NCBI RefSeq assembly: GCF_000422845.1
Contig: NZ_AUGV01000022.1
Coordinates: 1 to 62,857 of the forward strand
DNA length: 62,857 bases
From: Oceanobacter kriegii DSM 6294
GTDB lineage: Bacteria > Pseudomonadota > Gammaproteobacteria > Pseudomonadales > Oceanobacteraceae
Reading direction: 5' to 3'
The notes beneath the pieces were generated by a model. It had not been told where the DNA came from. It searched no databases and saw only the letters and a list, made by a program, of their open reading frames with translations. The translations under genes and the position numbers were made by a program. Shown here piece by piece: positions 1 through 62,857 of the stretch. How positions within the stretch are numbered: the stretch's first letter is position 1; every line of letters begins with the position of its first letter.

Positions 1-13
1 CACCAAACCAGTT

Positions 14-132
14 TGCTTGACGACCATAGAGCTGTGGAACCACCTGAATCCTTTCCGAACTCAGAAGTGAAACGCAGCATCGCCGATGGTAGTGTGGGGC
101 TTCCCCATGTGAGAGTAGGTCATCGTCAAGCT
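14..132 (+). rRNA. rrf: 5S ribosomal RNA
   Basis: The 5' stretch GCTTGACGA (15-23) pairs exactly with TCGTCAAGC (123-131), forming helix I of 5S rRNA. Between them are the conserved blocks CCATAGAG, CCGAACTCAGAAGTGAAACG and GTGTGGGGCTTCCCCATGTGAGAGTAGG. The length of about 119 nt is normal. The 23S gene would lie just left of the window, so this is the 3' end of an rRNA operon. The exact ends could be off by one or two bases. Confidence 0.97.
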
Positions 133-139
133 CTTATCC

Positions 140-176
140 AAAACCCCTGATCGCTTACGCGGTCAGGGGTTTTTTC
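140..176 (+). terminator. Intrinsic terminator of the rRNA operon
   Basis: AACCCCTGA and TCAGGGGTT form a strong stem with an intervening TCGCTTACGCGG loop. It is followed by a run of six T residues, immediately downstream of the 5S gene. Confidence 0.93.
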
Positions 177-228
177 GTTACGAGCTTGCCGAGCACGTCA
201 AGGTCGAGCGCGACCCCGGTCTAACCCA

Positions 229-262
229 AAACCCCAGCAGGGAAACCTGCTGGGGTTTTTCT
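229..262. terminator. Second, bidirectional intrinsic terminator
   Basis: ACCCCAGCAG (231-240) and CTGCTGGGGT (247-256) form a perfect 10-bp stem around GGAAAC. Runs of A on the left and T on the right let it work on both strands. It backs up the rRNA terminator and could also end transcription arriving from the minus-strand polysaccharide genes. Confidence 0.9.
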
Positions 263-626
263 TTATGCGCAGTTCATACCCGGTTGCCCTGCTGGGTTAT
301 GGGTAGAATACGTGGGTCTCTGTTACTGATATCGGGCCCATGTGACAGGCGATGCACCGAAGGTGCCAGCCTGCAGCGCCGCAGGCGTGGCGAAGCCAGA
401 CAACGCGCAGCGTTGGACTCATTGAGGTCATCGCCTCTGCGACTCAAGCACCTCCATACATAATCTTCATTCCAGCACCGTAACCCATGCGGGCGGGCCG
501 CCGGGCGTTCACGGAACAAGCACGCTCCCGTAAGCCGTATTAGGTCTGTGGGGCAAACGCCATAGGATGGTGCGCTTGCGCCCATCAAATGCTGATGAGA
601 ATAATCCTATGCGCTCGTTGGACAAA
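263..626. other. GC-rich interval without a recognisable gene
   Basis: The gap between the rRNA terminators and the first minus-strand gene is GC-rich and unlike the AT-rich spacers elsewhere. An open frame of about 100 codons on the minus strand (274-588) has a composition full of Arg and Cys and no family I recognise, so I do not call it a gene. The block might be a remnant of an older element beside the rRNA operon, but nothing in it proves this. Confidence 0.5.
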
Positions 627-1610
627 TTAGCGCAATGCCGCTTTCACTCGTTGTTGGATAGGTGCGAACACGGTTCGTGCTTGAAAGGCAGCCATATTCC
701 AGCGGCCGTCGACGCTGATTCTTGGTACGGTATGAGGGTTGGTATCGGCTTCAACAAAGTCGATATTGGTGGTGAAAGCGCCCTTGTAGCCCAGTGCACT
801 GGCCGTTTCGTGGGTATCCATCGAACGTGCCCATTCCTTCCCGAAAGGGTATGCAAGCCACTTGGCAGGGTTTAGTCCCCATTCTTCGAGCTTCTGGTAT
901 GACACATTGAACTCGTTCTCTTGCTCTGATTTGCTCAGAAGGGCGAGGTTTGGATGCTGATGAGTGTGTGGGGCCAAGGTAAGGATCGGAGAGCTTTTGA
1001 TGGCGAGGAGGTCTGCAGGACGTATAAATGCGTTGTCTGGGACTTCCAACTGACTGCTGATTGAGCTTACCAATTGCTCCGCGGCGTCAATACCGTTGAA
1101 TAAGGCCAGTTTGCGAAGAGTCGCTGCTATTTGCTGGCGACTTGATGCTTCAGCCAGCTCGAAGGAACCCGTTAGGTCATCCGTGTTTAGTGTTAGCTGT
1201 CCGCTGGTCTGTCGCTGTATCCAGGCTGCCATATCCCACCAGGGAATCCAGCTGGCATCTTCGACCGGGCGGGTAGCAATAAACCAGGTGACTGGTGTAT
1301 TCATCGACTCGAACACGGGTAGCGCCAGGTCCGCAACGTCCTTGTAGCCATCATCTATCGTAATGGCTACTTGCCAGTCGCTGCTGTCGCTGTTCAGCAA
1401 GGTTTCCAGGTCAACGATGTCGGCGAAGCTCAGCAGCCACTTCAGTTGTTTGCGTAGCTCGGCCAACGGCATGGTCGATACCGGGTTGAAAAACGGATCG
1501 TCATATCCTGCTTCCGAAAAGCGGTGGTAGCAAAGTACCAGTTTACGCTTGCGTACGGATATGGCGATGGGCGCGAGTCCCGCGAGAACCTTGTTGATCA
1601 GGGGCTTCAT
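627..1610 (-). CDS. Polysaccharide deacetylase family protein (NodB-like)
   Basis: This 327-aa protein matches the carbohydrate esterase 4 / NodB fold. Motif 1 appears as TIDDGYKD (about residues 83-90; family TFDDG), carrying the catalytic base and metal Asp. Motif 2 appears as HTHQHPNL (family H-S/T-xxxHP), carrying the metal histidines. Such enzymes remove N- or O-acetyl groups from polysaccharide chains. There is no clear signal peptide; the N-terminus is only mildly hydrophobic. The gene lies 3 bp downstream of the FemAB-like gene and probably shares its transcript. A deacetylase plus FemAB pair is typical of exosortase-associated EPS loci. The exact substrate is unknown. Confidence 0.85.
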   Translation of the reverse strand: MKPLINKVLAGLAPIAISVRKRKLVLCYHRFSEAGYDDPFFNPVSTMPLAELRKQLKWLLSFADIVDLETLLNSDSSDWQVAITIDDGYKDVADLALPVFESMNTPVTWFIATRPVEDASWIPWWDMAAWIQRQTSGQLTLNTDDLTGSFELAEASSRQQIAATLRKLALFNGIDAAEQLVSSISSQLEVPDNAFIRPADLLAIKSSPILTLAPHTHQHPNLALLSKSEQENEFNVSYQKLEEWGLNPAKWLAYPFGKEWARSMDTHETASALGYKGAFTTNIDFVEADTNPHTVPRISVDGRWNMAAFQARTVFAPIQQRVKAALR

Positions 1611-1613
1611 GGC

Positions 1614-2342
1614 TTAACCACTCTTCTTGATGTGTTTGGCGGCTTTCAACAGACTGGAGTAGGTTTTCTGGTATTTGTACTGGGTCACTGATTCACCACC
1701 GAAGCCTTTTTTGAAGCGGGCGATTCGATATTCCGGGTGCGATTCATCATCACCATCAAAATAGCCACCCAGGTCGAAGACCTGTTTGCCACTGTCTTTG
1801 GCGTCCAGCATGGCTTGCCACACCAGCAAGCGGTTTGAAAGCCCCGAGATCATGGCGACCTGTTTGTCATCGCTGGAGAGGCGTTTGGAGCCGCTGAGAA
1901 TCCAGCGAGAATGTTTGTCGTCTTGCAGGGTGAGCAATCCGCTGATCAGCTCATCGTTCCAATAGCAGGTGTACAGCGCGCCGTTTTCAACGAAGTTCCA
2001 GAACATGTCCAGATCGCCGGAAAACCCTTTTGCGTCGACGAATTCACTATAGATTTCATAAAAAGCTTCGGCATCGGTGTCCTTTTTGACAACCAGGCCT
2101 TCTCGCCCCGCACGGTTGACTTCGTAGCGGCAGCTTTTGCTCATGTTCTTCATCAGCGCGTCTGCATCCTGATCGAGCTGGATCGTCAGGGTCTTTGATT
2201 CGGTGCGCTTGAATCCTGGCAGGTCGACGTTCTCTTCCGTTGCGTAGAAGAAGGCTGCATCGCAGCCTTCAACTTCGTGGGGGGCACTGAACCAGTAGCT
2301 TTGTTTGGTAAATAGCAATTTACGCGTGTTGATTTGTACCAA
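1614..2342 (-). CDS. FemAB-like / GNAT-fold transferase of an EPS locus
   Basis: The protein resembles the FemAB/BioF2-like acyltransferases found in polysaccharide clusters. A central segment with SCRYEVNRAGREG (binding-loop type) is followed by a C-terminal DLGG...RIARFKKGFGGE signature that is characteristic of this family. The likely role is acylation or aminoacylation of a glycan or lipid-linked precursor; the substrate is unknown. No ATG gives a good start. I chose TTG at 2342 because AAGGAG lies 6 nt upstream, giving 242 aa. A longer reading from TTG at 2390 adds 16 residues but has no ribosome-binding site. It is followed after 3 bp by the deacetylase gene. Confidence 0.75.
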   Translation of the reverse strand: MVQINTRKLLFTKQSYWFSAPHEVEGCDAAFFYATEENVDLPGFKRTESKTLTIQLDQDADALMKNMSKSCRYEVNRAGREGLVVKKDTDAEAFYEIYSEFVDAKGFSGDLDMFWNFVENGALYTCYWNDELISGLLTLQDDKHSRWILSGSKRLSSDDKQVAMISGLSNRLLVWQAMLDAKDSGKQVFDLGGYFDGDDESHPEYRIARFKKGFGGESVTQYKYQKTYSSLLKAAKHIKKSG

Positions 2343-2519
2343 ACCGGTCTCCTTGCATGTTGAACAGCCTTGCTGCTCGTTTTCGGTCAAACGCTGAGTG
2401 CCATCACGGAGTCTTGAATCGACATCTTTGGCATGTGAATTTTGCCTCTTGGCACGTTGGATCGCATGATGACAGCAAGAGACTATCGCAATATTTGTGA
2501 ATTATCTCACGTTTTGTGT

Positions 2520-3650
2520 CTATTGCTGGTCCTGATTTGGCGCATTTGCTGATTCGTTGGCTGCATGTGTCCAATCACTCCATCCCATGTTTTTACCGGG
2601 CTTTGAGGGAGTAGGTGCATCAAAGTCACTGCCGTAGTAATAGTTGATGATGTGCGGCAGCCACGTGTCGTCACCTTCTGCGGGGAACCGAGCCGTGTGG
2701 TTGAGCCACTGAAATGCTCTTAGTAGTGCCTGATCCTGCCATTGCCATACCGGATAGCCCATTCGGTGAAGCAATACGGCCTGGGCAACGGCCCCCTGAA
2801 GCGCCGTGTAAACGTAATTTTCCTTTGGTGGTGGCCAGCTGAAGCGGCCGCCACGACGTTGGTCATCTGGCAGTACTCCGTCAATAGAGTGGCCATCCCG
2901 ACTTGCGCCCTTGGGATTGATGCCAACCGGGTTGTCATCGTCCGCCTGCCAGGAATCCTCCTTGTAGCGAAATTCCTGATAGACGTCGCGGTCTCCCAGC
3001 CAGCCTTTGAATACCTTGGCGGATCTGGCAACTTCCTTGCGGTCGCCAAGATAGGCTGCGATTGCAATGCGGGTGGCTCCTGAGTAAGTCCCCCAGTTGT
3101 TGGGGCGATCTTCGTGGGTTGAGCGCAAGGTTTTACCGGAAGGATAGCGGCGGATCATTTGGGTCAGCAGAAACTGCCTGAATCGTTTGTCTTCCGCTTC
3201 AGGCAGTTTCACCAGATCAGCGGCTAATACATAAGCCATTAACTCCTTGGCAACGTCCAGCACGCGTCCGTTGCGCTCGGTACCAATCGCCATCATGCAG
3301 CTGCGTATTACCTGCTGGCGTAACTGCTCGTCGCCCGTGCGGGCGAATACCAATGCCTTGGCCAGTACTTCGACATTTGCCTTATCGTCCTGGTCGGACA
3401 GGTTGGGGTGTTTCAACGGCCGTTTCGATATCTTCAATAACCGATCCCAGGCAGCTCCTTCCATTGGCAAACGGGATAGTCGTTCCGCGTCTATCCATAA
3501 ATAATCTGACGGAATGTAAGCCGGGCCTGGCTCCGCGTCTGTATCGTTGAGATCGACTGCGGTCGCTGATAATGAAAACAGAGTTGTCAGTAATATAAGC
3601 GTCAGGTTTAACGGGTTTCGGTATTTTTTTGAGAAGTTATGACTGAACAT
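2520..3650 (-). CDS. Alginate lyase-like exported protein of the EPS locus
   Basis: This 376-aa protein begins with a typical signal peptide (about residues 1-27, hydrophobic core LTLILLTTLFSL, then SATAVD). The mature part is helical and contains RPNNWGTYSG and a later QGAVAQAVLLHRMGYPVW segment. These resemble the alginate-lyase superfamily (alpha/alpha toroid) proteins common in EPS clusters. It probably trims or processes the exported polysaccharide in the periplasm; true lyase activity is unproven. I chose ATG at 3650 because GGGGCTCAA precedes it and it sits right before the signal peptide. A TTG nine codons upstream is possible but has no Shine-Dalgarno sequence. It is divergent from the OmpA-like gene. 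Confidence 0.68.
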   Translation of the reverse strand: MFSHNFSKKYRNPLNLTLILLTTLFSLSATAVDLNDTDAEPGPAYIPSDYLWIDAERLSRLPMEGAAWDRLLKISKRPLKHPNLSDQDDKANVEVLAKALVFARTGDEQLRQQVIRSCMMAIGTERNGRVLDVAKELMAYVLAADLVKLPEAEDKRFRQFLLTQMIRRYPSGKTLRSTHEDRPNNWGTYSGATRIAIAAYLGDRKEVARSAKVFKGWLGDRDVYQEFRYKEDSWQADDDNPVGINPKGASRDGHSIDGVLPDDQRRGGRFSWPPPKENYVYTALQGAVAQAVLLHRMGYPVWQWQDQALLRAFQWLNHTARFPAEGDDTWLPHIINYYYGSDFDAPTPSKPGKNMGWSDWTHAANESANAPNQDQQ

Positions 3651-3805
3651 TTGAGCCCCGTTTACTTGATATATCAATTTATTGATGCAGGGAAATAATG
3701 AGGTTCGATAAATCGTACCTTATGGTACTTCAGTTGCCTGAAATAAGCCCTTCATACATAATCCACGTCAACTGAGTTCATCAGATATTCATTCAGGAAG
3801 CCATC

Positions 3806-4621
3806 GTGACGGGATTACGTTTCATCTTTATTGTGTTTCTTGCTGTCCTAAGTACGTCGTGTAGCAATACAAAGCACATCGGTATGTGGGTCGAAGGTGA
3901 GGGCAGAGCGCCCGACTTTGACGGCGACGGCGTTCCCGATGATCTGGATTTGTGCGAAGTAGAGATGCCAGGCGTGCCTGTCGATGAAAATGGTTGTCCG
4001 TGGGACGATGATCGTGATGGTGTGCCGAATTTGATTGACCGTTGTCCGGGGACCCGACCAGGTGCCATCGTGGATCAGTGGGGGTGTGTGATCGATGGTG
4101 ACGCCGATGGTGTTCTCGATACGATCGATGAGTGCCCGGATACCGCTGCAGATACCCTGGTTGATCCGGTTGGCTGTGCGTTGGATTCGGATGGTGACGG
4201 AATACCGGATTCCCAGGATGTCTGTCCGGGTACACCTGCCGATGCTGATGTTGGCGCCAATGGCTGTATTAACGGCGCTGCCAACCTGCCTGTTTTGCAA
4301 GCGGTGCACTTCGAATTCAACAAGGATGTCCTCAAACCGACGGCAAACGGGGTGTTGGATCAGGTTGTTGAATACCTCAACGCGAACCCTGACTTACGGA
4401 TTCTGATTGTTGGTCATACCGACAGTAAAGGTACCGACCTGTACAACCTCGACCTGTCATGGCGTCGGGCCCGATCGGCTTATCAGTACCTGATCGATGC
4501 GGGCGTGTCCGAAAAGCGCCTGCTGCTGGCAGGTAAGGGTGAATATGAGCCGATTGACTCCACAGGCTCGACCGAGGGACGGGCGCTTAACCGTCGGGTC
4601 GAGTTCCTGGTGATTGAATAG
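3806..4621 (+). CDS. OmpA-family lipoprotein with thrombospondin type-3 repeats
   Basis: GTG start with AGGAAG 5 nt upstream; 271 aa. Residues 1-19 form a lipoprotein signal with lipobox LSTSC (Cys19). Residues about 34-150 hold four calcium-binding thrombospondin type-3 units of the DxDxDGxPDxxDxCP type. The C-terminal about 110 residues are an OmpA-like peptidoglycan-binding domain: FEFNKDVL, GHTDSKGT, and the closing EGRALNRRVEF with the conserved Arg residues. The protein is predicted to be anchored in the outer membrane while gripping the cell wall. Its place at the head of the EPS genes suggests a structural role in export or surface retention. Confidence 0.9.
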   Translation: MTGLRFIFIVFLAVLSTSCSNTKHIGMWVEGEGRAPDFDGDGVPDDLDLCEVEMPGVPVDENGCPWDDDRDGVPNLIDRCPGTRPGAIVDQWGCVIDGDADGVLDTIDECPDTAADTLVDPVGCALDSDGDGIPDSQDVCPGTPADADVGANGCINGAANLPVLQAVHFEFNKDVLKPTANGVLDQVVEYLNANPDLRILIVGHTDSKGTDLYNLDLSWRRARSAYQYLIDAGVSEKRLLLAGKGEYEPIDSTGSTEGRALNRRVEFLVIE

Positions 4622-4716
4622 CGGCGATTTCGCCGCAGTAGTATTGAAACGCAGTCGTGCGTCACTTCGTACGACTGCTCAACCGCCGGTAATAGCGACG
4701 TAAGGACCGAACCGAT

Positions 4717-5670
4717 ATGACTGTCCGCATCAGTGCGATCATTCCTACTTACCACCGCCCGGTGGACTTGCAGAAGTGTCTGCAATCCATCCTTGAGCAG
4801 ACCTTGCTGCCGGATGAGGTCATTCTTATTGACGATGGTGATCTCGGCGGCTTCCCTATGCGTGATGAGCTTGAAGCCCGTGGCATGGACTGCATCTACT
4901 TTCAAAAGGACATTCCAGGTGTCACCGAGTCGCGCAACAAGGCTGCGGAGATCGCTCGTGGCGAAATTCTGGTGTTCCTCGAAGACGACGTGGTGCTGTT
5001 TGAAAATTACATCGAAGAGCTGGTGAACACCTTCGAAACCCATGACCAGGACGGCCAACTTGGTGGTGTGGGTGGCATCATCGATAACGAGAGTCTGTCT
5101 CTGTTCGAGCGGGTGTTCGAACGGATGCCATTCATCCTGTTTGGTATTTCCGGTTTTCGGGAGGGCAAGGTATTGCGCTCCGGTTTTGCTACTGACTATG
5201 GCCGCACCGGGTTTCCGGTCAAGGACGTTGCCGAAGTGGACTTCTTGCTGGGCGGCGTTTCCTCATTCAAACGCAAGGTATTCGACGAATTCCGTTTTTC
5301 CAACCGATATCGCAGTGCCAGCGGTTATGGTCAGGGAGAAGATAAGGAGTTCAGCTATCGGGTGTCGAAAAAGTACCGGTTGTTGGTGAATCCTAGGGCT
5401 CGTCTTTGCCATTACCCGGCTCCCAAGAAAAACTTTAACCGGTTTATCAAGGGAAGGGCGTTTATCCTGTCGCGCTACTACTTCTTTGTCGAAAGTGTAA
5501 AAAAATCACCTCTGGATTGGCTATTTTTCTGGTTTGCCATTCTTGGCTATATTCTCTACGCCGGTGCTCGGGTGCTATTGTCTTTTAAAAAGAAAGAATG
5601 GCTTCGCTTCAAGGGAACTCTCGCCGGAGTAATGGATATTATTCGCCAGCGAAGCCTCGATTCTCTGTGA
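4717..5670 (+). CDS. Glycosyltransferase family 2
   Basis: This 317-aa GT-A fold glycosyltransferase starts with ISAIIPTYHRPVDL, followed by ILIDDGD. The metal-binding acidic motif appears as FLEDDVVLF (about residues 87-95). LLGGVSSFKRKVF is the typical acceptor-region pattern. A hydrophobic C-terminal segment (WLFFWFAILGYILYAG) may anchor it to the inner membrane. It would add one sugar to the lipid-linked repeat unit. The flippase gene follows after 19 bp, so the two are probably co-transcribed. The donor sugar cannot be told from the sequence. Confidence 0.9.
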   Translation: MTVRISAIIPTYHRPVDLQKCLQSILEQTLLPDEVILIDDGDLGGFPMRDELEARGMDCIYFQKDIPGVTESRNKAAEIARGEILVFLEDDVVLFENYIEELVNTFETHDQDGQLGGVGGIIDNESLSLFERVFERMPFILFGISGFREGKVLRSGFATDYGRTGFPVKDVAEVDFLLGGVSSFKRKVFDEFRFSNRYRSASGYGQGEDKEFSYRVSKKYRLLVNPRARLCHYPAPKKNFNRFIKGRAFILSRYYFFVESVKKSPLDWLFFWFAILGYILYAGARVLLSFKKKEWLRFKGTLAGVMDIIRQRSLDSL

Positions 5671-5689
5671 CCACCTGGAACGCATCACT

Positions 5690-7000
5690 GTGATATCCCG
5701 TAAAATGATCCTTGGTGGGATCAACACGATGGGGCTCAAGGTGTTCAACCTGGTGGCCATGTTCGCTGTGTCTGTTGTATTGGCCAGAACGCTGGGCGTT
5801 GAGGAGTACGGGCACTATGTGTTCGTCTTCACGCTGGTTGGCTTGTTATCCGAACCCCAGTTCATCGGATTGCGCTCTCTGGCCGTTCGTCACACGGTTT
5901 TGAATTTGACCAGCGCAACGGCTGGCAGGATGCGGGGCTTGTTCCGCAGGCTCTGGCAATTTTCTTTCGTGGGAGCGCTGATATCCGCCGTCGTACTGGT
6001 GTTGGTTGCATTGCTGATGGGCGACGGCCTAGGTGAGAACGGCTTCTGGCTGTGCCTTGTTGGTGCCGTGCTTCCCTTGTTGCTTGGTATCAATCGTATT
6101 CGTGATGGCGTGTTGCGGGGAGCAGGGCACCTGGTGGCAGGCCAGATTCCAAAATTGCTGCTTAGGCCTTTGTTTCTGCTGGTATACATTGGCGCAGCCT
6201 GGTGGATTCTCGCGCAGGATTTTTCTGCGGCCTGGGCTATGTTTATGCAGGTGCTGGCGGCGCTTACTGCAGCTTTTGTCTATAAATATATGACGCAAAA
6301 GCATGTATTCGCGGAGTTGCCCAAAGCAGCACCGGAATATGAGACTCGTAAGTGGTTGAGAGAGTTATTCCCTTTGGTACTGACGGGAGCCTTGCTGGTT
6401 GCTGATAGCCGGGTAGGCATTCTGTTATTGGGGGTACTTGAAGATACTGCGGAAGCGAGTAAATTCCATGCGGCTTTCCGGATCGCTGAAATTATTACGC
6501 TGGCTCATGCCGTTGCTAATTTGATCGTAGAACCCATGATTGCCCGACATTACGAAGCGGGTGAAATGGAAGCACTGCAAAAAAAAATGAGTCTGGTGGC
6601 GGGTTTGATCTTTACTGCGACAATACCAGTCGCATTGATCATGGTTTTTGCCGGGGAATGGCTGTTGTCGTTATTCGGCGCTGAATTTATTAGCGTAGCA
6701 CCGGTACTGGTTATACTTGCGGGGGCGCATTTGATTGATGCCTCCATGGGCGCGGTAACCCAGATGTTAAGTATGACCAATAACGCCGGTGAAGCAGCCA
6801 GAGGCATGATGTTCGGGCTGGTGATCAATACCGTTATATGTCTGGTATTGATTCCTGAGATTGGCGCCATGGGTGCCGCCTGGGGAACCCTGATAAGCAC
6901 GCTGGTGTATAAGCTATATTTGGTGTGGCGGATTCATAAACTGACAGGTATCTGGTCGACACCTTTATTCTTAGTATTTAAACTTGTTCGGAAAGGTTGA
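5690..7000 (+). CDS. Wzx-like polysaccharide flippase (MOP superfamily)
   Basis: This 436-aa integral membrane protein has about 12 hydrophobic helices spread along its length and an N-terminus (NTMGLKVFNLVAMFAVSVVL) typical of oligosaccharide flippases of the MOP exporter superfamily. It would turn the undecaprenyl-linked repeat unit across the inner membrane for polymerisation by the Wzy-like protein at 13317. The start is GTG at 5690 with only a weak ribosome-binding site. An internal ATG at 5705 is an alternative. Confidence 0.88.
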   Translation: MISRKMILGGINTMGLKVFNLVAMFAVSVVLARTLGVEEYGHYVFVFTLVGLLSEPQFIGLRSLAVRHTVLNLTSATAGRMRGLFRRLWQFSFVGALISAVVLVLVALLMGDGLGENGFWLCLVGAVLPLLLGINRIRDGVLRGAGHLVAGQIPKLLLRPLFLLVYIGAAWWILAQDFSAAWAMFMQVLAALTAAFVYKYMTQKHVFAELPKAAPEYETRKWLRELFPLVLTGALLVADSRVGILLLGVLEDTAEASKFHAAFRIAEIITLAHAVANLIVEPMIARHYEAGEMEALQKKMSLVAGLIFTATIPVALIMVFAGEWLLSLFGAEFISVAPVLVILAGAHLIDASMGAVTQMLSMTNNAGEAARGMMFGLVINTVICLVLIPEIGAMGAAWGTLISTLVYKLYLVWRIHKLTGIWSTPLFLVFKLVRKG

Positions 7001-7136
7001 ATTACTGGAACAGTTGATAGGTCCAATCCTGTTCACAGAGCTGTCACCGAACTGTTAAACCGTAATCTGGTACAGCGTACAAACACCATCGCTCGCTGTC
7101 ACAGGGCGCTGTTGGAGATGGAGCCAAGGAGCAATC

Positions 7137-8537
7137 GTGTACAACACTTACCACCTCATTAACAAGGAGCCGTTCCTTAACAAGCCGTCTCCAAGCGTCT
7201 TCTTCGACTCCAGTACCCACACGCGGGCGTGGGATTTTCTCAAAGCGAACATTGAGTCAGAAGAGCCTGCGGTGATGGTTACCGGCAACTATGGTGTCGG
7301 TAAAACGGTACTGTGCCTGAAGCTGGTTGAAGAGCTTAAGCAGAGTGGTTATTCCTACGTTTATGTCTCGACGCCGATGCAAAGCTATCAGGAGGTGCTC
7401 TGGGGGATCTGTGCTGCGCTCGGTATTGATGATGGTGTGTCTCAGGACAGCGAAGAAGAAGACCTGCACCGGGTAATTTACAAGCATGTCGATGCCAACC
7501 CCGACACTCGTCTTGTGATCATAGTTGACGATGTGCAGGAGCATAACTCCAAAACCCTCAACAAAATTCGCCTGCTGGCCAACTACACCCGCGAAGGCAA
7601 TTACGCCATCCGTCTGTTCCTGTTTGGTAGTCCGGCATTCGTTCAGCGCCTCAAGGCTCTCGACATGGAGCCTCTGGATCAGCGCATCAAACGGCGTTTC
7701 GAAGTACAGGGGCTGGATTTTGCGGATACCAAGGAATACATCTATTTCCGGTTGATTCACGCGGGTGCCAAGGGATCGCCGTTTTTTATGGACGACGCGA
7801 TTCGCCTGATCGTTAGTGCTACTGGTGGCATTCTGCGTAAGACCAATAATCTGTGTGACATGTGCTTGCAGATTGGTGCCTCTCGCGGCATTGAAGATAT
7901 TGACCGTGCTCTGGTCGAAGAAGCTCTGCAAGCACTGGGCTGGGAAGCTGAGCCAGGCAAGGTCGATCGTACTGAAGAAGCAAGCGTCAAAGAAGCAATG
8001 GCTGAAGCCCCGGTGGCTGAGTTGGCAACGGCAAATACAGCTGCAACTGCTGCTCCTGTGAGCGAAGCCACGGCGGCTGTGCCTCCAGCGCCGGTATTGA
8101 ATGAACCAGAAAAGCCAGCGGTTGAAGCTGGCCTTAAACTGCATTCTGACGGTGACACCCTGGCTCCACCGTTACAAAACGCGACAATGCAGCCTGTGCC
8201 ATTCCCGGGCCAGCAAGCCGGATTCCAGGCACCAGACCCTGCACACCAGCCGATGCATGCGCCGCACAGTACGCCTCAACATACCGCTGCAACCGGACAC
8301 TTTGGTGTCCCACAGTCCTCCCAGGGAGCAGCCCCTTATTTTGGCGCCAACGCACCTGCTGGGCAGCCAAACGCTCAGCAAGGGAATATGCACCCGGATG
8401 ACCATGAAGAAAAGCCCACTAAACCGGCGGGCAATGACAGCAAATGGACGGCCTGGTTGTTTCGGGGGCTGGTTGTCTTCCTGTTGCTGGCGATTCTGGC
8501 GGCCGTTGTGATGCGAGATGGAAATGTCGCTGGTTAA
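7137..8537 (+). CDS. ExeA-like AAA ATPase with C-terminal membrane anchor (first copy)
   Basis: GTG start with AAGGAG 5 nt upstream; 466 aa. Residues 1-265 form an AAA ATPase of the ExeA/GspA/MshM type: the N-terminal YNTYHLINKEPFLNKP signature, Walker A GNYGVGKT (about 51-58), Walker B RLVIIVDDVQE (about 125-135) and a sensor region with FLFGSP. A long Ala/Pro/Gln-rich linker (about 280-440) ends in one transmembrane helix (WLFRGLVVFLLLAILAAVV), which places the ATPase in the cytoplasm. Related ATPases sit in exosortase A-associated EPS loci. A second member of the family is encoded at 16013. The likely role is energising or assembling the polysaccharide export machine, but this is unproven. 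Confidence 0.85.
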   Translation: MYNTYHLINKEPFLNKPSPSVFFDSSTHTRAWDFLKANIESEEPAVMVTGNYGVGKTVLCLKLVEELKQSGYSYVYVSTPMQSYQEVLWGICAALGIDDGVSQDSEEEDLHRVIYKHVDANPDTRLVIIVDDVQEHNSKTLNKIRLLANYTREGNYAIRLFLFGSPAFVQRLKALDMEPLDQRIKRRFEVQGLDFADTKEYIYFRLIHAGAKGSPFFMDDAIRLIVSATGGILRKTNNLCDMCLQIGASRGIEDIDRALVEEALQALGWEAEPGKVDRTEEASVKEAMAEAPVAELATANTAATAAPVSEATAAVPPAPVLNEPEKPAVEAGLKLHSDGDTLAPPLQNATMQPVPFPGQQAGFQAPDPAHQPMHAPHSTPQHTAATGHFGVPQSSQGAAPYFGANAPAGQPNAQQGNMHPDDHEEKPTKPAGNDSKWTAWLFRGLVVFLLLAILAAVVMRDGNVAG

Positions 8538-8567
8538 CCCCTACAGGCCTCTTGTGAGGGCTTCGCA

Positions 8568-9635
8568 ATGACGGATACCAAGGCTCCTACCCGAGGGTAT
8601 GCGGATCAGTTTCATCGCTTGCGTGCAGGCGAGGATGATGCGCGTCCACAAATGTCTTCTAAAGGCTCCTACAGCGAGCGTTATCGCAGTATTCATGCAG
8701 ACAGTGGAAACAGCAACGGCCTCGCTCCTGGCTTTCGCTCATACGCTGAGCAAGCTGCTGCCGGTCGTGCCCGCCGCGTGCCTGAGCCTGCTGCCACCGC
8801 GGTAGGACCCGTGGCTGCCGCCCCTGACACCGCCAAACCCTCTCCTCAGCCAACAGTGAAAACTGAGGCTGTCCAACAAAAGGCCGCAGATTCTGGCTCC
8901 GACGCTGATAGCGAAGCGGTAACGGCCAAAACGACCGACAGCGTCAAAAAGGCTCCGCTTAAACAGCTGGTTGCTCGTGGCCAGCCAGTTGCTTTCAGTA
9001 ACAAGGTGAAGCGCCAACTGGCACGCAGTGAACGTGAGCTGGGCATGGTGGAAGGTAACTTGTCGAGTGCGGGGAAAGAACTGAAAACCCTCTATTTCAC
9101 CAGCTGTTTTGATGGTGATGGCAAAACCATTTCGGCCATGTACGCTGCCTATGGACTGGCGTCACATGGAGAGCGGGTGTTGCTGATTGACTCCAATGTC
9201 GGCAAACCTGCGATGCAGCGTTACTTTCAGACGCATGGCCCGGGGCTTGCGGAAATCATTGCGGGTGCCGTGCCGGTCGAGTTGGCGCTGCATGCGACCC
9301 AGCAAAAAGGGTTGGACTACATCCCGGCAGGCAACCTGCCAGCGGGAGCACACATCAGTAACCGTGCAATGAAAGAACTGCTGGAGCTGTTGAAAGACTA
9401 CTATCGCTACATCATCGTTGATGGCAGCTCGGTTTTCTCATCTTCAGAAGCGACGCGTATGGCGTCAGCGGTGGATGGTTTGGTGCTGGTGGTTGCGTGT
9501 GAGCAAACGCGCTGGGAAGTAGCCCAAAGCGCGGAAGAAAAGATTACCAGTGCTGGTGGCAAGGTGATTGGTATTTCGATGAATCGACGCCGGTTCTACT
9601 TGCCTCGGCGTATTTATGACTGGCTGTCTGGCTGA
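8568..9635 (+). CDS. BY-kinase/CpsD-like P-loop protein, probably degenerate
   Basis: This 355-aa protein has a disordered Ala/Pro/Thr-rich N-terminal half (1-165) followed by a ParA/CpsD-like nucleotide-binding domain. Walker A is SCFDGDGKT (179-187; usual form SxxxGEGKS/T). Walker A' is VLLIDSNVGKP (204-214; usual VLLIDADLRKP, so the acidic and Arg positions differ). Walker B is YIIVDG. The C-terminus (RRRFYLPRRIYDWLSG) lacks the tyrosine cluster that BY-kinases autophosphorylate. It is therefore either a regulator that binds ATP without normal autokinase activity, or a divergent kinase. It is placed between an ExeA-like ATPase and Wza, as in exosortase-type EPS loci. Confidence 0.75.
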   Translation: MTDTKAPTRGYADQFHRLRAGEDDARPQMSSKGSYSERYRSIHADSGNSNGLAPGFRSYAEQAAAGRARRVPEPAATAVGPVAAAPDTAKPSPQPTVKTEAVQQKAADSGSDADSEAVTAKTTDSVKKAPLKQLVARGQPVAFSNKVKRQLARSERELGMVEGNLSSAGKELKTLYFTSCFDGDGKTISAMYAAYGLASHGERVLLIDSNVGKPAMQRYFQTHGPGLAEIIAGAVPVELALHATQQKGLDYIPAGNLPAGAHISNRAMKELLELLKDYYRYIIVDGSSVFSSSEATRMASAVDGLVLVVACEQTRWEVAQSAEEKITSAGGKVIGISMNRRRFYLPRRIYDWLSG

Positions 9636-9641
9636 TTCGAT

Positions 9642-10733
9642 ATGATTGGAAACACAATGCGTACTATGCCTTTGGTCATGCTGAACAAGACTGGCTCTGC
9701 GTTAGCCGCGATGATGGTAATCATGGCGGCTCTTTTGCTATCGGCTTGCAGCGGCGGTGGCAATGTCATTCCTGCGGACCATGACAAAACCGATGTGGTT
9801 GATCACACCAAAGGGGTCCCGGCGGCCAAGATCGCGACCTTGCGTATGGCCAATGACTATCCGCTGTTCGATCACTATTACATCGCGCCAGGCGACGTTC
9901 TGGATGTGGTGTACAACCTTGAGAAGCAGCTGGAAAAGTCTCGTTTTGAAATTGACTTGTACCATGCGCTGGATATTCGGTTTATTGGTGCCTCCGAACT
10001 GGACACCCGTCAGGACGTGTTGCCAGACGGCACCATTTCGCTGCCGTACTTTGGTTCTTACCCGGTAATCGGAAAGACCTCGGAAGAACTCAAGCACGAG
10101 CTGGAAAAGGCCTATGCCAAATACCTCCGTTATCCTGAGGTGTTGGTTGAAATTCTGAATATCGACGCGCGTGTTGAACAGATTCGTACCGACTTGCGTA
10201 CGGCTGGGCGGGGCCTGAGTAAGCTGGTGACTGTGCGTCAGGACGGCTATGCCTCATTCCCTATGATTGGCGAATTTTTTGTCGCCAAAAAGACCATTGC
10301 TGAAGTCAGTGATGACATCATCAAAGCCTACGAGAACTACATGCCGGGTCTGAAAGCCAACCTGTTCCTGCATGAACAAACCGGCACCAATATTTATGTG
10401 ATGGGTGAAGTCAAGAACCCGGATGCCTACGAGATCAATCGACCGATCAATATTCTGCAAGCCATCGCCCTCGCGGGTGGATACACTCGTGAAGGTCAGA
10501 CTGAGCACATTGTGGTGTTCCGTCGAGAAGGCGACCGCCTGACCGCCAACCGCTTCAACATCAAGGATATGGCGCAGTTTGGTGCCCATGCGACCAGTTT
10601 CTTCCTGCAGCCGGAAGACATTGTGTTGGTACCACGTAGCAAGGTCTCCAGTCTGGCGCAGCTGATGTCTGAAATTGCCGATATCACCTTCTTCCAGGGA
10701 TTGGGTCTGGGGGTCAGTTATGACGTTCAGTAA
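9642..10733 (+). CDS. Wza-like polysaccharide export outer-membrane lipoprotein
   Basis: This 363-aa protein has a lipoprotein signal with lipobox LLSAC (Cys36). A polysaccharide export domain follows, starting near YYIAPGDVLDVVYN (about 74-87). SLBB-type beta-grasp repeats come after it, seen for instance around NIYVMGEVKNPDAYEI and ILQAIALAGGYT. It should form the octameric outer-membrane channel for the EPS. The gene starts 6 bp after the BY-kinase-like gene and 33 bp before the GNVR gene, which makes a tight export operon. Confidence 0.93.
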   Translation: MIGNTMRTMPLVMLNKTGSALAAMMVIMAALLLSACSGGGNVIPADHDKTDVVDHTKGVPAAKIATLRMANDYPLFDHYYIAPGDVLDVVYNLEKQLEKSRFEIDLYHALDIRFIGASELDTRQDVLPDGTISLPYFGSYPVIGKTSEELKHELEKAYAKYLRYPEVLVEILNIDARVEQIRTDLRTAGRGLSKLVTVRQDGYASFPMIGEFFVAKKTIAEVSDDIIKAYENYMPGLKANLFLHEQTGTNIYVMGEVKNPDAYEINRPINILQAIALAGGYTREGQTEHIVVFRREGDRLTANRFNIKDMAQFGAHATSFFLQPEDIVLVPRSKVSSLAQLMSEIADITFFQGLGLGVSYDVQ

Positions 10734-10766
10734 TCGTAACCATCCTGCAGGGACGGGACCGTTATC

Positions 10767-12140
10767 ATGAAAACCCAGGATTACATCAAGGAATTTGCGA
10801 CCATCTTTTTCATTCAGAAAAAGATCATCTTTGGTGCCGTTGCCTTTGCCATGGCCATTGGCATTCTGATTGTGATGTTCGCTCCGAAAACCTATCAGGC
10901 CAAAGGGGCGGTGATCCTGAAGGGCAGCCAGTTGCTGCAATCCCAGGAGACGTTGGCGGACGTTCGGGCAGAAGTTGGCCCTATCTCTGAGGCCGACCTG
11001 TTCTCGGATATGGAAATCATCCAGTCCCTCGACGTGGTGCTGGGGGCGATTCACAGGGTGCAGGCGGAAGGTAAGCTCGATACCGACCTGATGGACGTTG
11101 AGGCCATGAGTAAGTTGGCCAGTAAGATCCAGAAAAGCATGTCGGCGACCCTGGTGCCGCGCTCAACCATCATTCGGGTGAGCTTGACCTGGACCAGCCC
11201 TGAGACTGCGACGTATCTGCTGTCGGCGATTTTTGAAGAATACCTGCAACGCCGACAAGCGGTGTACAACCCGGAAGAAGAGGTCGACTTCTTCGAAACC
11301 CAGTTGAAGTCGTTCCATGAGAGCCTTGCCGAGCTGGAAGACCAGATGGTGTCAGTTTCCGGAGGCACTAACGCTCAGGCGCTGCGAAACCTCATCAAAC
11401 GCAATATCGAGCTGATGGCCGATCTGGAACGCGACCTGACCGGGCTGGAATCGAAACGGATTGCCAAGGCCCATTACGTCGATTATCTGGAAGACAACAT
11501 GAAGCGCGATGGCGTTAATCTGTTTACCTCCATCGATAGTCTGGAGCTGGGTGACTTCTCCAAAAAAGTACAGGATTTGCTGATCGAGAAGGAAGCCAAG
11601 CTCAGGGTATACACCGAAGAAAACCCGGAAGTGATTCGTGAGCAGGAGCTGCTGGATCGACTGTACGACGTCTACAGGGAAGAAGTGCAAAGTCACATAC
11701 TGAAAGAGCGCTCGGAATTACGCGGTGTAGAAGACCAGATTCAGGCCGCCAAGCAGACCATGGTGGACGTTGAAAAGAAAAATGCCGGTTTGTATCAGAT
11801 GGTGTTGGATGCCGAACGTCTGGACCGTGAGCACGACGTGATTGAAGACTCCTACAAGACCTTTGCTACCCGCTATCGTGAAGCCAAGATTCGCAGTGAA
11901 ACACAATCGGATCGCTTGTTCTCTGTGTCGATTCTGGAGCGAGCCTATGCGTCCAGTCAGTCGATCTTCCCCAAAGCAGGCAAAATCCTGCCGATCAGTT
12001 TGATTCTCGGATTGATGCTTGGGGTAACCATTGGCTTCCTGCTTGAGTTCTTTGATCACAGATTCAAGCGTCCTGAGGACATCAGTAATTACGCTGGCTT
12101 GCCGTATTTATTTTCCGTTCCTGATAAAAGTAATTATTAG
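10767..12140 (+). CDS. GNVR/Wzz-family polysaccharide co-polymerase
   Basis: This 457-aa protein has two membrane helices, one near residues 19-40 (FGAVAFAMAIGILIVMFA) and one near 407-427 (ILPISLILGLMLGVTIGFLL). They enclose a long charged periplasmic part with strong coiled-coil character (about 150-370). This is the architecture of Wzz/GNVR chain-length regulators, which control polymer length together with Wzy and link to Wza. There is no cytoplasmic kinase domain; the P-loop partner is the separate protein at 8568. About 180 bp of non-coding DNA separates it from the next gene. Confidence 0.9.
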   Translation: MKTQDYIKEFATIFFIQKKIIFGAVAFAMAIGILIVMFAPKTYQAKGAVILKGSQLLQSQETLADVRAEVGPISEADLFSDMEIIQSLDVVLGAIHRVQAEGKLDTDLMDVEAMSKLASKIQKSMSATLVPRSTIIRVSLTWTSPETATYLLSAIFEEYLQRRQAVYNPEEEVDFFETQLKSFHESLAELEDQMVSVSGGTNAQALRNLIKRNIELMADLERDLTGLESKRIAKAHYVDYLEDNMKRDGVNLFTSIDSLELGDFSKKVQDLLIEKEAKLRVYTEENPEVIREQELLDRLYDVYREEVQSHILKERSELRGVEDQIQAAKQTMVDVEKKNAGLYQMVLDAERLDREHDVIEDSYKTFATRYREAKIRSETQSDRLFSVSILERAYASSQSIFPKAGKILPISLILGLMLGVTIGFLLEFFDHRFKRPEDISNYAGLPYLFSVPDKSNY

Positions 12141-12319
12141 TAAACAAGTGTCGCCGCGAAGTGGTGGATTGAGTAACAAAGTTCTGGCATGGTGACTTTT
12201 GTAACTGAGTCACAGTTCTGGACTCTAGCCGTTGACTGACAAGCGTTTGCTCAAGGAATGAGTAACGCCAAAGGACATGTCGACAAGATGAATGGAGCTC
12301 TGAAAAAGAGAATCACGTT

Positions 12320-13306
12320 TTGAAAGTACCTCTTATTGAACGTGCGTTAGCTGCACTCTTGCTGGTCCTGGCATCTCCGCTGTTTCTTTGCCTCTATGTC
12401 CTCGTGTGGATCACCATGGGCAGACCGGTTTTTTATGTCGGTGAGCGATTGGGCTACCAGAAAAAGCCGTTTAACATCATCAAGTTCCGTACGCTGGGGT
12501 TGGGTGCCCAGCAGAAAATTGGTGGTGAACTGTTTAACCACAAACATGCCCAGATTCGCCCGGCAGCCCAATTTATGCGAGACACTCGCCTGGACGAGCT
12601 GCCGCAGCTGCTGAACATTGCCCGTGGCGAAATGCAGTTTATTGGCCCGCGCCCGGAGCGTTACGAAGTGTACGTTCAGCAGTGTAAGGACATTCCCAAC
12701 TACGAAGTGCGTTTCCAGACAGCACCGGGTGTCGTTGGCTTTTCCCAGCTGTGTACTCCTCACAGCGCTCCGAAAACCATGCGTGCCCGTATTGACCGCC
12801 AATACGTCACCAGTTCTTCTCGCAGTCAGGTTGGTTTTGGCTTGTTCGCGGCCTGGGTGTTGCTAAGGCGATTGGTGGTTGGCTCCGTGAACTATTTGTG
12901 GCGCGAGAAAATCGGCAATCAGTTGCTCAAGGGCCAGGCTGAGCGTCGTGCGCACCCTCGGGTACGGCTCAACACCGCGACGGTTGAAATTATGAGCTAT
13001 GACGGCAAAGAGAAGCTCTACTCCGGTCGTATTTGTGACATCAACTCCGAATACCTGCGCCTGACCGGTCATATGGATCTGCAGCCGGACATTCGCTATC
13101 GCGCACGCCTGAAATCGGAAGCCAAGGCGTCATTGGGCGGCCGCTCCAAGGTCGCATACTGCTACGTCGATCTGATTCGGGAAAACGCTGGTACTGCAGA
13201 TGGCGAGCGCGAATTTATTGTGGAATACGAGCCTGTATCGCCACTGAATCATTACCTGGTGGACCAGTACTTCCTGCATAAGTCCATCATCGCCTGTCCT
13301 AACTGA
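12320..13306 (+). CDS. Priming sugar transferase fused to a C-terminal PilZ-like domain
   Basis: TTG start; the protein begins directly with the usual short membrane helix (residues 7-32). Residues 35-200 are a bacterial sugar transferase (WcaJ/EpsL family; undecaprenyl-phosphate sugar-1-phosphate transferase): FNIIKFRTL (51-59), RLDELPQLLNI (90-100) and GEMQFIGPRPERYE (103-116). This enzyme would start the EPS repeat unit. Residues about 207-310 look like a PilZ domain, with RRAHPR (209-214) fitting the c-di-GMP-binding RxxxR box. The second box is DINSEYLRL (240-248) rather than DxSxxG, so binding is uncertain. An 11-codon open frame beginning ATG at 12288 overlaps the start (TTTTGA), which may couple translation. 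Confidence 0.85.
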   Translation: MKVPLIERALAALLLVLASPLFLCLYVLVWITMGRPVFYVGERLGYQKKPFNIIKFRTLGLGAQQKIGGELFNHKHAQIRPAAQFMRDTRLDELPQLLNIARGEMQFIGPRPERYEVYVQQCKDIPNYEVRFQTAPGVVGFSQLCTPHSAPKTMRARIDRQYVTSSSRSQVGFGLFAAWVLLRRLVVGSVNYLWREKIGNQLLKGQAERRAHPRVRLNTATVEIMSYDGKEKLYSGRICDINSEYLRLTGHMDLQPDIRYRARLKSEAKASLGGRSKVAYCYVDLIRENAGTADGEREFIVEYEPVSPLNHYLVDQYFLHKSIIACPN

Positions 13307-13316
13307 TCAGGTTCCT

Positions 13317-14663
13317 GTGAAGCGCCCGGAGATCAACCCAACGGAGATACTCAAGCAGCGTGTGCTTGGGGGGCGCTACGACACCTGCTTTGATTTCTGG
13401 TTACCGCAGTTGCTGTTTGTGGTGATCATTTTCACCGTACCTTTCTTCAAGTGGCGCTCCATCGGCCCGCTGCGGATTGACCATCTTGCCATGGCTGGTC
13501 TGATCCTGCTGATCTTCCCCTGTCTGATGATGAACAAGCGGTCCATCAGCCGTTTTTCTTCGAGTATTTGGGGGCCGTATTTTCTGTTCTTGCTGGTTAA
13601 TGCCGTCTCAGGACTGATATCGCCGTTTCCGGATCAATCCATCAGTGGCATGACCACGTTGATCATGGGGCTGGTACTGGTGACCATGACGGTCTTGGTG
13701 ATCAACCCCATCAGTCTGGAACGGAGTCTGTTCTGGGGCATTCTCTGGAGTACCGGAATTGGTTCGTTCCTGGCTTGTCTGGGCTATTTCGGCGGTATGG
13801 AGCAATTCCAACAGGAAGATTCGAACCGCGGGGTAGGCGCCACGCTGAGCTCCAACAACATGGCCATCATGTGCATGTTTGCTTATCCATTGGCGGTGCG
13901 CGGTGCCGTTTACGCCAAAAGCAACATGGGCAAAATCGTTGGCTGGATTGCGACCCTGTGCGTGGTCGGCGGAGTAGTTTCTTCATTGTCGCGGGCAGGC
14001 TTTCTGGTGATGATGTTGACCACTGCGGTACTGCTGAACCAGTACAAAAGCAAATTCCAGGTGCGCTATTTTGGCTTGGTGATTGCCGGGTTTGCCGTTT
14101 TCTCGGTGTTGGTGGTGCTGTTTATTCCCAAGGATTTTGTCGAGCGGCAAATGTCGCTGGTCAGCGATGAGCCGGCTCAGGACCGCTCTCTGGACCGACG
14201 CGGGTCGTATGTGACAGTGGCCTTCAAGGCATTTGAAGAGCACCCGATCATTGGCACCGGGCCGGATACCTTCAAGGAAAACTGGGTCAGGTCGGTAGAA
14301 ACCAAATTCTTCGATATGGAACAACGCCCTGCCCACAACACTTATCTTGAGGTCATGGTTGGTACCGGCACCATTGGCATGTTCGCGTTCTTTTTTCTGC
14401 TGTGGCGTATGTACAGCAACTTTGCCAGTGCGGAAAAAAATCTAGCCCGGCATGGTTTGGAAGCCGAGTCCCAATTAGCGGCAGCGCTGAAACTGTCGAT
14501 GGTGGGCGTTTGCTTGTATTTCTTTTTCAAAAGTGGTCTTGAACATAAGTATTTCCTGCTGCTGATTGGCTTGGCGGGTACCATCAAGCACTACGAAGCC
14601 TTCAAGATTGAACAGCAACAAATGATCGCCAACGGCGAGCTGCCAGAACTGAAAGACGATTGA
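13317..14663 (+). CDS. Wzy/O-antigen ligase-like polymerase
   Basis: This 448-aa polytopic membrane protein has about 11-12 hydrophobic segments. A large loop carries the Wzy_C-type signature RPAHNTYLEVMVGTGTIG (about 342-359). Such proteins polymerise lipid-linked repeat units (Wzy) or ligate chains (WaaL). In this Wzx-Wza-Wzz context, polymerase is the better reading. GTG start, 10 bp after the sugar transferase. The next gene begins 10 bp after its stop, so it lies inside the operon. Confidence 0.87.
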   Translation: MKRPEINPTEILKQRVLGGRYDTCFDFWLPQLLFVVIIFTVPFFKWRSIGPLRIDHLAMAGLILLIFPCLMMNKRSISRFSSSIWGPYFLFLLVNAVSGLISPFPDQSISGMTTLIMGLVLVTMTVLVINPISLERSLFWGILWSTGIGSFLACLGYFGGMEQFQQEDSNRGVGATLSSNNMAIMCMFAYPLAVRGAVYAKSNMGKIVGWIATLCVVGGVVSSLSRAGFLVMMLTTAVLLNQYKSKFQVRYFGLVIAGFAVFSVLVVLFIPKDFVERQMSLVSDEPAQDRSLDRRGSYVTVAFKAFEEHPIIGTGPDTFKENWVRSVETKFFDMEQRPAHNTYLEVMVGTGTIGMFAFFFLLWRMYSNFASAEKNLARHGLEAESQLAAALKLSMVGVCLYFFFKSGLEHKYFLLLIGLAGTIKHYEAFKIEQQQMIANGELPELKDD

Positions 14664-14673
14664 TGGTATCTGC

Positions 14674-15936
14674 ATGAATACGGAACTGCCGACATCACGC
14701 CCGATCAAGGTCGGAATCCTGATTGCCACACTGGGGGTTGGTGGAGCCGAACGCATGGCGCTGGCGGTTGCCAGAGCCTTGTTGGATGTGGGTATGGATG
14801 TGCGCTTTTACTGCATAGACCCAGTCGGCAATATGCCCCTGCCGGGCACACCAGAACAGCAGCAGGAGTTGGCTGAGCGCATCACCGTCCTGAACACGAT
14901 TCTGCCCAAATCGACCCTGCAAAAAGCTTTGGCCTTTCCCCGTACTCATTGGCGCTTTCGCCGCCTGGTTCAGCAGCACCAGCTGGATTTGGTCATCAGT
15001 TTTATGGAGCGGGCCAATATCCTCAATTTGCTGGGGACCCGTAAGGTCGCCCGGATCATCTCGATTCGCAAGCACCTGAGTATGGCACTGGCGGACAAGG
15101 ATGCTCTCAAGCGGTCTTTGGTGAAAGCCGGTTACTCGGTGTTGTTGGGGCGAGCTGACAATATCAATTTGAATTCAGCAGAAGCAGCGGAAGATTTGCA
15201 GCAGTTGTTTCCGGGGATACAGCGGGTCTCGGTCATCAACAATTTCTATGATCAGCAAATGCAGCAAAAAGCACAGCAGCAGCTGCCACCGGAAGCGTTG
15301 GCCATGCTGCAAGGAAACAGTGTGCTGACCTGTGGTCGGCTGGTGAAAGTGAAGCGACAGGACGCGTTGATACGAGCCTTTACCCATGCAACCCGTGAGC
15401 GACCCGACACCCGCCTGGTGATTGTCGGCGACGGCCCTGAGCGCGAACGCTTGCAACAGCTGATTGATCGGCTGGGTATGCAGCAGCGCATTCATCTGGC
15501 CGGATTTCAGGCCAATCCATACGCCTGGGTTGGACGTTGCAGTGTGTTTGTTTTGTCTTCTCGCTCGGAAGGCTTTCCCAATGCCTTGCTGGAAGCGATG
15601 GCTTTGGGCCGCCCGGTGATTTCTGCCGATTGCCGCTCGGGGCCCAGGGAATTGCTGGCACCAGACACTCGTCCGAGTCAGAAAACCGGTGGTATCGACC
15701 ACGCTGCGTTTGGTGTGCTGACGGCACCACTTGAAGATCGCCCCAATTCTGGTGAAACTTTAACCGCTGCGGAGTTGTCTCTGGCTGACGCCATTAAAAC
15801 CCTGCTGGAAGACTCCGGCTTACAATCGCATTATCGGCAGCAAGCGCTGTTACGCGCCGGAGATTTCAGCCGCGATACCATTCTGGACCAGTGGGTGAAA
15901 CTGGTGGTGAACCACACTCAATGCTCTGACCAATAG
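14674..15936 (+). CDS. Glycosyltransferase family 4
   Basis: This 420-aa GT-B fold glycosyltransferase has an N-terminal glycine-rich loop LGVGGAERMALAVA (about 19-32). Its C-terminal donor-binding domain has ILTCGRL-like and VIVGDGPERERL motifs and the E-x7-E signature EGFPNALLE (about 301-309). It is a retaining enzyme that would transfer a nucleotide-sugar residue to the EPS repeat unit on the cytoplasmic face. It is spaced 10 bp from the polymerase gene. The donor cannot be read from the sequence. Confidence 0.92.
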   Translation: MNTELPTSRPIKVGILIATLGVGGAERMALAVARALLDVGMDVRFYCIDPVGNMPLPGTPEQQQELAERITVLNTILPKSTLQKALAFPRTHWRFRRLVQQHQLDLVISFMERANILNLLGTRKVARIISIRKHLSMALADKDALKRSLVKAGYSVLLGRADNINLNSAEAAEDLQQLFPGIQRVSVINNFYDQQMQQKAQQQLPPEALAMLQGNSVLTCGRLVKVKRQDALIRAFTHATRERPDTRLVIVGDGPERERLQQLIDRLGMQQRIHLAGFQANPYAWVGRCSVFVLSSRSEGFPNALLEAMALGRPVISADCRSGPRELLAPDTRPSQKTGGIDHAAFGVLTAPLEDRPNSGETLTAAELSLADAIKTLLEDSGLQSHYRQQALLRAGDFSRDTILDQWVKLVVNHTQCSDQ

Positions 15937-16012
15937 CGACATCGTTGTAACTCGCGGCGCTTTCTAGCGAGTCGTCTATACTGGAAAGGACTTCCATGGA
16001 GGTTGTGACGTT

Positions 16013-17359
16013 ATGGACGGAACACACAACGCTAGTGCTCAAACCGACATTCTTCTGATCGACAGTCGTTTCCGCTACTGTCTGGATACCTTGCAGCGAA
16101 TGCTGACATCCGGCCTTGGCCCAGCCTGTATTCATGGCGAGTGGGGGGCGGGCAAATCCACCTTGTTACGGGCTCTTGAAAGCCGCTTGAGCCGTGACGG
16201 ACACCTCGTGGTGGTAGTGAACGACGCATCATTATCGAGTCATTCGGTCTTGCTGGATATTTGTCAGCGCCTGGGCATTGCCTGTCCGGATGTGCAACAA
16301 ACCGATCTGGTACTGTCCCGGATTGCAGAGGCTCTGATTCGAAACGCGCCTCAGCAACGGATGATGTTGCTGGTGGATGATGCCGACACATTGTCATCCC
16401 GCAGTTGGGAGTTGGTGTTCCGACTGGCTTTCTCCGACCCCAATGGCGAGCAGCTCTTGCCGGCGGTGTTTACTACCGAAGCGCCATTGGCTGACTACCC
16501 ATGGCAATTTCAAGGCACCATCGGGGGCTATTCAAGAGCCGGGTTTCGGCGTTTTGTTGCCGAGCTGGCCATGCAGAAAGGCGGTGCAATTGCCTTCGCT
16601 GACGACTCGCTGGATATGATCTACGACTACAGCAGCGGTTTTCCCGGTAGTTTCTATGCCCTGTGCAGCCAGTGTCTGGCGGCCGCGGAATGGCATGGTC
16701 GAACCATCGTGGATACCTCGATGGTTGAGTCTGTAGTGAGTGCGACCCAGCAACAGCAGCCAGCTACCCAGTATCAGTCCATTGATGATGACGACGAGGA
16801 TGAACCAGAACCACAAGGATGGTTTGATCGTATTCTGAGTTGGGCTGATGGTCACCCGGTAGGTAGTAAGCGCATTGCTGGTGCCGTTGCGGCCATGCTT
16901 GTGCTCGCGGTGGTGGTTAATTACACCACGTCTGAAACCCGCTTGATTGTTGCTCCAGACCTAGTGAAGTCGTTGGAGACCCGTCAGGCCAAGCCGGCCG
17001 AGAATTCCATGCAGTTGTTCGAGGCCGAACGGGTAATGGAGCAAAACCCACCAGCAGCCAGTCACAACAGCAAGCAAGCGGCTCCTGCTGCCAGTGAAGA
17101 GGCCACGAATTCTGCCGCTGCGGCGCCATCAGATCCGACGCTGTGGCAGCGTATTCACTTTTTGCTGTTTGGCACGACAGCCCAGAGCCAGCACGACGCG
17201 GATTCCGAACAGTTGGCTGCTGCAAGCGGGAATGACGCCAGTGAGGAGGCTATGACGGTGATGAAATCGGAAGACCTGGCCGTCAAGCTGGCGGAGCCCT
17301 CAAGGCAGGAGCCGAGAGAGAATCCAGCGGAAAACTTTGATCTTTCCGCTGTCGAATAG
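16013..17359 (+). CDS. ExeA-like AAA ATPase with one membrane helix (second copy)
   Basis: This 448-aa protein has Walker A GEWGAGKST (about 42-50) and Walker B RMMLLVDDADTLSS (about 118-131) in an ExeA-like AAA domain (1-240). An acidic stretch (DDDDEDEPEPQ) and a transmembrane helix near 286-304 (RIAGAVAAMLVLAVVV) follow. The C-terminal tail (about 140 residues) is Ala/Ser/Glu-rich and would be periplasmic. It is a paralogue of the protein at 7137, but its membrane helix is internal rather than terminal. It converges with the minus-strand glycosyltransferase, only 11 bp away. Confidence 0.8.
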   Translation: MDGTHNASAQTDILLIDSRFRYCLDTLQRMLTSGLGPACIHGEWGAGKSTLLRALESRLSRDGHLVVVVNDASLSSHSVLLDICQRLGIACPDVQQTDLVLSRIAEALIRNAPQQRMMLLVDDADTLSSRSWELVFRLAFSDPNGEQLLPAVFTTEAPLADYPWQFQGTIGGYSRAGFRRFVAELAMQKGGAIAFADDSLDMIYDYSSGFPGSFYALCSQCLAAAEWHGRTIVDTSMVESVVSATQQQQPATQYQSIDDDDEDEPEPQGWFDRILSWADGHPVGSKRIAGAVAAMLVLAVVVNYTTSETRLIVAPDLVKSLETRQAKPAENSMQLFEAERVMEQNPPAASHNSKQAAPAASEEATNSAAAAPSDPTLWQRIHFLLFGTTAQSQHDADSEQLAAASGNDASEEAMTVMKSEDLAVKLAEPSRQEPRENPAENFDLSAVE

Positions 17360-17370
17360 CACGGCTGCCG

Positions 17371-18585
17371 TTAACCGGACTTCTTGGGGTCCCAGCGCAC
17401 TGGCTGGTGGCCTTTGAGAAAATCGATGCCGCCCAGTGCGGTACCGATGTTGCCCACGGCAAAGTAAAAACAGACCGACAAGAGTTTGTTTAGCGGCCCC
17501 AGTGAGGGCACGCGGTCGGCCGCCAGCCACTGCACCAGTGCAGCGCCATAAATGCCCAGCTGTGGCAGTAGCAACAGCAGCATCCAGCTACATTGGGCAA
17601 TCAACGCCAGACTACTTAGCAGCAAAATTACCAAAAACCAGGGCAACATACGGCGCATCACCTTGTTGATGAACAGGCCGACGGCAATTTGCCAGCTTGT
17701 GCAGGCTGGGTTGAGTACCCGGCGGTTCAGCCATATACCGCGCAGGGAGCGATTCACAATTCGGCGGCGGCGTGATACTTCATGGGATGACCCCCGGGAA
17801 GGTGTTTTGATCCAGGCTTTGGCGGTAGGCTCAAAGCGGAACACATAGCCTTGCGCCAAAATTGTCAGGCAGGTGTAGAGATCATCGGTAACCGCAGCCG
17901 CAACCCCTTGAAACAGTGACCGACGAATGGCGTATATCTTGCCATCGTTAGACGTCACACTGCCCAACCGGGATTCGAGAATCTTCAACTTGCTGTCGGC
18001 ATCAATATAGGTCGACTGAGCGGATTGCAGCTGCGCCGTCCCTGCACCACTTGATGCCGCACCGGCGTGACCGGACTCACCGATTAATCGTTGGCCGCCA
18101 ACCCCGCCCACCTTTTCATCGCTAAAGTGCTTGGCCAGCTGTCTGGCGGCACCCGGCTCCAACATGGCATCTGCATCGGTGAACAATACGATATCGCCCT
18201 TGCAGTGTGGCATGCCGGTGTTCAGCGCTTCGTGCTTGCCAAGGTGTGCGGGCAGCGCCATGGCTGTCAGGGCTGGATGTTCGATGGCGTTCAGAATCTC
18301 CATGGTACGGTCATCCGAACCATCGGAAACTACCACGACGTCCAGCTTGTCGGCCGGGTAATCCAGTGCCAGAGCGTTGTCGACTTTTTGCTGGATCAGG
18401 TGTTCACCATTGCGCACAGCAACCAGAACAGACAGCGATGGCAGCTGTTCATCGTCAAGCGGAGCCGGTATCGGGTTAGCGGCGTCGGGGTGTTGTTTCC
18501 GGTACAGCCAAAGAAATGCCGGGTAACCGACAAACAATGCCGCAATGGCGAATATGGATAACAGCAGCAGCCCCCAGGCGATCAT
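17371..18585 (-). CDS. Membrane-bound family 2 glycosyltransferase
   Basis: This 404-aa protein has an N-terminal helix (MIAWGLLLLSIFAIAALFVG). A processive-type GT2 domain follows: LSVLVAVRNGEH, VVVSDGSDDRT and the metal-binding LFTDADAMLE (about 133-142). GVAAAVTDDLYTCLTIL and RRRRIVNRSLRGIW precede several C-terminal membrane helices. This layout resembles hyaluronan/cellulose-synthase-like transferases. It is encoded opposite to the EPS operon and so is separately transcribed. It probably adds to, or builds, a second glycan. Confidence 0.88.
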   Translation of the reverse strand: MIAWGLLLLSIFAIAALFVGYPAFLWLYRKQHPDAANPIPAPLDDEQLPSLSVLVAVRNGEHLIQQKVDNALALDYPADKLDVVVVSDGSDDRTMEILNAIEHPALTAMALPAHLGKHEALNTGMPHCKGDIVLFTDADAMLEPGAARQLAKHFSDEKVGGVGGQRLIGESGHAGAASSGAGTAQLQSAQSTYIDADSKLKILESRLGSVTSNDGKIYAIRRSLFQGVAAAVTDDLYTCLTILAQGYVFRFEPTAKAWIKTPSRGSSHEVSRRRRIVNRSLRGIWLNRRVLNPACTSWQIAVGLFINKVMRRMLPWFLVILLLSSLALIAQCSWMLLLLLPQLGIYGAALVQWLAADRVPSLGPLNKLLSVCFYFAVGNIGTALGGIDFLKGHQPVRWDPKKSG

Positions 18586-18722
18586 CGATTGTTCCTTTTT
18601 GGCAGTGGTTGGGTGTCCCTTGTCGCTGGACCTTGCAGCCTCATTCTATGGCCGGTAGGCAGCAGGTCAACGGCTGGTTTTGATATAGTAACGGCTTTTG
18701 ATCTTCGAGCACGGACACAGGC

Positions 18723-19400
18723 ATGTCGAAAGCAGGCGAACTTCATCCATCCTGGCAAGCGGTTATTGGCCAGGAACTGGAACAACCCTACATGCAGGCG
18801 CTGAAAGCGTTCCTGACTGAGGAAAAATCCCAACAGAAGGTGATCTTCCCGCCAGGTCATTTGATCTTTAACGCGTTTAACCACACACCATTTGATCAAA
18901 CCCGGGTTGTGATCATTGGTCAGGACCCATACCACGGCCCAGGTCAGGCGATGGGGCTGAGCTTTTCTGTCCCACAAGGGGTACGGGTACCGCCGTCGCT
19001 GGTGAATATTTTTAAGGAAATTGAATCTGACCTAGGCATTGCCATGTCTGGAAGTGGCGATTTAACCCCTTGGGCAGAGCAGGGCGTCTTGCTGTTGAAT
19101 GCCACGCTTACGGTAGAACAGGCCAAGGCTGGATCGCACCAGAAAAAGGGCTGGGAGCAGTTTACCGATGCAGCCATTCGGGCACTGAATGAACAGCGCA
19201 GTGGCCTGGTGTTTGTGTTGTGGGGCAGCTACGCCCAGAAGAAAGGCGCTTTCATCGATCAGAATCGTCATCTGGTGCTGAAATCGGTGCATCCGTCGCC
19301 ATTGTCTGCCCACCGTGGTTTCTTTGGTCTGCGACAGTTTTCGACCATCAACCAGTATCTACAGCAGCAGGGCCAGCAGCCGATTGACTGGTCCTTGTAG
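18723..19400 (+). CDS. ung: Uracil-DNA glycosylase, family 1
   Basis: This 225-aa protein carries the water-activating motif [17 protein letters not shown] (about 66-82), with the catalytic Asp in GQDPYHG. The DNA-intercalation motif [13 protein letters not shown] (about 191-203) holds the conserved His. The enzyme removes uracil from DNA at the start of base-excision repair in the cytoplasm. Length and order fit the E. coli type. It stands alone between the EPS locus and a cytochrome gene. Confidence 0.97.
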
Positions 19401-19647
19401 GACTGCCCGAAGCTCGTCCCTAAACAAGATCCAACACACTGCTTAAAAGTGCGCTGCCGACAAGTGTAATCGGCAGCGGTATTGATCTGAAACGGGGCTG
19501 CGTTGAGCAGCCTTGACCAGCCTCATAAACACCCCTTAAACAGTACTCAAGTACAGCAGAACGGCCTTGAAAGGCAGACTTAGACTGGGTTCACCAAGTG
19601 ATTTTCAAGCGGATTAATCTGATCCGACATTGATGAGGAGTGTTCCC

Positions 19648-20049
19648 ATGAAAGCTATGTTTACTGTTGCATCATCGCCCTTGTTTGCCAGTCTGATCGC
19701 GGCTTCTGCGCTGCTGGTTGGCGCAACCTTCAGCCACGCCGATGCCATGCTGTCGGCACAGGGGAAGGTACTGTTCGCACACAATTGTCACGCTTGCCAT
19801 TCCGAAGACTCAGCTCGCAATACCTTTGGCCCGAGTCTGTCTGGTGTGGTCGGGCGTAAGGCGGCTAGCGTGCCCCGGTTTGCCTACTCGGATGCCATGA
19901 AAGCATCGGGTCTGGTTTGGAGCGAAGACAATCTGCGGATGTGGATTGCCGACAACGTCAAGTTGGTACCGGGTACTCGCATGCGCCATGTGGCCATCTC
20001 GGACAAGGCTGAACAGGATTACATTCTGGCGTACCTGAAGACCTTGTAA
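19648..20049 (+). CDS. Periplasmic class I cytochrome c
   Basis: This 133-aa protein has a Sec signal peptide (about 1-32, ending FSHADA). One haem site, CHACH, lies near residues 49-53, and a distal Met ligand probably sits in GTRM near the C-terminus. The short size and GPSLSGVVGRKA segment fit small soluble mitochondrial-like cytochromes c that shuttle electrons. I chose ATG at 19648 because GAGGAG lies 7 nt upstream. Upstream TTG/ATG codons in frame (19630/19633) overlap that ribosome-binding site and are unlikely. Confidence 0.92.
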   Translation: MKAMFTVASSPLFASLIAASALLVGATFSHADAMLSAQGKVLFAHNCHACHSEDSARNTFGPSLSGVVGRKAASVPRFAYSDAMKASGLVWSEDNLRMWIADNVKLVPGTRMRHVAISDKAEQDYILAYLKTL

Positions 20050-20373
20050 ATCGTGCCGACGGCCGTGAAGAAGTACGCACGGCTCTGGTGTTTGATAGCT
20101 GCTTGCGAGGCTCAGCCCTCGCGGGCAGGTAGCTGTTTTAGTGCCTGTGGCTCTTCAGCAGCCGACTTCCCTCATGAACAAGGGTTCCGCATTCAAGGCT
20201 GCCCATCCAGCAATCAGGCTCAATCCGTGTGTTGCCGCGGATAACCCCAGCTTAAATGGAACCCAGACCGATAGTCCCAGTCGCATAGAGTACCAACAGG
20301 ATGGGGAATTCTGCGGCTCACGGGCTGAGAATCTCCTGTCTTTTCTGTTCAAGAATCAAGAGAGGTAACCGAT
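20050..20373. other. Intergenic interval, no gene recognised
   Basis: The 324 bp between the cytochrome and the membrane protein contain only short open frames on both strands, none with a good start or a family I recognise. The only clear signal is AGAGG near 20361, which serves the next gene. Confidence 0.5.
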
Positions 20374-20877
20374 TTGTCTGGTTCTGATTCCGATCACGGA
20401 GCAAAGGAACGCTCGCCGCTGGTGCATTACCGTATTGGTGTGGCGCTGCTGTTTTCGGGCATTTTTCATTTAATATCCCTGCTGCTGGTATTTCTGGCGT
20501 TCTACGATTTCTTTACTGGCCTGGGCGCGCCTGAACTCGATATGGTCACTCACGTGATCAAGTCGATTAACAATCTGGTAATTGCATTGGCCATGTATGA
20601 ATTGGGCATTGGGGTTGGCAAGGAGTACACCGCCGATGAGCGTGGTGAGAATATCTTTGTGAGTCTGCGGCGTACCATTTCGCGCTTTGTCGGCACGGTA
20701 TGTATTGCGCTGGTGCTGGAAGCGCTGATCATGATCATCAAGTACAGCCAGCTGGAGTTGGCAGGTAACCTGTTTTACCCGGTGGCTATTTTGGGGGCGT
20801 GTGCCTTGCTGCTGTGTTCGCTGGGGGTGTTCCTGTCGCTGACACACAAGCTGTGTGGCCCATCAGAGTCTGACTGA
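20374..20877 (+). CDS. Four-helix membrane protein of unknown function
   Basis: This 167-aa protein starts at TTG, with AGAGG 8 nt upstream. Four hydrophobic helices are visible, near residues 20-45, 60-80, 103-125 and 133-157. They are joined by short loops, with a charged loop KEYTADERGENIF between the second and third. The pattern (two helices, charged loop, two helices) recalls small uncharacterised inner-membrane proteins (YqhA/UPF0114-like in general layout), but I cannot assign a family with confidence. Neighbours give no functional hint. Confidence 0.7.
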   Translation: MSGSDSDHGAKERSPLVHYRIGVALLFSGIFHLISLLLVFLAFYDFFTGLGAPELDMVTHVIKSINNLVIALAMYELGIGVGKEYTADERGENIFVSLRRTISRFVGTVCIALVLEALIMIIKYSQLELAGNLFYPVAILGACALLLCSLGVFLSLTHKLCGPSESD

Positions 20878-20902
20878 CACAGTCTGAAAAGCCATATCTT
20901 TT

Positions 20903-20930
20903 GCAGGCCTCGTCCTGAGGCCTGTTACTA
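20903..20930. terminator. Hairpin between convergent genes
   Basis: CAGGCCTC and GAGGCCTG form a stem around GTCCT between two converging genes. The T run is poor on both sides, so it is only a probable terminator. Confidence 0.5.
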
Positions 20931-20975
20931 CTTCACCAGCGCACAGACACAGAGCGCCGATTACAACAGCGCAAG

Positions 20976-21374
20976 TCAGAATGCGCTGGATGCTTTCTTC
21001 TCAATCAACTCAATCTTGTAGCCATCCGGGTCTTCCACAAAGGCAATGATGGTGCTGCCGCCTTTGACGGGGCCGGCGTCACGACTGACTTTGCCACCGG
21101 CATTACGAATGCGCTCGCAGGCGGCTGCGGCATCGTCTACTTCCAATGCAATGTGGCCATAGGCGTTGCCAAGGTCGTATTCGGACTGGCCCCAGTTATA
21201 GGTCAGCTCGATCACGGCACCTTCGCTTTCTGGCTGATAGCCCACAAACGCGAGGGTGTATTGGTATTCTTCGTTATCGTGCTGACGCAGAACCTGCATA
21301 CCCATGATGTTGGTGTAAAAATCGATGGAGCGTTGCAGGTCGCCAACGCGCAGCATGGTGTGGAGCATTCTCAT
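20976..21374 (-). CDS. gloA: Lactoylglutathione lyase (glyoxalase I)
   Basis: This 132-aa VOC-fold protein starts [16 protein letters not shown]. The metal ligands of proteobacterial glyoxalase I are visible: His5, the Glu in VIELTYNWG, the His in YGHIALEV and the Glu in YKIELIE. The enzyme isomerises the methylglyoxal-glutathione hemithioacetal to S-lactoylglutathione. I chose ATG at 21374, preceded by AGGATC, which gives the family's normal N-terminus. A frame extending 30 codons upstream lacks homology. It is probably co-transcribed with nth. Confidence 0.95.
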
Positions 21375-21423
21375 ATTCGGTGATCCTGTATCAAGCGGGT
21401 GGGTCGGATCTGGCGGTTGCGGC

Positions 21424-22059
21424 TCAGTCCGACGTCTTCTGTTTGAACTCGCACAAATCTTCAATCAGGCAAGCGCCACACTTGGGTTTGCGGGCCACGC
21501 AGGTATAGCGGCCGTGCAAAATCAGCCAGTGGTGAGCGTCCAGCCGAAATTCTTTTGGCACCAGTCGCAAGAGCCGTTGTTCTACTTCGTCGACATCCTT
21601 GCCCGGTGCAATGCGAGTTCTGTTCGACACTCTAAAGATATGTGTATCGACCGCAATCGTTGGCTGGCCGAACGCAGTGTTCAGCACCACGTTGGCAGTT
21701 TTACGGCCAACGCCGGGAAGGGCGACCAGCTCGTCGCGGGTTTGCGGCACTTCGCTGTTGTGCTGTTGGATCAGTATCTCGCACAGCTTGATGACGTTCT
21801 TGGCCTTGCTGTTAAACAAGCCAATGGTCTTGATGTATTCCTTCACGCCTTCTTCCCCAAGGGCCAGTAAGCTCTCGGGGGTGTTGGCTACAGGATACAG
21901 TTTGCGGGTGGCCTTGTTGACCGAGACATCGGTGGCCTGTGCCGATAGCAGTACGGCGATCAGTAATTCGAAAGGCGTGCTGTATTCAAGCTCGGTTTCC
22001 GGGTGCGGGTTGGCGTCGCGCAGGCGCGAGAAAATTTCGATGCGTTTTTCTTTATTCAT
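21424..22059 (-). CDS. nth: Endonuclease III
   Basis: This 211-aa protein has all the landmarks of Nth: [12 protein letters not shown] near the N-terminus, the helix-hairpin-helix [14 protein letters not shown] (about 113-126) with the catalytic Lys, and [11 protein letters not shown] with the catalytic Asp. A C-terminal [4Fe-4S] motif C-x6-C-x2-C-x5-C ([17 protein letters not shown]) follows. It is a bifunctional DNA glycosylase/AP lyase acting on oxidised pyrimidines. Confidence 0.97.
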
Positions 22060-22225
22060 GGATCACGGTTGCAGTTGTGTGCAGTCGCACGAGTATAAAG
22101 AATGGGCAATTTATGCCCAATAGTTTGATTGGATTGAAAACCCGGCCGTGTCTATTGATCATGACGGTAAGTGGGTACTAGCTTTGATTCAAACCGCGTT
22201 GGATTTGAACAGGAGGTTCATTGAC

Positions 22226-22699
22226 ATGATGTCAGCTGGCTCTTTTTACAAAGATGGTCAGGGTGCGGAGCTGTTGGCTCGATTGAGTGTCGCGGCCAAT
22301 GACCAGCACGAGTGGGAGGCTTTGCTGTCGTCACTGTTGCGGTTTGTGCGTCGCAGCTTCAGCATGGAAGTGGCGTTTATTTCCGAGTTTCAGAATGGTC
22401 GCCGGTATTTCCGTCATATCAATGCCGACGAATTGTTTTGCCCGATTGAGGTCGACGGCTCCGACCCGCTCGACGACAGTTACTGCAAACGCATCGTCAA
22501 CAAGGAGCTGCCGGGGCTGATTATTGATGCCTGCCAACTGCCATTGGCGCTGGAAATTCCGGCGACCCGATCGCTTCCCATTGGTACTCACCTGAGTGTT
22601 CCCATCGTCCTGAACGACGGCAGTATTTACGGGACCTTTTGTTGCTTCAGCCGCGATGTGGTGCTGGACATAGGTCACCGTGACCTTGAATTCATGTAA
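22226..22699 (+). pseudogene. GAF-domain part of a GAF-EAL protein, cut by an in-frame stop
   Basis: The reading starts at ATG 22226, with AGGAGG 9 nt upstream, and gives 157 residues forming a GAF sensor domain (e.g. MEVAFISEFQNGRRYFRHI and HLSVPIVLNDGSIYGTFCCF). Translation stops at TAA (22697-22699), inside what should be the last GAF helix (RDLEFM-stop-LMAALVGRF). The frame continues unbroken into the EAL part at 22703. A single C-to-T change from CAA (Gln) would explain the stop. A longer GTG start at 22148 is possible but has no ribosome-binding site. Confidence 0.75.
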
Positions 22700-22702
22700 T
22701 TG

Positions 22703-23566
22703 ATGGCTGCGCTGGTTGGACGGTTTATCTCTGCCGATGTGCTGTACGCTCGCCAGCGTCAGAGCATGATTCAACGGCTGCGGCAGTTTATGGAATCCCG
22801 GGCGATTGAGATCGCCTTGCAGCCGGTCTTCACGTTGCAGCAAGGTGATGATCAGATTCGAATGCAACCTTATGCCCAAGAGGCGCTGGCGCGTTTCCGT
22901 TGTCCACAACAAGGTGGCTTGGAGGAAGAATGCCGGGACGGCTGGCTGGACGATGTTGAATCGGTCTTTCACGACGCTACTGAAGTCGGCCTGGCGGTAC
23001 CGCTGGAGCTGAAATGTCTGAAGCTGGCGTTGGCCCGTTTGCCGCTGCTGGCAGAGGGCGAACTGCTGTCGGTCAACCTCTCTGCTGCGGTACTGTGCAG
23101 CAAGGAGTGCAGCGAGTTTCTGTTGCGGCAGTCCCTTGATCGGCTGGTGATTGAAATTACCGAGCGCGAGGCGGTGGCGCTCTACAGCGATTTGGTGTTT
23201 GTGTTGGACCGGTTGCGTGCGGCAGGTGCCCGCGTAGCTGTTGATGACGCTGGCGCAGGATACGCTTCAATGAAACACGTACTGGTTCTGAAACCCGACT
23301 GGATCAAGCTCGACCGCAGTTTGGTCGCGTCCATTCATCTGGACCATGAGCAACAGGCGATGGTGCGTTCGCTGGTGGGGTATGCAGCCGAAGTGGGCTC
23401 ACTGGTGATTGCAGAAGGTTTGGAATCCAGTGACGAACTGCGCTGTGTCTACGATCTTGGGGTGCGTTATGGTCAGGGCTACCTGCTACAAAAACCGCGC
23501 CTGAGCCCACTAAGCGACGATAAAACAGCACAAAAACCAACCACAGATGGCGGAAAATCGTCATAA
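22703..23566 (+). CDS. EAL-domain c-di-GMP phosphodiesterase (separated C-terminal part)
   Basis: This frame is in phase with the GAF part just upstream and would give about 287 residues from ATG 22703. The EAL catalytic set is present: EALARF, LSVNLSAA (Asn), LVIEITERE (Glu), AVDDAGAGYASM (Asp-Asp), WIKLDRSL (Lys) and VIAEGLES (Glu). The domain therefore looks able to hydrolyse c-di-GMP. Whether it is made depends on reinitiation at the ATGTAATTGATG junction, or on the stop being an error. Its place directly before fliC suggests a role in the motile/sessile switch. Confidence 0.78.
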   Translation: MAALVGRFISADVLYARQRQSMIQRLRQFMESRAIEIALQPVFTLQQGDDQIRMQPYAQEALARFRCPQQGGLEEECRDGWLDDVESVFHDATEVGLAVPLELKCLKLALARLPLLAEGELLSVNLSAAVLCSKECSEFLLRQSLDRLVIEITEREAVALYSDLVFVLDRLRAAGARVAVDDAGAGYASMKHVLVLKPDWIKLDRSLVASIHLDHEQQAMVRSLVGYAAEVGSLVIAEGLESSDELRCVYDLGVRYGQGYLLQKPRLSPLSDDKTAQKPTTDGGKSS

Positions 23567-23599
23567 ACGGCGGGACCCAATAAATCGCAAAAAAAATTC

Positions 23600-23626
23600 T
23601 AAAGTCCCCAAAAAGGGTGCCGTTAA
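23600..23626 (+). promoter_or_regulatory. Sigma-28 (FliA) promoter of fliC
   Basis: TAAA (23600-23603), exactly 15 bases, then GCCGTTAA (23619-23626) matches the flagellar sigma-28 consensus TAAA-N15-GCCGATAA with one mismatch. It lies about 80 bp upstream of the flagellin start codon, a normal distance. Confidence 0.88.
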
Positions 23627-23703
23627 CCCCTATGACAATGTCAGGCGGAGCACTGCCCATTACCGAGGTGGTGGTTGCTCCAGATTCTCATAGGAGATTA
23701 ACC

Positions 23704-26139
23704 ATGCCACAAGTAATTAATACCAACATCGCATCTCTGAATGCTCAGCGTAATCTGAACACTTCACAGTCTGCGAACCAAACGGCAATGGAGCGTTTGT
23801 CTTCCGGCCTGCGCATTAACAGTGCAGCGGACGACGCGGCTGGTCTGGCCATTTCTACTCGCTTCACTTCCCAAATTAACGGTCTGACCGTTGCTACCCG
23901 AAATGCCAACGATGGTATTTCCCTGGTGCAAACGGCAGAAGGTGCTCTGAGCTCCATTAACGAAAACCTGCAGCGTATTCGTGAACTGGCGGTTCAGTCT
24001 TCCAACGCCACCAACTCCGATGTTGACCGCGAAGCCCTGCAGGCTGAGGTTGACCAGCTGGTGTCTGAAATCAGCCGTACCGCAGAAGACACCGACTTCA
24101 ACGGCAGTACCCTGCTGGACGGTTCTTTCTCTGCCACCTTCCAGGTGGGTGCTAACGCGGGCCAGACCGTAGACGTGTCTATCTCTGAGCTGACCGCTGA
24201 CAAGATGGGTTCTTCCGACCAGTCTGGTGTGTCTGCACAGGGGGTAGGCTCCGCACTGGAAAATGGTGACCTCAACATCAATGGTGTTGCCATTCAGGCA
24301 TCCATTGCCAACGACGATGACCTCTCTTTCACCGATAAGGAAATGAGCGGTATCTCGAAAGCAGCAGCCATCAACGCATCTACTGCTGAAACCGGTGTGA
24401 CTGCAACCGTTGACGAAAACGTGATGCTGGGTTCCACCATGGACGAAGCAACCACCGCAGCGGCTGCGATTACCATTGACCTCAACGGTGTTGAGATCAG
24501 CCTGGAAGGTACGGCCAACTCCACCGAAGCGGAAAAATCCGGTACTCGTGGTTCTGTGGTGGCGGCGATCAACGCCAAGTCCGAACAGACCGGTGTAACG
24601 GCATCTGACGGCGGTGAGGCGGGCGGCGTTGTGCTGACTGCGTCCGACGGTCGTAACATTACCCTGACCAGTGCCGCCAACGACCTGAGTGCTTATGGTC
24701 TGGCCGATAGCGATACCGCTGCAGGTAATACCGATACCTCTTACGCTGGTTTCACTCTGACCGCAGAGAATGCCAACACCGATATTGTGATCACGGGTGG
24801 CAATGATACCGGCAACGGCAATATTGAAAACTCTGGTCTGCAGGCGGGTACCTACAGCGCTCAGACGGCTTATACCTCAACCACCGAGCAATCCGTAGGC
24901 GCAGCCAATGATGACGGTTTGGTCGGTAGCGCTGCTGCTGCCGCTGCTGATATCACGACCATCGGTAACGAGTATGGACTGACTATTGCGAACGCTGCGG
25001 GTGCTACGGCGGCGGATTTCAACACCGCATTGGCTGACGCCGGTTTTGGCGACATTACTGTGGGCGGTACCAACGTTGAAGACATTCGAGTTGCTGTTGC
25101 CTCGGCCGCAGCCTCCGAAAAAGCCCTCGACGATGGTGACCTGGTGCTCAATGGTGTTGCCATCCAGGCATCCAGCTCACTGGATGACACGGCTTCGGAT
25201 ACCACGGCTGGCTCTTCAGATTCCTCGGCTTCTGGTATTGCCATTGCCGCGGCGATCAATAAAGCTACGGATGACACCGGCGTATCGGCCAGTGTTAACG
25301 CGACGGAAGTATCCGGCGGTGAGTACAGTGGTGCACTGACCTTTGGTGCCACAGCGGGTGCTGTGACCATTGGTGACAGCATGACGCTGACCATCAACAA
25401 TGTCGAAGTGACCCTGACTGAAACCGGTGACTACGAAACCAACAAGGCGAACGCGATAACTGCCATTAACTCGGTCAGTGGTCAAACCGGGGTGGTTGCA
25501 GAAGACAACGGTGAAACCCTCACGCTGACAGCCTCTGATGGCCGTAACATCTCGCTGTTTGCTGACTCGGCGACGGCTTCTGAAGCGGTCACTGACGTAG
25601 GTACGTCGATTGAGAACTTCGGTCTGAGCTCAGACAGTGTGGGTCAGGATACTGGTGCCACCACCGTTGATGAGTTCAGCTACGCTGATGGTGCCAAAAC
25701 CACGTACTCTACCGTGACTCTGCAAAGCGCTAATGGCTTTGAAGTGGAATACGGCAGCAATGGCTCCAAAGGCCTGGATGACACTGGCTTCAAGGCAGGC
25801 ACTTACGGTGGTGGTGAAGACGGTCAGGCGCTGTCTGACATCGACATCACGACCTTTGAAGGCGCGCAAATGGCCATTACCGCCGTCGACAACGCCATTC
25901 AACAGGTGGCCAGCCAGCGGGCTGACCTCGGTGCGGTGCAGAACCGTCTGGAATCCACGGTGAGCAACCTGGCCATTACATCCGAAAACCTGAGTTCTGC
26001 GAACTCCCGTATTCAGGATGCGGACTTTGCAGCAGAAACCGCGGAGATGTCTCGTACTTCCGTGCTGCAGCAGGCGGGTATTTCGGTACTGGCACAGGCG
26101 AACGCCGCTGGCCAGAACGTACTGTCACTGCTGGGTTAA
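23704..26139 (+). CDS. fliC: Flagellin, enlarged
   Basis: ATG with AGGAG upstream; 811 aa, much longer than the usual 280-500. The conserved D0/D1 ends are intact: [35 protein letters not shown] at the N-terminus, and [20 protein letters not shown] through [13 protein letters not shown] at the C-terminus. The centre (about 175-690) is a hypervariable surface region of repeated modules. A GVAIQAS unit recurs near residues 196 and 485, and two flagellin-hook IN-type units recur near 252-329 and 559-622, each ending TASDGRNI(T/S)L. It builds the flagellar filament and is controlled by the sigma-28 promoter at 23600. Confidence 0.97.
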
Positions 26140-26149
26140 TCCTCGGGTC

Positions 26150-26178
26150 GGTGACCGCAAGGTCACCTTCTTTTGAAT
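26150..26178 (+). terminator. Intrinsic terminator after fliC
   Basis: GGTGACC and GGTCACC form a perfect stem around a GCAA tetraloop. TTCTTTTGAATTTT follows, so most flagellin transcripts would end before flaG. Confidence 0.75.
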
Positions 26179-26198
26179 TTTAACCTGTGAGGTGAGCC

Positions 26199-26597
26199 AT
26201 GAATGAAATCAGTATGGATCGTCCTGAAAGACTGAGCATCAACACCCTGCAAGTTGGTGGCCAGTCCATGAAGGCAAAAAGTGCTTACCAGGAATCGTCT
26301 GTTGCTCAAATTGACAGCGGCAAGGTTTCGCCAGAGGCAGAAACCAAAGGGAATGAAATGGCCGCTGTAGAACCAGAAAAGGTTCAGGAAGCTGTAAGCC
26401 GTATTAACGAATACGTGCAGCAATCCGAACGCAGTCTTGAGTTTCGAATGGATGATACCAGTGGCCGTACGGTGATCCGGGTGTACGACAAGCAATCAGA
26501 AGAGCTGATTCGTCAAATGCCCAGTGAACTGGCACTGGAACTGGCGCAGAAATTGAATGACGAGGAACCATCGTTATTGTTCAGCGCTCAGGTGTAA
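26199..26597 (+). CDS. flaG: FlaG family flagellar protein
   Basis: This 132-aa protein has a variable N-terminus and a C-terminal FlaG signature: LEFRMDDTSGRTVIRVYD then EELIRQMPSELALELAQKL. Members affect filament length and stability, and usually sit between flagellin and fliD as here. ATG is preceded by GAGGTGAG. Confidence 0.92.
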   Translation: MNEISMDRPERLSINTLQVGGQSMKAKSAYQESSVAQIDSGKVSPEAETKGNEMAAVEPEKVQEAVSRINEYVQQSERSLEFRMDDTSGRTVIRVYDKQSEELIRQMPSELALELAQKLNDEEPSLLFSAQV

Positions 26598-26624
26598 CAA
26601 GCACACAATTTTACACTTAAGTGA

Positions 26625-26662
26625 AACCCACACTGGCCGATAACGCTGGTGTGGGTTTTTTT
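26625..26662 (+). terminator. Intrinsic terminator after flaG
   Basis: ACCCACAC (26627-26634) pairs with GTGTGGGT (26649-26656), flanked by AAA and seven T residues. Confidence 0.9.
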
Positions 26663-26694
26663 ATGGGTGCCGTTTTTCGCACCGGGAGTTCAAC

Positions 26695-29600
26695 ATGGCA
26701 ACAGTAGAAACGCTGGGTCTTGGGTCCGGGGTTCTGACCACCGAATTGATGGAAAGCATCATCGCTGCCGAGCGTGAAGCATCCGACAGCCGGTTGGAAT
26801 CGGAACAGGAGCTGATTGAGGCTCGTATTACCGCGTTTGGCGAAATCCAGTCGCTGCTGTCGACCATGGACTCTGCGGTCAGTGCGCTGGCCAGCCCATC
26901 GGAAGCGGCTTCCACAACCGCCACGTCTTCCAATGAAAGCATTCTGACGGCGACCACATCCAGCTCGGCCGACCCGGGCACCTACACGGTAGAAGTGCAA
27001 GCCACCGCCAAGGCCCATGCACTGGCGACCTCTGCGTTCGACAGCAGCAGTGAAATCATCGGCACCGGCAAACTGGTATTCAGCTTCGGCACCAATATTT
27101 ATGACAACGATGGCAATATCATCGGCCAGGAAATCAATCCGGATCAGGCCGGTGCGACCATTGAGATTGATGAGTCCAATCACACACTGAGCGGCATTCG
27201 CGACGCCATTAATAACGAAGATTTTGGCGTCACGGCCAGCATTGTGAACGATGGTAATGGCTATCGTCTGTTGGTGACATCGGATGAAACCGGTGAAGAA
27301 TACGCCATGAACATTCAGGCGCAGGACGCCAATGGCAATGCCTTGTCGGACGGCCTGGCGGCGCTGGCCTACAACGCCAACCAGTCGGCCTACACCAGTA
27401 TGGAACAAACCAGTCAGGGTTCGGATGCCTTGCTGGTGGTGAACGGTCTGGAGATCACCCGTAGCAGCAACGACGTCAACGAAGTGATCAACGGCGTCAC
27501 GCTGAACCTGAAAAGCGCCGACGTGGGCACCAGTGTGACCATTACCGTGGCCGCCGATACCGAACAGCTGGCCGAAAACATTCAGGCTTTCGTTGACGCC
27601 TACAACGAATACAAAACCTTCACCGACGAAGTCACCGCCTACGACACCACCAGCGAAACCGGTGGCGTGCTGTTGGGTGACTCCACCTTGCGGACGATTC
27701 AGTCGCAAATTCGTTCCTTGCTGAGCCAACCCATCACCGGCCTCGATGGCACCTCTTACCGCTCGCTGACAGAGCTTGGGGTGACGTCCGACCAGGACAA
27801 TGGCTACCTGCTGGAATTTGACCAATCGACCTTCCAGACCGCCATGACCGAAGCGCGTAGTTCGGTGATTGGCATCATGGCCAAATCCGGGGTCACGTCC
27901 GACAGCCAGATCACCTACGTTAACGACTCGATCAATACCCAGCCGGGCACCTACGATGTGGTGATTACCCAGTTGGCGACCCAGGCCGTCTACGAGGGCG
28001 GTTCGGTCAGCGGCATGGATTTCAGCTCGCCGGTGGTGATTGACGATGAAAACGACAATTTCACCATCAACGTCAATGGCAAAACCGGCAGCGTGTCGTT
28101 AACCCAGGGCAGCTACGATTCCGCCGATGCACTGGCGCGTGAATTGGCGTTGCAGATCAACAGTTCGGAAAGCATTGCCAACAACGGCTATTCCGTGACG
28201 GTGGCCTACGACGAAACCAAACAGTCATTTGATATTACCTCCAACACGTATGGTTCATCGTCGCAGGTGTACTTCACCAGCGTCGATACCAACACCGCCA
28301 ACACGCTGGGTTTCAATACTCTGGATTCGGGTACCTACGAAGGCGCTCAGCTGACTACCCTGAATGCGGCGGCCTTTAACGGCAAAGGCGCAAGCACACT
28401 GGCCGGTAGCCGTACCGTGGCAGAAGACGACGGTATTGATTTTGCCGCCAGTAACGCCAGCTTTTCGCTGTCGGTCGATGGTGCTGCCGCGGTGGCGGTG
28501 TCGGTTACCCAGAACGCAGCCGGTAACGACCTGAATGGCGATGGCGTGTTTGGCGATCGTGAAGATACCTTGCAGGCCATTCAGACAGCGATTGATGCCA
28601 CCGCCTTGGCTGGAGAAGTAACGGCGTCGTTCAGTGACGACGGTTACCTGACCTTTACCACCGCCACCGCAGGTGCCAGTAAAAGCATTGAGATCACCAG
28701 TGTTGGCACGGGTACCTCCGATACCTTGCTGGGCCTGAGTGATACCGATGGCCCACAAAGTAACGGTAAGGACGCCGGCTTTACGCTGGCCAGCGATGTG
28801 GCGTTCCGGGTGGAAGTCGACGACGTTACCGGAGATTCACTGGTGACCGTGCCGGCGGGCACCTATGCCACCGGGGCCGACCTGGCCAATGCGGTTCAAA
28901 GTGCCATTCAAAGCAGCATCAGTGCCGATGCCAACCTGTCCGGGCTGGTCAGCGGTGCTGAAGTGGATACCGGTTCTCGTGATGTCAGCACCACCATCGA
29001 CTTTGGTGCCACCAATGCGGGCTTTACGCTCAACGTGTCGGGCAACGAGCAAGAAATCGTTATCAACTCGTCCAGCGGTGACAACATCGCTGATATTCAA
29101 ACCGCACTGGATGCCGCCTATGGCGCAGGTGTTGTGACCGCCAGCCTCAACGGCACCGGCCTGAAGCTCACCACCGACGCCACTGGCCATGAAGAGTACA
29201 TCGAAGTGGTGGCCGATGGCCGCGGGGCGTACACCTCCAGCTTTGGTGATATCAGCAGCGGCATTGATTTCAGCAGCGACAACGCGGCCTTCACGCTGAC
29301 GGTGGCAGGGCAGGAAATCGATGTCACCGTCGACGGTAATGGTGCCAGCGGCAGTAATGACGCCGACTCCAACCTGACGGTGATCCAGCAGGCCCTCGAC
29401 GAGGCGCTGGTGGCCAGTGGCAGTTTTGCCGCCGGGGACATTGCCGCAAAAGTAGATGGTGCTGGCCAACTGTATTTTGAAACCGTCAGCCAGAATGGCA
29501 TTCGTAATGCGGCGACCCTGGGGTCTTCTGCCAGCATTGAAGTGTCCAACGTGACGGGCAGTGCAGCAACGACGCTGGCGATGACGGCCGAAACCGCCAC

Positions 29601-30645
29601 CAATGGCTACGATGGCCTGGGCCTGACGGACAGCGACCGTCATTACGGCTCCGACCTCGATACTGCGGTGAATTACGTGTACGACGCTGATGCGGATCTG
29701 GGCTCGCTGGAAATTACTATTGGTGGGCAGAGCCGCAGCATCGGCTTTACTGACTTGGATGCCGCCGCCACCGCGTTTCTGGGCTTGCAGGATGTCACTG
29801 TGTACTCTGCCGAGATTCCGACCGGCAAAGACGTGGAAGGTACCATTAACGGTATTGAAGCCTCTGGCAGTGGCCAGTTTCTGCGGGCCACCAACGGCAA
29901 TACCGCCGCTACGCCTGGCTATTACATTGCCAACGAAGCCGCTGATTTTACTTCGGCGGTTACGCTGGATGCCGACAATAGCAAGTTCAGTATCAACATC
30001 GATGGGGTAGAGGCGGAAGTTCAGCTGAGCTATCCGGCGACCTACGTCAGTGGGTCTGCTCTTGCGTCGGCGTTGGAAACCGCCATTAACGGCACCTCGG
30101 CCTTCTCCGAAGAAAACATCAGTGTTTCTGTGGACTACACCGACGACAGCAGCTCGTTCGCCTACAACAAGCTGAGCATCATCTCGAACAGCTCGGGCAA
30201 GGACTCGGAAGTCGAAATCACGGAAATCAGTGCTGAAGCGTCGGCTGTATTTGGTTTCATCAAGGGCATCGGAGATGGTGAACGTGGGGCTGATGCTCAG
30301 GGCGATGTAGACGCGGCCTCTGGCTTGCGTTTGAAAGTGACAGGCGGCTCGGTTGGCGAGCGCGGCAGCGTGACCTATGTGTCGGGCTTTGGGGACCAGA
30401 TGGCCGACCTGCTGGAATCCTTGTTGTCGGGCAGTGACTCTGTGATTCAATCCAAGCTGTCTTCATTGGAAGACCGAGCCACTGAGATTGAAGAAGAGAA
30501 GGCCGCGTTGGATGAACGTATGAACGTTCAGGAAGAATTGCTGAAGTCGGCGTTTTCCTACAACGATGCGCTGATCTCAACCCTGAACACCACGCTGGAC
30601 TATATCGAACAGCAGTTCGAAGCCCTGAGTAACTCCAGCAGCTGA
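26695..30645 (+). CDS. fliD: Flagellar filament cap FliD (HAP2), giant form with repeat insertion
   Basis: This 1316-aa protein is roughly three times the usual FliD length. Residues 1-100 are a normal FliD N-domain (LGLGSGVLTTELMESIIAAE), residues about 240-405 are the first half of the C-domain, and the last 90 residues are the closing coiled coil (SKLSSLEDRATEIEEEKAAL, LDYIEQQFEALS). About 815 residues are inserted between the two C-domain halves (about 411-1227). They consist of repeated flagellin IN-like modules, recognisable by DFxxxNAxFTLxVxG and IQxALDAA patterns near 580, 765, 855 and 1095. The cap folds flagellin at the filament tip and may act as an adhesin. The chaperone gene fliS is not adjacent. 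Confidence 0.93.
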   Translation: MATVETLGLGSGVLTTELMESIIAAEREASDSRLESEQELIEARITAFGEIQSLLSTMDSAVSALASPSEAASTTATSSNESILTATTSSSADPGTYTVEVQATAKAHALATSAFDSSSEIIGTGKLVFSFGTNIYDNDGNIIGQEINPDQAGATIEIDESNHTLSGIRDAINNEDFGVTASIVNDGNGYRLLVTSDETGEEYAMNIQAQDANGNALSDGLAALAYNANQSAYTSMEQTSQGSDALLVVNGLEITRSSNDVNEVINGVTLNLKSADVGTSVTITVAADTEQLAENIQAFVDAYNEYKTFTDEVTAYDTTSETGGVLLGDSTLRTIQSQIRSLLSQPITGLDGTSYRSLTELGVTSDQDNGYLLEFDQSTFQTAMTEARSSVIGIMAKSGVTSDSQITYVNDSINTQPGTYDVVITQLATQAVYEGGSVSGMDFSSPVVIDDENDNFTINVNGKTGSVSLTQGSYDSADALARELALQINSSESIANNGYSVTVAYDETKQSFDITSNTYGSSSQVYFTSVDTNTANTLGFNTLDSGTYEGAQLTTLNAAAFNGKGASTLAGSRTVAEDDGIDFAASNASFSLSVDGAAAVAVSVTQNAAGNDLNGDGVFGDREDTLQAIQTAIDATALAGEVTASFSDDGYLTFTTATAGASKSIEITSVGTGTSDTLLGLSDTDGPQSNGKDAGFTLASDVAFRVEVDDVTGDSLVTVPAGTYATGADLANAVQSAIQSSISADANLSGLVSGAEVDTGSRDVSTTIDFGATNAGFTLNVSGNEQEIVINSSSGDNIADIQTALDAAYGAGVVTASLNGTGLKLTTDATGHEEYIEVVADGRGAYTSSFGDISSGIDFSSDNAAFTLTVAGQEIDVTVDGNGASGSNDADSNLTVIQQALDEALVASGSFAAGDIAAKVDGAGQLYFETVSQNGIRNAATLGSSASIEVSNVTGSAATTLAMTAETATNGYDGLGLTDSDRHYGSDLDTAVNYVYDADADLGSLEITIGGQSRSIGFTDLDAAATAFLGLQDVTVYSAEIPTGKDVEGTINGIEASGSGQFLRATNGNTAATPGYYIANEAADFTSAVTLDADNSKFSINIDGVEAEVQLSYPATYVSGSALASALETAINGTSAFSEENISVSVDYTDDSSSFAYNKLSIISNSSGKDSEVEITEISAEASAVFGFIKGIGDGERGADAQGDVDAASGLRLKVTGGSVGERGSVTYVSGFGDQMADLLESLLSGSDSVIQSKLSSLEDRATEIEEEKAALDERMNVQEELLKSAFSYNDALISTLNTTLDYIEQQFEALSNSSS

Positions 30646-30653
30646 TCGTCTAG

Positions 30654-30685
30654 ACGGCACCCGTTAACGGGTGCCGTTCTGCTGT
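30654..30685 (+). terminator. Hairpin downstream of fliD
   Basis: ACGGCACCC and GGGTGCCGT form a perfect 9-bp stem around GTTAAC, with only a weak T-rich tail. It is a probable terminator of the flagellar cluster. Confidence 0.65.
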
Positions 30686-30725
30686 CATCTTTGTCCACTC
30701 GACAGTTTCGTCTTTCTCATTTCAC

Positions 30726-30810
30726 TTCCTGATTCCAGTTCCTGATTCCAGTTCCTGATTCCAGTTCCTGATTCCAGTTCCTGATTCCAGTTCCTGATTC
30801 CAGTTCCTGG
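30726..30810. repeat. 13-bp tandem repeat array, six copies plus a partial one
   Basis: The unit TTCCTGATTCCAG is repeated perfectly six times head to tail (30726-30803) and followed by TTCCTGG. It is non-coding and lies just after the fliD hairpin. Similar short arrays occur at 50147, 57668 and 62617. Confidence 0.95.
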
Positions 30811-31142
30811 TTTCGCTTCAATCGCACTTCAATTCGACATTGCTACGTCACTCAATTGTGAGATTCGGTCGAGATTTTGACGATCTCCGATGAGTTGTTG
30901 ACCAATTCCCTTTGCTGGCCGCTCTGATGTGGGTAAGGTCCTGATTACCCAAAAAACACACAGTGGTGCGCTGGTTGCAGTTTGGTACCAGAACGTATAC
31001 GAACTACATATGATCCAATAAGAAAACAAATGTTCTGAAAAAGTGAACCAGGTCACGAAAATGACCCGGTTTCGTCACGACAAACTGAAACAATTGCTAA
31101 GATTGTCATTACATAAATACACAAACTCACATTCCCACGGAA
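30811..31142. other. AT-rich intergenic region before the SnoaL-like gene
   Basis: No gene is visible. The stretch is AT-rich near 31000-31135, including AATTGCTAAGATTGTCATTACATAAAT. It probably holds the promoter of the next gene, but I cannot fix its boxes. Confidence 0.45.
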
Positions 31143-31556
31143 ATGGACATGTTTGAAGACAACAAGGTGCTCGTAGAGCAGTTTATTCAGAATGCCTGGG
31201 GAAAGGGTCGATTCAATCTGGTGCGACAGATGGTAAGCAGGGATTTTCTTTACCACGCCTCCCAGTCCATGCAGTCACAGGGCTTTGATGCCTTCGTGGA
31301 TGAAATCGAATACCTTCAATCCGCCATCACAGATTACGATCTGACCATTGAAGACCTGATGTCTGACGGCGATCGCGCCATCAGCGTGATGACCCTGTGC
31401 GGCACCTTCAAAAAGCCGATTTTCGGTTTTCAGCCTCACAACAAGCTGGTGGGTATCACCATTGCGATTACCTGGACCCTTCAACGGGGTCGGGTGCGTC
31501 ATATGAACCTGCTGGTGGATATTGCCCACATGCAGCGTCAGGTGGCGGCTGCTTAA
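31143..31556 (+). CDS. SnoaL-like / ester cyclase-type NTF2-fold protein
   Basis: This 137-aa protein fits the SnoaL-like polyketide cyclase family (NTF2-like cone fold). It has an N-terminal helix followed by FNLVRQMVSRDFLYHAS, then GFDAFVDEIEYL, a central MSDGDRAISVMTLCGTF strand pair and a C-terminal RVRHMNLLVDIAHM. Proteins of this family bind small hydrophobic ligands, and some are enzymes; no function can be assigned. It is a single gene flanked by a terminator shared with tctA. Confidence 0.8.
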   Translation: MDMFEDNKVLVEQFIQNAWGKGRFNLVRQMVSRDFLYHASQSMQSQGFDAFVDEIEYLQSAITDYDLTIEDLMSDGDRAISVMTLCGTFKKPIFGFQPHNKLVGITIAITWTLQRGRVRHMNLLVDIAHMQRQVAAA

Positions 31557-31605
31557 GCCAGACTGACTGTCTGAACCATCGTTAGAAACGAAAATGGCCA
31601 GAAAC

Positions 31606-31637
31606 AAAAACGCCTCGCAATGCGAGGCGTTTTTTTA
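31606..31637. terminator. Bidirectional terminator between the SnoaL-like gene and tctA
   Basis: AAAACGCCTCGCA and TGCGAGGCGTTTT form a near-perfect palindromic stem with A and T runs on both flanks. Confidence 0.93.
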
Positions 31638-31664
31638 GGTGCTATTTACATGGTATCGCTGGTA

Positions 31665-33170
31665 TCAGCCGCGGCTCAGCTTGGGCTTCAGCCACTTGGT
31701 CCAGATCGGCGTTTGCGAGATAAAAATCAGGCAGATAGCGACGAACAGGACGATCGACAGTGGGCTGGCAAACAGGTTTATGAACAATGAGCCCATGTCT
31801 TCGCGTTCCGACATGATGGCGCGACGCCAGTTCTCATCAATCAGTCGGCTCAGAATCACGCCCAGAATGACCGGACCCACCTGATAACCGTACTGCTTCA
31901 TAAAGTAGCCCAGTACACCGAAGCCCAGCATCCACCAGATATCGGCAATCGAGTTGTTGATGGCGTAGGCACCGACAATCGACAGCAGGAAGATCAGCGG
32001 GATCAGAATGCCTTTTGGCATCTCAACGATCTTGGCGAACAGTTTGATGCCGGTCAGGCCGAAGATCAGTACAAAGATGTTGGCGAGTGTCAGGTTACCG
32101 ACGGTGAACCAGAACATATCTGGCTGCTCAGTCAGCAGCATTGGACCCGGGTTCAAGCCGTGAATAAACAGCGCACCAATGAACACCGCCGTGACGGCAT
32201 CGCCCGGAATACCCAGCGTCAGCATTGGAATATAGGCACCACCCACCGCCGCGTTGTTGGCAGCTTCCGGTGCAATCAGACCTTCCTTGGCGCCTTTACC
32301 AAATGGCACTTCCGGATTCTTGGTAGAACGTTTGGCCTGATCGTAGGCCATCAGAGCGGCGATATCGCCACCGGTGCCCGGCAGGGAGCCAACAACCACA
32401 CCAATGGAGGAGCTTTGCAGCGACAGTGGCAGGTACTTCTTGATGTCCTTCCACGACGGTACGATTTTGTCGACTTTCTGCTTGATGGCGGTCTTGTCGA
32501 GGTGATGCAGCTGGTTAAGGGCTTCGGCAATACCGAACATACCAATCATCACGGCCACCGGGTTAATGCCGTTCCACAGCTCAACAACGCCAAACGTGAA
32601 GCGCTCTTCTGCGGTCAGCGGGTCCAGGCCTACGGTACCAATCAGTACGCCCAGAGCACCGGCAAAAATGCCTTTTGAAAGGCTTTCACCAGACAGTGAA
32701 CCCACCAGCAGAATGCCGATCAGGCCCAGCATCAGGTAATCCCGTGGCTGGAACTTGATGGCAAACTCACTGACGGTCGGCGCGGCGACAGACAGCACAA
32801 TAATGCCGACAAAACCACCGATGACCGACATCACGGTTGAAAGGCCAATGGCACGGCCGGCTTCGCCCTTCTGGGCCATCGGGTAACCATCCAGTGCCGT
32901 GGCAATGGCGGACGGTGCGCCCGGAATGTTCAGCAGAATGGCCGTACGGGAACCGCCGTACACACCACCCATATAAATGCCCACCATCAGACACAGGGCG
33001 TTGTTCACTTCCCACGAGAACGTGAAGGAAATCAGAATCGATACCGCCATGGTCACAGACAGACCCGGAATGGCACCAACATAAATACCCAGGAAAGTAC
33101 CCAGCGCCGTCAGCGCCAGCAGTTCCGGGTTAAGCCACGAGGTGGCGAAATAGGATAATGCTTCCAACAT
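31665..33170 (-). CDS. tctA: Tripartite tricarboxylate transporter, large permease TctA
   Basis: This 501-aa polytopic protein has about 12 helices. The TctA signatures are YVGAIPGLSVTMAVSIL (about 31-47), NIPGAPSAIATALDGYPMA (about 81-99) and the later mirror copy SLPGTGGDIAALMAYDQAK (about 262-280). With TctB it forms the membrane unit of a TTT uptake system for carboxylates. I chose ATG at 33170. A GTG at 33182 overlapping the tctB stop is possible and would add four residues. Confidence 0.95.
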   Translation of the reverse strand: MLEALSYFATSWLNPELLALTALGTFLGIYVGAIPGLSVTMAVSILISFTFSWEVNNALCLMVGIYMGGVYGGSRTAILLNIPGAPSAIATALDGYPMAQKGEAGRAIGLSTVMSVIGGFVGIIVLSVAAPTVSEFAIKFQPRDYLMLGLIGILLVGSLSGESLSKGIFAGALGVLIGTVGLDPLTAEERFTFGVVELWNGINPVAVMIGMFGIAEALNQLHHLDKTAIKQKVDKIVPSWKDIKKYLPLSLQSSSIGVVVGSLPGTGGDIAALMAYDQAKRSTKNPEVPFGKGAKEGLIAPEAANNAAVGGAYIPMLTLGIPGDAVTAVFIGALFIHGLNPGPMLLTEQPDMFWFTVGNLTLANIFVLIFGLTGIKLFAKIVEMPKGILIPLIFLLSIVGAYAINNSIADIWWMLGFGVLGYFMKQYGYQVGPVILGVILSRLIDENWRRAIMSEREDMGSLFINLFASPLSIVLFVAICLIFISQTPIWTKWLKPKLSRG

Positions 33171-33178
33171 GGTGCTAC

Positions 33179-33694
33179 TCACTCAAACCAGGCTTCAATG
33201 ACGGCCATGATCTCGCGCTCGGGAATGATCCCTTCCGGCAACACCACAACAAACACAATTCGGAAAATCAGGTACACAAATACCAGCGATACCGCGGCAA
33301 TCAGCAGCGACTTGCCAATGCCCTTACGGTGCAAAAGCTGAATGGTACCGACCAGGAAGACAAAGGCGGTGATGATAAAACCAACGTCTTCCAGCAATAC
33401 GGCAAAGAGGAAAATAATGCCGATCATCAGTGCCACGGAAAGCGGCAGGATGTGCTCAAAGAAGGCCTTGATCTGGCCCGCTTCGGCAGGACGCTTGAAA
33501 TCATCAATCAGGGCAATCACGCAGCTGATTACCATCAGGCCAGAGGCCGCCAACGGCAAGGCTCCGGGGGAGCTCAGGGCGTCGAATCCGGCAATTTCAT
33601 ACGATTGCCAGAACAGGAACAGACTGAGGCCCAGAAACAGGAAACCGAACAGGGTTTCGCCGGGCTTCTTCGGGATGGCTGTATGGTCAGACAC
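33179..33694 (-). CDS. tctB: Tripartite tricarboxylate transporter, small permease TctB
   Basis: This 171-aa protein has four helices in the TctB layout, including GFLFLGLSLFLFWQSYEIAG near the start and FGFIITAFVFLVGTIQLL-like segments later. GTG start with GAGGG about 8 nt upstream. It is the small membrane partner of TctA, which begins at or just after its stop. Confidence 0.9.
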   Translation of the reverse strand: MSDHTAIPKKPGETLFGFLFLGLSLFLFWQSYEIAGFDALSSPGALPLAASGLMVISCVIALIDDFKRPAEAGQIKAFFEHILPLSVALMIGIIFLFAVLLEDVGFIITAFVFLVGTIQLLHRKGIGKSLLIAAVSLVFVYLIFRIVFVVVLPEGIIPEREIMAVIEAWFE

Positions 33695-33733
33695 GCCTTA
33701 CCCTCACTACAAATACATGAACAGACATGCACG

Positions 33734-33756
33734 GAGCCTTGAGCAACTCAAGGCTC
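33734..33756 (-). other. Intercistronic stem-loop between tctC and tctB
   Basis: GAGCCTTGAG and CTCAAGGCTC form a perfect 10-bp stem with a CAA loop. There is no T run in the minus direction. A structure at this point could protect the abundant binding-protein mRNA or lower permease expression, as is common after binding-protein genes. Confidence 0.7.
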
Positions 33757-33792
33757 GTGCGTTAACAACATCTAACGAATGATCAGCGGGGA

Positions 33793-34791
33793 TTATTCAG
33801 GACGTTTGATACCAAACTTCTCTGGCGAGTGCTTGGCGAAGCCGGCGTCATATACCAGCCAGGAGGAAACAGAACGGTAGCTTTCGAGGAAGTCGACCGC
33901 TTCCTTGCCGGAAGTACCCATCACGGTGAAACCACGCTTTTTCATCAGGGCTTTGAAGTCTTCAGACTCAGCACCGGTGTGGAACGCTTCAGACAGCTTG
34001 GCAACGGCTGCTTCCGGAGTCCCTTTCTTCACGAATACACCGAAGAATGGGCCCCATGGCAGGTAGCTCTTCATGCCTGGCAGGGTATCCGTGATTGGCG
34101 TAACACCTGGCAGCAGATCGTTGGCAGCAACGTCAACCAGACCGATCACCTTCATACGACCGGCACGGATGTGCTCAATGGCTGCACCCAGTACCGCTGG
34201 CATGATATCAACCGCACCACCTTGCAGAGCGGTCAGAGCCGGGCCGTCACCGTCGTAAGGAATCATGGTGAAGTCCAGTTTTACCTGGGACTGCAGCATG
34301 GCCATGACGATGGAAGTCATACCACCTTTACCGGTAGAACCGGATTTTACCTTGCCCGGGTTGGCTTTGGCGTATTCGATCAGCTCGGCCATGTTGTTGT
34401 AAGGCGCATCGTTGTTGGCAACGAAGATCGGCGTACCACGAGCCAGAATGCTGATTGGAATCATGTCGCTGTAGTCGATAGGAGACAGACCCAGCACCTT
34501 GTACATCTGTGGGTTTTCCGCACCCATCAGCAGGGTGTAGCCATCGGCCTTACGGGAGTAAACGTATTTGGTCGCAATTGCGCCAACGCCACCGGTCTTG
34601 TTGGTCAGAACGATGTCTTCACCCAACACCTTTTCAGCAAGCGGGCTTACCGAGCGCATAACGGTATCGGTAGAGCCACCGGCACCCCATTGGATAACAC
34701 CCTGAATGTCTTTGCTTGGGTAGTCCGCAGCCATTGCAGTGGTTGAGGCCAGGGACAGGACTGCCAGCGTGCTGGCCAGGAACTTTTTCAT
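33793..34791 (-). CDS. tctC: Tripartite tricarboxylate transporter substrate-binding protein (Bug family)
   Basis: This 332-aa protein has a clean signal peptide (1-21, ending AMAAD). The Bug/TctC fold markers are VIQWGAGGSTDTVMRSVSP, KTGGVGAIATKYVYSRKADGYTLLMG and GSTGKGGMTSI. It captures a carboxylated ligand in the periplasm for TctAB. The ligand may be a tricarboxylate, but Bug proteins are diverse and the setting suggests a shikimate- or aromatic-pathway acid. It is preceded by 26 bp after the Gfo/Idh-like gene, so it lies in the same operon. Confidence 0.93.
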   Translation of the reverse strand: MKKFLASTLAVLSLASTTAMAADYPSKDIQGVIQWGAGGSTDTVMRSVSPLAEKVLGEDIVLTNKTGGVGAIATKYVYSRKADGYTLLMGAENPQMYKVLGLSPIDYSDMIPISILARGTPIFVANNDAPYNNMAELIEYAKANPGKVKSGSTGKGGMTSIVMAMLQSQVKLDFTMIPYDGDGPALTALQGGAVDIMPAVLGAAIEHIRAGRMKVIGLVDVAANDLLPGVTPITDTLPGMKSYLPWGPFFGVFVKKGTPEAAVAKLSEAFHTGAESEDFKALMKKRGFTVMGTSGKEAVDFLESYRSVSSWLVYDAGFAKHSPEKFGIKRPE

Positions 34792-34817
34792 ATCGTGCTC
34801 CGATTGTTATTGTCGTT

Positions 34818-35870
34818 TTAAAGAGTACCAGTTATTTCCGGCTTTTCGTGAATTGCAGGTAATACCTGCTGGGTTTTTCCGCTGATTGCGGATCGGAAAA
34901 TCGCCTGGACGATCTCCAGATTTGTAATAAATTCGGCCACATCATTTACCAGAGGACAGTGGTTTTCACCATCCGTACGGGACACTTGCTGACAAAAATA
35001 GCGCAACTCACTGTCGGCAGTGCTCATTGGCAGGTTCATCGACAGCGCCACGCTGGTGCGAGTGGCTGGCTGGTTCGGCAATTGGGTCGTGACGCTGATC
35101 TGGTTGATGGCCACGCTCTCGGAGGCCAGGGCATCGGTTTCATGGCTGGTCAGCGTCAGGCTGGCATCGTTGCCGGCAGCAAAGGCCAGGCGCAGCTGGC
35201 CGCTGGCGGCTGAGGACTGCGCATGGATATTCAGCGGCTGCATGTGCTCGGTGCGGATTTCAGCAATTGGACCGGCCAGTTGTCTGACCACGGCCACCAT
35301 GTGCAGCAGTGGCTGAACATCGGCGCTGTGAAGACCAAGGTTGATGCGGCTGAATAAAGACTGTGGTGTTGGAAACGCAAGGTTTCCTTCAATGCTGGCA
35401 TGCCCGCACAGGCCGCGCTTCAAACGTTCGACCAACGGATTGAACGGAGCGCTTTGGCTGATGCAGCAGAGGCTACCGGGCAGCGAGGCTTGAGAGTGCA
35501 GGGAACGAGTCACTGTGGCGGCATAGCCGAGTTCACGGGCCATATCGAGTGAGGCGATGGCATCACTGTCGATCAGCACCGGAATCCCTGCCAGCATCGC
35601 CATGGTGGCAGCTTGTGTCACCTCGGCCGCGGTAATAGCGGGCGACGGACAGAGCCACAATGCCTGGCACGATGGCTTGTCATCGTCAGAACAAATCAGC
35701 GCGGCAACATCGGCGAACCAGTGGCACTGGTGCTCACCAGCCAGTTCGGCGTGCTGAGCGGTCGGATCGACAATCGCGGCAAGGTGACACTGGTCACTGC
35801 GGCGGATGCGCTCTATCTGTGTATGTATGCGCTGATCGTCAGCAAATACGGCAATGGCTACGCTTTTCAT
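34818..35870 (-). CDS. Gfo/Idh/MocA-like protein with degenerate nucleotide-binding motif
   Basis: This 350-aa protein follows the two-domain plan of Gfo/Idh/MocA oxidoreductases: a Rossmann-like start (VAIAVFADDQRIHTQI, HLAAIVDPTA) and a C-terminal beta-sheet domain. The dinucleotide-binding GxGxxG is absent (AVFADD instead), and the EKP catalytic motif appears only as GIPVLIDSDAIA. It may therefore not be a working dehydrogenase. It is the first gene of a four-gene operon with tctCBA and is divergent from a LysR regulator, which would be its likely controller. Confidence 0.6.
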   Translation of the reverse strand: MKSVAIAVFADDQRIHTQIERIRRSDQCHLAAIVDPTAQHAELAGEHQCHWFADVAALICSDDDKPSCQALWLCPSPAITAAEVTQAATMAMLAGIPVLIDSDAIASLDMARELGYAATVTRSLHSQASLPGSLCCISQSAPFNPLVERLKRGLCGHASIEGNLAFPTPQSLFSRINLGLHSADVQPLLHMVAVVRQLAGPIAEIRTEHMQPLNIHAQSSAASGQLRLAFAAGNDASLTLTSHETDALASESVAINQISVTTQLPNQPATRTSVALSMNLPMSTADSELRYFCQQVSRTDGENHCPLVNDVAEFITNLEIVQAIFRSAISGKTQQVLPAIHEKPEITGTL

Positions 35871-35926
35871 ACCTGAGTGTGCTTGTATTTATTTCGTTCA
35901 GGATTCGAGTCGGTTGATACTAGCCA

Positions 35927-35974
35927 ATAATTAATTGATGATAATTAAGCGTATATTTGAATTATTTTTAACTA
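35927..35974. promoter_or_regulatory. Candidate LysR operator in the divergent tct/LysR intergenic region
   Basis: The 107-bp divergent spacer holds a direct repeat ATAATTAA at 35927 and 35941, separated by TTGATG. TTTTTAACTA follows at 35965-35974, just before the LysR start. An AT-rich site in this position is typical of LysR autoregulation and activation. A related TTTTAACTA core recurs at 41859 and 47018. Confidence 0.45.
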
Positions 35975-35977
35975 ATC

Positions 35978-36910
35978 ATGAAGAATCGATGGGAACTCAT
36001 GGACCTCACGGTGTTCTGCTGTGTGGTCCGTACAGGCAGCTTTTCCAAGGCAGCAGCGGAACTTGGCTACTCGGCGGCGTATATCAGCAAGCGCATTGCC
36101 GATCTTGAAACCAAGCTGGGCACACGTTTGTTCAACCGCACCACGCGTTCCATCCAGATTACCCGTGAAGGTGGGGTGGCTCATCGCTGGGCCCAGCAAA
36201 TTCTGGAATCGGCGGATGCGCTGGAAAAAGAAGTGGCCAGCAGTCAGGAACAGCCGACAGGATCACTCCGGATTGCCACCAGTTTGCGCCTGGGGCGTTA
36301 TCACGTCGGCCCGATTCTTTCCAATCTGGTGAAGGAATACCCGGGTCTGGATGTCTGGCTGGAGCTGGTTGACCGGCGCTTGGACCTGCTGGAGGAAGGC
36401 ATTGATATTGATATCCGTAACGGCAGCGTTGGCGAGCCTCACGTCGTTTCTCAGCTGGTTCAGAAGTCGAGTCGGGTGCTGGCCGCGGCTCCGGACTATC
36501 TGGAGCGTAAGGGCGAGCCCCAAACCATCTGGGATTTGGCCCAGCACGACTGCCTGCTTTATAAGCACGGCGACATTGGCAATGGCTCGTGGCGCATGAT
36601 GGGCCCCAACGGCATGGAAACCGTGCGGGTGGATGGCCGTCAGTTGCGTTCTCATCACAGCGACATTGCCAAGAACTGGGCGGTAGCCGGCCACGGTATT
36701 ATCTTGTTGGCGGAATGGGACGTGGTGGACCTTATCCGTGAAGGCAAACTGATTCGGGTGTTACCGCAATACAGTCAGCCCGCTGATATTTGGGCGGTCA
36801 CGCCCATGCGTTCATCCAACTCGGCCCGCATGAAGGTGTGTGTTGATTATTTAATCAGTCATTTGCAATCCGGCCCATATGCGGTCGAACGTCTCGATGA
36901 TATTCAGTAA
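35978..36910 (+). CDS. LysR-family transcriptional regulator (DmlR-like)
   Basis: This 310-aa protein has an N-terminal winged helix-turn-helix (GSFSKAAAELGYSAAYISKRIADLE, two segments spanning about 21-45). A periplasmic-binding-like effector domain begins near LRIATSLRLGRYHVGP. LysR proteins activate divergent operons when bound to a small ligand. The divergent Gfo-tctCBA operon and the downstream VOC/isomerase pair are both possible targets. An alternative start at the ATG eight codons in is possible. Confidence 0.92.
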   Translation: MKNRWELMDLTVFCCVVRTGSFSKAAAELGYSAAYISKRIADLETKLGTRLFNRTTRSIQITREGGVAHRWAQQILESADALEKEVASSQEQPTGSLRIATSLRLGRYHVGPILSNLVKEYPGLDVWLELVDRRLDLLEEGIDIDIRNGSVGEPHVVSQLVQKSSRVLAAAPDYLERKGEPQTIWDLAQHDCLLYKHGDIGNGSWRMMGPNGMETVRVDGRQLRSHHSDIAKNWAVAGHGIILLAEWDVVDLIREGKLIRVLPQYSQPADIWAVTPMRSSNSARMKVCVDYLISHLQSGPYAVERLDDIQ

Positions 36911-37072
36911 TCGACATATAAATTTGTCATATAGTTATATATTGAAGCGTGAAATTGGTTGGATATTCGCGTGAGGCGCGTTAAAAGGCCTGCAATATTT
37001 GAAGCAGGTTGGGCCACCGCCTGCAATGGATTACACTCAACCCAGTCGTCGCCATTATGGAGAACCGGATCT

Positions 37073-37849
37073 GTGATTAACGATCAGCAGTCAACTCAGG
37101 TACAGGCCCTCGGGCTTGAATTTATCGAACTGTCTGCGCCGGACATTCAGGCTCTGGAAGCCGATCTCACCCGCCTTGGCTTTGCTGCCATTGCTCGTCA
37201 CCGTCACAAGCCTGTGGTGCTGTACCGCCAGGGCGACATCAATCTTATTGTTAACGAATCGCCGTCAGGCACACCCAATCAACTGGCTCGCCAATACGGC
37301 GTGACGGTATGTGCGCTGGGTATTCTGGTCGACAATGCGCAGCAAGCGTTTCAGACCCTGCAAACCAAAGGCGCCTGGCCGTCGGAAACTTCCGCCGGGG
37401 TCATGGAGCTGAACATTCCTGCGATTGAAGGCATTGGTGGTTCACAGATCTTTCTGATTGACCGGGTGCCGAACCGTCCAACCATTTACGACGTTGATTT
37501 CCAGCCGCTGCCGCAACACGCGCTGCCTGCCAACTACCTGGGAGCCGTAACCGGTCTGACCCTGAAAGTGGTGGAAGGGCGTCAGCAAGAATGGGAAGAC
37601 TTCTTCCAGCAGTTGTTTGGTTTTAATAAGCAGTCGGACGGTAGCCTGCTGTGTGCAGCTCAGGGCTGGAAAATTGATATCTCTGCCGACACGCTGGCCG
37701 CCGATGACAACATTGGCGCCGAGCACGTGTGTGCTATCCGCTTCAGCGGCGAAGGCCTGCCTGAGTCTGTGCAGCAAGACGACAGTGGCAAGGTGATGCT
37801 GCAAAGCCAGCAAAGCGCACTGGAATGGTATTGGGAGCAATCACAGTGA
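37073..37849 (+). CDS. VOC/4-hydroxyphenylpyruvate dioxygenase-like protein, paralogous to the QuiC C-terminal domain
   Basis: GTG start with GGAG 10 nt upstream; 258 aa. It aligns through its length with the C-terminal HPPD-like half of the QuiC-type protein at 45066. QGDINLIVN here matches QGNINLVLN there, YGVTVCALGI matches HGVSVCALAF, and ELNIPAIEGIGGS matches ELNIPAIKGVGDS. The first iron-ligand position (DHIG in QuiC) is TGLT here, so the dioxygenase metal site looks lost. It overlaps the next gene by GTGA, so both are translated together. It may be a binding or scaffold partner of the following TIM-barrel protein. Confidence 0.75.
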   Translation: MINDQQSTQVQALGLEFIELSAPDIQALEADLTRLGFAAIARHRHKPVVLYRQGDINLIVNESPSGTPNQLARQYGVTVCALGILVDNAQQAFQTLQTKGAWPSETSAGVMELNIPAIEGIGGSQIFLIDRVPNRPTIYDVDFQPLPQHALPANYLGAVTGLTLKVVEGRQQEWEDFFQQLFGFNKQSDGSLLCAAQGWKIDISADTLAADDNIGAEHVCAIRFSGEGLPESVQQDDSGKVMLQSQQSALEWYWEQSQ

Positions 37850-38691
37850 CAGGATCGGTAGTATTGGGCCTCGGCGGCTTGCCGGGGGAGTTTGTCGAGC
37901 GTTTGCAGGCGATCCAGCAAGCCGGATTTCAGGGCGTTGAGCTGGATGCTCACGACCTGGCCAAAAGCAGCACCAGCATTCGTGACGGTGTCCGTGCGGT
38001 AGAAGAAAGCGGCTTGAAGGTATCGGCCTTTAAAGAGCTACGAGACTTTACAGGCCACGTGGGTCATGTATTCGGCTACCGCATGGAGTTGGCCAAAACC
38101 AATCTCGACCTGATGGCACGACTGGGCTGCAAGCTGCTGATTGTGAATCCGTCGGCGTTCAACAAAACCAGCCATATTTCTGATTTGGTGGACCAGCTGC
38201 GCGCGGTTGCGACGCTGGCGATGAAGCGGGGCATTCGCATTGGCTATCGGCCGTTACCCTGGTCAGACCATGCTTACGATCTGGCGTCGGCCTGGAAGCT
38301 GATTGAACAGGCCGCTAATGCCAACCTTGGCCTTGTGGTCGACAGTTTTCAGGACCTGACCGAGCTGGACATCAGCAAGGTGTTTCAGCAGGTGCCTGCA
38401 GAAAAAGTCTTCCTGATGCGGGTGTCCGATTTCAAAATGAGCTCATTGCACATTCTGGAAGACAAGATTGAAGTCGACGGTCACCAGCGCTTTTTACCGG
38501 GCGCTGGTAACCTGACGGCGGATCTGGCTGGCCTGATCAAGCAAAGCCAGCTGGCTGGCTACGAAGGCGATATCGTGCTCAGCGTCAACGACGAATCCTA
38601 CCGTCGCAAGGGTTTACCTGTGACCATGGAGTTAACCTCCGAAGCCCGCGACTGGGTCTTGCAGCAGCTGAATACGGCTTCTGACGACTGA
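37846..38691 (+). CDS. TIM-barrel sugar-phosphate isomerase/epimerase-like protein, degenerate QuiC N-domain paralogue
   Basis: GTG start (GGGAG 8 nt upstream) overlapping the previous stop by 4 bp; 281 aa. The fold is an AP-endonuclease-2/xylose-isomerase-like barrel that aligns with residues 1-270 of the QuiC-type protein at 45066. Of the four metal-ligand positions in QuiC (Glu134, Asp165, Gln192, Glu240), only Asp is kept (Asp166). The others are Arg135, Arg192 and Val247. It is therefore unlikely to be a 3-dehydroshikimate dehydratase and may be a regulator or a new activity. It ends at a strong terminator. An ATG at 37825 is a weaker alternative start. Confidence 0.75.
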   Translation: MTGSVVLGLGGLPGEFVERLQAIQQAGFQGVELDAHDLAKSSTSIRDGVRAVEESGLKVSAFKELRDFTGHVGHVFGYRMELAKTNLDLMARLGCKLLIVNPSAFNKTSHISDLVDQLRAVATLAMKRGIRIGYRPLPWSDHAYDLASAWKLIEQAANANLGLVVDSFQDLTELDISKVFQQVPAEKVFLMRVSDFKMSSLHILEDKIEVDGHQRFLPGAGNLTADLAGLIKQSQLAGYEGDIVLSVNDESYRRKGLPVTMELTSEARDWVLQQLNTASDD

Positions 38692-38718
38692 TCGTTAGGC
38701 TTCGTTATTCCCGAAACA

Positions 38719-38756
38719 TAAAAAAACCGCCGTTCGTGAGAAGGGCGGTTTTTTTG
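38719..38756. terminator. Bidirectional terminator between the VOC/TIM-barrel operon and dctM
   Basis: AAAAAACCGCC and GGCGGTTTTTT flank a GTTCGTGAGAAG loop. It serves converging transcripts from both sides. Confidence 0.92.
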
Positions 38757-38793
38757 TGCCGGTGGAAAACACCGGCAGCAGGGCTAACGAGTA

Positions 38794-40065
38794 TCAGTAC
38801 CCGAACAGACGTGGCAGGAAGGTCACGGTTTCCGGAATAAAGGTAATGATCGTCAGTACCAGCAGCTCGACCAGGAACATCGGCATGATGCGACGGGAAA
38901 TCGCGCCCATACCCACGTTCGCCACCGAGTTGGATACGAACAGGCAAATACCCATTGGCGGAGTGATCAGACCAATCATCAGGTTGAAGATCACCACAAT
39001 ACCGAAGTGCGTTGGGTCGATGCCCAGGCTCATGGCAATTGGATGCAGGATCGGCAACAGAATCAGCATGGCAGCGATACCTTCCAGGAACAGACCCACC
39101 ACCAACAGGATCAGGTTCACCATCAACAGGAACGCCCATGGCGAATCAATCGACGCCAGTACGTGCTGGCTGATGGTTTGCGGAACCTGAGAGAAGGTCA
39201 GCAACCAGTTAGCCGCAGCCACCACGGCAATGATCAGCAAGATCACGGAAGAGTCGCGCATGGCGCGGCTGAAAATACCCGGCAGCATGGAAATTTTCAG
39301 GCTCTTCAGCACGAACATACCGGCAACCAGTGCATAACCTGCAGCCAGAGCCGCAGCTTCCGTCGGCGTTACAATACCGGTCAGGATCGAACCGACAATG
39401 AAGACTGGCATCAACAGTGGAACCCAGGCGTCAGTAAAGGCTTTAACGCGCTCCTTGAAGCTCAGCTTTGGCTTTTGCTCGGCGTAGTCAGCAGCCACCA
39501 TACGAACATAGACAGACAGCGCGATGGCCAGCAGCACACCCGGAGCCACACCGGCCAGGAACAGGCCGGGCACAGATACACCAGTGGTGATCAGGGCATA
39601 GATGATCACCGGAATACTCGGTGGAATCATCGGGCCAATCACGGAGGACGCGGCCGTCAGAGCAGCTGCGAAATCACGTGGGTAGCCTTCTTTTTCCATG
39701 GTCGGAATAAAGACACGACCCAGCGCGGACGTATCCGCAACCGCAGAGCCGGACAGACCAGCAAAAATGACCGATGCCCAGATGTTTACCTGAGCCAGAC
39801 CGGCTTTCATGTGGCCAACCAGAGCGTTGGCGAATTTGATGATGCGGTCGGTGATACCGGATTCGTTCATCAGCTCACCGGCCAGAACGAACAGCGGAAT
39901 GGCCAGAATCGCAAAAGAGTCGATGCCGGAGAAAACCCGTTGGGCAACCAGCGAAATCTTGAACGGCGTTTCCCAGCCGACGTAACCAACAACAGCCAGA
40001 AAGATACCGAACGCAATCGGGGCACCGATAATCAGCAGGCCAATCAGAATAGCAAAGGCGATCAT
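38794..40065 (-). CDS. dctM: TRAP transporter large permease DctM
   Basis: This 423-aa polytopic protein has about 11-12 helices and classic DctM motifs: IPLFVLAGELMNESGIT, VIFAGLSGSAVADTSALG and GYPRDFAAALTAASSVIGPMIPPS (two pieces). It is the ion-coupled subunit of a TRAP uptake system. It starts 6 bp after dctQ. The gene order dctP-dctQ-dctM on the minus strand is standard. Confidence 0.95.
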   Translation of the reverse strand: MIAFAILIGLLIIGAPIAFGIFLAVVGYVGWETPFKISLVAQRVFSGIDSFAILAIPLFVLAGELMNESGITDRIIKFANALVGHMKAGLAQVNIWASVIFAGLSGSAVADTSALGRVFIPTMEKEGYPRDFAAALTAASSVIGPMIPPSIPVIIYALITTGVSVPGLFLAGVAPGVLLAIALSVYVRMVAADYAEQKPKLSFKERVKAFTDAWVPLLMPVFIVGSILTGIVTPTEAAALAAGYALVAGMFVLKSLKISMLPGIFSRAMRDSSVILLIIAVVAAANWLLTFSQVPQTISQHVLASIDSPWAFLLMVNLILLVVGLFLEGIAAMLILLPILHPIAMSLGIDPTHFGIVVIFNLMIGLITPPMGICLFVSNSVANVGMGAISRRIMPMFLVELLVLTIITFIPETVTFLPRLFGY

Positions 40066-40071
40066 GGTGAA

Positions 40072-40539
40072 TTACTCCCCTTTTTCCGGATGGGTGAAGT
40101 GGCGAACGAGCTTGATCACAGCCGCCAGTGACAGGGTGACACCACCCACCACCATGGCTGCCTGGAAGTAGTACATTGGCAGTCCGGTGCCAGTAGCCAC
40201 CAGAGCACCACGCTTCATCATGAAGATGTAGCCCGAGTAGCTCAGGATGATCCCGACGGCCAACGCAATGGCGTCGTGCAGCAGATAGATCCAGCGGTGA
40301 TGGATCTTCGGGGTCAGGCTTTCCAGAAACGTAAAGCGAATGTGGCTGTTGTGCAGGTAGCACAGCGTCATACCGAACATAGCGCCATAGATCATGGCGT
40401 ACTTGGCAACTTCTTCACTCCACTGGATGGGCATGTTGAGCAGGTAGCGAGACAAGCTGGCTACCAACACCACGCCGAACACAGCGAACAGCGACAGGCC
40501 TGTCATAAAGGACAGGAATCGGGTGTAGATGGAAAACAT
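40072..40539 (-). CDS. dctQ: TRAP transporter small permease DctQ
   Basis: This 155-aa protein has four helices in the DctQ pattern, with WSEEVAKYAMIYGAMFG as the family signature near residues 39-55. It joins DctM in the membrane and docks the binding protein. ATG start. Confidence 0.92.
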   Translation of the reverse strand: MFSIYTRFLSFMTGLSLFAVFGVVLVASLSRYLLNMPIQWSEEVAKYAMIYGAMFGMTLCYLHNSHIRFTFLESLTPKIHHRWIYLLHDAIALAVGIILSYSGYIFMMKRGALVATGTGLPMYYFQAAMVVGGVTLSLAAVIKLVRHFTHPEKGE

Positions 40540-40558
40540 GGGTGAGTACCGGGCAGTT

Positions 40559-40590
40559 AAAAAAATGCACCGCCGGTGCGGTGCATTTTA
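40559..40590 (-). terminator. Intercistronic terminator/attenuator between dctP and dctQ
   Basis: AAAATGCACC (40562-40571) pairs with GGTGCATTTT (40580-40589). Read on the minus strand, it is followed by a seven-T run. Partial termination here would make more binding protein than permease. Confidence 0.8.
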
Positions 40591-40610
40591 TGGGTGGTCA
40601 AAAAGGGGTC

Positions 40611-41621
40611 TTACTTGCTGGCTGCTTCGTCAACGGCAGACTGAACGCGCTCGATCCAGCTTGGGTCAACTTGCTTGGACAGCCATTCAACAACCGCTGG
40701 CTGGGCAACTTCCTGGAACTTGGCCAGTTGTTCAGCAGTTGGAGTGGTGATGGTCATGCCTTTGGCAGCCAGAGCAGTCAGGCCTTCAGCAGAGTTGATC
40801 TGCTGGATAGCACGACCTGTCAGAGCAGCAACCTTGGCGGCACGGGCAATGATTGCCTGATCCTGAGCTGGCAGACCGCTGTAGATGTCGTCGTTGATCA
40901 GGAAGAAGTCGGCACCGTATACGTGGCCGTCCAGAGTCAGATACTTCTGCATCTCGTAGAACTTGTTGGCGTAGATAACAGAAACCGGGTTTTCCTGGCC
41001 GTCAACAACACCGGTGGTCAGTGCTGCTGGTACTTCTGGCCATGCGATTGGCGTTGGCTCACCGCCCATGGACTTGACCATCTCAACGTACAGTGGGTTG
41101 GTCATTACACGGATTTTCAGGCCTTCCAGATCTTTTGGCTCAGCAACAACACGCTTGGAGTTGGTGAAGTTACGGAAACCGGTTTCGCCGTAAGCCAGAG
41201 TGCGCAGGCCGGTTTTGGCCAGACACTGATCGCCCAGCGCTTTACCGAAGTCGCCGTCAAGTACGGACCAGGCAACCGGAGCGGATGGGAACAGGTAAGG
41301 AATTTCCAGAACACCCGCTTCAGGACACAGACGAGCGTAAGCGCCGGAAACCATGGTCATGGTCAGAGTACCGTCCTGAGCAGACTGAATGGCGTCGGTT
41401 TCGCCGCCCAGCTGGCCGGATGGGTAAACGTTTACTTTCAGACGACCAGCGGATTCTGCTTCAACCAGTTCTTTGAAGACCTTGGCAGCAGCGCCTTTTT
41501 TGGAAGTCTGCCAGTCAACAGGGTCAACGTGAGCCAGAGTCAGGGTAGTGGCTGCGTAAGCAGGAATAGAAGCAGCGGCGGCAATTACACCAGCCAGCAA
41601 GGCTTTGGTCATGGATTTCAT
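40611..41621 (-). CDS. dctP: TRAP transporter substrate-binding protein DctP
   Basis: This 336-aa protein has a signal peptide ending AYAATT and a DctP fold. NVYPSGQLGGETDAIQSAQDG, the ligand-carboxylate-binding Arg in LEGLKIRVMTNPLY, and the GGEPTPIAWPEVPAALTTGVVDGQ region (pieces about 190-215) are typical. It delivers an organic acid to DctQM. Placed divergently from a quinate/shikimate dehydrogenase, it probably binds quinate, shikimate or a related acid. I chose ATG at 41621 with GGAG upstream. Confidence 0.95.
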   Translation of the reverse strand: MKSMTKALLAGVIAAAASIPAYAATTLTLAHVDPVDWQTSKKGAAAKVFKELVEAESAGRLKVNVYPSGQLGGETDAIQSAQDGTLTMTMVSGAYARLCPEAGVLEIPYLFPSAPVAWSVLDGDFGKALGDQCLAKTGLRTLAYGETGFRNFTNSKRVVAEPKDLEGLKIRVMTNPLYVEMVKSMGGEPTPIAWPEVPAALTTGVVDGQENPVSVIYANKFYEMQKYLTLDGHVYGADFFLINDDIYSGLPAQDQAIIARAAKVAALTGRAIQQINSAEGLTALAAKGMTITTPTAEQLAKFQEVAQPAVVEWLSKQVDPSWIERVQSAVDEAASK

Positions 41622-41769
41622 AGTCACTTCTCCGATCGGGGTCTCTCAGGACGCCCTGGTTATTTTTATTCAACTGCAATCGGCGGTTTGCGCATTGCGT
41701 GTGCTTGCGAATCAGTTCGCAGCTTTCACCCGTTTTGGCGGTCTGATCGATTCGGAGTCAGGGATCGCC

Positions 41770-41789
41770 AAAAAATATAGGGTATTTTT
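41770..41789. promoter_or_regulatory. Candidate PcaQ operator upstream of dctP
   Basis: AAAATATAGGGTATTTTT (41772-41789) is a pseudo-palindrome. It matches 17 of 18 bases of the reverse complement of the site at 47326-47344, directly upstream of the PcaQ-like regulator gene. Such sharing is what a common LysR binding site would look like. Confidence 0.6.
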
Positions 41790-41858
41790 GAAAGCGATGG
41801 ACACTCTGCGATAGGCTCCCGGAATTGAAAAGTGAGAAATTGGGGAATTTTCATATCG

Positions 41859-41868
41859 TTTTAACTAT
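41859..41868. promoter_or_regulatory. TTTTAACTA motif in the dctP/dehydrogenase spacer
   Basis: TTTTAACTAT occurs here. TTTTTAACTA occurs before the LysR gene (35965) and before the QuiC-type gene (47018), and the inverse ATAGTTA occurs before the VOC gene (36931). It is a weak shared motif in AT-rich DNA. Confidence 0.3.
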
Positions 41869-42244
41869 ATGAAGTCGACCTCAAGCGGGATTCCCTTGCA
41901 GCGCCCGCCATAGGCCGTTTCGGGCCAGGATTTGGATCGCGCTCAGGCAAGCTGCATTGCAACGGATGACTGCCCGGATAGTGCTATCGCTGCACACTTT
42001 GCCGCGCTGCAGAAGGGAATGGATATGTTTTGTATGCCAGTGGTTGACGGAATAGATCTCTGTTTTGGAATGGATCGTCGTTGCAAAATTCATCCAGAGA
42101 TTCAAGTGGCTGGTGTATGGTCTGTCCGTTTCTGGCACAAGAGGGCACATTCCCATACTGAATGTTGCTATATTTTACGTCTTGCGCCGTGTGCAGTCCC
42201 CGCGGTAGGGGTACTGTGATAACCGGTATTCGGAGAATAATCAG

Positions 42245-43096
42245 ATGGTCAAACTAGGCCTCATCGGCATTTCAATTTCCCAGTCACGCGCTCCATCCCT
42301 TCATATGACGCTCGGCGAGATGTTCGACATCCCGGTTAACTATGAACTGTGCGAGCCGGAAACCAATTCTCCGGAAGCCTTTGCTGCCATGCTGCAACGC
42401 CTGCGCGATGAAGGCTTTGCCGGTACCAACGTTACTTTCCCGTTCAAAACGCTGGCGGTTGAATACACCAACGAAGTGAATGAGTCCGTTCGCAAAATGG
42501 GCGCCACCAACACCCTGCGTCTGAAAGACGGTGTGCAGGCGTTCAATACCGACTACACCGGTTTTGTTCGCGGTTACCAGAGCCGTTTTGGTAATGCCGC
42601 CGCTGGCAAGGTGCTGATGATTGGTGCCGGTGGTGTGGGTCGTGCCGTGGCGTTTGGCCTGTTCGACCTGGGCGCCACCGAAGTGCTGATTTGTGACCTC
42701 AACCCGGCCAGCGCCGAAGCCTTGGTAACCGCACTGAAAGTTGAGGGCTACAACGCCCGCGTTGTGGCGTTTGCCGACATGGAAGAAGCCTCCCGTGATG
42801 TCGATGGTCTGGTGAACTGTACACCGGTGGGTCATTACAAGACCCCGGGCAGCCCTTTGAAAGCCGACTGCATTGGTGGCCAGAACTGGGCCTTTGATGC
42901 GGTTTACACCCCGATGGACACCGAGTTCCTGGTGGAATGTCACAAGAAGAACGTGCAAATTGTCTCGGGCTACGACCTGTTCTTCTATCAGGGTGTGGAT
43001 GCGTTCGAGATCTTCACGGGCCACAAGGTTGAAGACGACCGTGCGGCACTGGAGTTCTTCTCCAACAAGTACAACATCACCTCTTCGCTGTTCTGA
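42245..43096 (+). CDS. Quinate/shikimate dehydrogenase (AroE family)
   Basis: This 283-aa AroE-family protein has the substrate-binding SISQSRAPSLHM region (family S-x-SP-x-HN). It also has the catalytic Lys in NVTFPFK (about 63-69), FNTDYTGF, and the nucleotide loop GAGGVGRA (about 122-129). The second strand ends VLICDLNPAS. An Asp there, rather than the NRT of biosynthetic NADP enzymes, favours NAD, as in catabolic quinate/shikimate dehydrogenases. It oxidises shikimate or quinate to the dehydro form. ATG with GGAG upstream; single gene with its own terminator, divergent from the TRAP operon. Confidence 0.88.
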   Translation: MVKLGLIGISISQSRAPSLHMTLGEMFDIPVNYELCEPETNSPEAFAAMLQRLRDEGFAGTNVTFPFKTLAVEYTNEVNESVRKMGATNTLRLKDGVQAFNTDYTGFVRGYQSRFGNAAAGKVLMIGAGGVGRAVAFGLFDLGATEVLICDLNPASAEALVTALKVEGYNARVVAFADMEEASRDVDGLVNCTPVGHYKTPGSPLKADCIGGQNWAFDAVYTPMDTEFLVECHKKNVQIVSGYDLFFYQGVDAFEIFTGHKVEDDRAALEFFSNKYNITSSLF

Positions 43097-43129
43097 TCAG
43101 CTTGTACTGCTGATTCATAGCGCACCAGA

Positions 43130-43161
43130 AAAACCGACCTCGTACAGGTCGGTTTTTTTGT
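43130..43161 (+). terminator. Intrinsic terminator after the dehydrogenase
   Basis: AAACCGACCT and AGGTCGGTTT pair around CGTAC, followed by seven T residues. Confidence 0.95.
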
Positions 43162-43273
43162 ACCTGTAAGTCAACTTTTATTGATGAAAGTCGTTCTCGT
43201 TAACAGACAGACTGGCCAAATTATGCCAAGCTAACGCGCGTTACTCTAATATTCCGATCATAAGGACGTGCAA

Positions 43274-44641
43274 ATGAAATCAGCAGTCGTAGGTGGTGTA
43301 GTGGTGGTCCTGGCAGGCGCCGCTGCATGGGGTCAGATGGCCATCAAGGATGCGGTTACTGCTGGCATTGATCAGCAACTGGACCCTGCCTATCTGGCTC
43401 AATACGCTGGCATGTCAGTCGATGTTGAGGTGCTCAAGCGCGAAGACGGCCTGTTCGCCTCCGCCGGTACCGCGCTGGTGACCATGAAAGAAAATGGCTT
43501 ATCCCTCTCTATGGAGATGGATTATGACGTTTCACACAGCCTATTGGCCGCTGTCTCCGGCGTTCCCTATCAAGTTGCGATTAGGGATATCAAGGTTGAT
43601 GTTGAAGACGAAGGAGCCAGCATCAATAACACAGTTTTGGATATTGAGGTTGAAGGCGACGAAATCAACATCAATGACGAACTCTGGGATGGCAAATCGA
43701 TTCAGGTGGTTGGTGTCATGACCGATGCCGAAAGCGGCAATTCCGTGGTAACCCTGCCTGCCATCAATAAGGTGTTCAACGCCGGTACCGATGGCTGGGG
43801 GAATCCTCAGCAGTTTGAACTGCAGGTGCCAACCTTCGATATCAATCTGGATATGAAAGACGCCAACAAGGACAGTATGAATTACACCGTCGCGACGTCG
43901 GTGACTGACGTCGTGGTCAAAACTGCGGACGGCGAGATGACCTTCAACACGCTTGATTACCAGCAGTCAACGGAACGCAGCAAAGAGAAGATCAACTCTG
44001 AAGGCACCTTCACGATTGCCAGAGTGACGACTGAATCGGCCAACCCGATGCAGAACATGGAGATGAAGGGCATTTCCATCAAGGCTCAGATGGATCTGAG
44101 TGAACAGTTGAACTACGAATCAGAATTTCACATTGGCGAAGTCAGCAGCCCGATGGGCGCAGCCAATGACTTTTTCCTGGATAGCCGAATCGCAGGTATT
44201 GATGGTGAGCAGATTCGTGAGCTGATTGCCATGCTGGAGCAGAGCAACGGTCTTGATCCTCAGGCCAAAACAGAGTCCATGATGTTGTATTTGCAGGAAC
44301 GTGCCGATGCCTTGCTGGCTCCAGGTCCTGTTCTGCAGGTGAAGTCCGGTGTGAAGGTTAACGGCGAAAACTTCTACGACGTGGATGGTGAAGCCAACCT
44401 CAAGACCGACCAGCTGCCAGCGGACTACTTTGCCCAAATGCTGAATCCGAATGGCATGGCTGATCGTCAGCTGCTGGTTCACTCACTGGCCGCTAAACTG
44501 GACGCAAAATTGAGCCCAACGGTGGCCATGATGGCGTCCCAGTTGCACCCGCTGATTGCTGAAAAAGCCTTTAACGGCGAAGACCTGAAGTTTGTGATGA
44601 AAGACGGTGTGGTGAGCCTGAACGACGAGCCGTTGTTTTAA
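43274..44641 (+). CDS. YdgA/DUF945-family protein
   Basis: This 455-aa protein has an N-terminal membrane segment (KSAVVGGVVVVLAGAAAWG) followed by a long beta-rich periplasmic part. The pattern of the YdgA (DUF945) family is visible in VLKREDGLFASAGTALVTM-type and QQSTERSKEKINSEGTF-like segments. No enzymatic residues are evident and the function of the family is not established. I chose ATG at 43274 with AAGGA 7 nt upstream. It appears unrelated to the flanking catabolic genes. Confidence 0.78.
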   Translation: MKSAVVGGVVVVLAGAAAWGQMAIKDAVTAGIDQQLDPAYLAQYAGMSVDVEVLKREDGLFASAGTALVTMKENGLSLSMEMDYDVSHSLLAAVSGVPYQVAIRDIKVDVEDEGASINNTVLDIEVEGDEININDELWDGKSIQVVGVMTDAESGNSVVTLPAINKVFNAGTDGWGNPQQFELQVPTFDINLDMKDANKDSMNYTVATSVTDVVVKTADGEMTFNTLDYQQSTERSKEKINSEGTFTIARVTTESANPMQNMEMKGISIKAQMDLSEQLNYESEFHIGEVSSPMGAANDFFLDSRIAGIDGEQIRELIAMLEQSNGLDPQAKTESMMLYLQERADALLAPGPVLQVKSGVKVNGENFYDVDGEANLKTDQLPADYFAQMLNPNGMADRQLLVHSLAAKLDAKLSPTVAMMASQLHPLIAEKAFNGEDLKFVMKDGVVSLNDEPLF

Positions 44642-44689
44642 TTCAACGGTCTATTGAGTGACTCCGAAAAACGACTCGAATGGTTAAAA

Positions 44690-44712
44690 AAAACCGCCTC
44701 AGGTGAGGCGGT
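44690..44712 (-). terminator. Terminator downstream of the QuiC-type gene
   Basis: ACCGCCTC and GAGGCGGT form the stem. On the minus strand a run of eight T residues follows, and on the plus strand there is no T run. It therefore mainly stops minus-strand transcripts. Confidence 0.75.
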
Positions 44713-45013
44713 CAAGGGACCCTCTGAATAACTCGGTGCCCGCTCTGGATGGCCGGGCGACGCTGAATCACGAAGCTGATTTGCAGGCCTGACGGGTCAA
44801 GTCAAAAATCAGCGACACAGAGTCAGCAAGGCCCTGCCATCCCCGTAGGGCGCGGCCTGCAGCCTGCCATAACGGCGTTGGCGAATTTGGAAAGGACTCG
44901 TCATTCCGCTGCATTCGCCGCCTTGTTCTGACAACCTGCAGAACTCGCGCAGAGCTGTGCAGAGTTATTCAGAGTGTCCCTAGTGTCGATAATCGACAGA
45001 AACAGGAAGTGTG

Positions 45014-45058
45014 AATGGCGTGTGGTTGTTTCTTTGGAGGCAACCACGCGCCATTTTT
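45014..45058. terminator. Long hairpin just after the QuiC-type stop codon
   Basis: AATGGCGTGTGGTTG and CAACCACGCGCCATT form a 15-bp stem with one G-U pair around a 12-nt loop. A T-rich tail follows only on the plus strand, so for the QuiC-type mRNA it may be a stabiliser. Confidence 0.6.
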
Positions 45059-45065
45059 GTTTGGG

Positions 45066-46919
45066 TCAGGCTTCAGCGCGTGCCTGGGCCGCCAGTCGGA
45101 TAAAGGCGTTGGCCTCGCCGTAGCGGTCGTAGTTACCTGATCGCTGCAGTACCTCAATAAAGGTGCCGTTCTGCTCGCGGCTGTAGAAGTGGAAGAATTC
45201 ACCATCGTCATTGCGATCGTACAGAATCTGGTTGTCTTGTAGGCGTTCGATCAAGTCCGCAGGTAGCTGGAAGCGGGCATCCAGATCGCGGTAGTAATTG
45301 GCCGGGATGTCCAGTCGCAGTGATGCCGGAATCGCTGCGGCAGCGGCAAAAATGTCATCACAGGCAAAGGCCAGCTGCTGTACGCCGGAGCCTTTGGTCT
45401 TGTCGAGGAAGCGCTGTGCTGACGCGGCACGGGCCGTGGTCATATTCAGAGGAATACGAATGTTGCGGTCCGGGCTAACAGCTGTGCGGCTGACCACCAG
45501 GCCGTGCAGGTCTGGCAAGTCCTGGCTTGGCTCAACCGCAAAGTCGAAAAGGCTCTTGTAGAAGAAACCGGCGGACAGAAAGTCGACACTGGCAACGGTT
45601 TGGCCAATGTGATCGATACGGGTCAGTCCCGGCTGGCTGGCCGGAGCGTCTTCGCTCTGCTGAATAGGCTCGAAGTCCAGTTCAAAGAAGCGTACCGGTT
45701 TGCGCTCTACAAAATACACCAGACTGTCGCCGACCCCTTTGATGGCAGGAATGTTCAGCTCACCGGGACCGGTCTGGTTGCTGAAACGCTCGCAACCGTA
45801 GTCGTCTGCCCGTTGCATCACTTTTTTCATCGCAGGTGTGCTGAAGGCAAGAGCGCATACAGAAACGCCGTGGTCTTCAAAGTGCTTGTGTGCCTGGCTT
45901 TGAGGTTCACGGTTCAACACCAGATTGATGTTGCCCTGTTGCATCAGGGTCACTTGCTTGGACTTGTGCTGATGGGTTTCGCGGAAGCCCAGCTGCTTGA
46001 AGAAGTCGACCAGTTGTTCACCAGTGTCGTCGGTTATGGCGAATTCCACAAACTCAACGTCGTCGATCAGTGGCTCTGGTTGTGCTGCTGCTTCTGGCTC
46101 GGCTGGCAGGTCGCTTTGCTTGTCGAGCCAAATCAGCGAACGAATGCCGTCAGTGGCTTTTTCAAACGGCGAAGAGGCGCGGAAATCGTCGTTGAAGATT
46201 TCGTGGGACACATAGTCATCAAACCCTTTGGCCTTCAGGCTGCGCATGAATTCCACCACCGGAAATTCGCCCTGACCCGGGAAGCAACGGTAGTGGCGGC
46301 TGTATTGCAGGATTTCCATTTTCATCAATGGGGCGTCAGCTACCTGTACCAGAGCGATTTTGTCTGGAGTGATTTCGCGGTCGAGGGTATCCAACGTGCA
46401 GCCACGGGAAAACATATGGAAAGTATCCAGACCGATGCCCAGATTCGGGTGGTCGACCTTTTTCACAATTTCCCAGGCGTCGTCGTAGTCGGCAATGTAC
46501 TTGCCCCAGGCTAGCGCTTCGTAGGCCAGACTGACACCTGCGTCCTTGGCGATTTCGGCAAAGTCGTACAGCTGCGCCGCAACCAGCTCGTTGTCATCAA
46601 TGGCGAAATCCGGCACCACACTGCACACCAGCAAGCGCTGGGTGTTCAGCTCGTGCATGATTTCGAACTTCTTTTGCATGCGGTAAAGGGATTGCTGGTG
46701 CATGGCATCCGGCACACCACCGCCATCGCGGAATGGCTGGAATGCCAGAATGTGCAAGCCCAGGTCTTCACACATTTTACGAACGTCGGCAGGGCTGCCG
46801 GGAAACTGGGTGAAGTCGTTTTCAAAGATCTCGATGGCGTCAAAACCGGCCTTGGCAGCAGCCTGTAGCTTTTGCTCCAGAGTGCCTGAGATGGAAACGG
46901 TGGCCAGAGATGTTTTCAT
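45066..46919 (-). CDS. quiC: 3-dehydroshikimate dehydratase fused to an HPPD-like domain (QuiC type)
   Basis: This 617-aa two-domain protein has an AP-endonuclease-2-like TIM barrel in residues 1-270. The expected metal ligands are Glu134 (AYEALAW), Asp165 (GLDTFHMF), Gln192 (LVQVAD) and Glu240 (SHEIFND). This is the domain that converts 3-dehydroshikimate to protocatechuate. Residues about 290-600 are a 4-hydroxyphenylpyruvate dioxygenase-like double VOC domain. Of the three iron ligands, His in RIDHIGQTV and Glu in GTFIEVLQR are visible, while the middle His is Gln (GVQQLAF). The N-domain gives the catabolic role. It is divergent from the PcaQ-like regulator. Confidence 0.92.
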   Translation of the reverse strand: MKTSLATVSISGTLEQKLQAAAKAGFDAIEIFENDFTQFPGSPADVRKMCEDLGLHILAFQPFRDGGGVPDAMHQQSLYRMQKKFEIMHELNTQRLLVCSVVPDFAIDDNELVAAQLYDFAEIAKDAGVSLAYEALAWGKYIADYDDAWEIVKKVDHPNLGIGLDTFHMFSRGCTLDTLDREITPDKIALVQVADAPLMKMEILQYSRHYRCFPGQGEFPVVEFMRSLKAKGFDDYVSHEIFNDDFRASSPFEKATDGIRSLIWLDKQSDLPAEPEAAAQPEPLIDDVEFVEFAITDDTGEQLVDFFKQLGFRETHQHKSKQVTLMQQGNINLVLNREPQSQAHKHFEDHGVSVCALAFSTPAMKKVMQRADDYGCERFSNQTGPGELNIPAIKGVGDSLVYFVERKPVRFFELDFEPIQQSEDAPASQPGLTRIDHIGQTVASVDFLSAGFFYKSLFDFAVEPSQDLPDLHGLVVSRTAVSPDRNIRIPLNMTTARAASAQRFLDKTKGSGVQQLAFACDDIFAAAAAIPASLRLDIPANYYRDLDARFQLPADLIERLQDNQILYDRNDDGEFFHFYSREQNGTFIEVLQRSGNYDRYGEANAFIRLAAQARAEA

Positions 46920-47364
46920 TTTTGTTCCTCGTTAACGCCCGCAAAAGGTGTATCTGCACGGTCTGTTGGACCGCATACGCTAAGCTGGATTGCATCAACA
47001 CGACAATGAAAAATGCGTTTTTAACTATTCCATAGCGATATGACGATGCCGTCGTTGTTTCCGCTGGCCACTGCCTTGCATCACCAGAGAGCAGGGTAGT
47101 GGACGGTGGCGATGAGCGCACCGTGAACGGCAAGGTGAGTCGGCTTTGTCTGTTGCCATGGGCTGCAAGCCCGTACTGAGTACGGATTGCATCGGTACGG
47201 CCCGCTATACGTTCAAGTATGAACCAAGGATGCCAGAGTCGTGCTGGATGGCCCGATACATTCCATTTTTTGACCGTTTTTATATTGCTTTTGTGGGGAT
47301 AATTGTATAAAACGCCCTTTCAAACAAAAAATATCCTATATTTTAATAATTAGAGGGTAGCGCA
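46920..47364. other. Divergent regulatory interval between the QuiC-type gene and pcaQ
   Basis: This 445-bp non-coding region carries TTTTTAACTA at 47018-47027 on the QuiC-type side. Near the middle (47168-47183) is a small CCGTAC/GTACGG palindrome. On the regulator side is the 18-bp pseudo-palindrome at 47326-47344. The last 100 bp are AT-rich, as expected of a promoter. Confidence 0.6.
47326..47344. promoter_or_regulatory. Candidate PcaQ autoregulatory operator
   Basis: AAAAAATATCCTATATTTT, whose reverse complement shares 17 of 18 bases with the dctP-upstream site at 41772-41789. It ends 20 bp before the pcaQ start codon, a position that fits autoregulation. Confidence 0.6.
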
Positions 47365-48327
47365 ATGATGGAAAACAGGATCAAGTACCGCCACTTGCAG
47401 TGCTTTCTGGAAGTTGCTCGTCAGGGCAGCGTCGGTCGAGCCGCGGACGTACTGGCTCTGACCCAACCGGCTGTTTCAAAGAAGCTGAAAGAGCTGGAAG
47501 ACATGCTTGGCGTACGCCTGTTAGAGCGCAGTAAAAAAGGCGTTGAGCTGACCCAGTACGGCGAAGTGTTTATCAAACACGCCGGTACCAGCGTGGCGGC
47601 TCTGCGTGAAGGTGCCAGCAGCGTGGCGCAGGCCAAGCAAAAAGGCCGTGCCCGTTTGTCGATTGGTGTGCTGCCAACCGTGGCGGCCTGCCTGATGCCG
47701 AAAGTGGTGGAGAAATTCCGCAACGCCGACCTCGACGTTACCCTCAATATTGTGTCTGCCCAGAACACCCTGCTGTTAAGCCAGCTGCGTGTCGGCGAGC
47801 TTGATCTGGTGATTGGCCGTTTGGGCGAGCCGGAACAGGTGACGGGTTTGACCTTCGAACATCTGTACTCCGAGCGCGTCAGTTTTGTGGTGTGCCCGGA
47901 TCATCCGCTGCTGAAGCAGGACTTTGAGCCCGCTGATATCACCCGTTTCCCGGTGCTGTATCCGCCGCAAGGCTCGATCATTTTCAATGCCGTTGAAAGT
48001 TATCTGGTGGCGTTGGGGATTGGCTCGGTGCCGGATCGTATTGAAACCATCTCTGATCCGTTTGGTAAGGAATACACCCGTCGCTCGGATGCTGTGTGGA
48101 TCGTTTCCCGTGGTGTGGTGATGCGTGAGCTGGACAGTGGTGAGCTGATTGAACTGCCGCTGAAAGGTCAGGAAACCCTTGGCCCTGTGGGTTTGACGGT
48201 TCGCTCGGATCGTGTGCCTTCCATGCAGTTGCGTATGTTGATGGAAGCCGCACGGGAAAGTGCTCAGGAAATTGTGTCTGGTGTGGATTCCCAGGCAGTG
48301 GTATTCCCGGAGCGCATTGCCAGCTGA
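47365..48327 (+). CDS. pcaQ: LysR-family regulator PcaQ-like
   Basis: This 320-aa protein starts NRIKYRHLQCFLEVARQGSV, the hallmark opening of PcaQ. The helix-turn-helix is in GRAADVLALTQPAVSKKLKE (about 26-45), followed by ERSKKGVELT and the effector domain LSIGVLPTVAACLMPKVV. PcaQ activates protocatechuate catabolism and transport genes in other bacteria. Here it is divergent from the dehydratase that makes protocatechuate, which fits. AGAGGG lies 7 nt before the first ATG; a second ATG follows at once. Confidence 0.9.
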   Translation: MMENRIKYRHLQCFLEVARQGSVGRAADVLALTQPAVSKKLKELEDMLGVRLLERSKKGVELTQYGEVFIKHAGTSVAALREGASSVAQAKQKGRARLSIGVLPTVAACLMPKVVEKFRNADLDVTLNIVSAQNTLLLSQLRVGELDLVIGRLGEPEQVTGLTFEHLYSERVSFVVCPDHPLLKQDFEPADITRFPVLYPPQGSIIFNAVESYLVALGIGSVPDRIETISDPFGKEYTRRSDAVWIVSRGVVMRELDSGELIELPLKGQETLGPVGLTVRSDRVPSMQLRMLMEAARESAQEIVSGVDSQAVVFPERIAS

Positions 48328-48399
48328 CCATCAGCGGGAGCGCTGGCTGCTCCCTCAAGAATTCTTCGATTTTGTAAGTCCACGCTCGGACTGTCTTTG

Positions 48400-48430
48400 G
48401 CGCAGGTGCTTGCACCTGCGCTCCTTTCCT
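48400..48430 (+). terminator. Hairpin downstream of pcaQ
   Basis: GCGCAGGTGC (48400-48409) pairs with GCACCTGCGC (48412-48421), followed by a pyrimidine-rich tail (TCCTTTCCTGTCTT). A second small hairpin, GCTTAGC/GCTAAGC, lies at 48480-48498. Either may end transcription. Confidence 0.6.
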
Positions 48431-48540
48431 GTCTTCTGCCTAACGAGTCTGAGCTCGAACCCCAGCTCGTTTCTATCTAGCTTAGCATCGAGCTAAGCCC
48501 ATACCGAACCAGCTAAAAGCAGAGAAAGTGCTTGTTTGAA

Positions 48541-49218
48541 TCAGACGGGAACCTGTGCGCCTTTGCTGATGTGATCGTCGAGGAAATTCACAGCGGCTTC
48601 CTGATCGTCGTTCAGCAAGCTGTCGAGCAATTTCTGATGTTCATCGACCACGGCCTGGCCTCGGAATGGACGCTTCTTCAGGGCTAACACCTGATAGCGC
48701 ATGAAGAGTTCCAGTACGCTGGAATGGTATCGAATCAGCTGGTTGGAACCGCAGTTGGAGACAATCGCCATGTGGAATTCGCGGTCGGCTTTTTCCCAGT
48801 CGGCGGCATTGGTGGCTTCACTGGCCATCATGCCTTTTTGGGCAACGGTCAAGCGGTAGTGCGCACTGATCAGGCGGGATTTCCATTCAATCAGGTTTTT
48901 GGTGTTGTTCATGGACTTGCGCAAACCCAGCAGTTCGAGGGTTGAGCGCAATTCGATCAGCTCTTCAAAGTCTGCCAGTGACACTGGCCGAACCCGAAAG
49001 CCTTTTTGATCTTCGAACAGGACAAATCCTTCAGACACCAGTCGCATCAGGGTTTCACGCAAGGTGTTCACGCTGACGCCATACCGCTTCTGTAAGGCAT
49101 TTAATTTGAGCTTCTCATCGGGGGCCAGGTTACCGTTCACAATGTCAAAGCGAATGGTTTCGTAGGCGGTTTGACCGACCAGTTTTTTCTCTTCAGTTGT
49201 GTTCATAAAGTGGGGCAT
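48541..49218 (-). CDS. GntR-family (FCD subfamily) transcriptional regulator
   Basis: This 225-aa protein has a winged helix-turn-helix in residues about 13-75 (LKLNALQKRYGVSVNTLRE, then GFVLFEDQKGFRV). A helical FCD effector domain follows, with the metal/ligand residues in REFHMAIV (Asp/His) and VDEHQKLLDSL (His). FCD regulators usually repress operons for organic-acid use. Candidate targets here are cynS and the aroQ/AEC genes. I chose ATG at 49218; ATG at 49206 is also possible. Confidence 0.9.
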   Translation of the reverse strand: MPHFMNTTEEKKLVGQTAYETIRFDIVNGNLAPDEKLKLNALQKRYGVSVNTLRETLMRLVSEGFVLFEDQKGFRVRPVSLADFEELIELRSTLELLGLRKSMNNTKNLIEWKSRLISAHYRLTVAQKGMMASEATNAADWEKADREFHMAIVSNCGSNQLIRYHSSVLELFMRYQVLALKKRPFRGQAVVDEHQKLLDSLLNDDQEAAVNFLDDHISKGAQVPV

Positions 49219-49444
49219 CAAGCGCCCTGTTGTTATTGGAAATGGTCTGCGTGTCGGTGGCGCAACGACAAATGAGGAATTGCAGTCGCTCGAATGCTAT
49301 CACTTTCATGGGATTTCAGGCTATTCCAAAACGACTGTTGGCTATGTCAACAACGTAATGGATAGGCGCTTTGCATCGCCTGAAGGCCTGAGTGACCGCT
49401 CCTGGGGCGGGTGGGAGCGGTATCTGAAAACGGTATTTTTCCGC

Positions 49445-49885
49445 TTACCAGGCTTTGTAAGGCAGGAATTTTCCGTTCATGGTGAGGACAACACGGTCGC
49501 CTTTGGGGTTTTCTTCCTTCTCGACGTCCATGGTGAAATCAATGGCGCTCATGATGCCATCGCCGAATTTTTCCTGAATCACTTCTTTCAGGGTGTCGCC
49601 ATACACGCCGACGATTTCGTACAGGCGATAGACCAGTGGGTCCTGCGGTACAGCACCATCCCAGGTTTTGGTCGGGAAGGTTTTCAAGGCCGTCTCAACG
49701 TCTTCCGATAACTCCAGATACTTGCACAAATTAGCTGCGGGCTCCTCTGGCATGCTGTTTTTCCCCAGGCAAGCCGAGGTTACCCACACGGTGCCCATAC
49801 CGATTTCGGAGGCAATGGTTTCCCAGCTAACGCCCTTGGCGATTTTGGCGGCGATGATGGTTTCGGTCATTTCCAGCTTGTTCAT
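49445..49885 (-). CDS. cynS: Cyanate hydratase (cyanase)
   Basis: This 146-aa protein has the full cyanase fold. A helix-turn-helix-like N-terminal domain (AKIAKGVSWETIASEIGMG) is followed by the catalytic core with Arg and Glu in YRLYEIVGVYG and Ser in GIMSAIDFTMD. It turns cyanate plus bicarbonate into ammonia and carbon dioxide. ATG at 49885 has GGAG 6 nt upstream; the open frame extends 60 codons further but without homology. Neither a carbonic anhydrase nor a cyanate transporter gene is adjacent, which is unusual. Confidence 0.97.
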   Translation of the reverse strand: MNKLEMTETIIAAKIAKGVSWETIASEIGMGTVWVTSACLGKNSMPEEPAANLCKYLELSEDVETALKTFPTKTWDGAVPQDPLVYRLYEIVGVYGDTLKEVIQEKFGDGIMSAIDFTMDVEKEENPKGDRVVLTMNGKFLPYKAW

Positions 49886-50146
49886 CTGAGTCTCCAGTCG
49901 ATGGCGCCTGCACTGACGGTGCAAGTCTTGTTGTCCTGCGGATAACCCGCACTGCAAATGAGTTTGCCAAAAAATGCCGAGCCGCCAATGTCCCTTGGGC
50001 TGGCGGAGGTTACCTTGCGGACAATGGCTGGGCTTCGTCGCCTTGGTCTGTCCGACTGAAAGCACAACAGTAGATGCGATAAGGGCAGAATAGGGAAAGA
50101 GAAGTAAGGAATAAGAGGTAGGGAAAAAATAGGTAAAGAGAAAGAG

Positions 50147-50173
50147 GTCAGAAGTCAGAAGTCAGAAGTCAGG
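50147..50173. repeat. 7-bp tandem repeat, almost four copies
   Basis: GTCAGAA is repeated three times perfectly and followed by GTCAGG. It is non-coding and similar in kind to the arrays at 30726 and 62617. Confidence 0.9.
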
Positions 50174-50180
50174 CAGGAAT

Positions 50181-50205
50181 GGGTCAGGCAAGCTTGGCCT
50201 GACCC
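50181..50205 (-). terminator. Hairpin downstream of aroQ
   Basis: GGGTCAGGC and GCCTGACCC form a 9-bp stem around AAGCTTG. The T tail on the minus strand is poor, so efficiency is uncertain. Confidence 0.6.
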
Positions 50206-50212
50206 ACAACCA

Positions 50213-50638
50213 TCAAGCGAAATATTCCAGCGCAGCGCGGTAGCCCAACGTGCCCATGCCAGCAATCACGGCATCTGCACGCAGGGATACATAGGAGTGG
50301 TGGCGGAAGGATTCACGCTTGTGCACGTTGGAAATATGCACTTCCACAACAGGCGACTCAAAGGTGTTCAGTGCATCCAGAATGGCCACAGACGTGTGCG
50401 TGTAGGCCGCCGGGTTAATGATGATGCCCTGGGCGTGGTCACGGGCTTCGTGAATCTTGTCGATGATTTCGCCTTCGTGGTTGCTCTGGAAGAAAACAAT
50501 TTCCAAACCAAAGGTCGCAGCACGCTCGCGAACTTTTTGCTCAACGTCTGCCAGTGTCTCGTGGCCGTAGATTTCCGGTTGGCGTTTGCCCAGCAAATTC
50601 AGGTTTGGGCCGTTCAGAACGTAGATGGTCTTGCTCAT
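50213..50638 (-). CDS. aroQ: 3-dehydroquinate dehydratase, type II
   Basis: This 141-aa protein has the type II signature at the start: [19 protein letters not shown], with the catalytic Arg and Tyr. It also has [26 protein letters not shown], and the catalytic His in [18 protein letters not shown]. It interconverts 3-dehydroquinate and 3-dehydroshikimate. Next to a dehydroshikimate dehydratase and a quinate/shikimate dehydrogenase, a catabolic role is likely, though a biosynthetic role cannot be excluded. ATG at 50638 is the family's usual start. Confidence 0.95.
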
Positions 50639-50865
50639 GTATCGATTACCTGTGATCAAAATATTGCTTGGGGGCTCTCCGAATCACTCTGCACCGGCGA
50701 TGAATGCAGTGTCATGGCGAGTCCTTTCCAAGTTTCCTGCGGGTAGTTTACCGGAATGTAAGGCGACGACGCAGTCCGATTACGCCGCGCTGTATTCGCT
50801 GGCGGCATATTGCTTCGTTTGCGTCTTCGCCTGGATCTTTGCTTGTGTCTTTGCCTGGGTGCAGG

Positions 50866-51858
50866 CTACTGGGGAAACAGGGTCGGCAACATACCGCCGC
50901 CAAATTCCACAAAGTGAGTGGCACCAAATAACCAGAAGGCCAACGAGATGGTAAAGAAGGAGGAGATGGTGGCAATCAACAGGGTGGCGGCAGCGGTGCC
51001 ATCGTATTGATGCTGGGCGGCCAGAATCGGGTAGATGCTCATCATCGGCGAACAGGCCATGGCAACGGCGGCGACCTGAAGAATCGGATCAAACGGCGGT
51101 AGCAGCATGATCATAACCATCACCAGCAAGGGGTGAATCATCAGTTTGCCGACGGTGGGAATGATGATTTCCCACCAGGAATCCCCCAGTCCGCGCAATG
51201 ACAAGCCCGCCAGCTTGCCGCCAATGGTAATCAACGCCAGCGCGCCTGACGCTCCGGCGGCCATTTCCACCGCTTTGTACATGGGTGCTGGAATATGAAT
51301 TTGCAGTACGGATACGGACAGGCCAGCAGCGATGGCAATACTGAGAGGGCTTTTGCAAATCAGCCACATGGTTTTGCCAACGGATTCCAGAATCGGCCGG
51401 TTTCGTTGCTGGCTCCACTCCAGCAAAATCAGCCCTAGCGGTAACACCAGGGCGTTTTCGATGATCATGCACAGCGCCAGAGCAACGGCGGCGGTCGGGC
51501 CGACCAGCGCCAGAACCAGCGGAAAACCGATGAAGCCGCTGTTGCTGCAGCTGGCAGCCATGGCATTCAGAACACTGGTTTGCAGCGGCTGTTTGCGAAC
51601 GTTATGGGCAATGACCAGTACCAGCAGGAACAGCATCAGCGACGCCAGCCCGTAAACCGCCAGGTACACAGGGTTCATCACTTCGCTGAAATTACGGGTG
51701 CTGAGGGAGTAAAACACCAGTGCGGGCAGGGCAACCGACGTGACCAAACGGCCAAGAGTAGGCATCTCGTGAGCCTTGATCACTTCCTTGCGCACAATGA
51801 TAAATCCCAGCCCGATCAGCATGAAAATCGGAGTGGTGACGGACAAAATCGCCAGCAT
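50866..51858 (-). CDS. AEC-family (auxin efflux carrier) transporter, copy 1
   Basis: This 330-aa protein has ten helices in the two five-helix halves of the AEC/BART fold. The crossover signature ASCSNSGFIGFPLVLALVG lies near residues 105-123. Bacterial members move organic acids such as malate or malonate. It lies downstream of a second AEC gene and upstream of aroQ, all in the same direction. Confidence 0.9.
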   Translation of the reverse strand: MLAILSVTTPIFMLIGLGFIIVRKEVIKAHEMPTLGRLVTSVALPALVFYSLSTRNFSEVMNPVYLAVYGLASLMLFLLVLVIAHNVRKQPLQTSVLNAMAASCSNSGFIGFPLVLALVGPTAAVALALCMIIENALVLPLGLILLEWSQQRNRPILESVGKTMWLICKSPLSIAIAAGLSVSVLQIHIPAPMYKAVEMAAGASGALALITIGGKLAGLSLRGLGDSWWEIIIPTVGKLMIHPLLVMVMIMLLPPFDPILQVAAVAMACSPMMSIYPILAAQHQYDGTAAATLLIATISSFFTISLAFWLFGATHFVEFGGGMLPTLFPQ

Positions 51859-52043
51859 GGCAGTACCTGTTAAATGGGTTTCGGGGCGTAAAACGTTAAG
51901 GTGGACTGCGGCTCAGGCGGAGCCGCAGAGTTGTTGTGTGTGTCCTGGATGGTTTGCGTGGCGTTTGTGCTTTGGTTAGCGTCTATGTTTTGGTCGTCTG
52001 TGTTTTGGTTCGCTTCGGAACGGTGCTTTGGCCAGAAGGCCTG

Positions 52044-52982
52044 TCACAGCAGAAGGGTCAGGACAACCGTCAAGGATACAAATGCGCTTACGGTCGTTGC
52101 CACCAGGCTGCTGGCGCAGAAATCACGCAGGCCGTAGTTGCTGCCGATGATCGGAATCACCGCGGCCATTGGCAGTGCGGCGTACACAATCAGCAGGGCT
52201 TCCAACGTCGGGTCAAAATCCGGCCAGCACAGCAGCACCAGCGCTACCATCAATGGGTGAATAACCAGTTTGCCGATGGTCACCAGGCTGATGTCACGGA
52301 TATTCCCCCGGATCGGGTTGGCCACCAGTGAACCACCAATCACCAGCAGGGCAATACCACCTGCCGCATTACCCAGAACGGTCAGGGTTCGCGACAGCAC
52401 TTCGGGCAGCGCCAGTCCGGACAATGACACCAGCAAACCGGCAATAATGGCAATGATGACGGGGTTACTGACAATGCGCTTGGCGATGCCCCCTGCCAGA
52501 TGAATCAGTTTGGCTGAGGCATCTTCGCTACGACCTCGACCCAGCTCGGCCGCAATCAGTACCGCAGGCAGAATAACGATGTTTTCAACCATGACGGCAA
52601 AAATAAAGGTATAGCCCCATTCCTCACCAAACGCCTGCATGACCACCGGGTAGCCGACAAAGATGCTGTTTGGCATGGTGGTACACAGCGCACGGATGGC
52701 AGCATCGGTCAGTGAGCGGTTCAAGAGCTTGAACAACACCACAATCACCAGTTGGGTCAGCAAGGCTCCCAATGCGTAGACGCCCAGAAAATCCCACGCC
52801 AGCACCTTGTCGAAATCGAGTCGTGCCACCGTACCGAAGGTCAGCGCCGGAATCAGGCAGAACAACACCAGTTTTGACAGTACCGGCAGCACATCCCTTG
52901 GCATCAGTTGGCGGACGGTCAGCACATAGCCCACGGCGATGATTAAAAAGATCGGCGTGATAATGGTCAAAATAGGTAGCAT
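52044..52982 (-). CDS. AEC-family (auxin efflux carrier) transporter, copy 2
   Basis: This 312-aa protein is homologous to the neighbouring AEC protein (ILTIITPIFLIIAVGYVLTV matches ILSVTTPIFMLIGLGFIIV). Its signature is TTMPNSIFVGYPVVMQAFG. The pair probably arose by tandem duplication and then diverged. I chose ATG at 52982 with AGGGA 8 nt upstream; an upstream in-frame extension runs into the repeat region at 53039 and is unlikely. Confidence 0.9.
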   Translation of the reverse strand: MLPILTIITPIFLIIAVGYVLTVRQLMPRDVLPVLSKLVLFCLIPALTFGTVARLDFDKVLAWDFLGVYALGALLTQLVIVVLFKLLNRSLTDAAIRALCTTMPNSIFVGYPVVMQAFGEEWGYTFIFAVMVENIVILPAVLIAAELGRGRSEDASAKLIHLAGGIAKRIVSNPVIIAIIAGLLVSLSGLALPEVLSRTLTVLGNAAGGIALLVIGGSLVANPIRGNIRDISLVTIGKLVIHPLMVALVLLCWPDFDPTLEALLIVYAALPMAAVIPIIGSNYGLRDFCASSLVATTVSAFVSLTVVLTLLL

Positions 52983-53038
52983 CTGGTTTCCCTGTGGAGT
53001 TCCTGGTTTTTTGTTGTTGTCCCAAAGGCGGCCGACGC

Positions 53039-53247
53039 TATCAGCTATCACGCCGGGTCGGTACTTCAACTTACGGGACAGTCCATTCAAAAGTTGAAGT
53101 GATTTCTATTAACAACGCTGGTCTTTCTCTCTGTGGTCAAGAGGGTCCCTATCAGCTATCGCGCCGGGCCGGTACTTCAACTTGCGGGACAGTCCATTCA
53201 AAAGTTGAAGTGATTTCTGTTAATAACGCCGGTCTTGCTCTCTTTAG
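53039..53247. repeat. Tandem 111-bp repeat, two copies, each with a perfect hairpin
   Basis: A roughly 98-bp sequence starting TATCAGCTATC at 53039 recurs at 53150 with seven substitutions (period 111). Each copy holds the inverted repeat ACTTCAACTT ... AAGTTGAAGT (10-bp arms, 18 bp apart), identical in both copies apart from one loop base. The pair lies in the 379-bp gap between the divergent AEC gene and the TSUP gene, so it would be in the 5' leader or promoter of one or both. Confidence 0.9.
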
Positions 53248-53361
53248 CCACGGCCCTCTGAATACCCCGTGCAGCTTTAAATGACAGTACCGTGACTGGT
53301 GATCAACGGCTGTTCATGGTCTCATCGCTGCTTCTTTATCATAACGGGCAAGGGCGCACAT

Positions 53362-54111
53362 ATGCTGGGTTTTGATCTCGGTTTCTGGATATTGGCAATA
53401 CTGGCGGTGTGGGTGACTGGCGTTTCCAAATCTGGCTTTGCCGGCGGGGTAGGCGTGATTGCTGTACCGCTGCTGGCGCTTTACATCGATCCTCGTCAGG
53501 CAGCCGCCATTATGTTGCCGCTGTTGGTGTTGATGGATGCGGTCAGCATGAAAGCCTGGTGGGGCAAACTGAACCTGACTCAATATCGCCGCTTGATTGG
53601 CCCTGCTTGCATCGGCATCGCGATTGGGTATTTCACGTTTGATCTGCTGAATGCCGACCTCATCAAGATTGTTCTGGGTGTTTTATCCATCGTTTTCTGT
53701 CTCTGGGGCTTTGCCAGCAACCTTCAATTGGGTGAAACAAAAACCGGCAACCCATGGATTGCACGACTGTGCGGCACCATTACCGGCTTTACCAGTTTTC
53801 TCGCTCACGCTGGTGGGCCACCGTTGAATTTGTACCTGTTGCCACTGCGACTGCCACGTCCGGAATATCTCGCCACAGTGATCTTTACCATCGCCACCGT
53901 CAATCTGGTGAAACTGGTTCCTTATGCCATGCTGGGGCAGTTGAATGGCGATAACTTATTGATTTCGTTGATATTGATGCCAGTGGCCTGGCTCGGTGCC
54001 AAGTACGGAATTCGCTTGCAGGCGGTAATCAGCGACCAATGGTTCTATCGGATTATCTACTCGGCGCTGGGTTTGATCGGTGCAAAATTACTGCTGGATA
54101 CGCTGTTTTGA
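53362..54111 (+). CDS. TSUP-family (TauE/SafE) membrane permease
   Basis: This 249-aa protein has about eight helices with the TSUP pattern: GVSKSGFAGGVGVIAVPLLAL in the first half, mirrored by TGFTSFLAHAGGPPLNLYLL in the second. Members export or import small sulfur- or carbon-containing anions, so the substrate here is open. I chose ATG at 53362; the frame extends upstream to 53299 without a good start. Confidence 0.88.
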   Translation: MLGFDLGFWILAILAVWVTGVSKSGFAGGVGVIAVPLLALYIDPRQAAAIMLPLLVLMDAVSMKAWWGKLNLTQYRRLIGPACIGIAIGYFTFDLLNADLIKIVLGVLSIVFCLWGFASNLQLGETKTGNPWIARLCGTITGFTSFLAHAGGPPLNLYLLPLRLPRPEYLATVIFTIATVNLVKLVPYAMLGQLNGDNLLISLILMPVAWLGAKYGIRLQAVISDQWFYRIIYSALGLIGAKLLLDTLF

Positions 54112-54322
54112 GTTGTCTGAAAATTCATCAAAATAAAGGGTGATTTCAAAATCATCCATTACAGAATTGATATGAACGTGGCTGAAACATTCATTTAGTG
54201 ACGTTGGAACAATCTGACTAGTATCGGCTTGCAGTTGAGGGAGCGAGCCGATTCCTAATCATCTTACTCGCTCCTGTTTCGGACTACAGAAACGACTATA
54301 AAAACAATAGAGAGCTGAAAAG

Positions 54323-55615
54323 ATGAAGCACGAGCATAACAACAACGCCCGTACATCCGTTATTTCTCCAAAGGCTTTGGTTCTGGCTGTTGCCGCTGCC
54401 ACTGCCATGCCTGCTATCGCCGACGATAGCCCATTCCATGCTTACTTCCGTACCGGCATCGGTTCTTCTATCGATGGTGGTGATCAGGTTTGCTACAAGG
54501 CCAAAGGCGCACCGTCCAAGTACCGTCTGGGTAACGAGTGCGAAACCTACGCCGCAGTTCGTCTGATTACCGACAAGGAAGTAGAAGGCGCTGGCAAGTT
54601 CAAGATGACCACTGAAATCATCTACGAAACTGACCAGAACTCCGACTGGGAACAGATCAACGGCAACACCTCTTCCGCCGACCGTATCTCCATCCGTCGT
54701 TTCAACGTTGAAGGTACTGACGTTATCGAAGCCCTGCCAGGCGCGACTCTGTGGATTGGTAAGCAGTTTGTTGATCGTCAAAACGTTCACATCAACGACT
54801 TCTTCTACTACGACCCGAAAGGCCCGGGTGTAGGTCTGAAAAACGTCGACGTAGGTTTTGGTAAGCTGGGTGTTGCCTGGTTACGTAACGGCTCTACCGA
54901 CGCGACCGATGGTGAAGGTGATTCCGGTAACTACGTTAACAACACCTACGATTTCCGCATCAGCAAAATGGAAGTTGCCGACAACGTATCGGCTGAAGTC
55001 GGCCTGACTCTGGGTTCTACCAGCGGTACTGACGGTCTGGCTTACGAAGGTGCCAACAACTCCGGCTCTCTGGTAACCCTGAACTTCATGTTCAACGACG
55101 TGTTGGGTGGCAACAACAAGCTGACCATTCAACAAGCCAACGACGGCATGATTTCTTCTACCAACACTGGTAACCAGAACGGTACTCTGGAAGGCGACTT
55201 CTTCCGTATTATCGACTCTGGTGTGACTTCTCTGGCCGATAACGTAGAAGCCCAGTACGTGGTGGTATACGAAGACAAGAACGTAGACAACAGCGCGACC
55301 AACACCGGTCACGAGTGGCTGTCTGCCGGTATTCGTCCGGTTGTTCAGTGGGGTGGTTACTCCAACACAGCGTTTGAAGTTGGCTACGATCAGGTGAAAG
55401 ACAAGTTCTCTGGCGATACCAACAGCATGACCAAGTTCACTGTTGCCCAGCAGTTCTCTGCCGGTTCCAAGTTCTTCTCTCGTCCAGCCCTGCGTATGTT
55501 CGCTACTTACGCCATGTGGAACGACGAAGGTCAGAACAGCAACTCTGGTGGTGTGACGCCAGCGGATGCAACCAGCGGCCTGAGCTTCGGTGCACAAACC
55601 GAAGTGTGGTTCTAA
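54323..55615 (+). CDS. LamB-type (maltoporin-like) outer-membrane porin
   Basis: This 430-aa protein has a signal peptide (about 1-34, ending PAIADD). The LamB family markers are FHAYFRTGIGSS near the mature N-terminus, KYRLGNECETYAAVRL, and the terminal strand LSFGAQTEVWF ending in aromatic Phe. Such porins are 18-stranded trimers that usually admit sugars; some relatives serve other polyols or acids. No sugar genes are near. It is placed beside anion permeases at the edge of the shikimate island, so a non-maltose ligand is likely. Confidence 0.88.
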   Translation: MKHEHNNNARTSVISPKALVLAVAAATAMPAIADDSPFHAYFRTGIGSSIDGGDQVCYKAKGAPSKYRLGNECETYAAVRLITDKEVEGAGKFKMTTEIIYETDQNSDWEQINGNTSSADRISIRRFNVEGTDVIEALPGATLWIGKQFVDRQNVHINDFFYYDPKGPGVGLKNVDVGFGKLGVAWLRNGSTDATDGEGDSGNYVNNTYDFRISKMEVADNVSAEVGLTLGSTSGTDGLAYEGANNSGSLVTLNFMFNDVLGGNNKLTIQQANDGMISSTNTGNQNGTLEGDFFRIIDSGVTSLADNVEAQYVVVYEDKNVDNSATNTGHEWLSAGIRPVVQWGGYSNTAFEVGYDQVKDKFSGDTNSMTKFTVAQQFSAGSKFFSRPALRMFATYAMWNDEGQNSNSGGVTPADATSGLSFGAQTEVWF

Positions 55616-55660
55616 GTCTTACTGGTTTAATCCATATCGGGAGTTCCAATTGGCGTTGGC

Positions 55661-55690
55661 CGTCAGGTGCCTTGACCTGACGGTTTCATA
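55661..55690 (+). terminator. Terminator after the porin gene
   Basis: CGTCAGGT and ACCTGACG form a stem followed by GTTTCAT. Confidence 0.7.
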
Positions 55691-55711
55691 ACAGAACTTG
55701 TTATGTTCTCC

Positions 55712-55740
55712 CCGAAAACCGGCTCTGGCCGGTTTTCCCA
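55712..55740. terminator. AAAACCGGC hairpin 1
   Basis: AAAACCGGC and GCCGGTTTT pair around TCTG. This is the first of three similar hairpins in the 485-bp gap between the porin and bfd. Confidence 0.75.
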
Positions 55741-55774
55741 ATTGGACCTTCTTCTTCATTATTTATATGAAGCG

Positions 55775-55806
55775 TTAAAACCGGCCTTGAGCCGGTTTTT
55801 TGGTTT
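55775..55806. terminator. AAAACCGGC hairpin 2
   Basis: AAAACCGGC and GCCGGTTTTTT pair around CTTGA, with a six-T tail. Confidence 0.8.
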
Positions 55807-55855
55807 CTGTGTACCTGTGATCTGCCGTGATCTGGGCTGCGACAACAATGCTTCC

Positions 55856-55919
55856 TTCGCGAATAAATTCGCTCCTACACGTTTGTGCAGATAATAGTCG
55901 GAGAAGTTAGGGTGTGCAC
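55856..55919. repeat. REP-like element, copy 1
   Basis: The 64-bp unit begins with TTCGCGAATAAATTCGCTCC, which contains the palindrome GCGAAT..ATTCGC followed by GCTCCTACA. This is the layout of REP elements in pseudomonads and relatives. It is repeated at 55941 with 60 of 64 bases identical. Confidence 0.85.
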
Positions 55920-55940
55920 AGAAACAAGCATCTGTCCCTC

Positions 55941-56004
55941 TTCGCGAATACATTCGCTCCTACAGGTTTGTGCAGGTAATAGTCGGAGAAGGTAGGGTGT
56001 GCAC
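55941..56004. repeat. REP-like element, copy 2
   Basis: Direct copy of the unit at 55856, offset by 85 bp, differing at four positions. The GTTTGTGCAG-TAATAGTCGG part after the palindrome is conserved too, so the repeated block is longer than a plain REP. Confidence 0.85.
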
Positions 56005-56052
56005 GGCGTACCGAAAAGAGCGATTCAGCTCTGCCTGAACACAAACGGCAGG

Positions 56053-56086
56053 CACAAAAAAACCGGCCTTGGCCGGTTTTCTTCTT
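56053..56086. terminator. AAAACCGGC hairpin 3
   Basis: AAAACCGGCC and GGCCGGTTTT form a nearly loopless stem (TT), with an A run on one side and T-rich DNA on the other. It is placed to end the bfd transcript on the minus strand. Confidence 0.8.
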
Positions 56087-56100
56087 CATTTCTCAATGAA

Positions 56101-56295
56101 TCAGCCGACTTCGGCAAACTCACAAGGTGGCAGGGTAGCTACGTGCTGACGAATCAGTTCTTTGGCAGCTTTACCACAGCAACCGCAATCGGTGGCAACA
56201 CCCAGGCTCTGGCGCATTTCAGCGTAGCTCTGGCCTTGCTCAACGGCGTCTTTAACCTGCTGGTTGGTAACGGCTTTGCACAAACACACGTACAT
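56101..56295 (-). CDS. bfd: Bacterioferritin-associated ferredoxin
   Basis: This 64-aa protein has the Bfd [2Fe-2S] pattern C-x-C near the N-terminus (VCLCKAVT, Cys4 and Cys6) and C-x2-C near residue 40 (TDCGCCGKAA). It reduces iron in bacterioferritin to release it. ATG at 56295 is the family start; the frame extends 11 codons further without support. I see no clear Fur box upstream. Confidence 0.93.
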   Translation of the reverse strand: MYVCLCKAVTNQQVKDAVEQGQSYAEMRQSLGVATDCGCCGKAAKELIRQHVATLPPCEFAEVG

Positions 56296-56566
56296 ATGAA
56301 TGACCCTGCGATTGGGAATGACTATCAACAGGATTAAAGTTAGTTTAAGTGAGAAATGTTTGCAATCGCTTTTGAAAGAAAATTGTAAATTATTCGTATT
56401 TGTGAACCATTATTTTTCAGTTTGTTTTTTATCTGAGCCATTATCCCCAGAACGGTCGACTCGCCTACACTGTCACGATTCTGTAGAATACGGCGTCATT
56501 TTATGACGACGGGGCAGCAGCCCGGTTGTCCATCACCTCGAATCAGCGATACAGATAGGTAGTCCC

Positions 56567-57662
56567 TTGGAAATTAATCCGATCGTCGAGAACATCAAAG
56601 ACCTGCAAGCGCGTACTGACGTGCTTAGGGGGTATCTTTGACTATGCCAACAAGCAAGAACGCCTCGAAGAAGTAGAGCAGGAACTGGCTCAGCCAGACG
56701 TCTGGAACGACGCCGACCGTGCCCAGGACCTGGGTAAGGAACGTGCAGCGCTGGAAGTCGTGGTAAAAACCATCGATACCCTCGATACCGGCCTGGCAGA
56801 TGCCAAAGACCTGCTCGACATGGCGGTAGAAGAAGACGACGAAGACTCTGTAGAAGAAGTGAAATCCGAACTCGCTGAACTGCAAGCTCAGCTGGAAGTT
56901 CTGGAATTCCGTCGTATGTTCTCCGGCGAACTGGACCCGAACAACGCCTACCTGGAAATTCAGGCAGGCTCCGGTGGTACCGAAGCCCAGGACTGGGCCG
57001 AAATGATGTGCCGCATGTACCTGCGCTGGATCGACGCCCACGGCTTCAAGGGTGAGCTGATGGAAGCCTCCGACGGCGACGTTGCGGGCATCAAATCTGC
57101 CACCATCCGTATCGAAGGCGAATACGCTTATGGCTGGTTGCGTACTGAAACCGGTGTACACCGTCTGGTGCGCAAGAGCCCGTTCGACTCCGGTAACCGT
57201 CGTCACACCTCGTTCTCTTCCGTGTTTGTCTCCCCTGAAGTGGATGACAACATCGAAATCGAGATCAACCCGGCCGATCTGCGTATCGACGTATACCGCG
57301 CCTCCGGTGCTGGTGGTCAGCACGTTAACCGGACCGAATCGGCGGTACGTATTACCCACATGCCGTCCGGTATCGTGACCCAGTGTCAGAACGACCGCTC
57401 GCAGCACAAGAACAAAGACCAGGCCATGAAGCAGCTGAAAGCCAAGCTTTATGAAATGGAAATGATGAAACGCAGCGAAGAAGCCCAAGCACTGGAAGAC
57501 ACCAAGTCTGACATCGGTTGGGGCAGCCAGATCCGTTCCTACGTACTGGACGACTCCCGTATCAAGGACTTGCGTACCGGCGTAGAAACCCGCAACACCC
57601 AGCAAGTGCTGGATGGCGGTCTGGATATGTTTATTGAGGCTAGTCTGAAGAAAGGCCTTTAA
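56567..57662 (+). CDS. prfB: Peptide chain release factor 2 (with programmed +1 frameshift)
   Basis: The coding sequence is 56567-56638 joined to 56640-57662, giving 364 aa. Translation starts at TTG ([13 protein letters not shown]), reads 24 codons to CTT, meets UGA at 56639-56641, and shifts +1 to GAC TAT GCC. The body shows the stop-codon reading motif SPF ([14 protein letters not shown]) and the peptidyl-tRNA hydrolysis motif GGQ (GAGGQHVNR). RF2 reads UGA and UAA and so regulates itself. It is followed by lysS, the common order in gammaproteobacteria. Confidence 0.97.
56625..56642 (+). promoter_or_regulatory. Programmed +1 frameshift site of prfB
   Basis: CTTAGGGGGTATCTTTGAC: the internal Shine-Dalgarno AGGGGG sits 3 nt before CTT, followed by the slippery CUU-UGA-C. 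It matches the canonical E. coli sequence closely. Confidence 0.97.
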
Positions 57663-57667
57663 TTGTT

Positions 57668-57820
57668 CGTCGGACGTCTGATGCTGGACGTCTGATGCAG
57701 AACAAAGCGTCCGACGTCAGACCTCTGGCGTCCGACCAGAAAACGCGTCTTACGTCGACATTCGGCGTCCGACCGCTAACGAAACAACGCATCCGACGTC
57801 ATCCTTCCGACGTCAGACTT
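57668..57820. repeat. Degenerate repeats of a GTCCGACGTCAGAC core between prfB and lysS
   Basis: The core TCCGACGTCAGAC and shortened or inverted forms (GGACGTCTGATGC twice, CGTCCGAC several times, TCCGACGTCA twice) fill most of the 179-bp spacer. It is non-coding and could fold into alternative hairpins, since the core is partly palindromic (GACGTC). Confidence 0.8.
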
Positions 57821-57841
57821 TATACACAACCGGGTTAAAAA

Positions 57842-59359
57842 ATGACCGAACAAACTCAAACTGCTCAGGAAGAAAACAAGCTCATCGCCGAGCGTCGCGC
57901 CAAGCTGGAACAGCTGCGTGAAGGTAGCAAATCCAATGGCCACCCGAACGATTTCAAACGCGAGAACAAGGCCGGTGATCTGCAGGCAGCGTACGGTGAA
58001 ATGACCCGCGAAGAAATCGATGCACTGGGTGTTCGTGTTGCCGTTGCCGGTCGTCTGATGCGTCGTGGCGGTCCGTTCATCGGTCTGCAGGATGTTTCTG
58101 ATTCCATTCAGGTGTACCTGGGCAAGCCACTGCAGAAAGAATCCGAAGCCTGGCAGCTGCTGGACATCGGCGACATCGTGTCTGCCTCCGGTGTTCTGAG
58201 CAAGTCCGGCAAGGGCGAGCTGTACGTTAATGTTGAAGCAGTTGAAAACCTGCAGATTCTGACCAAGTCCCTGCGTCCGCTGCCAGACAAGTTCCACGGT
58301 CTGGCCGACCAGGAGATGAAGTACCGTCAGCGTTACGTTGACCTGATCACCAACGAAGAATCCCGTACTACCTTCCTGGTGCGCTCCAAAATCATCACTG
58401 CCATTCGTGGTTACCTGGCTGAGCGCGACTTCATGGAAGTCGAAACGCCAATGCTGCAAACCATTCCGGGCGGTGCCACGGCCAAGCCGTTCGAAACCCA
58501 CCATAACGCTATGGACATCGACATGTTCCTGCGTATTGCGCCAGAGCTGTACCTGAAGCGTCTGGTAGTGGGTGGCTTCGAACGCGTGTTCGAGATCAAC
58601 CGTAACTTCCGTAACGAAGGTGTGTCGACTCGTCACAACCCTGAGTTCACCATGATCGAGTTCTATCAGGCGTACGCGACTTACCACGACCTGATGGACA
58701 TCACCGAAGGCATGCTGAAGCACATCGCTGAAAGCGTACTGGGCACCACCACCATTGAATACGGTGAGTCCACCTACGACTTCGCGGCGCCGTTCCAGCG
58801 CATGACCATGGTCGAGGCAATCCTGAAGTACAACCCGAACATGGACGCTGCGGTATTTGCTGACCCTGAAGCCAACATCGACACCCTGAAAGCCTACGCC
58901 AAGCAAGTAGGTATCAAGGATTCCGAGAAGCAGGCAGCCTGGGGCCCTGGCAAGTACATCTGTGAAATCTTCGAAGAAACCGCCGAAGAGAAGCTGGATC
59001 AGCCAACCTTCATCACCGAATACCCATGGGAAGTATCACCGCTGGCCCGTCGTAACGACGACAACCCGTTCGTAACCGACCGCTTTGAATTCTTCGTTGG
59101 CGGCCGTGAGCTGGCTAACGGCTTCTCGGAGCTGAACGACGCCGAAGATCAGGCAGCGCGTTTCCGTAAGCAGGTAGAAGAGAAAGACGCCGGTGACGAC
59201 GAAGCCATGCACTACGATGCGGACTACGTCAACGCACTGGAATACGGCATGCCTCCGACCGCTGGTGAAGGCATTGGTATCGACCGTCTGGTGATGCTGT
59301 TTACTAACAGCCACACCATCAAGGACGTGATCCTGTTCCCGCACATGAAGCCGCTGTAA
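57842..59359 (+). CDS. lysS: Lysyl-tRNA synthetase, class II
   Basis: This 505-aa protein has an N-terminal OB-fold anticodon-binding domain (about 60-170). The class II catalytic core follows, with motif 1 near MEVETPMLQ, motif 2 [19 protein letters not shown] and motif 3 [14 protein letters not shown]. It charges tRNA-Lys. The length matches the E. coli enzyme (505 aa). Confidence 0.98.
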
Positions 59360-59378
59360 GCGTTGGATTGAGTGATCG

Positions 59379-59412
59379 AAACCCGATGTTGCAAGGCATC
59401 GGGTTTTTTGTT
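59379..59412 (+). terminator. Intrinsic terminator after lysS
   Basis: AACCCGATG and CATCGGGTT pair around TTGCAAGG, followed by TTTTTTG. Confidence 0.93.
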
Positions 59413-59442
59413 TCAGGGCGGCTGATAGAGGGAAACAATCTG

Positions 59443-60132
59443 ATGACATCTGTATCTGCAGGGAAGCCATCCCCGGCAACTTCATCCCCAGCAGCCTCAT
59501 CTCCAGAGGCTTGGAGTTCAATGGCGCTTACGGATGGCTTTGTTGATTTGAAAGCGCTGATGCCGAACCTGTGTGTTGAACTGGCTTACGCCAGCAGCGC
59601 CAACTTTACCGGTGCTGTGGTTGACGGTTATCAGGCCAATCGGGCGCTATTGACCGAACAAGCGGCCACGGCGTTACAGCGGGTGCAGCAGGCTCTGAAT
59701 GCACAAGGGCTCGGCTTGAAAATCTACGATGCCTATCGCCCGCAACGAGCGATCCCGTGTTTTCTGGCTTGGGCCAGCAACGATGATGAATCCACCAAAT
59801 CGACTTATTTCCCCAACCACGAAAAGTCCCAGCTGTTTGATTTGGGCTATTTGGGGCTGCATTCGGCGCATTGTCGTGGCAGCACCGTTGATCTCACGGT
59901 GATTGAACAGGACTCTGGCCGTGAGCTGGACATGGGCACCGCATTCGACTTCTTCGATCAAGCCTCATGGACCAGCTATCAAGCGCTGTCTTCTACACAG
60001 CTGGCAAACCGAACCTTGCTGGCTGAGCAAATGCAGCAACAGGGATTTGTCGGCTTCGAAATGGAGTGGTGGCATTTCACTTTGGCTGATGAGCCATTCC
60101 TCAACCGCAGTTTTGATTTCCCGGTGTGCTAA
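59443..60132 (+). CDS. VanX-type D-Ala-D-Ala dipeptidase (M15D)
   Basis: This 229-aa protein has the zinc peptidase motifs: YDAYRPQRA with the catalytic Arg, SAHCRGSTVDLTV with metal His and Asp, and EMEWWHF with catalytic Glu and metal His. It would split D-Ala-D-Ala from cell-wall turnover. I chose ATG at 59443 with AGAGGG about 10 nt upstream. Residues 2-26 are then a Ser/Pro/Ala-rich tract not found in VanX. ATG at 59521 (GGAG close by) would give a normal-length protein. No vanHA genes are near, so it is housekeeping like DdpX rather than resistance. Confidence 0.9.
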   Translation: MTSVSAGKPSPATSSPAASSPEAWSSMALTDGFVDLKALMPNLCVELAYASSANFTGAVVDGYQANRALLTEQAATALQRVQQALNAQGLGLKIYDAYRPQRAIPCFLAWASNDDESTKSTYFPNHEKSQLFDLGYLGLHSAHCRGSTVDLTVIEQDSGRELDMGTAFDFFDQASWTSYQALSSTQLANRTLLAEQMQQQGFVGFEMEWWHFTLADEPFLNRSFDFPVC

Positions 60133-60302
60133 CCGCTTTTTGCTCCTCTGTCACAGCGCAAAAGACAGGGGAGTCATGCCTGCCTGTATTGCCTACTAAC
60201 CCCGTTGGGATGCGAATCACACTTCTACAGAAAGCCTGCTGAAACCCTTGGGGGCTGGTCTAGATTGCAGTAGTACGTCGCAAACTGGCCGGGAGGCAAT
60301 CA

Positions 60303-61325
60303 ATGAAGCGGATGGGATGTGTAGGCAAGCTGGCAACATCCGGCACGGGTGAAGATCATTCCGCCGACATCGTCGGCCTGTTTAATGACCTCAGAGCCAT
60401 GCAGGGCGAGTCGTCGCTGCGTGGGGTATTTCTGGTTCACGGTCATGCATTTTTGCAGATACTGGAAGGCGAGCACCAGTGCATTGCCAACGCTGCGTAC
60501 AAAATCCGCCGTGATGCCCGGGTGGAAGACTGCGCCATTCTGCATGTGGGTGATATCGACGAGGCGTTTTTCAGCCACTGGAAAGTCAAATGCTTCCGCC
60601 CGGACTCGGCCGAGCATCGGCAATTTCTGGTTCGCATTCGTGACGAGGTGTTAGGCCCGGAAGTATTCCAGAACGAATTGGCTCGCAAGCGTTTCCAGGC
60701 GCTGTTTCCCAGTGCGCTCACTGATTTGGTTCCGGCAACACCAGAGAACGAAGTGTTTTCTGCGCCTGCCAGTGCCAACACCATTAGTAACGCCAGCACC
60801 AACACCTGCACCGGGGCCCCAGCCAATACCAGCGCTAACACCAGCACCATCAATAACGACCTCAAACAGCTCAGCTACAGCATTCATGCCTGGCCCAAGC
60901 CCGGCCAGATGAACCTGTCGCCACAAATCATGCGTTCTTGCGCCTTACTCAGCAGGCAACACATCAGCTACTCCGAATTGTTAAGCCGTGGGCTGTGGCA
61001 GAGCGTCAGCGAGTTTGAAGCCTTCTTGCAGCAACTGATGCGTCTGGGGGTGCTGGTTGCTCATCCAATGTCGTCGCCAGCGGTTGCCAGTGGAGCCTCA
61101 ATACGCAGCCGTGCAGAGTCACACACCTTTCCGCAGGCTAACGCTCGTGAGGTTGAGGGCAGGGTTAAAAGCAGGATCGAAAGTAAGGTTGAAAGCACGG
61201 CTAACCGAATGAACACAGCAGAGACTAGCCGTGAAGCGGCCACCGCCAGAGGTGACGCCACTGGCTCCGGCCGTTTTGGCGCCTTGATGCGCCGGTTTAT
61301 TTCATCCGCCAGAAAAGCGGGGTAA
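60303..61325 (+). CDS. Degenerate BLUF-domain protein, first gene of a GTPase/Roadblock operon
   Basis: ATG with GGAGG 6-7 nt upstream; 340 aa. Residues 1-115 fit the BLUF fold: [18 protein letters not shown] holds the conserved Gln52 and [17 protein letters not shown] follows, and FSHWKV keeps the Trp. The flavin-signalling Tyr of BLUF is missing (VGKLAT at that site), as is the conserved Asn (MQGESS). Photoactivity is therefore doubtful. Residues about 155-195 are an Asn/Thr/Ala linker. Residues 200-260 form a small helical domain ([20 protein letters not shown]). The C-terminal 80 residues are Arg/Ser/Ala-rich. The next gene starts 5 bp after the stop. Confidence 0.75.
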
Positions 61326-61330
61326 GGGCC

Positions 61331-62065
61331 ATGAACACAGCTGCAACACCAAACATCTACAAAAAGCTGGCGGTGGTCGGAGAAGTGGGGGCGGGGAAAA
61401 CCCAGCTGATTCAAACCATCAGTGAAATCTCGCCCTTCGCCACCGAAGCGCGTTCCAGCGTCGATATTGGCAAGGAATTCACCACGGTGGGAATCGACTA
61501 CGGCCGCTTATCGCTCGATGAGCACACCGCACTGGGCTTGTACGGGCTGCCCGGACAGCGCCGTTTCAGCATGTTGTGGGAAATGGTCAAGGGTGAACTT
61601 TGGGGGCTGGTGGTACTGGTCCGTTTTAAACCGCACGGCCAAACCGAGCAGGATTTACAGCAATTGGAACACCTGCTGGCGTTCTTTGAGCCGGGCCGTC
61701 ATCACATACCGGTGGTGGTGGGAATTACCCATAGCGAAGACGTCGACACAGCCGCATTGGAGCAGCTTAGCGAAGCGACCTTCGATGTTCTGACCAAACA
61801 TCAGGTGATTGCGCCCGTGGTGGCGGTAGACCCTCGACAGCTGGAGTCTTCGCTCACGCTGCTGGAGTTGATGCTGATCCTTAGTGAAGACGCCGACTGC
61901 GACCTGCATAACTTCGAAACCCAGTATCACGCGTTGCTGGATAGCCCTGACGCAGGTCCAGACGCAGGTTCCGACACTACTGATCCTCTTTCTGATACCG
62001 ATTCTATAAACACAGACTTTGCCAACACCGAGGCGATTGTCGCCCCACAACAAGGAATTGCCTGA
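61331..62065 (+). CDS. Small GTPase of the COG2229/MglA-like group
   Basis: This 244-aa protein has P-loop GEVGAGKT (about 17-24), an effector-type TTVGIDYG, and a G3 region [16 protein letters not shown]. That G3 matches the xGTPGQ..F form of COG2229 GTPases rather than DxxGQ of Ras. The G4 motif NKxD appears as THSED. The last 50 residues are an acidic Asp/Ser/Thr tail. GTPases of this kind pair with Roadblock proteins (MglA-MglB, conservons) to set polarity or signalling. ATG with AAGGG upstream; it is translationally linked to both neighbours. Confidence 0.82.
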
Positions 62066-62066
62066 T

Positions 62067-62519
62067 ATGTCACAGTCGACTTTTCAAACGTCCCCGCAAT
62101 CCGCCTTTCAAACGACCTTGCTGGGCCTGTTCGATGACTGCCTGCAACGCTATGCCGGGGCCGAGTGTGTGTGTCTCAGCACCACCGACGGCTTTCCGGT
62201 GGCCAGCCGCACATTGGCGCACATTCAGTTTGAAGCGGATGCCATGGCCGCGGCGTCCAGCACGCTGTTTTCGGTCAGTAATGCGGTATCGCAGCAAATG
62301 CTGGATCGGCCGTTTCGGGTTGCGTTTGTAGAGTCCGAACGAGGCAATATGGCGTTTGTGTCGCTGAGTGTGGGGCAGCAGGATTATGTGCTGACCATGT
62401 CGGCCAGCGATGAAATGAACATTGGTCAACTGCGGGCCTTTATCAATCGCTTGGCCCGTCAAATCGTGGAGCAATGTGAGGCACCAGAAGCGCCCGCTTC
62501 TCGGCTGGCGGCGAGCTGA
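62067..62519 (+). CDS. Roadblock/LC7-domain protein (MglB-like)
   Basis: This 150-aa protein is a single Roadblock/LC7 domain: an N-terminal helix, AECVCLSTTDGFPVASRTL, a long helix AMAAASSTLFSVSNAVSQQM, then strands ERGNMAFVSLSVGQQDYVLTM and a C-terminal helix. Such proteins dimerise and act as GTPase-activating partners or scaffolds for MglA-like GTPases. ATG lies one base after the GTPase stop codon, so the two are surely co-translated. Confidence 0.85.
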   Translation: MSQSTFQTSPQSAFQTTLLGLFDDCLQRYAGAECVCLSTTDGFPVASRTLAHIQFEADAMAAASSTLFSVSNAVSQQMLDRPFRVAFVESERGNMAFVSLSVGQQDYVLTMSASDEMNIGQLRAFINRLARQIVEQCEAPEAPASRLAAS

Positions 62520-62576
62520 GTGCTGCACTTGAAGTTGTGTTGATCTAATGTGAGCTGCGTTTAGACGTTTTAGCCA

Positions 62577-62602
62577 GCGGGCCTGCAATGGGCCCGTTTT
62601 CC
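62577..62602 (+). terminator. Terminator of the BLUF-like/GTPase/Roadblock operon
   Basis: CGGGCC and GGCCCG pair around TGCAATG-type loop sequence, followed by TTTTCC. Confidence 0.75.
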
Positions 62603-62616
62603 TGTTCCTGCTTCCA

Positions 62617-62733
62617 ACTCCCGACTCCCGACTCCCGACTCCCGACTCCCGACTCCCGACTCCCGACTCCCGACTCCCGACTCCCGACTCCCGACTCCCA
62701 ACTCCCGACCCTCAACCCTCAACCCTCAACCCC
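62617..62733. repeat. Heptamer tandem array: 13 ACTCCCG-type units then three ACCCTCA units
   Basis: ACTCCCG is repeated from 62617 to 62707 (13 units, one reading ACTCCCA), followed by three ACCCTCA units and ACCCC. It is strongly strand-asymmetric (pyrimidine-rich on top) and non-coding. The rest of the window (62734-62857) shows no gene. Confidence 0.95.
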
Positions 62734-62857
62734 GAGCTACAGCGCCTGCCACAGGCCGAGTCATTGCCCCTAAACCGACAAAATGTCGGAATCGTCTTTT
62801 ATTGGTCCACTTTTGATCTTGCCCAGTCACAAAAAGCTGCCAGACTGACGACTGTTT

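Follow-up and report, generated by a model that had tools for sequence, protein, structure and literature searches.

Group 3 MglA operons of beta- and gamma-proteobacteria, as set out in the accessible part of the survey by Wuichet and Sogaard-Andersen 2014 (PMC4316618), encode a first protein whose N-domain is receiver-like and whose C-terminal part is a winged helix, followed by an MglA-like GTPase and one or two Roadblock/MglB proteins. No signal sensed by these systems is named in the accessible portions of the literature. Myxococcus MglA/MglB (Group 1) likewise pairs a small GTPase with a Roadblock partner, and the actinobacterial conservons (CvnA-D, Group 2) combine a GTPase and a Roadblock protein in an operon. 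BLUF proteins, for their part, have been published as acting upstream of type IV pilus behaviour, namely in Synechocystis PixD-PixE and in Acinetobacter; these have a canonical BLUF core, unlike the protein described below, and no MglA-type GTPase is named in the accessible parts of those reports.

The window, that is, the whole 62,857-nucleotide stretch of Oceanobacter kriegii DNA analysed here, contains three ORFs on the same (forward) strand, separated by 5 and 1 bases. The three-gene operon first reported at 60303-62519 is confirmed, as ORFs, coordinates and gaps were all re-found. The genes encode, in order, a 340-aa protein with a BLUF and a winged-helix part (60303..61325), an MglA-like small GTPase of 244 aa, recognised by its motifs (61331..62065), and a 150-aa Roadblock/LC7 protein of MglB/CvnB-like type, R1 (62067..62519). 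On the same strand, a terminator-like stem with a short T-rich tail behind it lies at 62576..62598; such sites are only slightly commoner than in shuffled sequences.

The original prediction held that no system with this trio had been described, but the Group 3 MglA operon is laid out alike, except that the N-domain of its first protein is receiver-like, and an unknown kind of system is rejected because that plan is already in print (PMC4316618, accessible part). Gene plan, winged helix of the first protein, GTPase motif deviations, Roadblock Asp-Gly pair and host class are common to both. The differences are a BLUF-like instead of a receiver-like N-domain, GLPGQ instead of GTPGQ, and the absence from O. 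kriegii of a second Roadblock-like gene, R2. Judging by sequence, the trio is a BLUF-type variant of the little-studied Group 3 MglA operon, placed with a tree that holds no named Neisseria or Xanthomonas Group 3 sequences; it is called a variant because the N-domain of the first protein is BLUF by Pfam and by fold, and not receiver-like. O. kriegii has another Mgl-type operon, on contig C2 (L063 1928-4212), with a receiver-type first protein, GTPase, Roadblock protein and R2. Our search of full-text literature, which covered few subscription papers, returned no description of BLUF, MglA-like GTPase and Roadblock in combination, a provisional result; BLUF, GTPase and roadblock co-occur as terms in one paper, an optogenetics review.

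GTPase, Roadblock proteins and conservation of the operon

The GTPase has the motifs G1 GEVGAGKT, G3 GLPGQ, G4 THSED and a G5-like DPR, as well as a C-terminal extension absent from its aligned relatives. G3 GLPGQ is invariant in all 11 aligned GTPases and differs from the GTPGQ of MglA Groups 2-5 at the second residue only. G4 is without the usual Lys, as in Groups 2-3 (THSE in O. kriegii; the His is invariant, 11/11), and the Asp and Arg of G5, comparable to DAR of Groups 2-3, are likewise invariant in the 11, with a middle Pro in O. kriegii and Ala in L049. In G2 (TTVGID), Thr replaces the Arg finger of Group 1, as it does in Groups 2-5, and T51 and T52 are invariant (11/11). The marks of Group 1, TVPGQ and the Arg next to the G2 Thr, are thus absent from the 11 aligned sequences, which have GLPGQ and TT instead. 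Atypical motifs as a sign of novelty were rejected; like deviations belong to published Group 3 MglA.

R1 of O. kriegii scores 22.5 bits against Pfam Roadblock/LC7, below the cut-off of 23; 16 of 18 orthologues match Roadblock at E <= 0.01, and the Asp-Gly pair (D41-G42, in TTDG) is invariant in 18/18. Comparison of the R1-family profile with solved structures puts CvnB5 closest (7.1e-7), a further likeness to the conservons, which have, however, a histidine kinase CvnA and a CvnC, both lacking from the O. kriegii operon of BLUF protein, GTPase and R1.

A scan of genome contigs with 11 GTPases gave 62 loci. HMM scans of the retrieved loci give 27 distinct ones with a GTPase of this clade (score above 230; same-contig duplicates L075, L082 and L207 left out). 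In 27/27 a gene for a BLUF and winged-helix protein directly precedes the clade GTPase, and R1 follows. Some of these loci had served to train the BLUF and GTPase profiles; an independent count in genomes therefore weighs more. Among 293 genomes of the order, 12 GTPase loci (at least 260 bits) were found in 11 genomes, and 12/12 stand beside a BLUF protein, which rules out a chance neighbourhood; conversely, 12 of the 14 full-length BLUF proteins (13 genomes) adjoin the GTPase, and G306 has a short BLUF form without the winged helix. The 369 genomes of the class yielded five GTPase loci (at least 240 bits) in four genomes, all with the BLUF gene, and among 398 genomes of the phylum O. kriegii itself was the only one to pass 1e-22. 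The 27 module GTPases fall on one side of a branch (SH-aLRT 95) when 103 GTPases are placed in a tree, and in a concatenated tree of 33 operons the BLUF-type clade has support 99/97. The trio is accordingly conserved in several families, beyond close strains. As for the interpretation of the trio as a module, its conservation and the BLUF fold hold, and the unknown kind of system does not; R2, the winged helix, the replacement of Tyr by Cys, and the intact BLUF core of some relatives had been missed.

R2, a fourth, Roadblock-like gene, is present in 26/27 operons, that of O. kriegii being the exception. Its place is after R1 in 15 operons; in the other 11, from Psychrobacter, Arenicella and their relatives, it stands ahead of the BLUF gene. 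In relatives of the genus it comes after R1, and in O. mangrovi it is in turn followed by MarC. At the corresponding place in O. kriegii there is an array of 13.3 copies of ACTCCCG (62617..62709). The end of the window's contig, C17, is identical to the end of contig C3 over 213 bases, and past this overlap lie ORFs for a glycosyl hydrolase 108 and a GTA-type holin, and then MarC, 84% identical to that of O. mangrovi. R2 therefore seems, on this joined sequence (62520-62857 of the window and L223 2985-4382), to have been replaced by other DNA in O. kriegii, barring misassembly at the repeat array; the one R2 gene of the genome is inside the C2 operon.

Several observations concern repeats and variant loci. 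At the contig end (62617-62732) the ACTCCCG array is accompanied by 3.6 copies of ACCCTCA; elsewhere in the window there are a tandem duplication of period 111 (53038-53243, 1.9 copies) and 6.5 perfect copies of a 13-base unit (30726-30809). An Arenicella-like genome has two tandem BLUF operons, the first without a GTPase gene (L210 114-4934), and a stand-alone canonical BLUF gene is divergent from the BLUF-Mgl operon in L209 (6414-7031). In a Marinicella operon (L085 3202-6298), BLUF and winged helix are encoded by two different genes, alongside a receiver-type first gene, GTPase, R1 and R2. BLUF-type first proteins with neither GTPase nor Roadblock genes nearby are encoded at L067 3288-4130, L073 3224-4063 and L072 5458-5958, the last being without a winged helix.

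Architecture of the first protein

The first protein consists of a BLUF-like N-domain (approximately residues 1-100), a variable linker, a winged-helix-like region (approximately 188-255), a second linker, and a C-terminal segment with a conserved RFxxxMRRF at approximately 324-338. Long, low-complexity linkers mark the O. kriegii protein. The BLUF fold, on which the earlier interpretation depended, is predicted: Pfam matches BLUF at 43.5 bits over residues 20-95, and the AlphaFold2 model was matched as BLUF to PDB structures, with aligned ranges starting at 1 to 16 (AppA) and 1 to 1 (OaPAC), in agreement with a register that puts Cys6 at the Tyr site. The model has helices and strands at 190-255 with pLDDT >90. 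The C-terminal part aligns with receiver-type first proteins (hhalign, 90.0% for A4 and 96.4% for A5), and the same method gave no alignment of the BLUF N-domain with their N-domains. Foldseek alone gave no match below 0.001 for the model of a receiver-type first protein.

A winged helix may bind DNA, and the module might be a transcription regulator, with GTPase and Roadblock protein modulating a one-component regulator. This is how the receiver and winged-helix architecture of Group 3 is read in the accessible text of PMC4316618, a few receiver-type members match Pfam helix-turn-helix families (HTH_40 in 4/24, HTH_23 in 3/24), and the two full-length BLUF-type proteins of the order with no GTPase nearby (G268, G230) stand alone. 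We nevertheless hold this explanation to be unlikely, though a serious competitor. Pfam found no HTH in 21 BLUF-type proteins, except one DUF2250 match, and winged helices serve protein binding too. The flanking genes, moreover, vary: no flanking family, pilus genes included, turns up at more than 3 of the 26 loci, and where one does repeat the loci belong mostly to close relatives, so that no local regulatory target is visible. The same figures rule out a conserved wider neighbourhood or adjoining pilus genes.

BLUF core residues and the Tyr-to-Cys change

We compared the core residues of 31 BLUF-type first proteins with those of 18 BLUFs from relatives, either stand-alone or neighbouring. 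In 18/18 sequences of the O. kriegii clade, Cys occupies the position of the photoactive Tyr (codon TGT, 60318..60320 on the forward strand, in O. kriegii itself); Tyr stands there in 13/13 other first proteins and 18/18 stand-alone ones. In the same three sets, the Asn near the flavin is kept in 14/18, 13/13 and 18/18, the Gln in 12/18, 11/13 and 18/18, the His of DxRH, which we take to be a flavin-touching residue, in 0/18, 12/13 and 18/18, and the Met in 0/18, 7/13 and 18/18; the Trp is present throughout. O. kriegii keeps Gln52 and Trp93, has Cys6 for Tyr and Gln34 for Asn, and has the DxRH His and the Met replaced; the alignment thus bears out a BLUF-like domain with Gln and Trp but without Tyr and Asn.

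Cys6 is one of eight invariant positions among 100 in the 18 Cys-clade sequences, whose mean pairwise identity is 38%, and is encoded by TGC in 10 and TGT in 8. Invariance at such identity with both codons in use makes it look kept by selection. Masking the Tyr/Cys and His columns leaves the Cys operons as one clade in the concatenated tree (99/96), to which the Tyr-bearing L083 is sister (100/100); both groupings are also found in the BLUF-domain tree (95/92 and 97/93, respectively). On both trees, therefore, Tyr is ancestral and Cys arose later, in a single change.

The BLUF photocycle requires Tyr and Gln (PMC4630285, in its accessible part). With Tyr replaced by Cys, and His and Asn lost, classical BLUF light sensing is improbable in O. 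kriegii. That the domain is still an ordinary photoreceptor, as Gln52, Trp93 and the BLUF fold would allow, appears highly improbable, given that none of Tyr, Asn, DxRH His and Met has been kept. A BLUF protein without the Tyr can, according to the accessible text of PMC4682037, be photoreduced, with inverted control of its effector, so that light or redox input is still conceivable, given flavin binding. A scaffold, thiol or redox role is the likelier for the O. kriegii domain as compared with classical light sensing, going by its residues.

The O. kriegii operon may instead be shedding parts and retain little function. Other DNA in the place of R2, the loss of the BLUF Asn, the long low-complexity linkers and the odd amino-acid make-up of the O. 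kriegii row in the concatenated tree fit such decay. We consider it improbable, as the three ORFs are intact, the eight invariant BLUF positions of the 18 Cys-clade sequences and the invariant GTPase positions are all kept, and the other R2 gene in the genome could serve.

Proposed input, switch and output

We lean, somewhat more than evenly, towards a working module in which a BLUF first protein, as sensor-adaptor, tunes an MglA-like GTPase together with Roadblock to set surface behaviour, light-independently in the O. kriegii clade. Seen here are the operon, the fold, the common winged-helix part, the single GTPase clade, one Tyr-to-Cys change and the loss of R2; protein interactions, input signal, GTPase control and pilus output we infer. 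The first protein would be the input, its BLUF-derived domain joined to the winged-helix part of receiver-type first proteins. By analogy with MglA/MglB, the GTPase would be the switch, its GTP/GDP state tuned by the first protein and the Roadblock protein; R1 (and R2) would serve as GAP or co-regulators. In Psychrobacter and Arenicella blue light is the likely input, because the BLUF core is mostly intact there; the photoactive Tyr is kept in 12/27 operons (these and others), which makes a blue-light-gated MglA-type switch plausible in them. In the O. kriegii clade the classical photocycle should be absent, since Tyr has become an invariant Cys and other pocket residues have drifted, and the domain may serve, independently of light, as a sensor or scaffold that binds proteins, possibly in a thiol- or redox-dependent way.

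Of the surface behaviours that the GTPase might set, type IV pilus activity or polarity is the most plausible; pilus behaviour is our best guess for the output, by analogy. To our knowledge, the route from BLUF proteins to pilus machinery in heterotrophic bacteria is unclear. The accessible parts of the respective reports describe twitching under BLUF protein control in Acinetobacter (PMC4844311), control of type IV pilus phototaxis by PixD via the PATAN-receiver PixE (PMC5812497), and a Snodgrassella Group 3 MglB variant with a link to colonisation in which pili are potentially involved (PMC11112851). PilT scores above its cut-off in 17/17 operon genomes, in a comparison confined, within the order, to genomes with the operon.

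Thus, a BLUF domain and an MglA-type GTPase occur in one operon in Moraxellaceae, a family with published BLUF control of twitching, and light control of a bacterial Ras-like switch is therefore directly testable. The tree-dated Tyr-to-Cys change is a natural example of photochemistry being lost from a photoreceptor whose circuit is retained, and the O. kriegii switch, to judge from its residues, probably answers to a signal other than light. It is conceivable, if rather doubtful, that a natural blue-light-gated Ras-like GTPase module came about through displacement of the receiver of a Group 3 Mgl operon by BLUF, staying light-competent in Psychrobacter and Arenicella, and was later rewired, once and in the O. 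kriegii lineage, into a Cys-based redox or flavin-adduct sensor; if true, one GTPase module would show a photoreceptor turned thiol or flavin-redox sensor.
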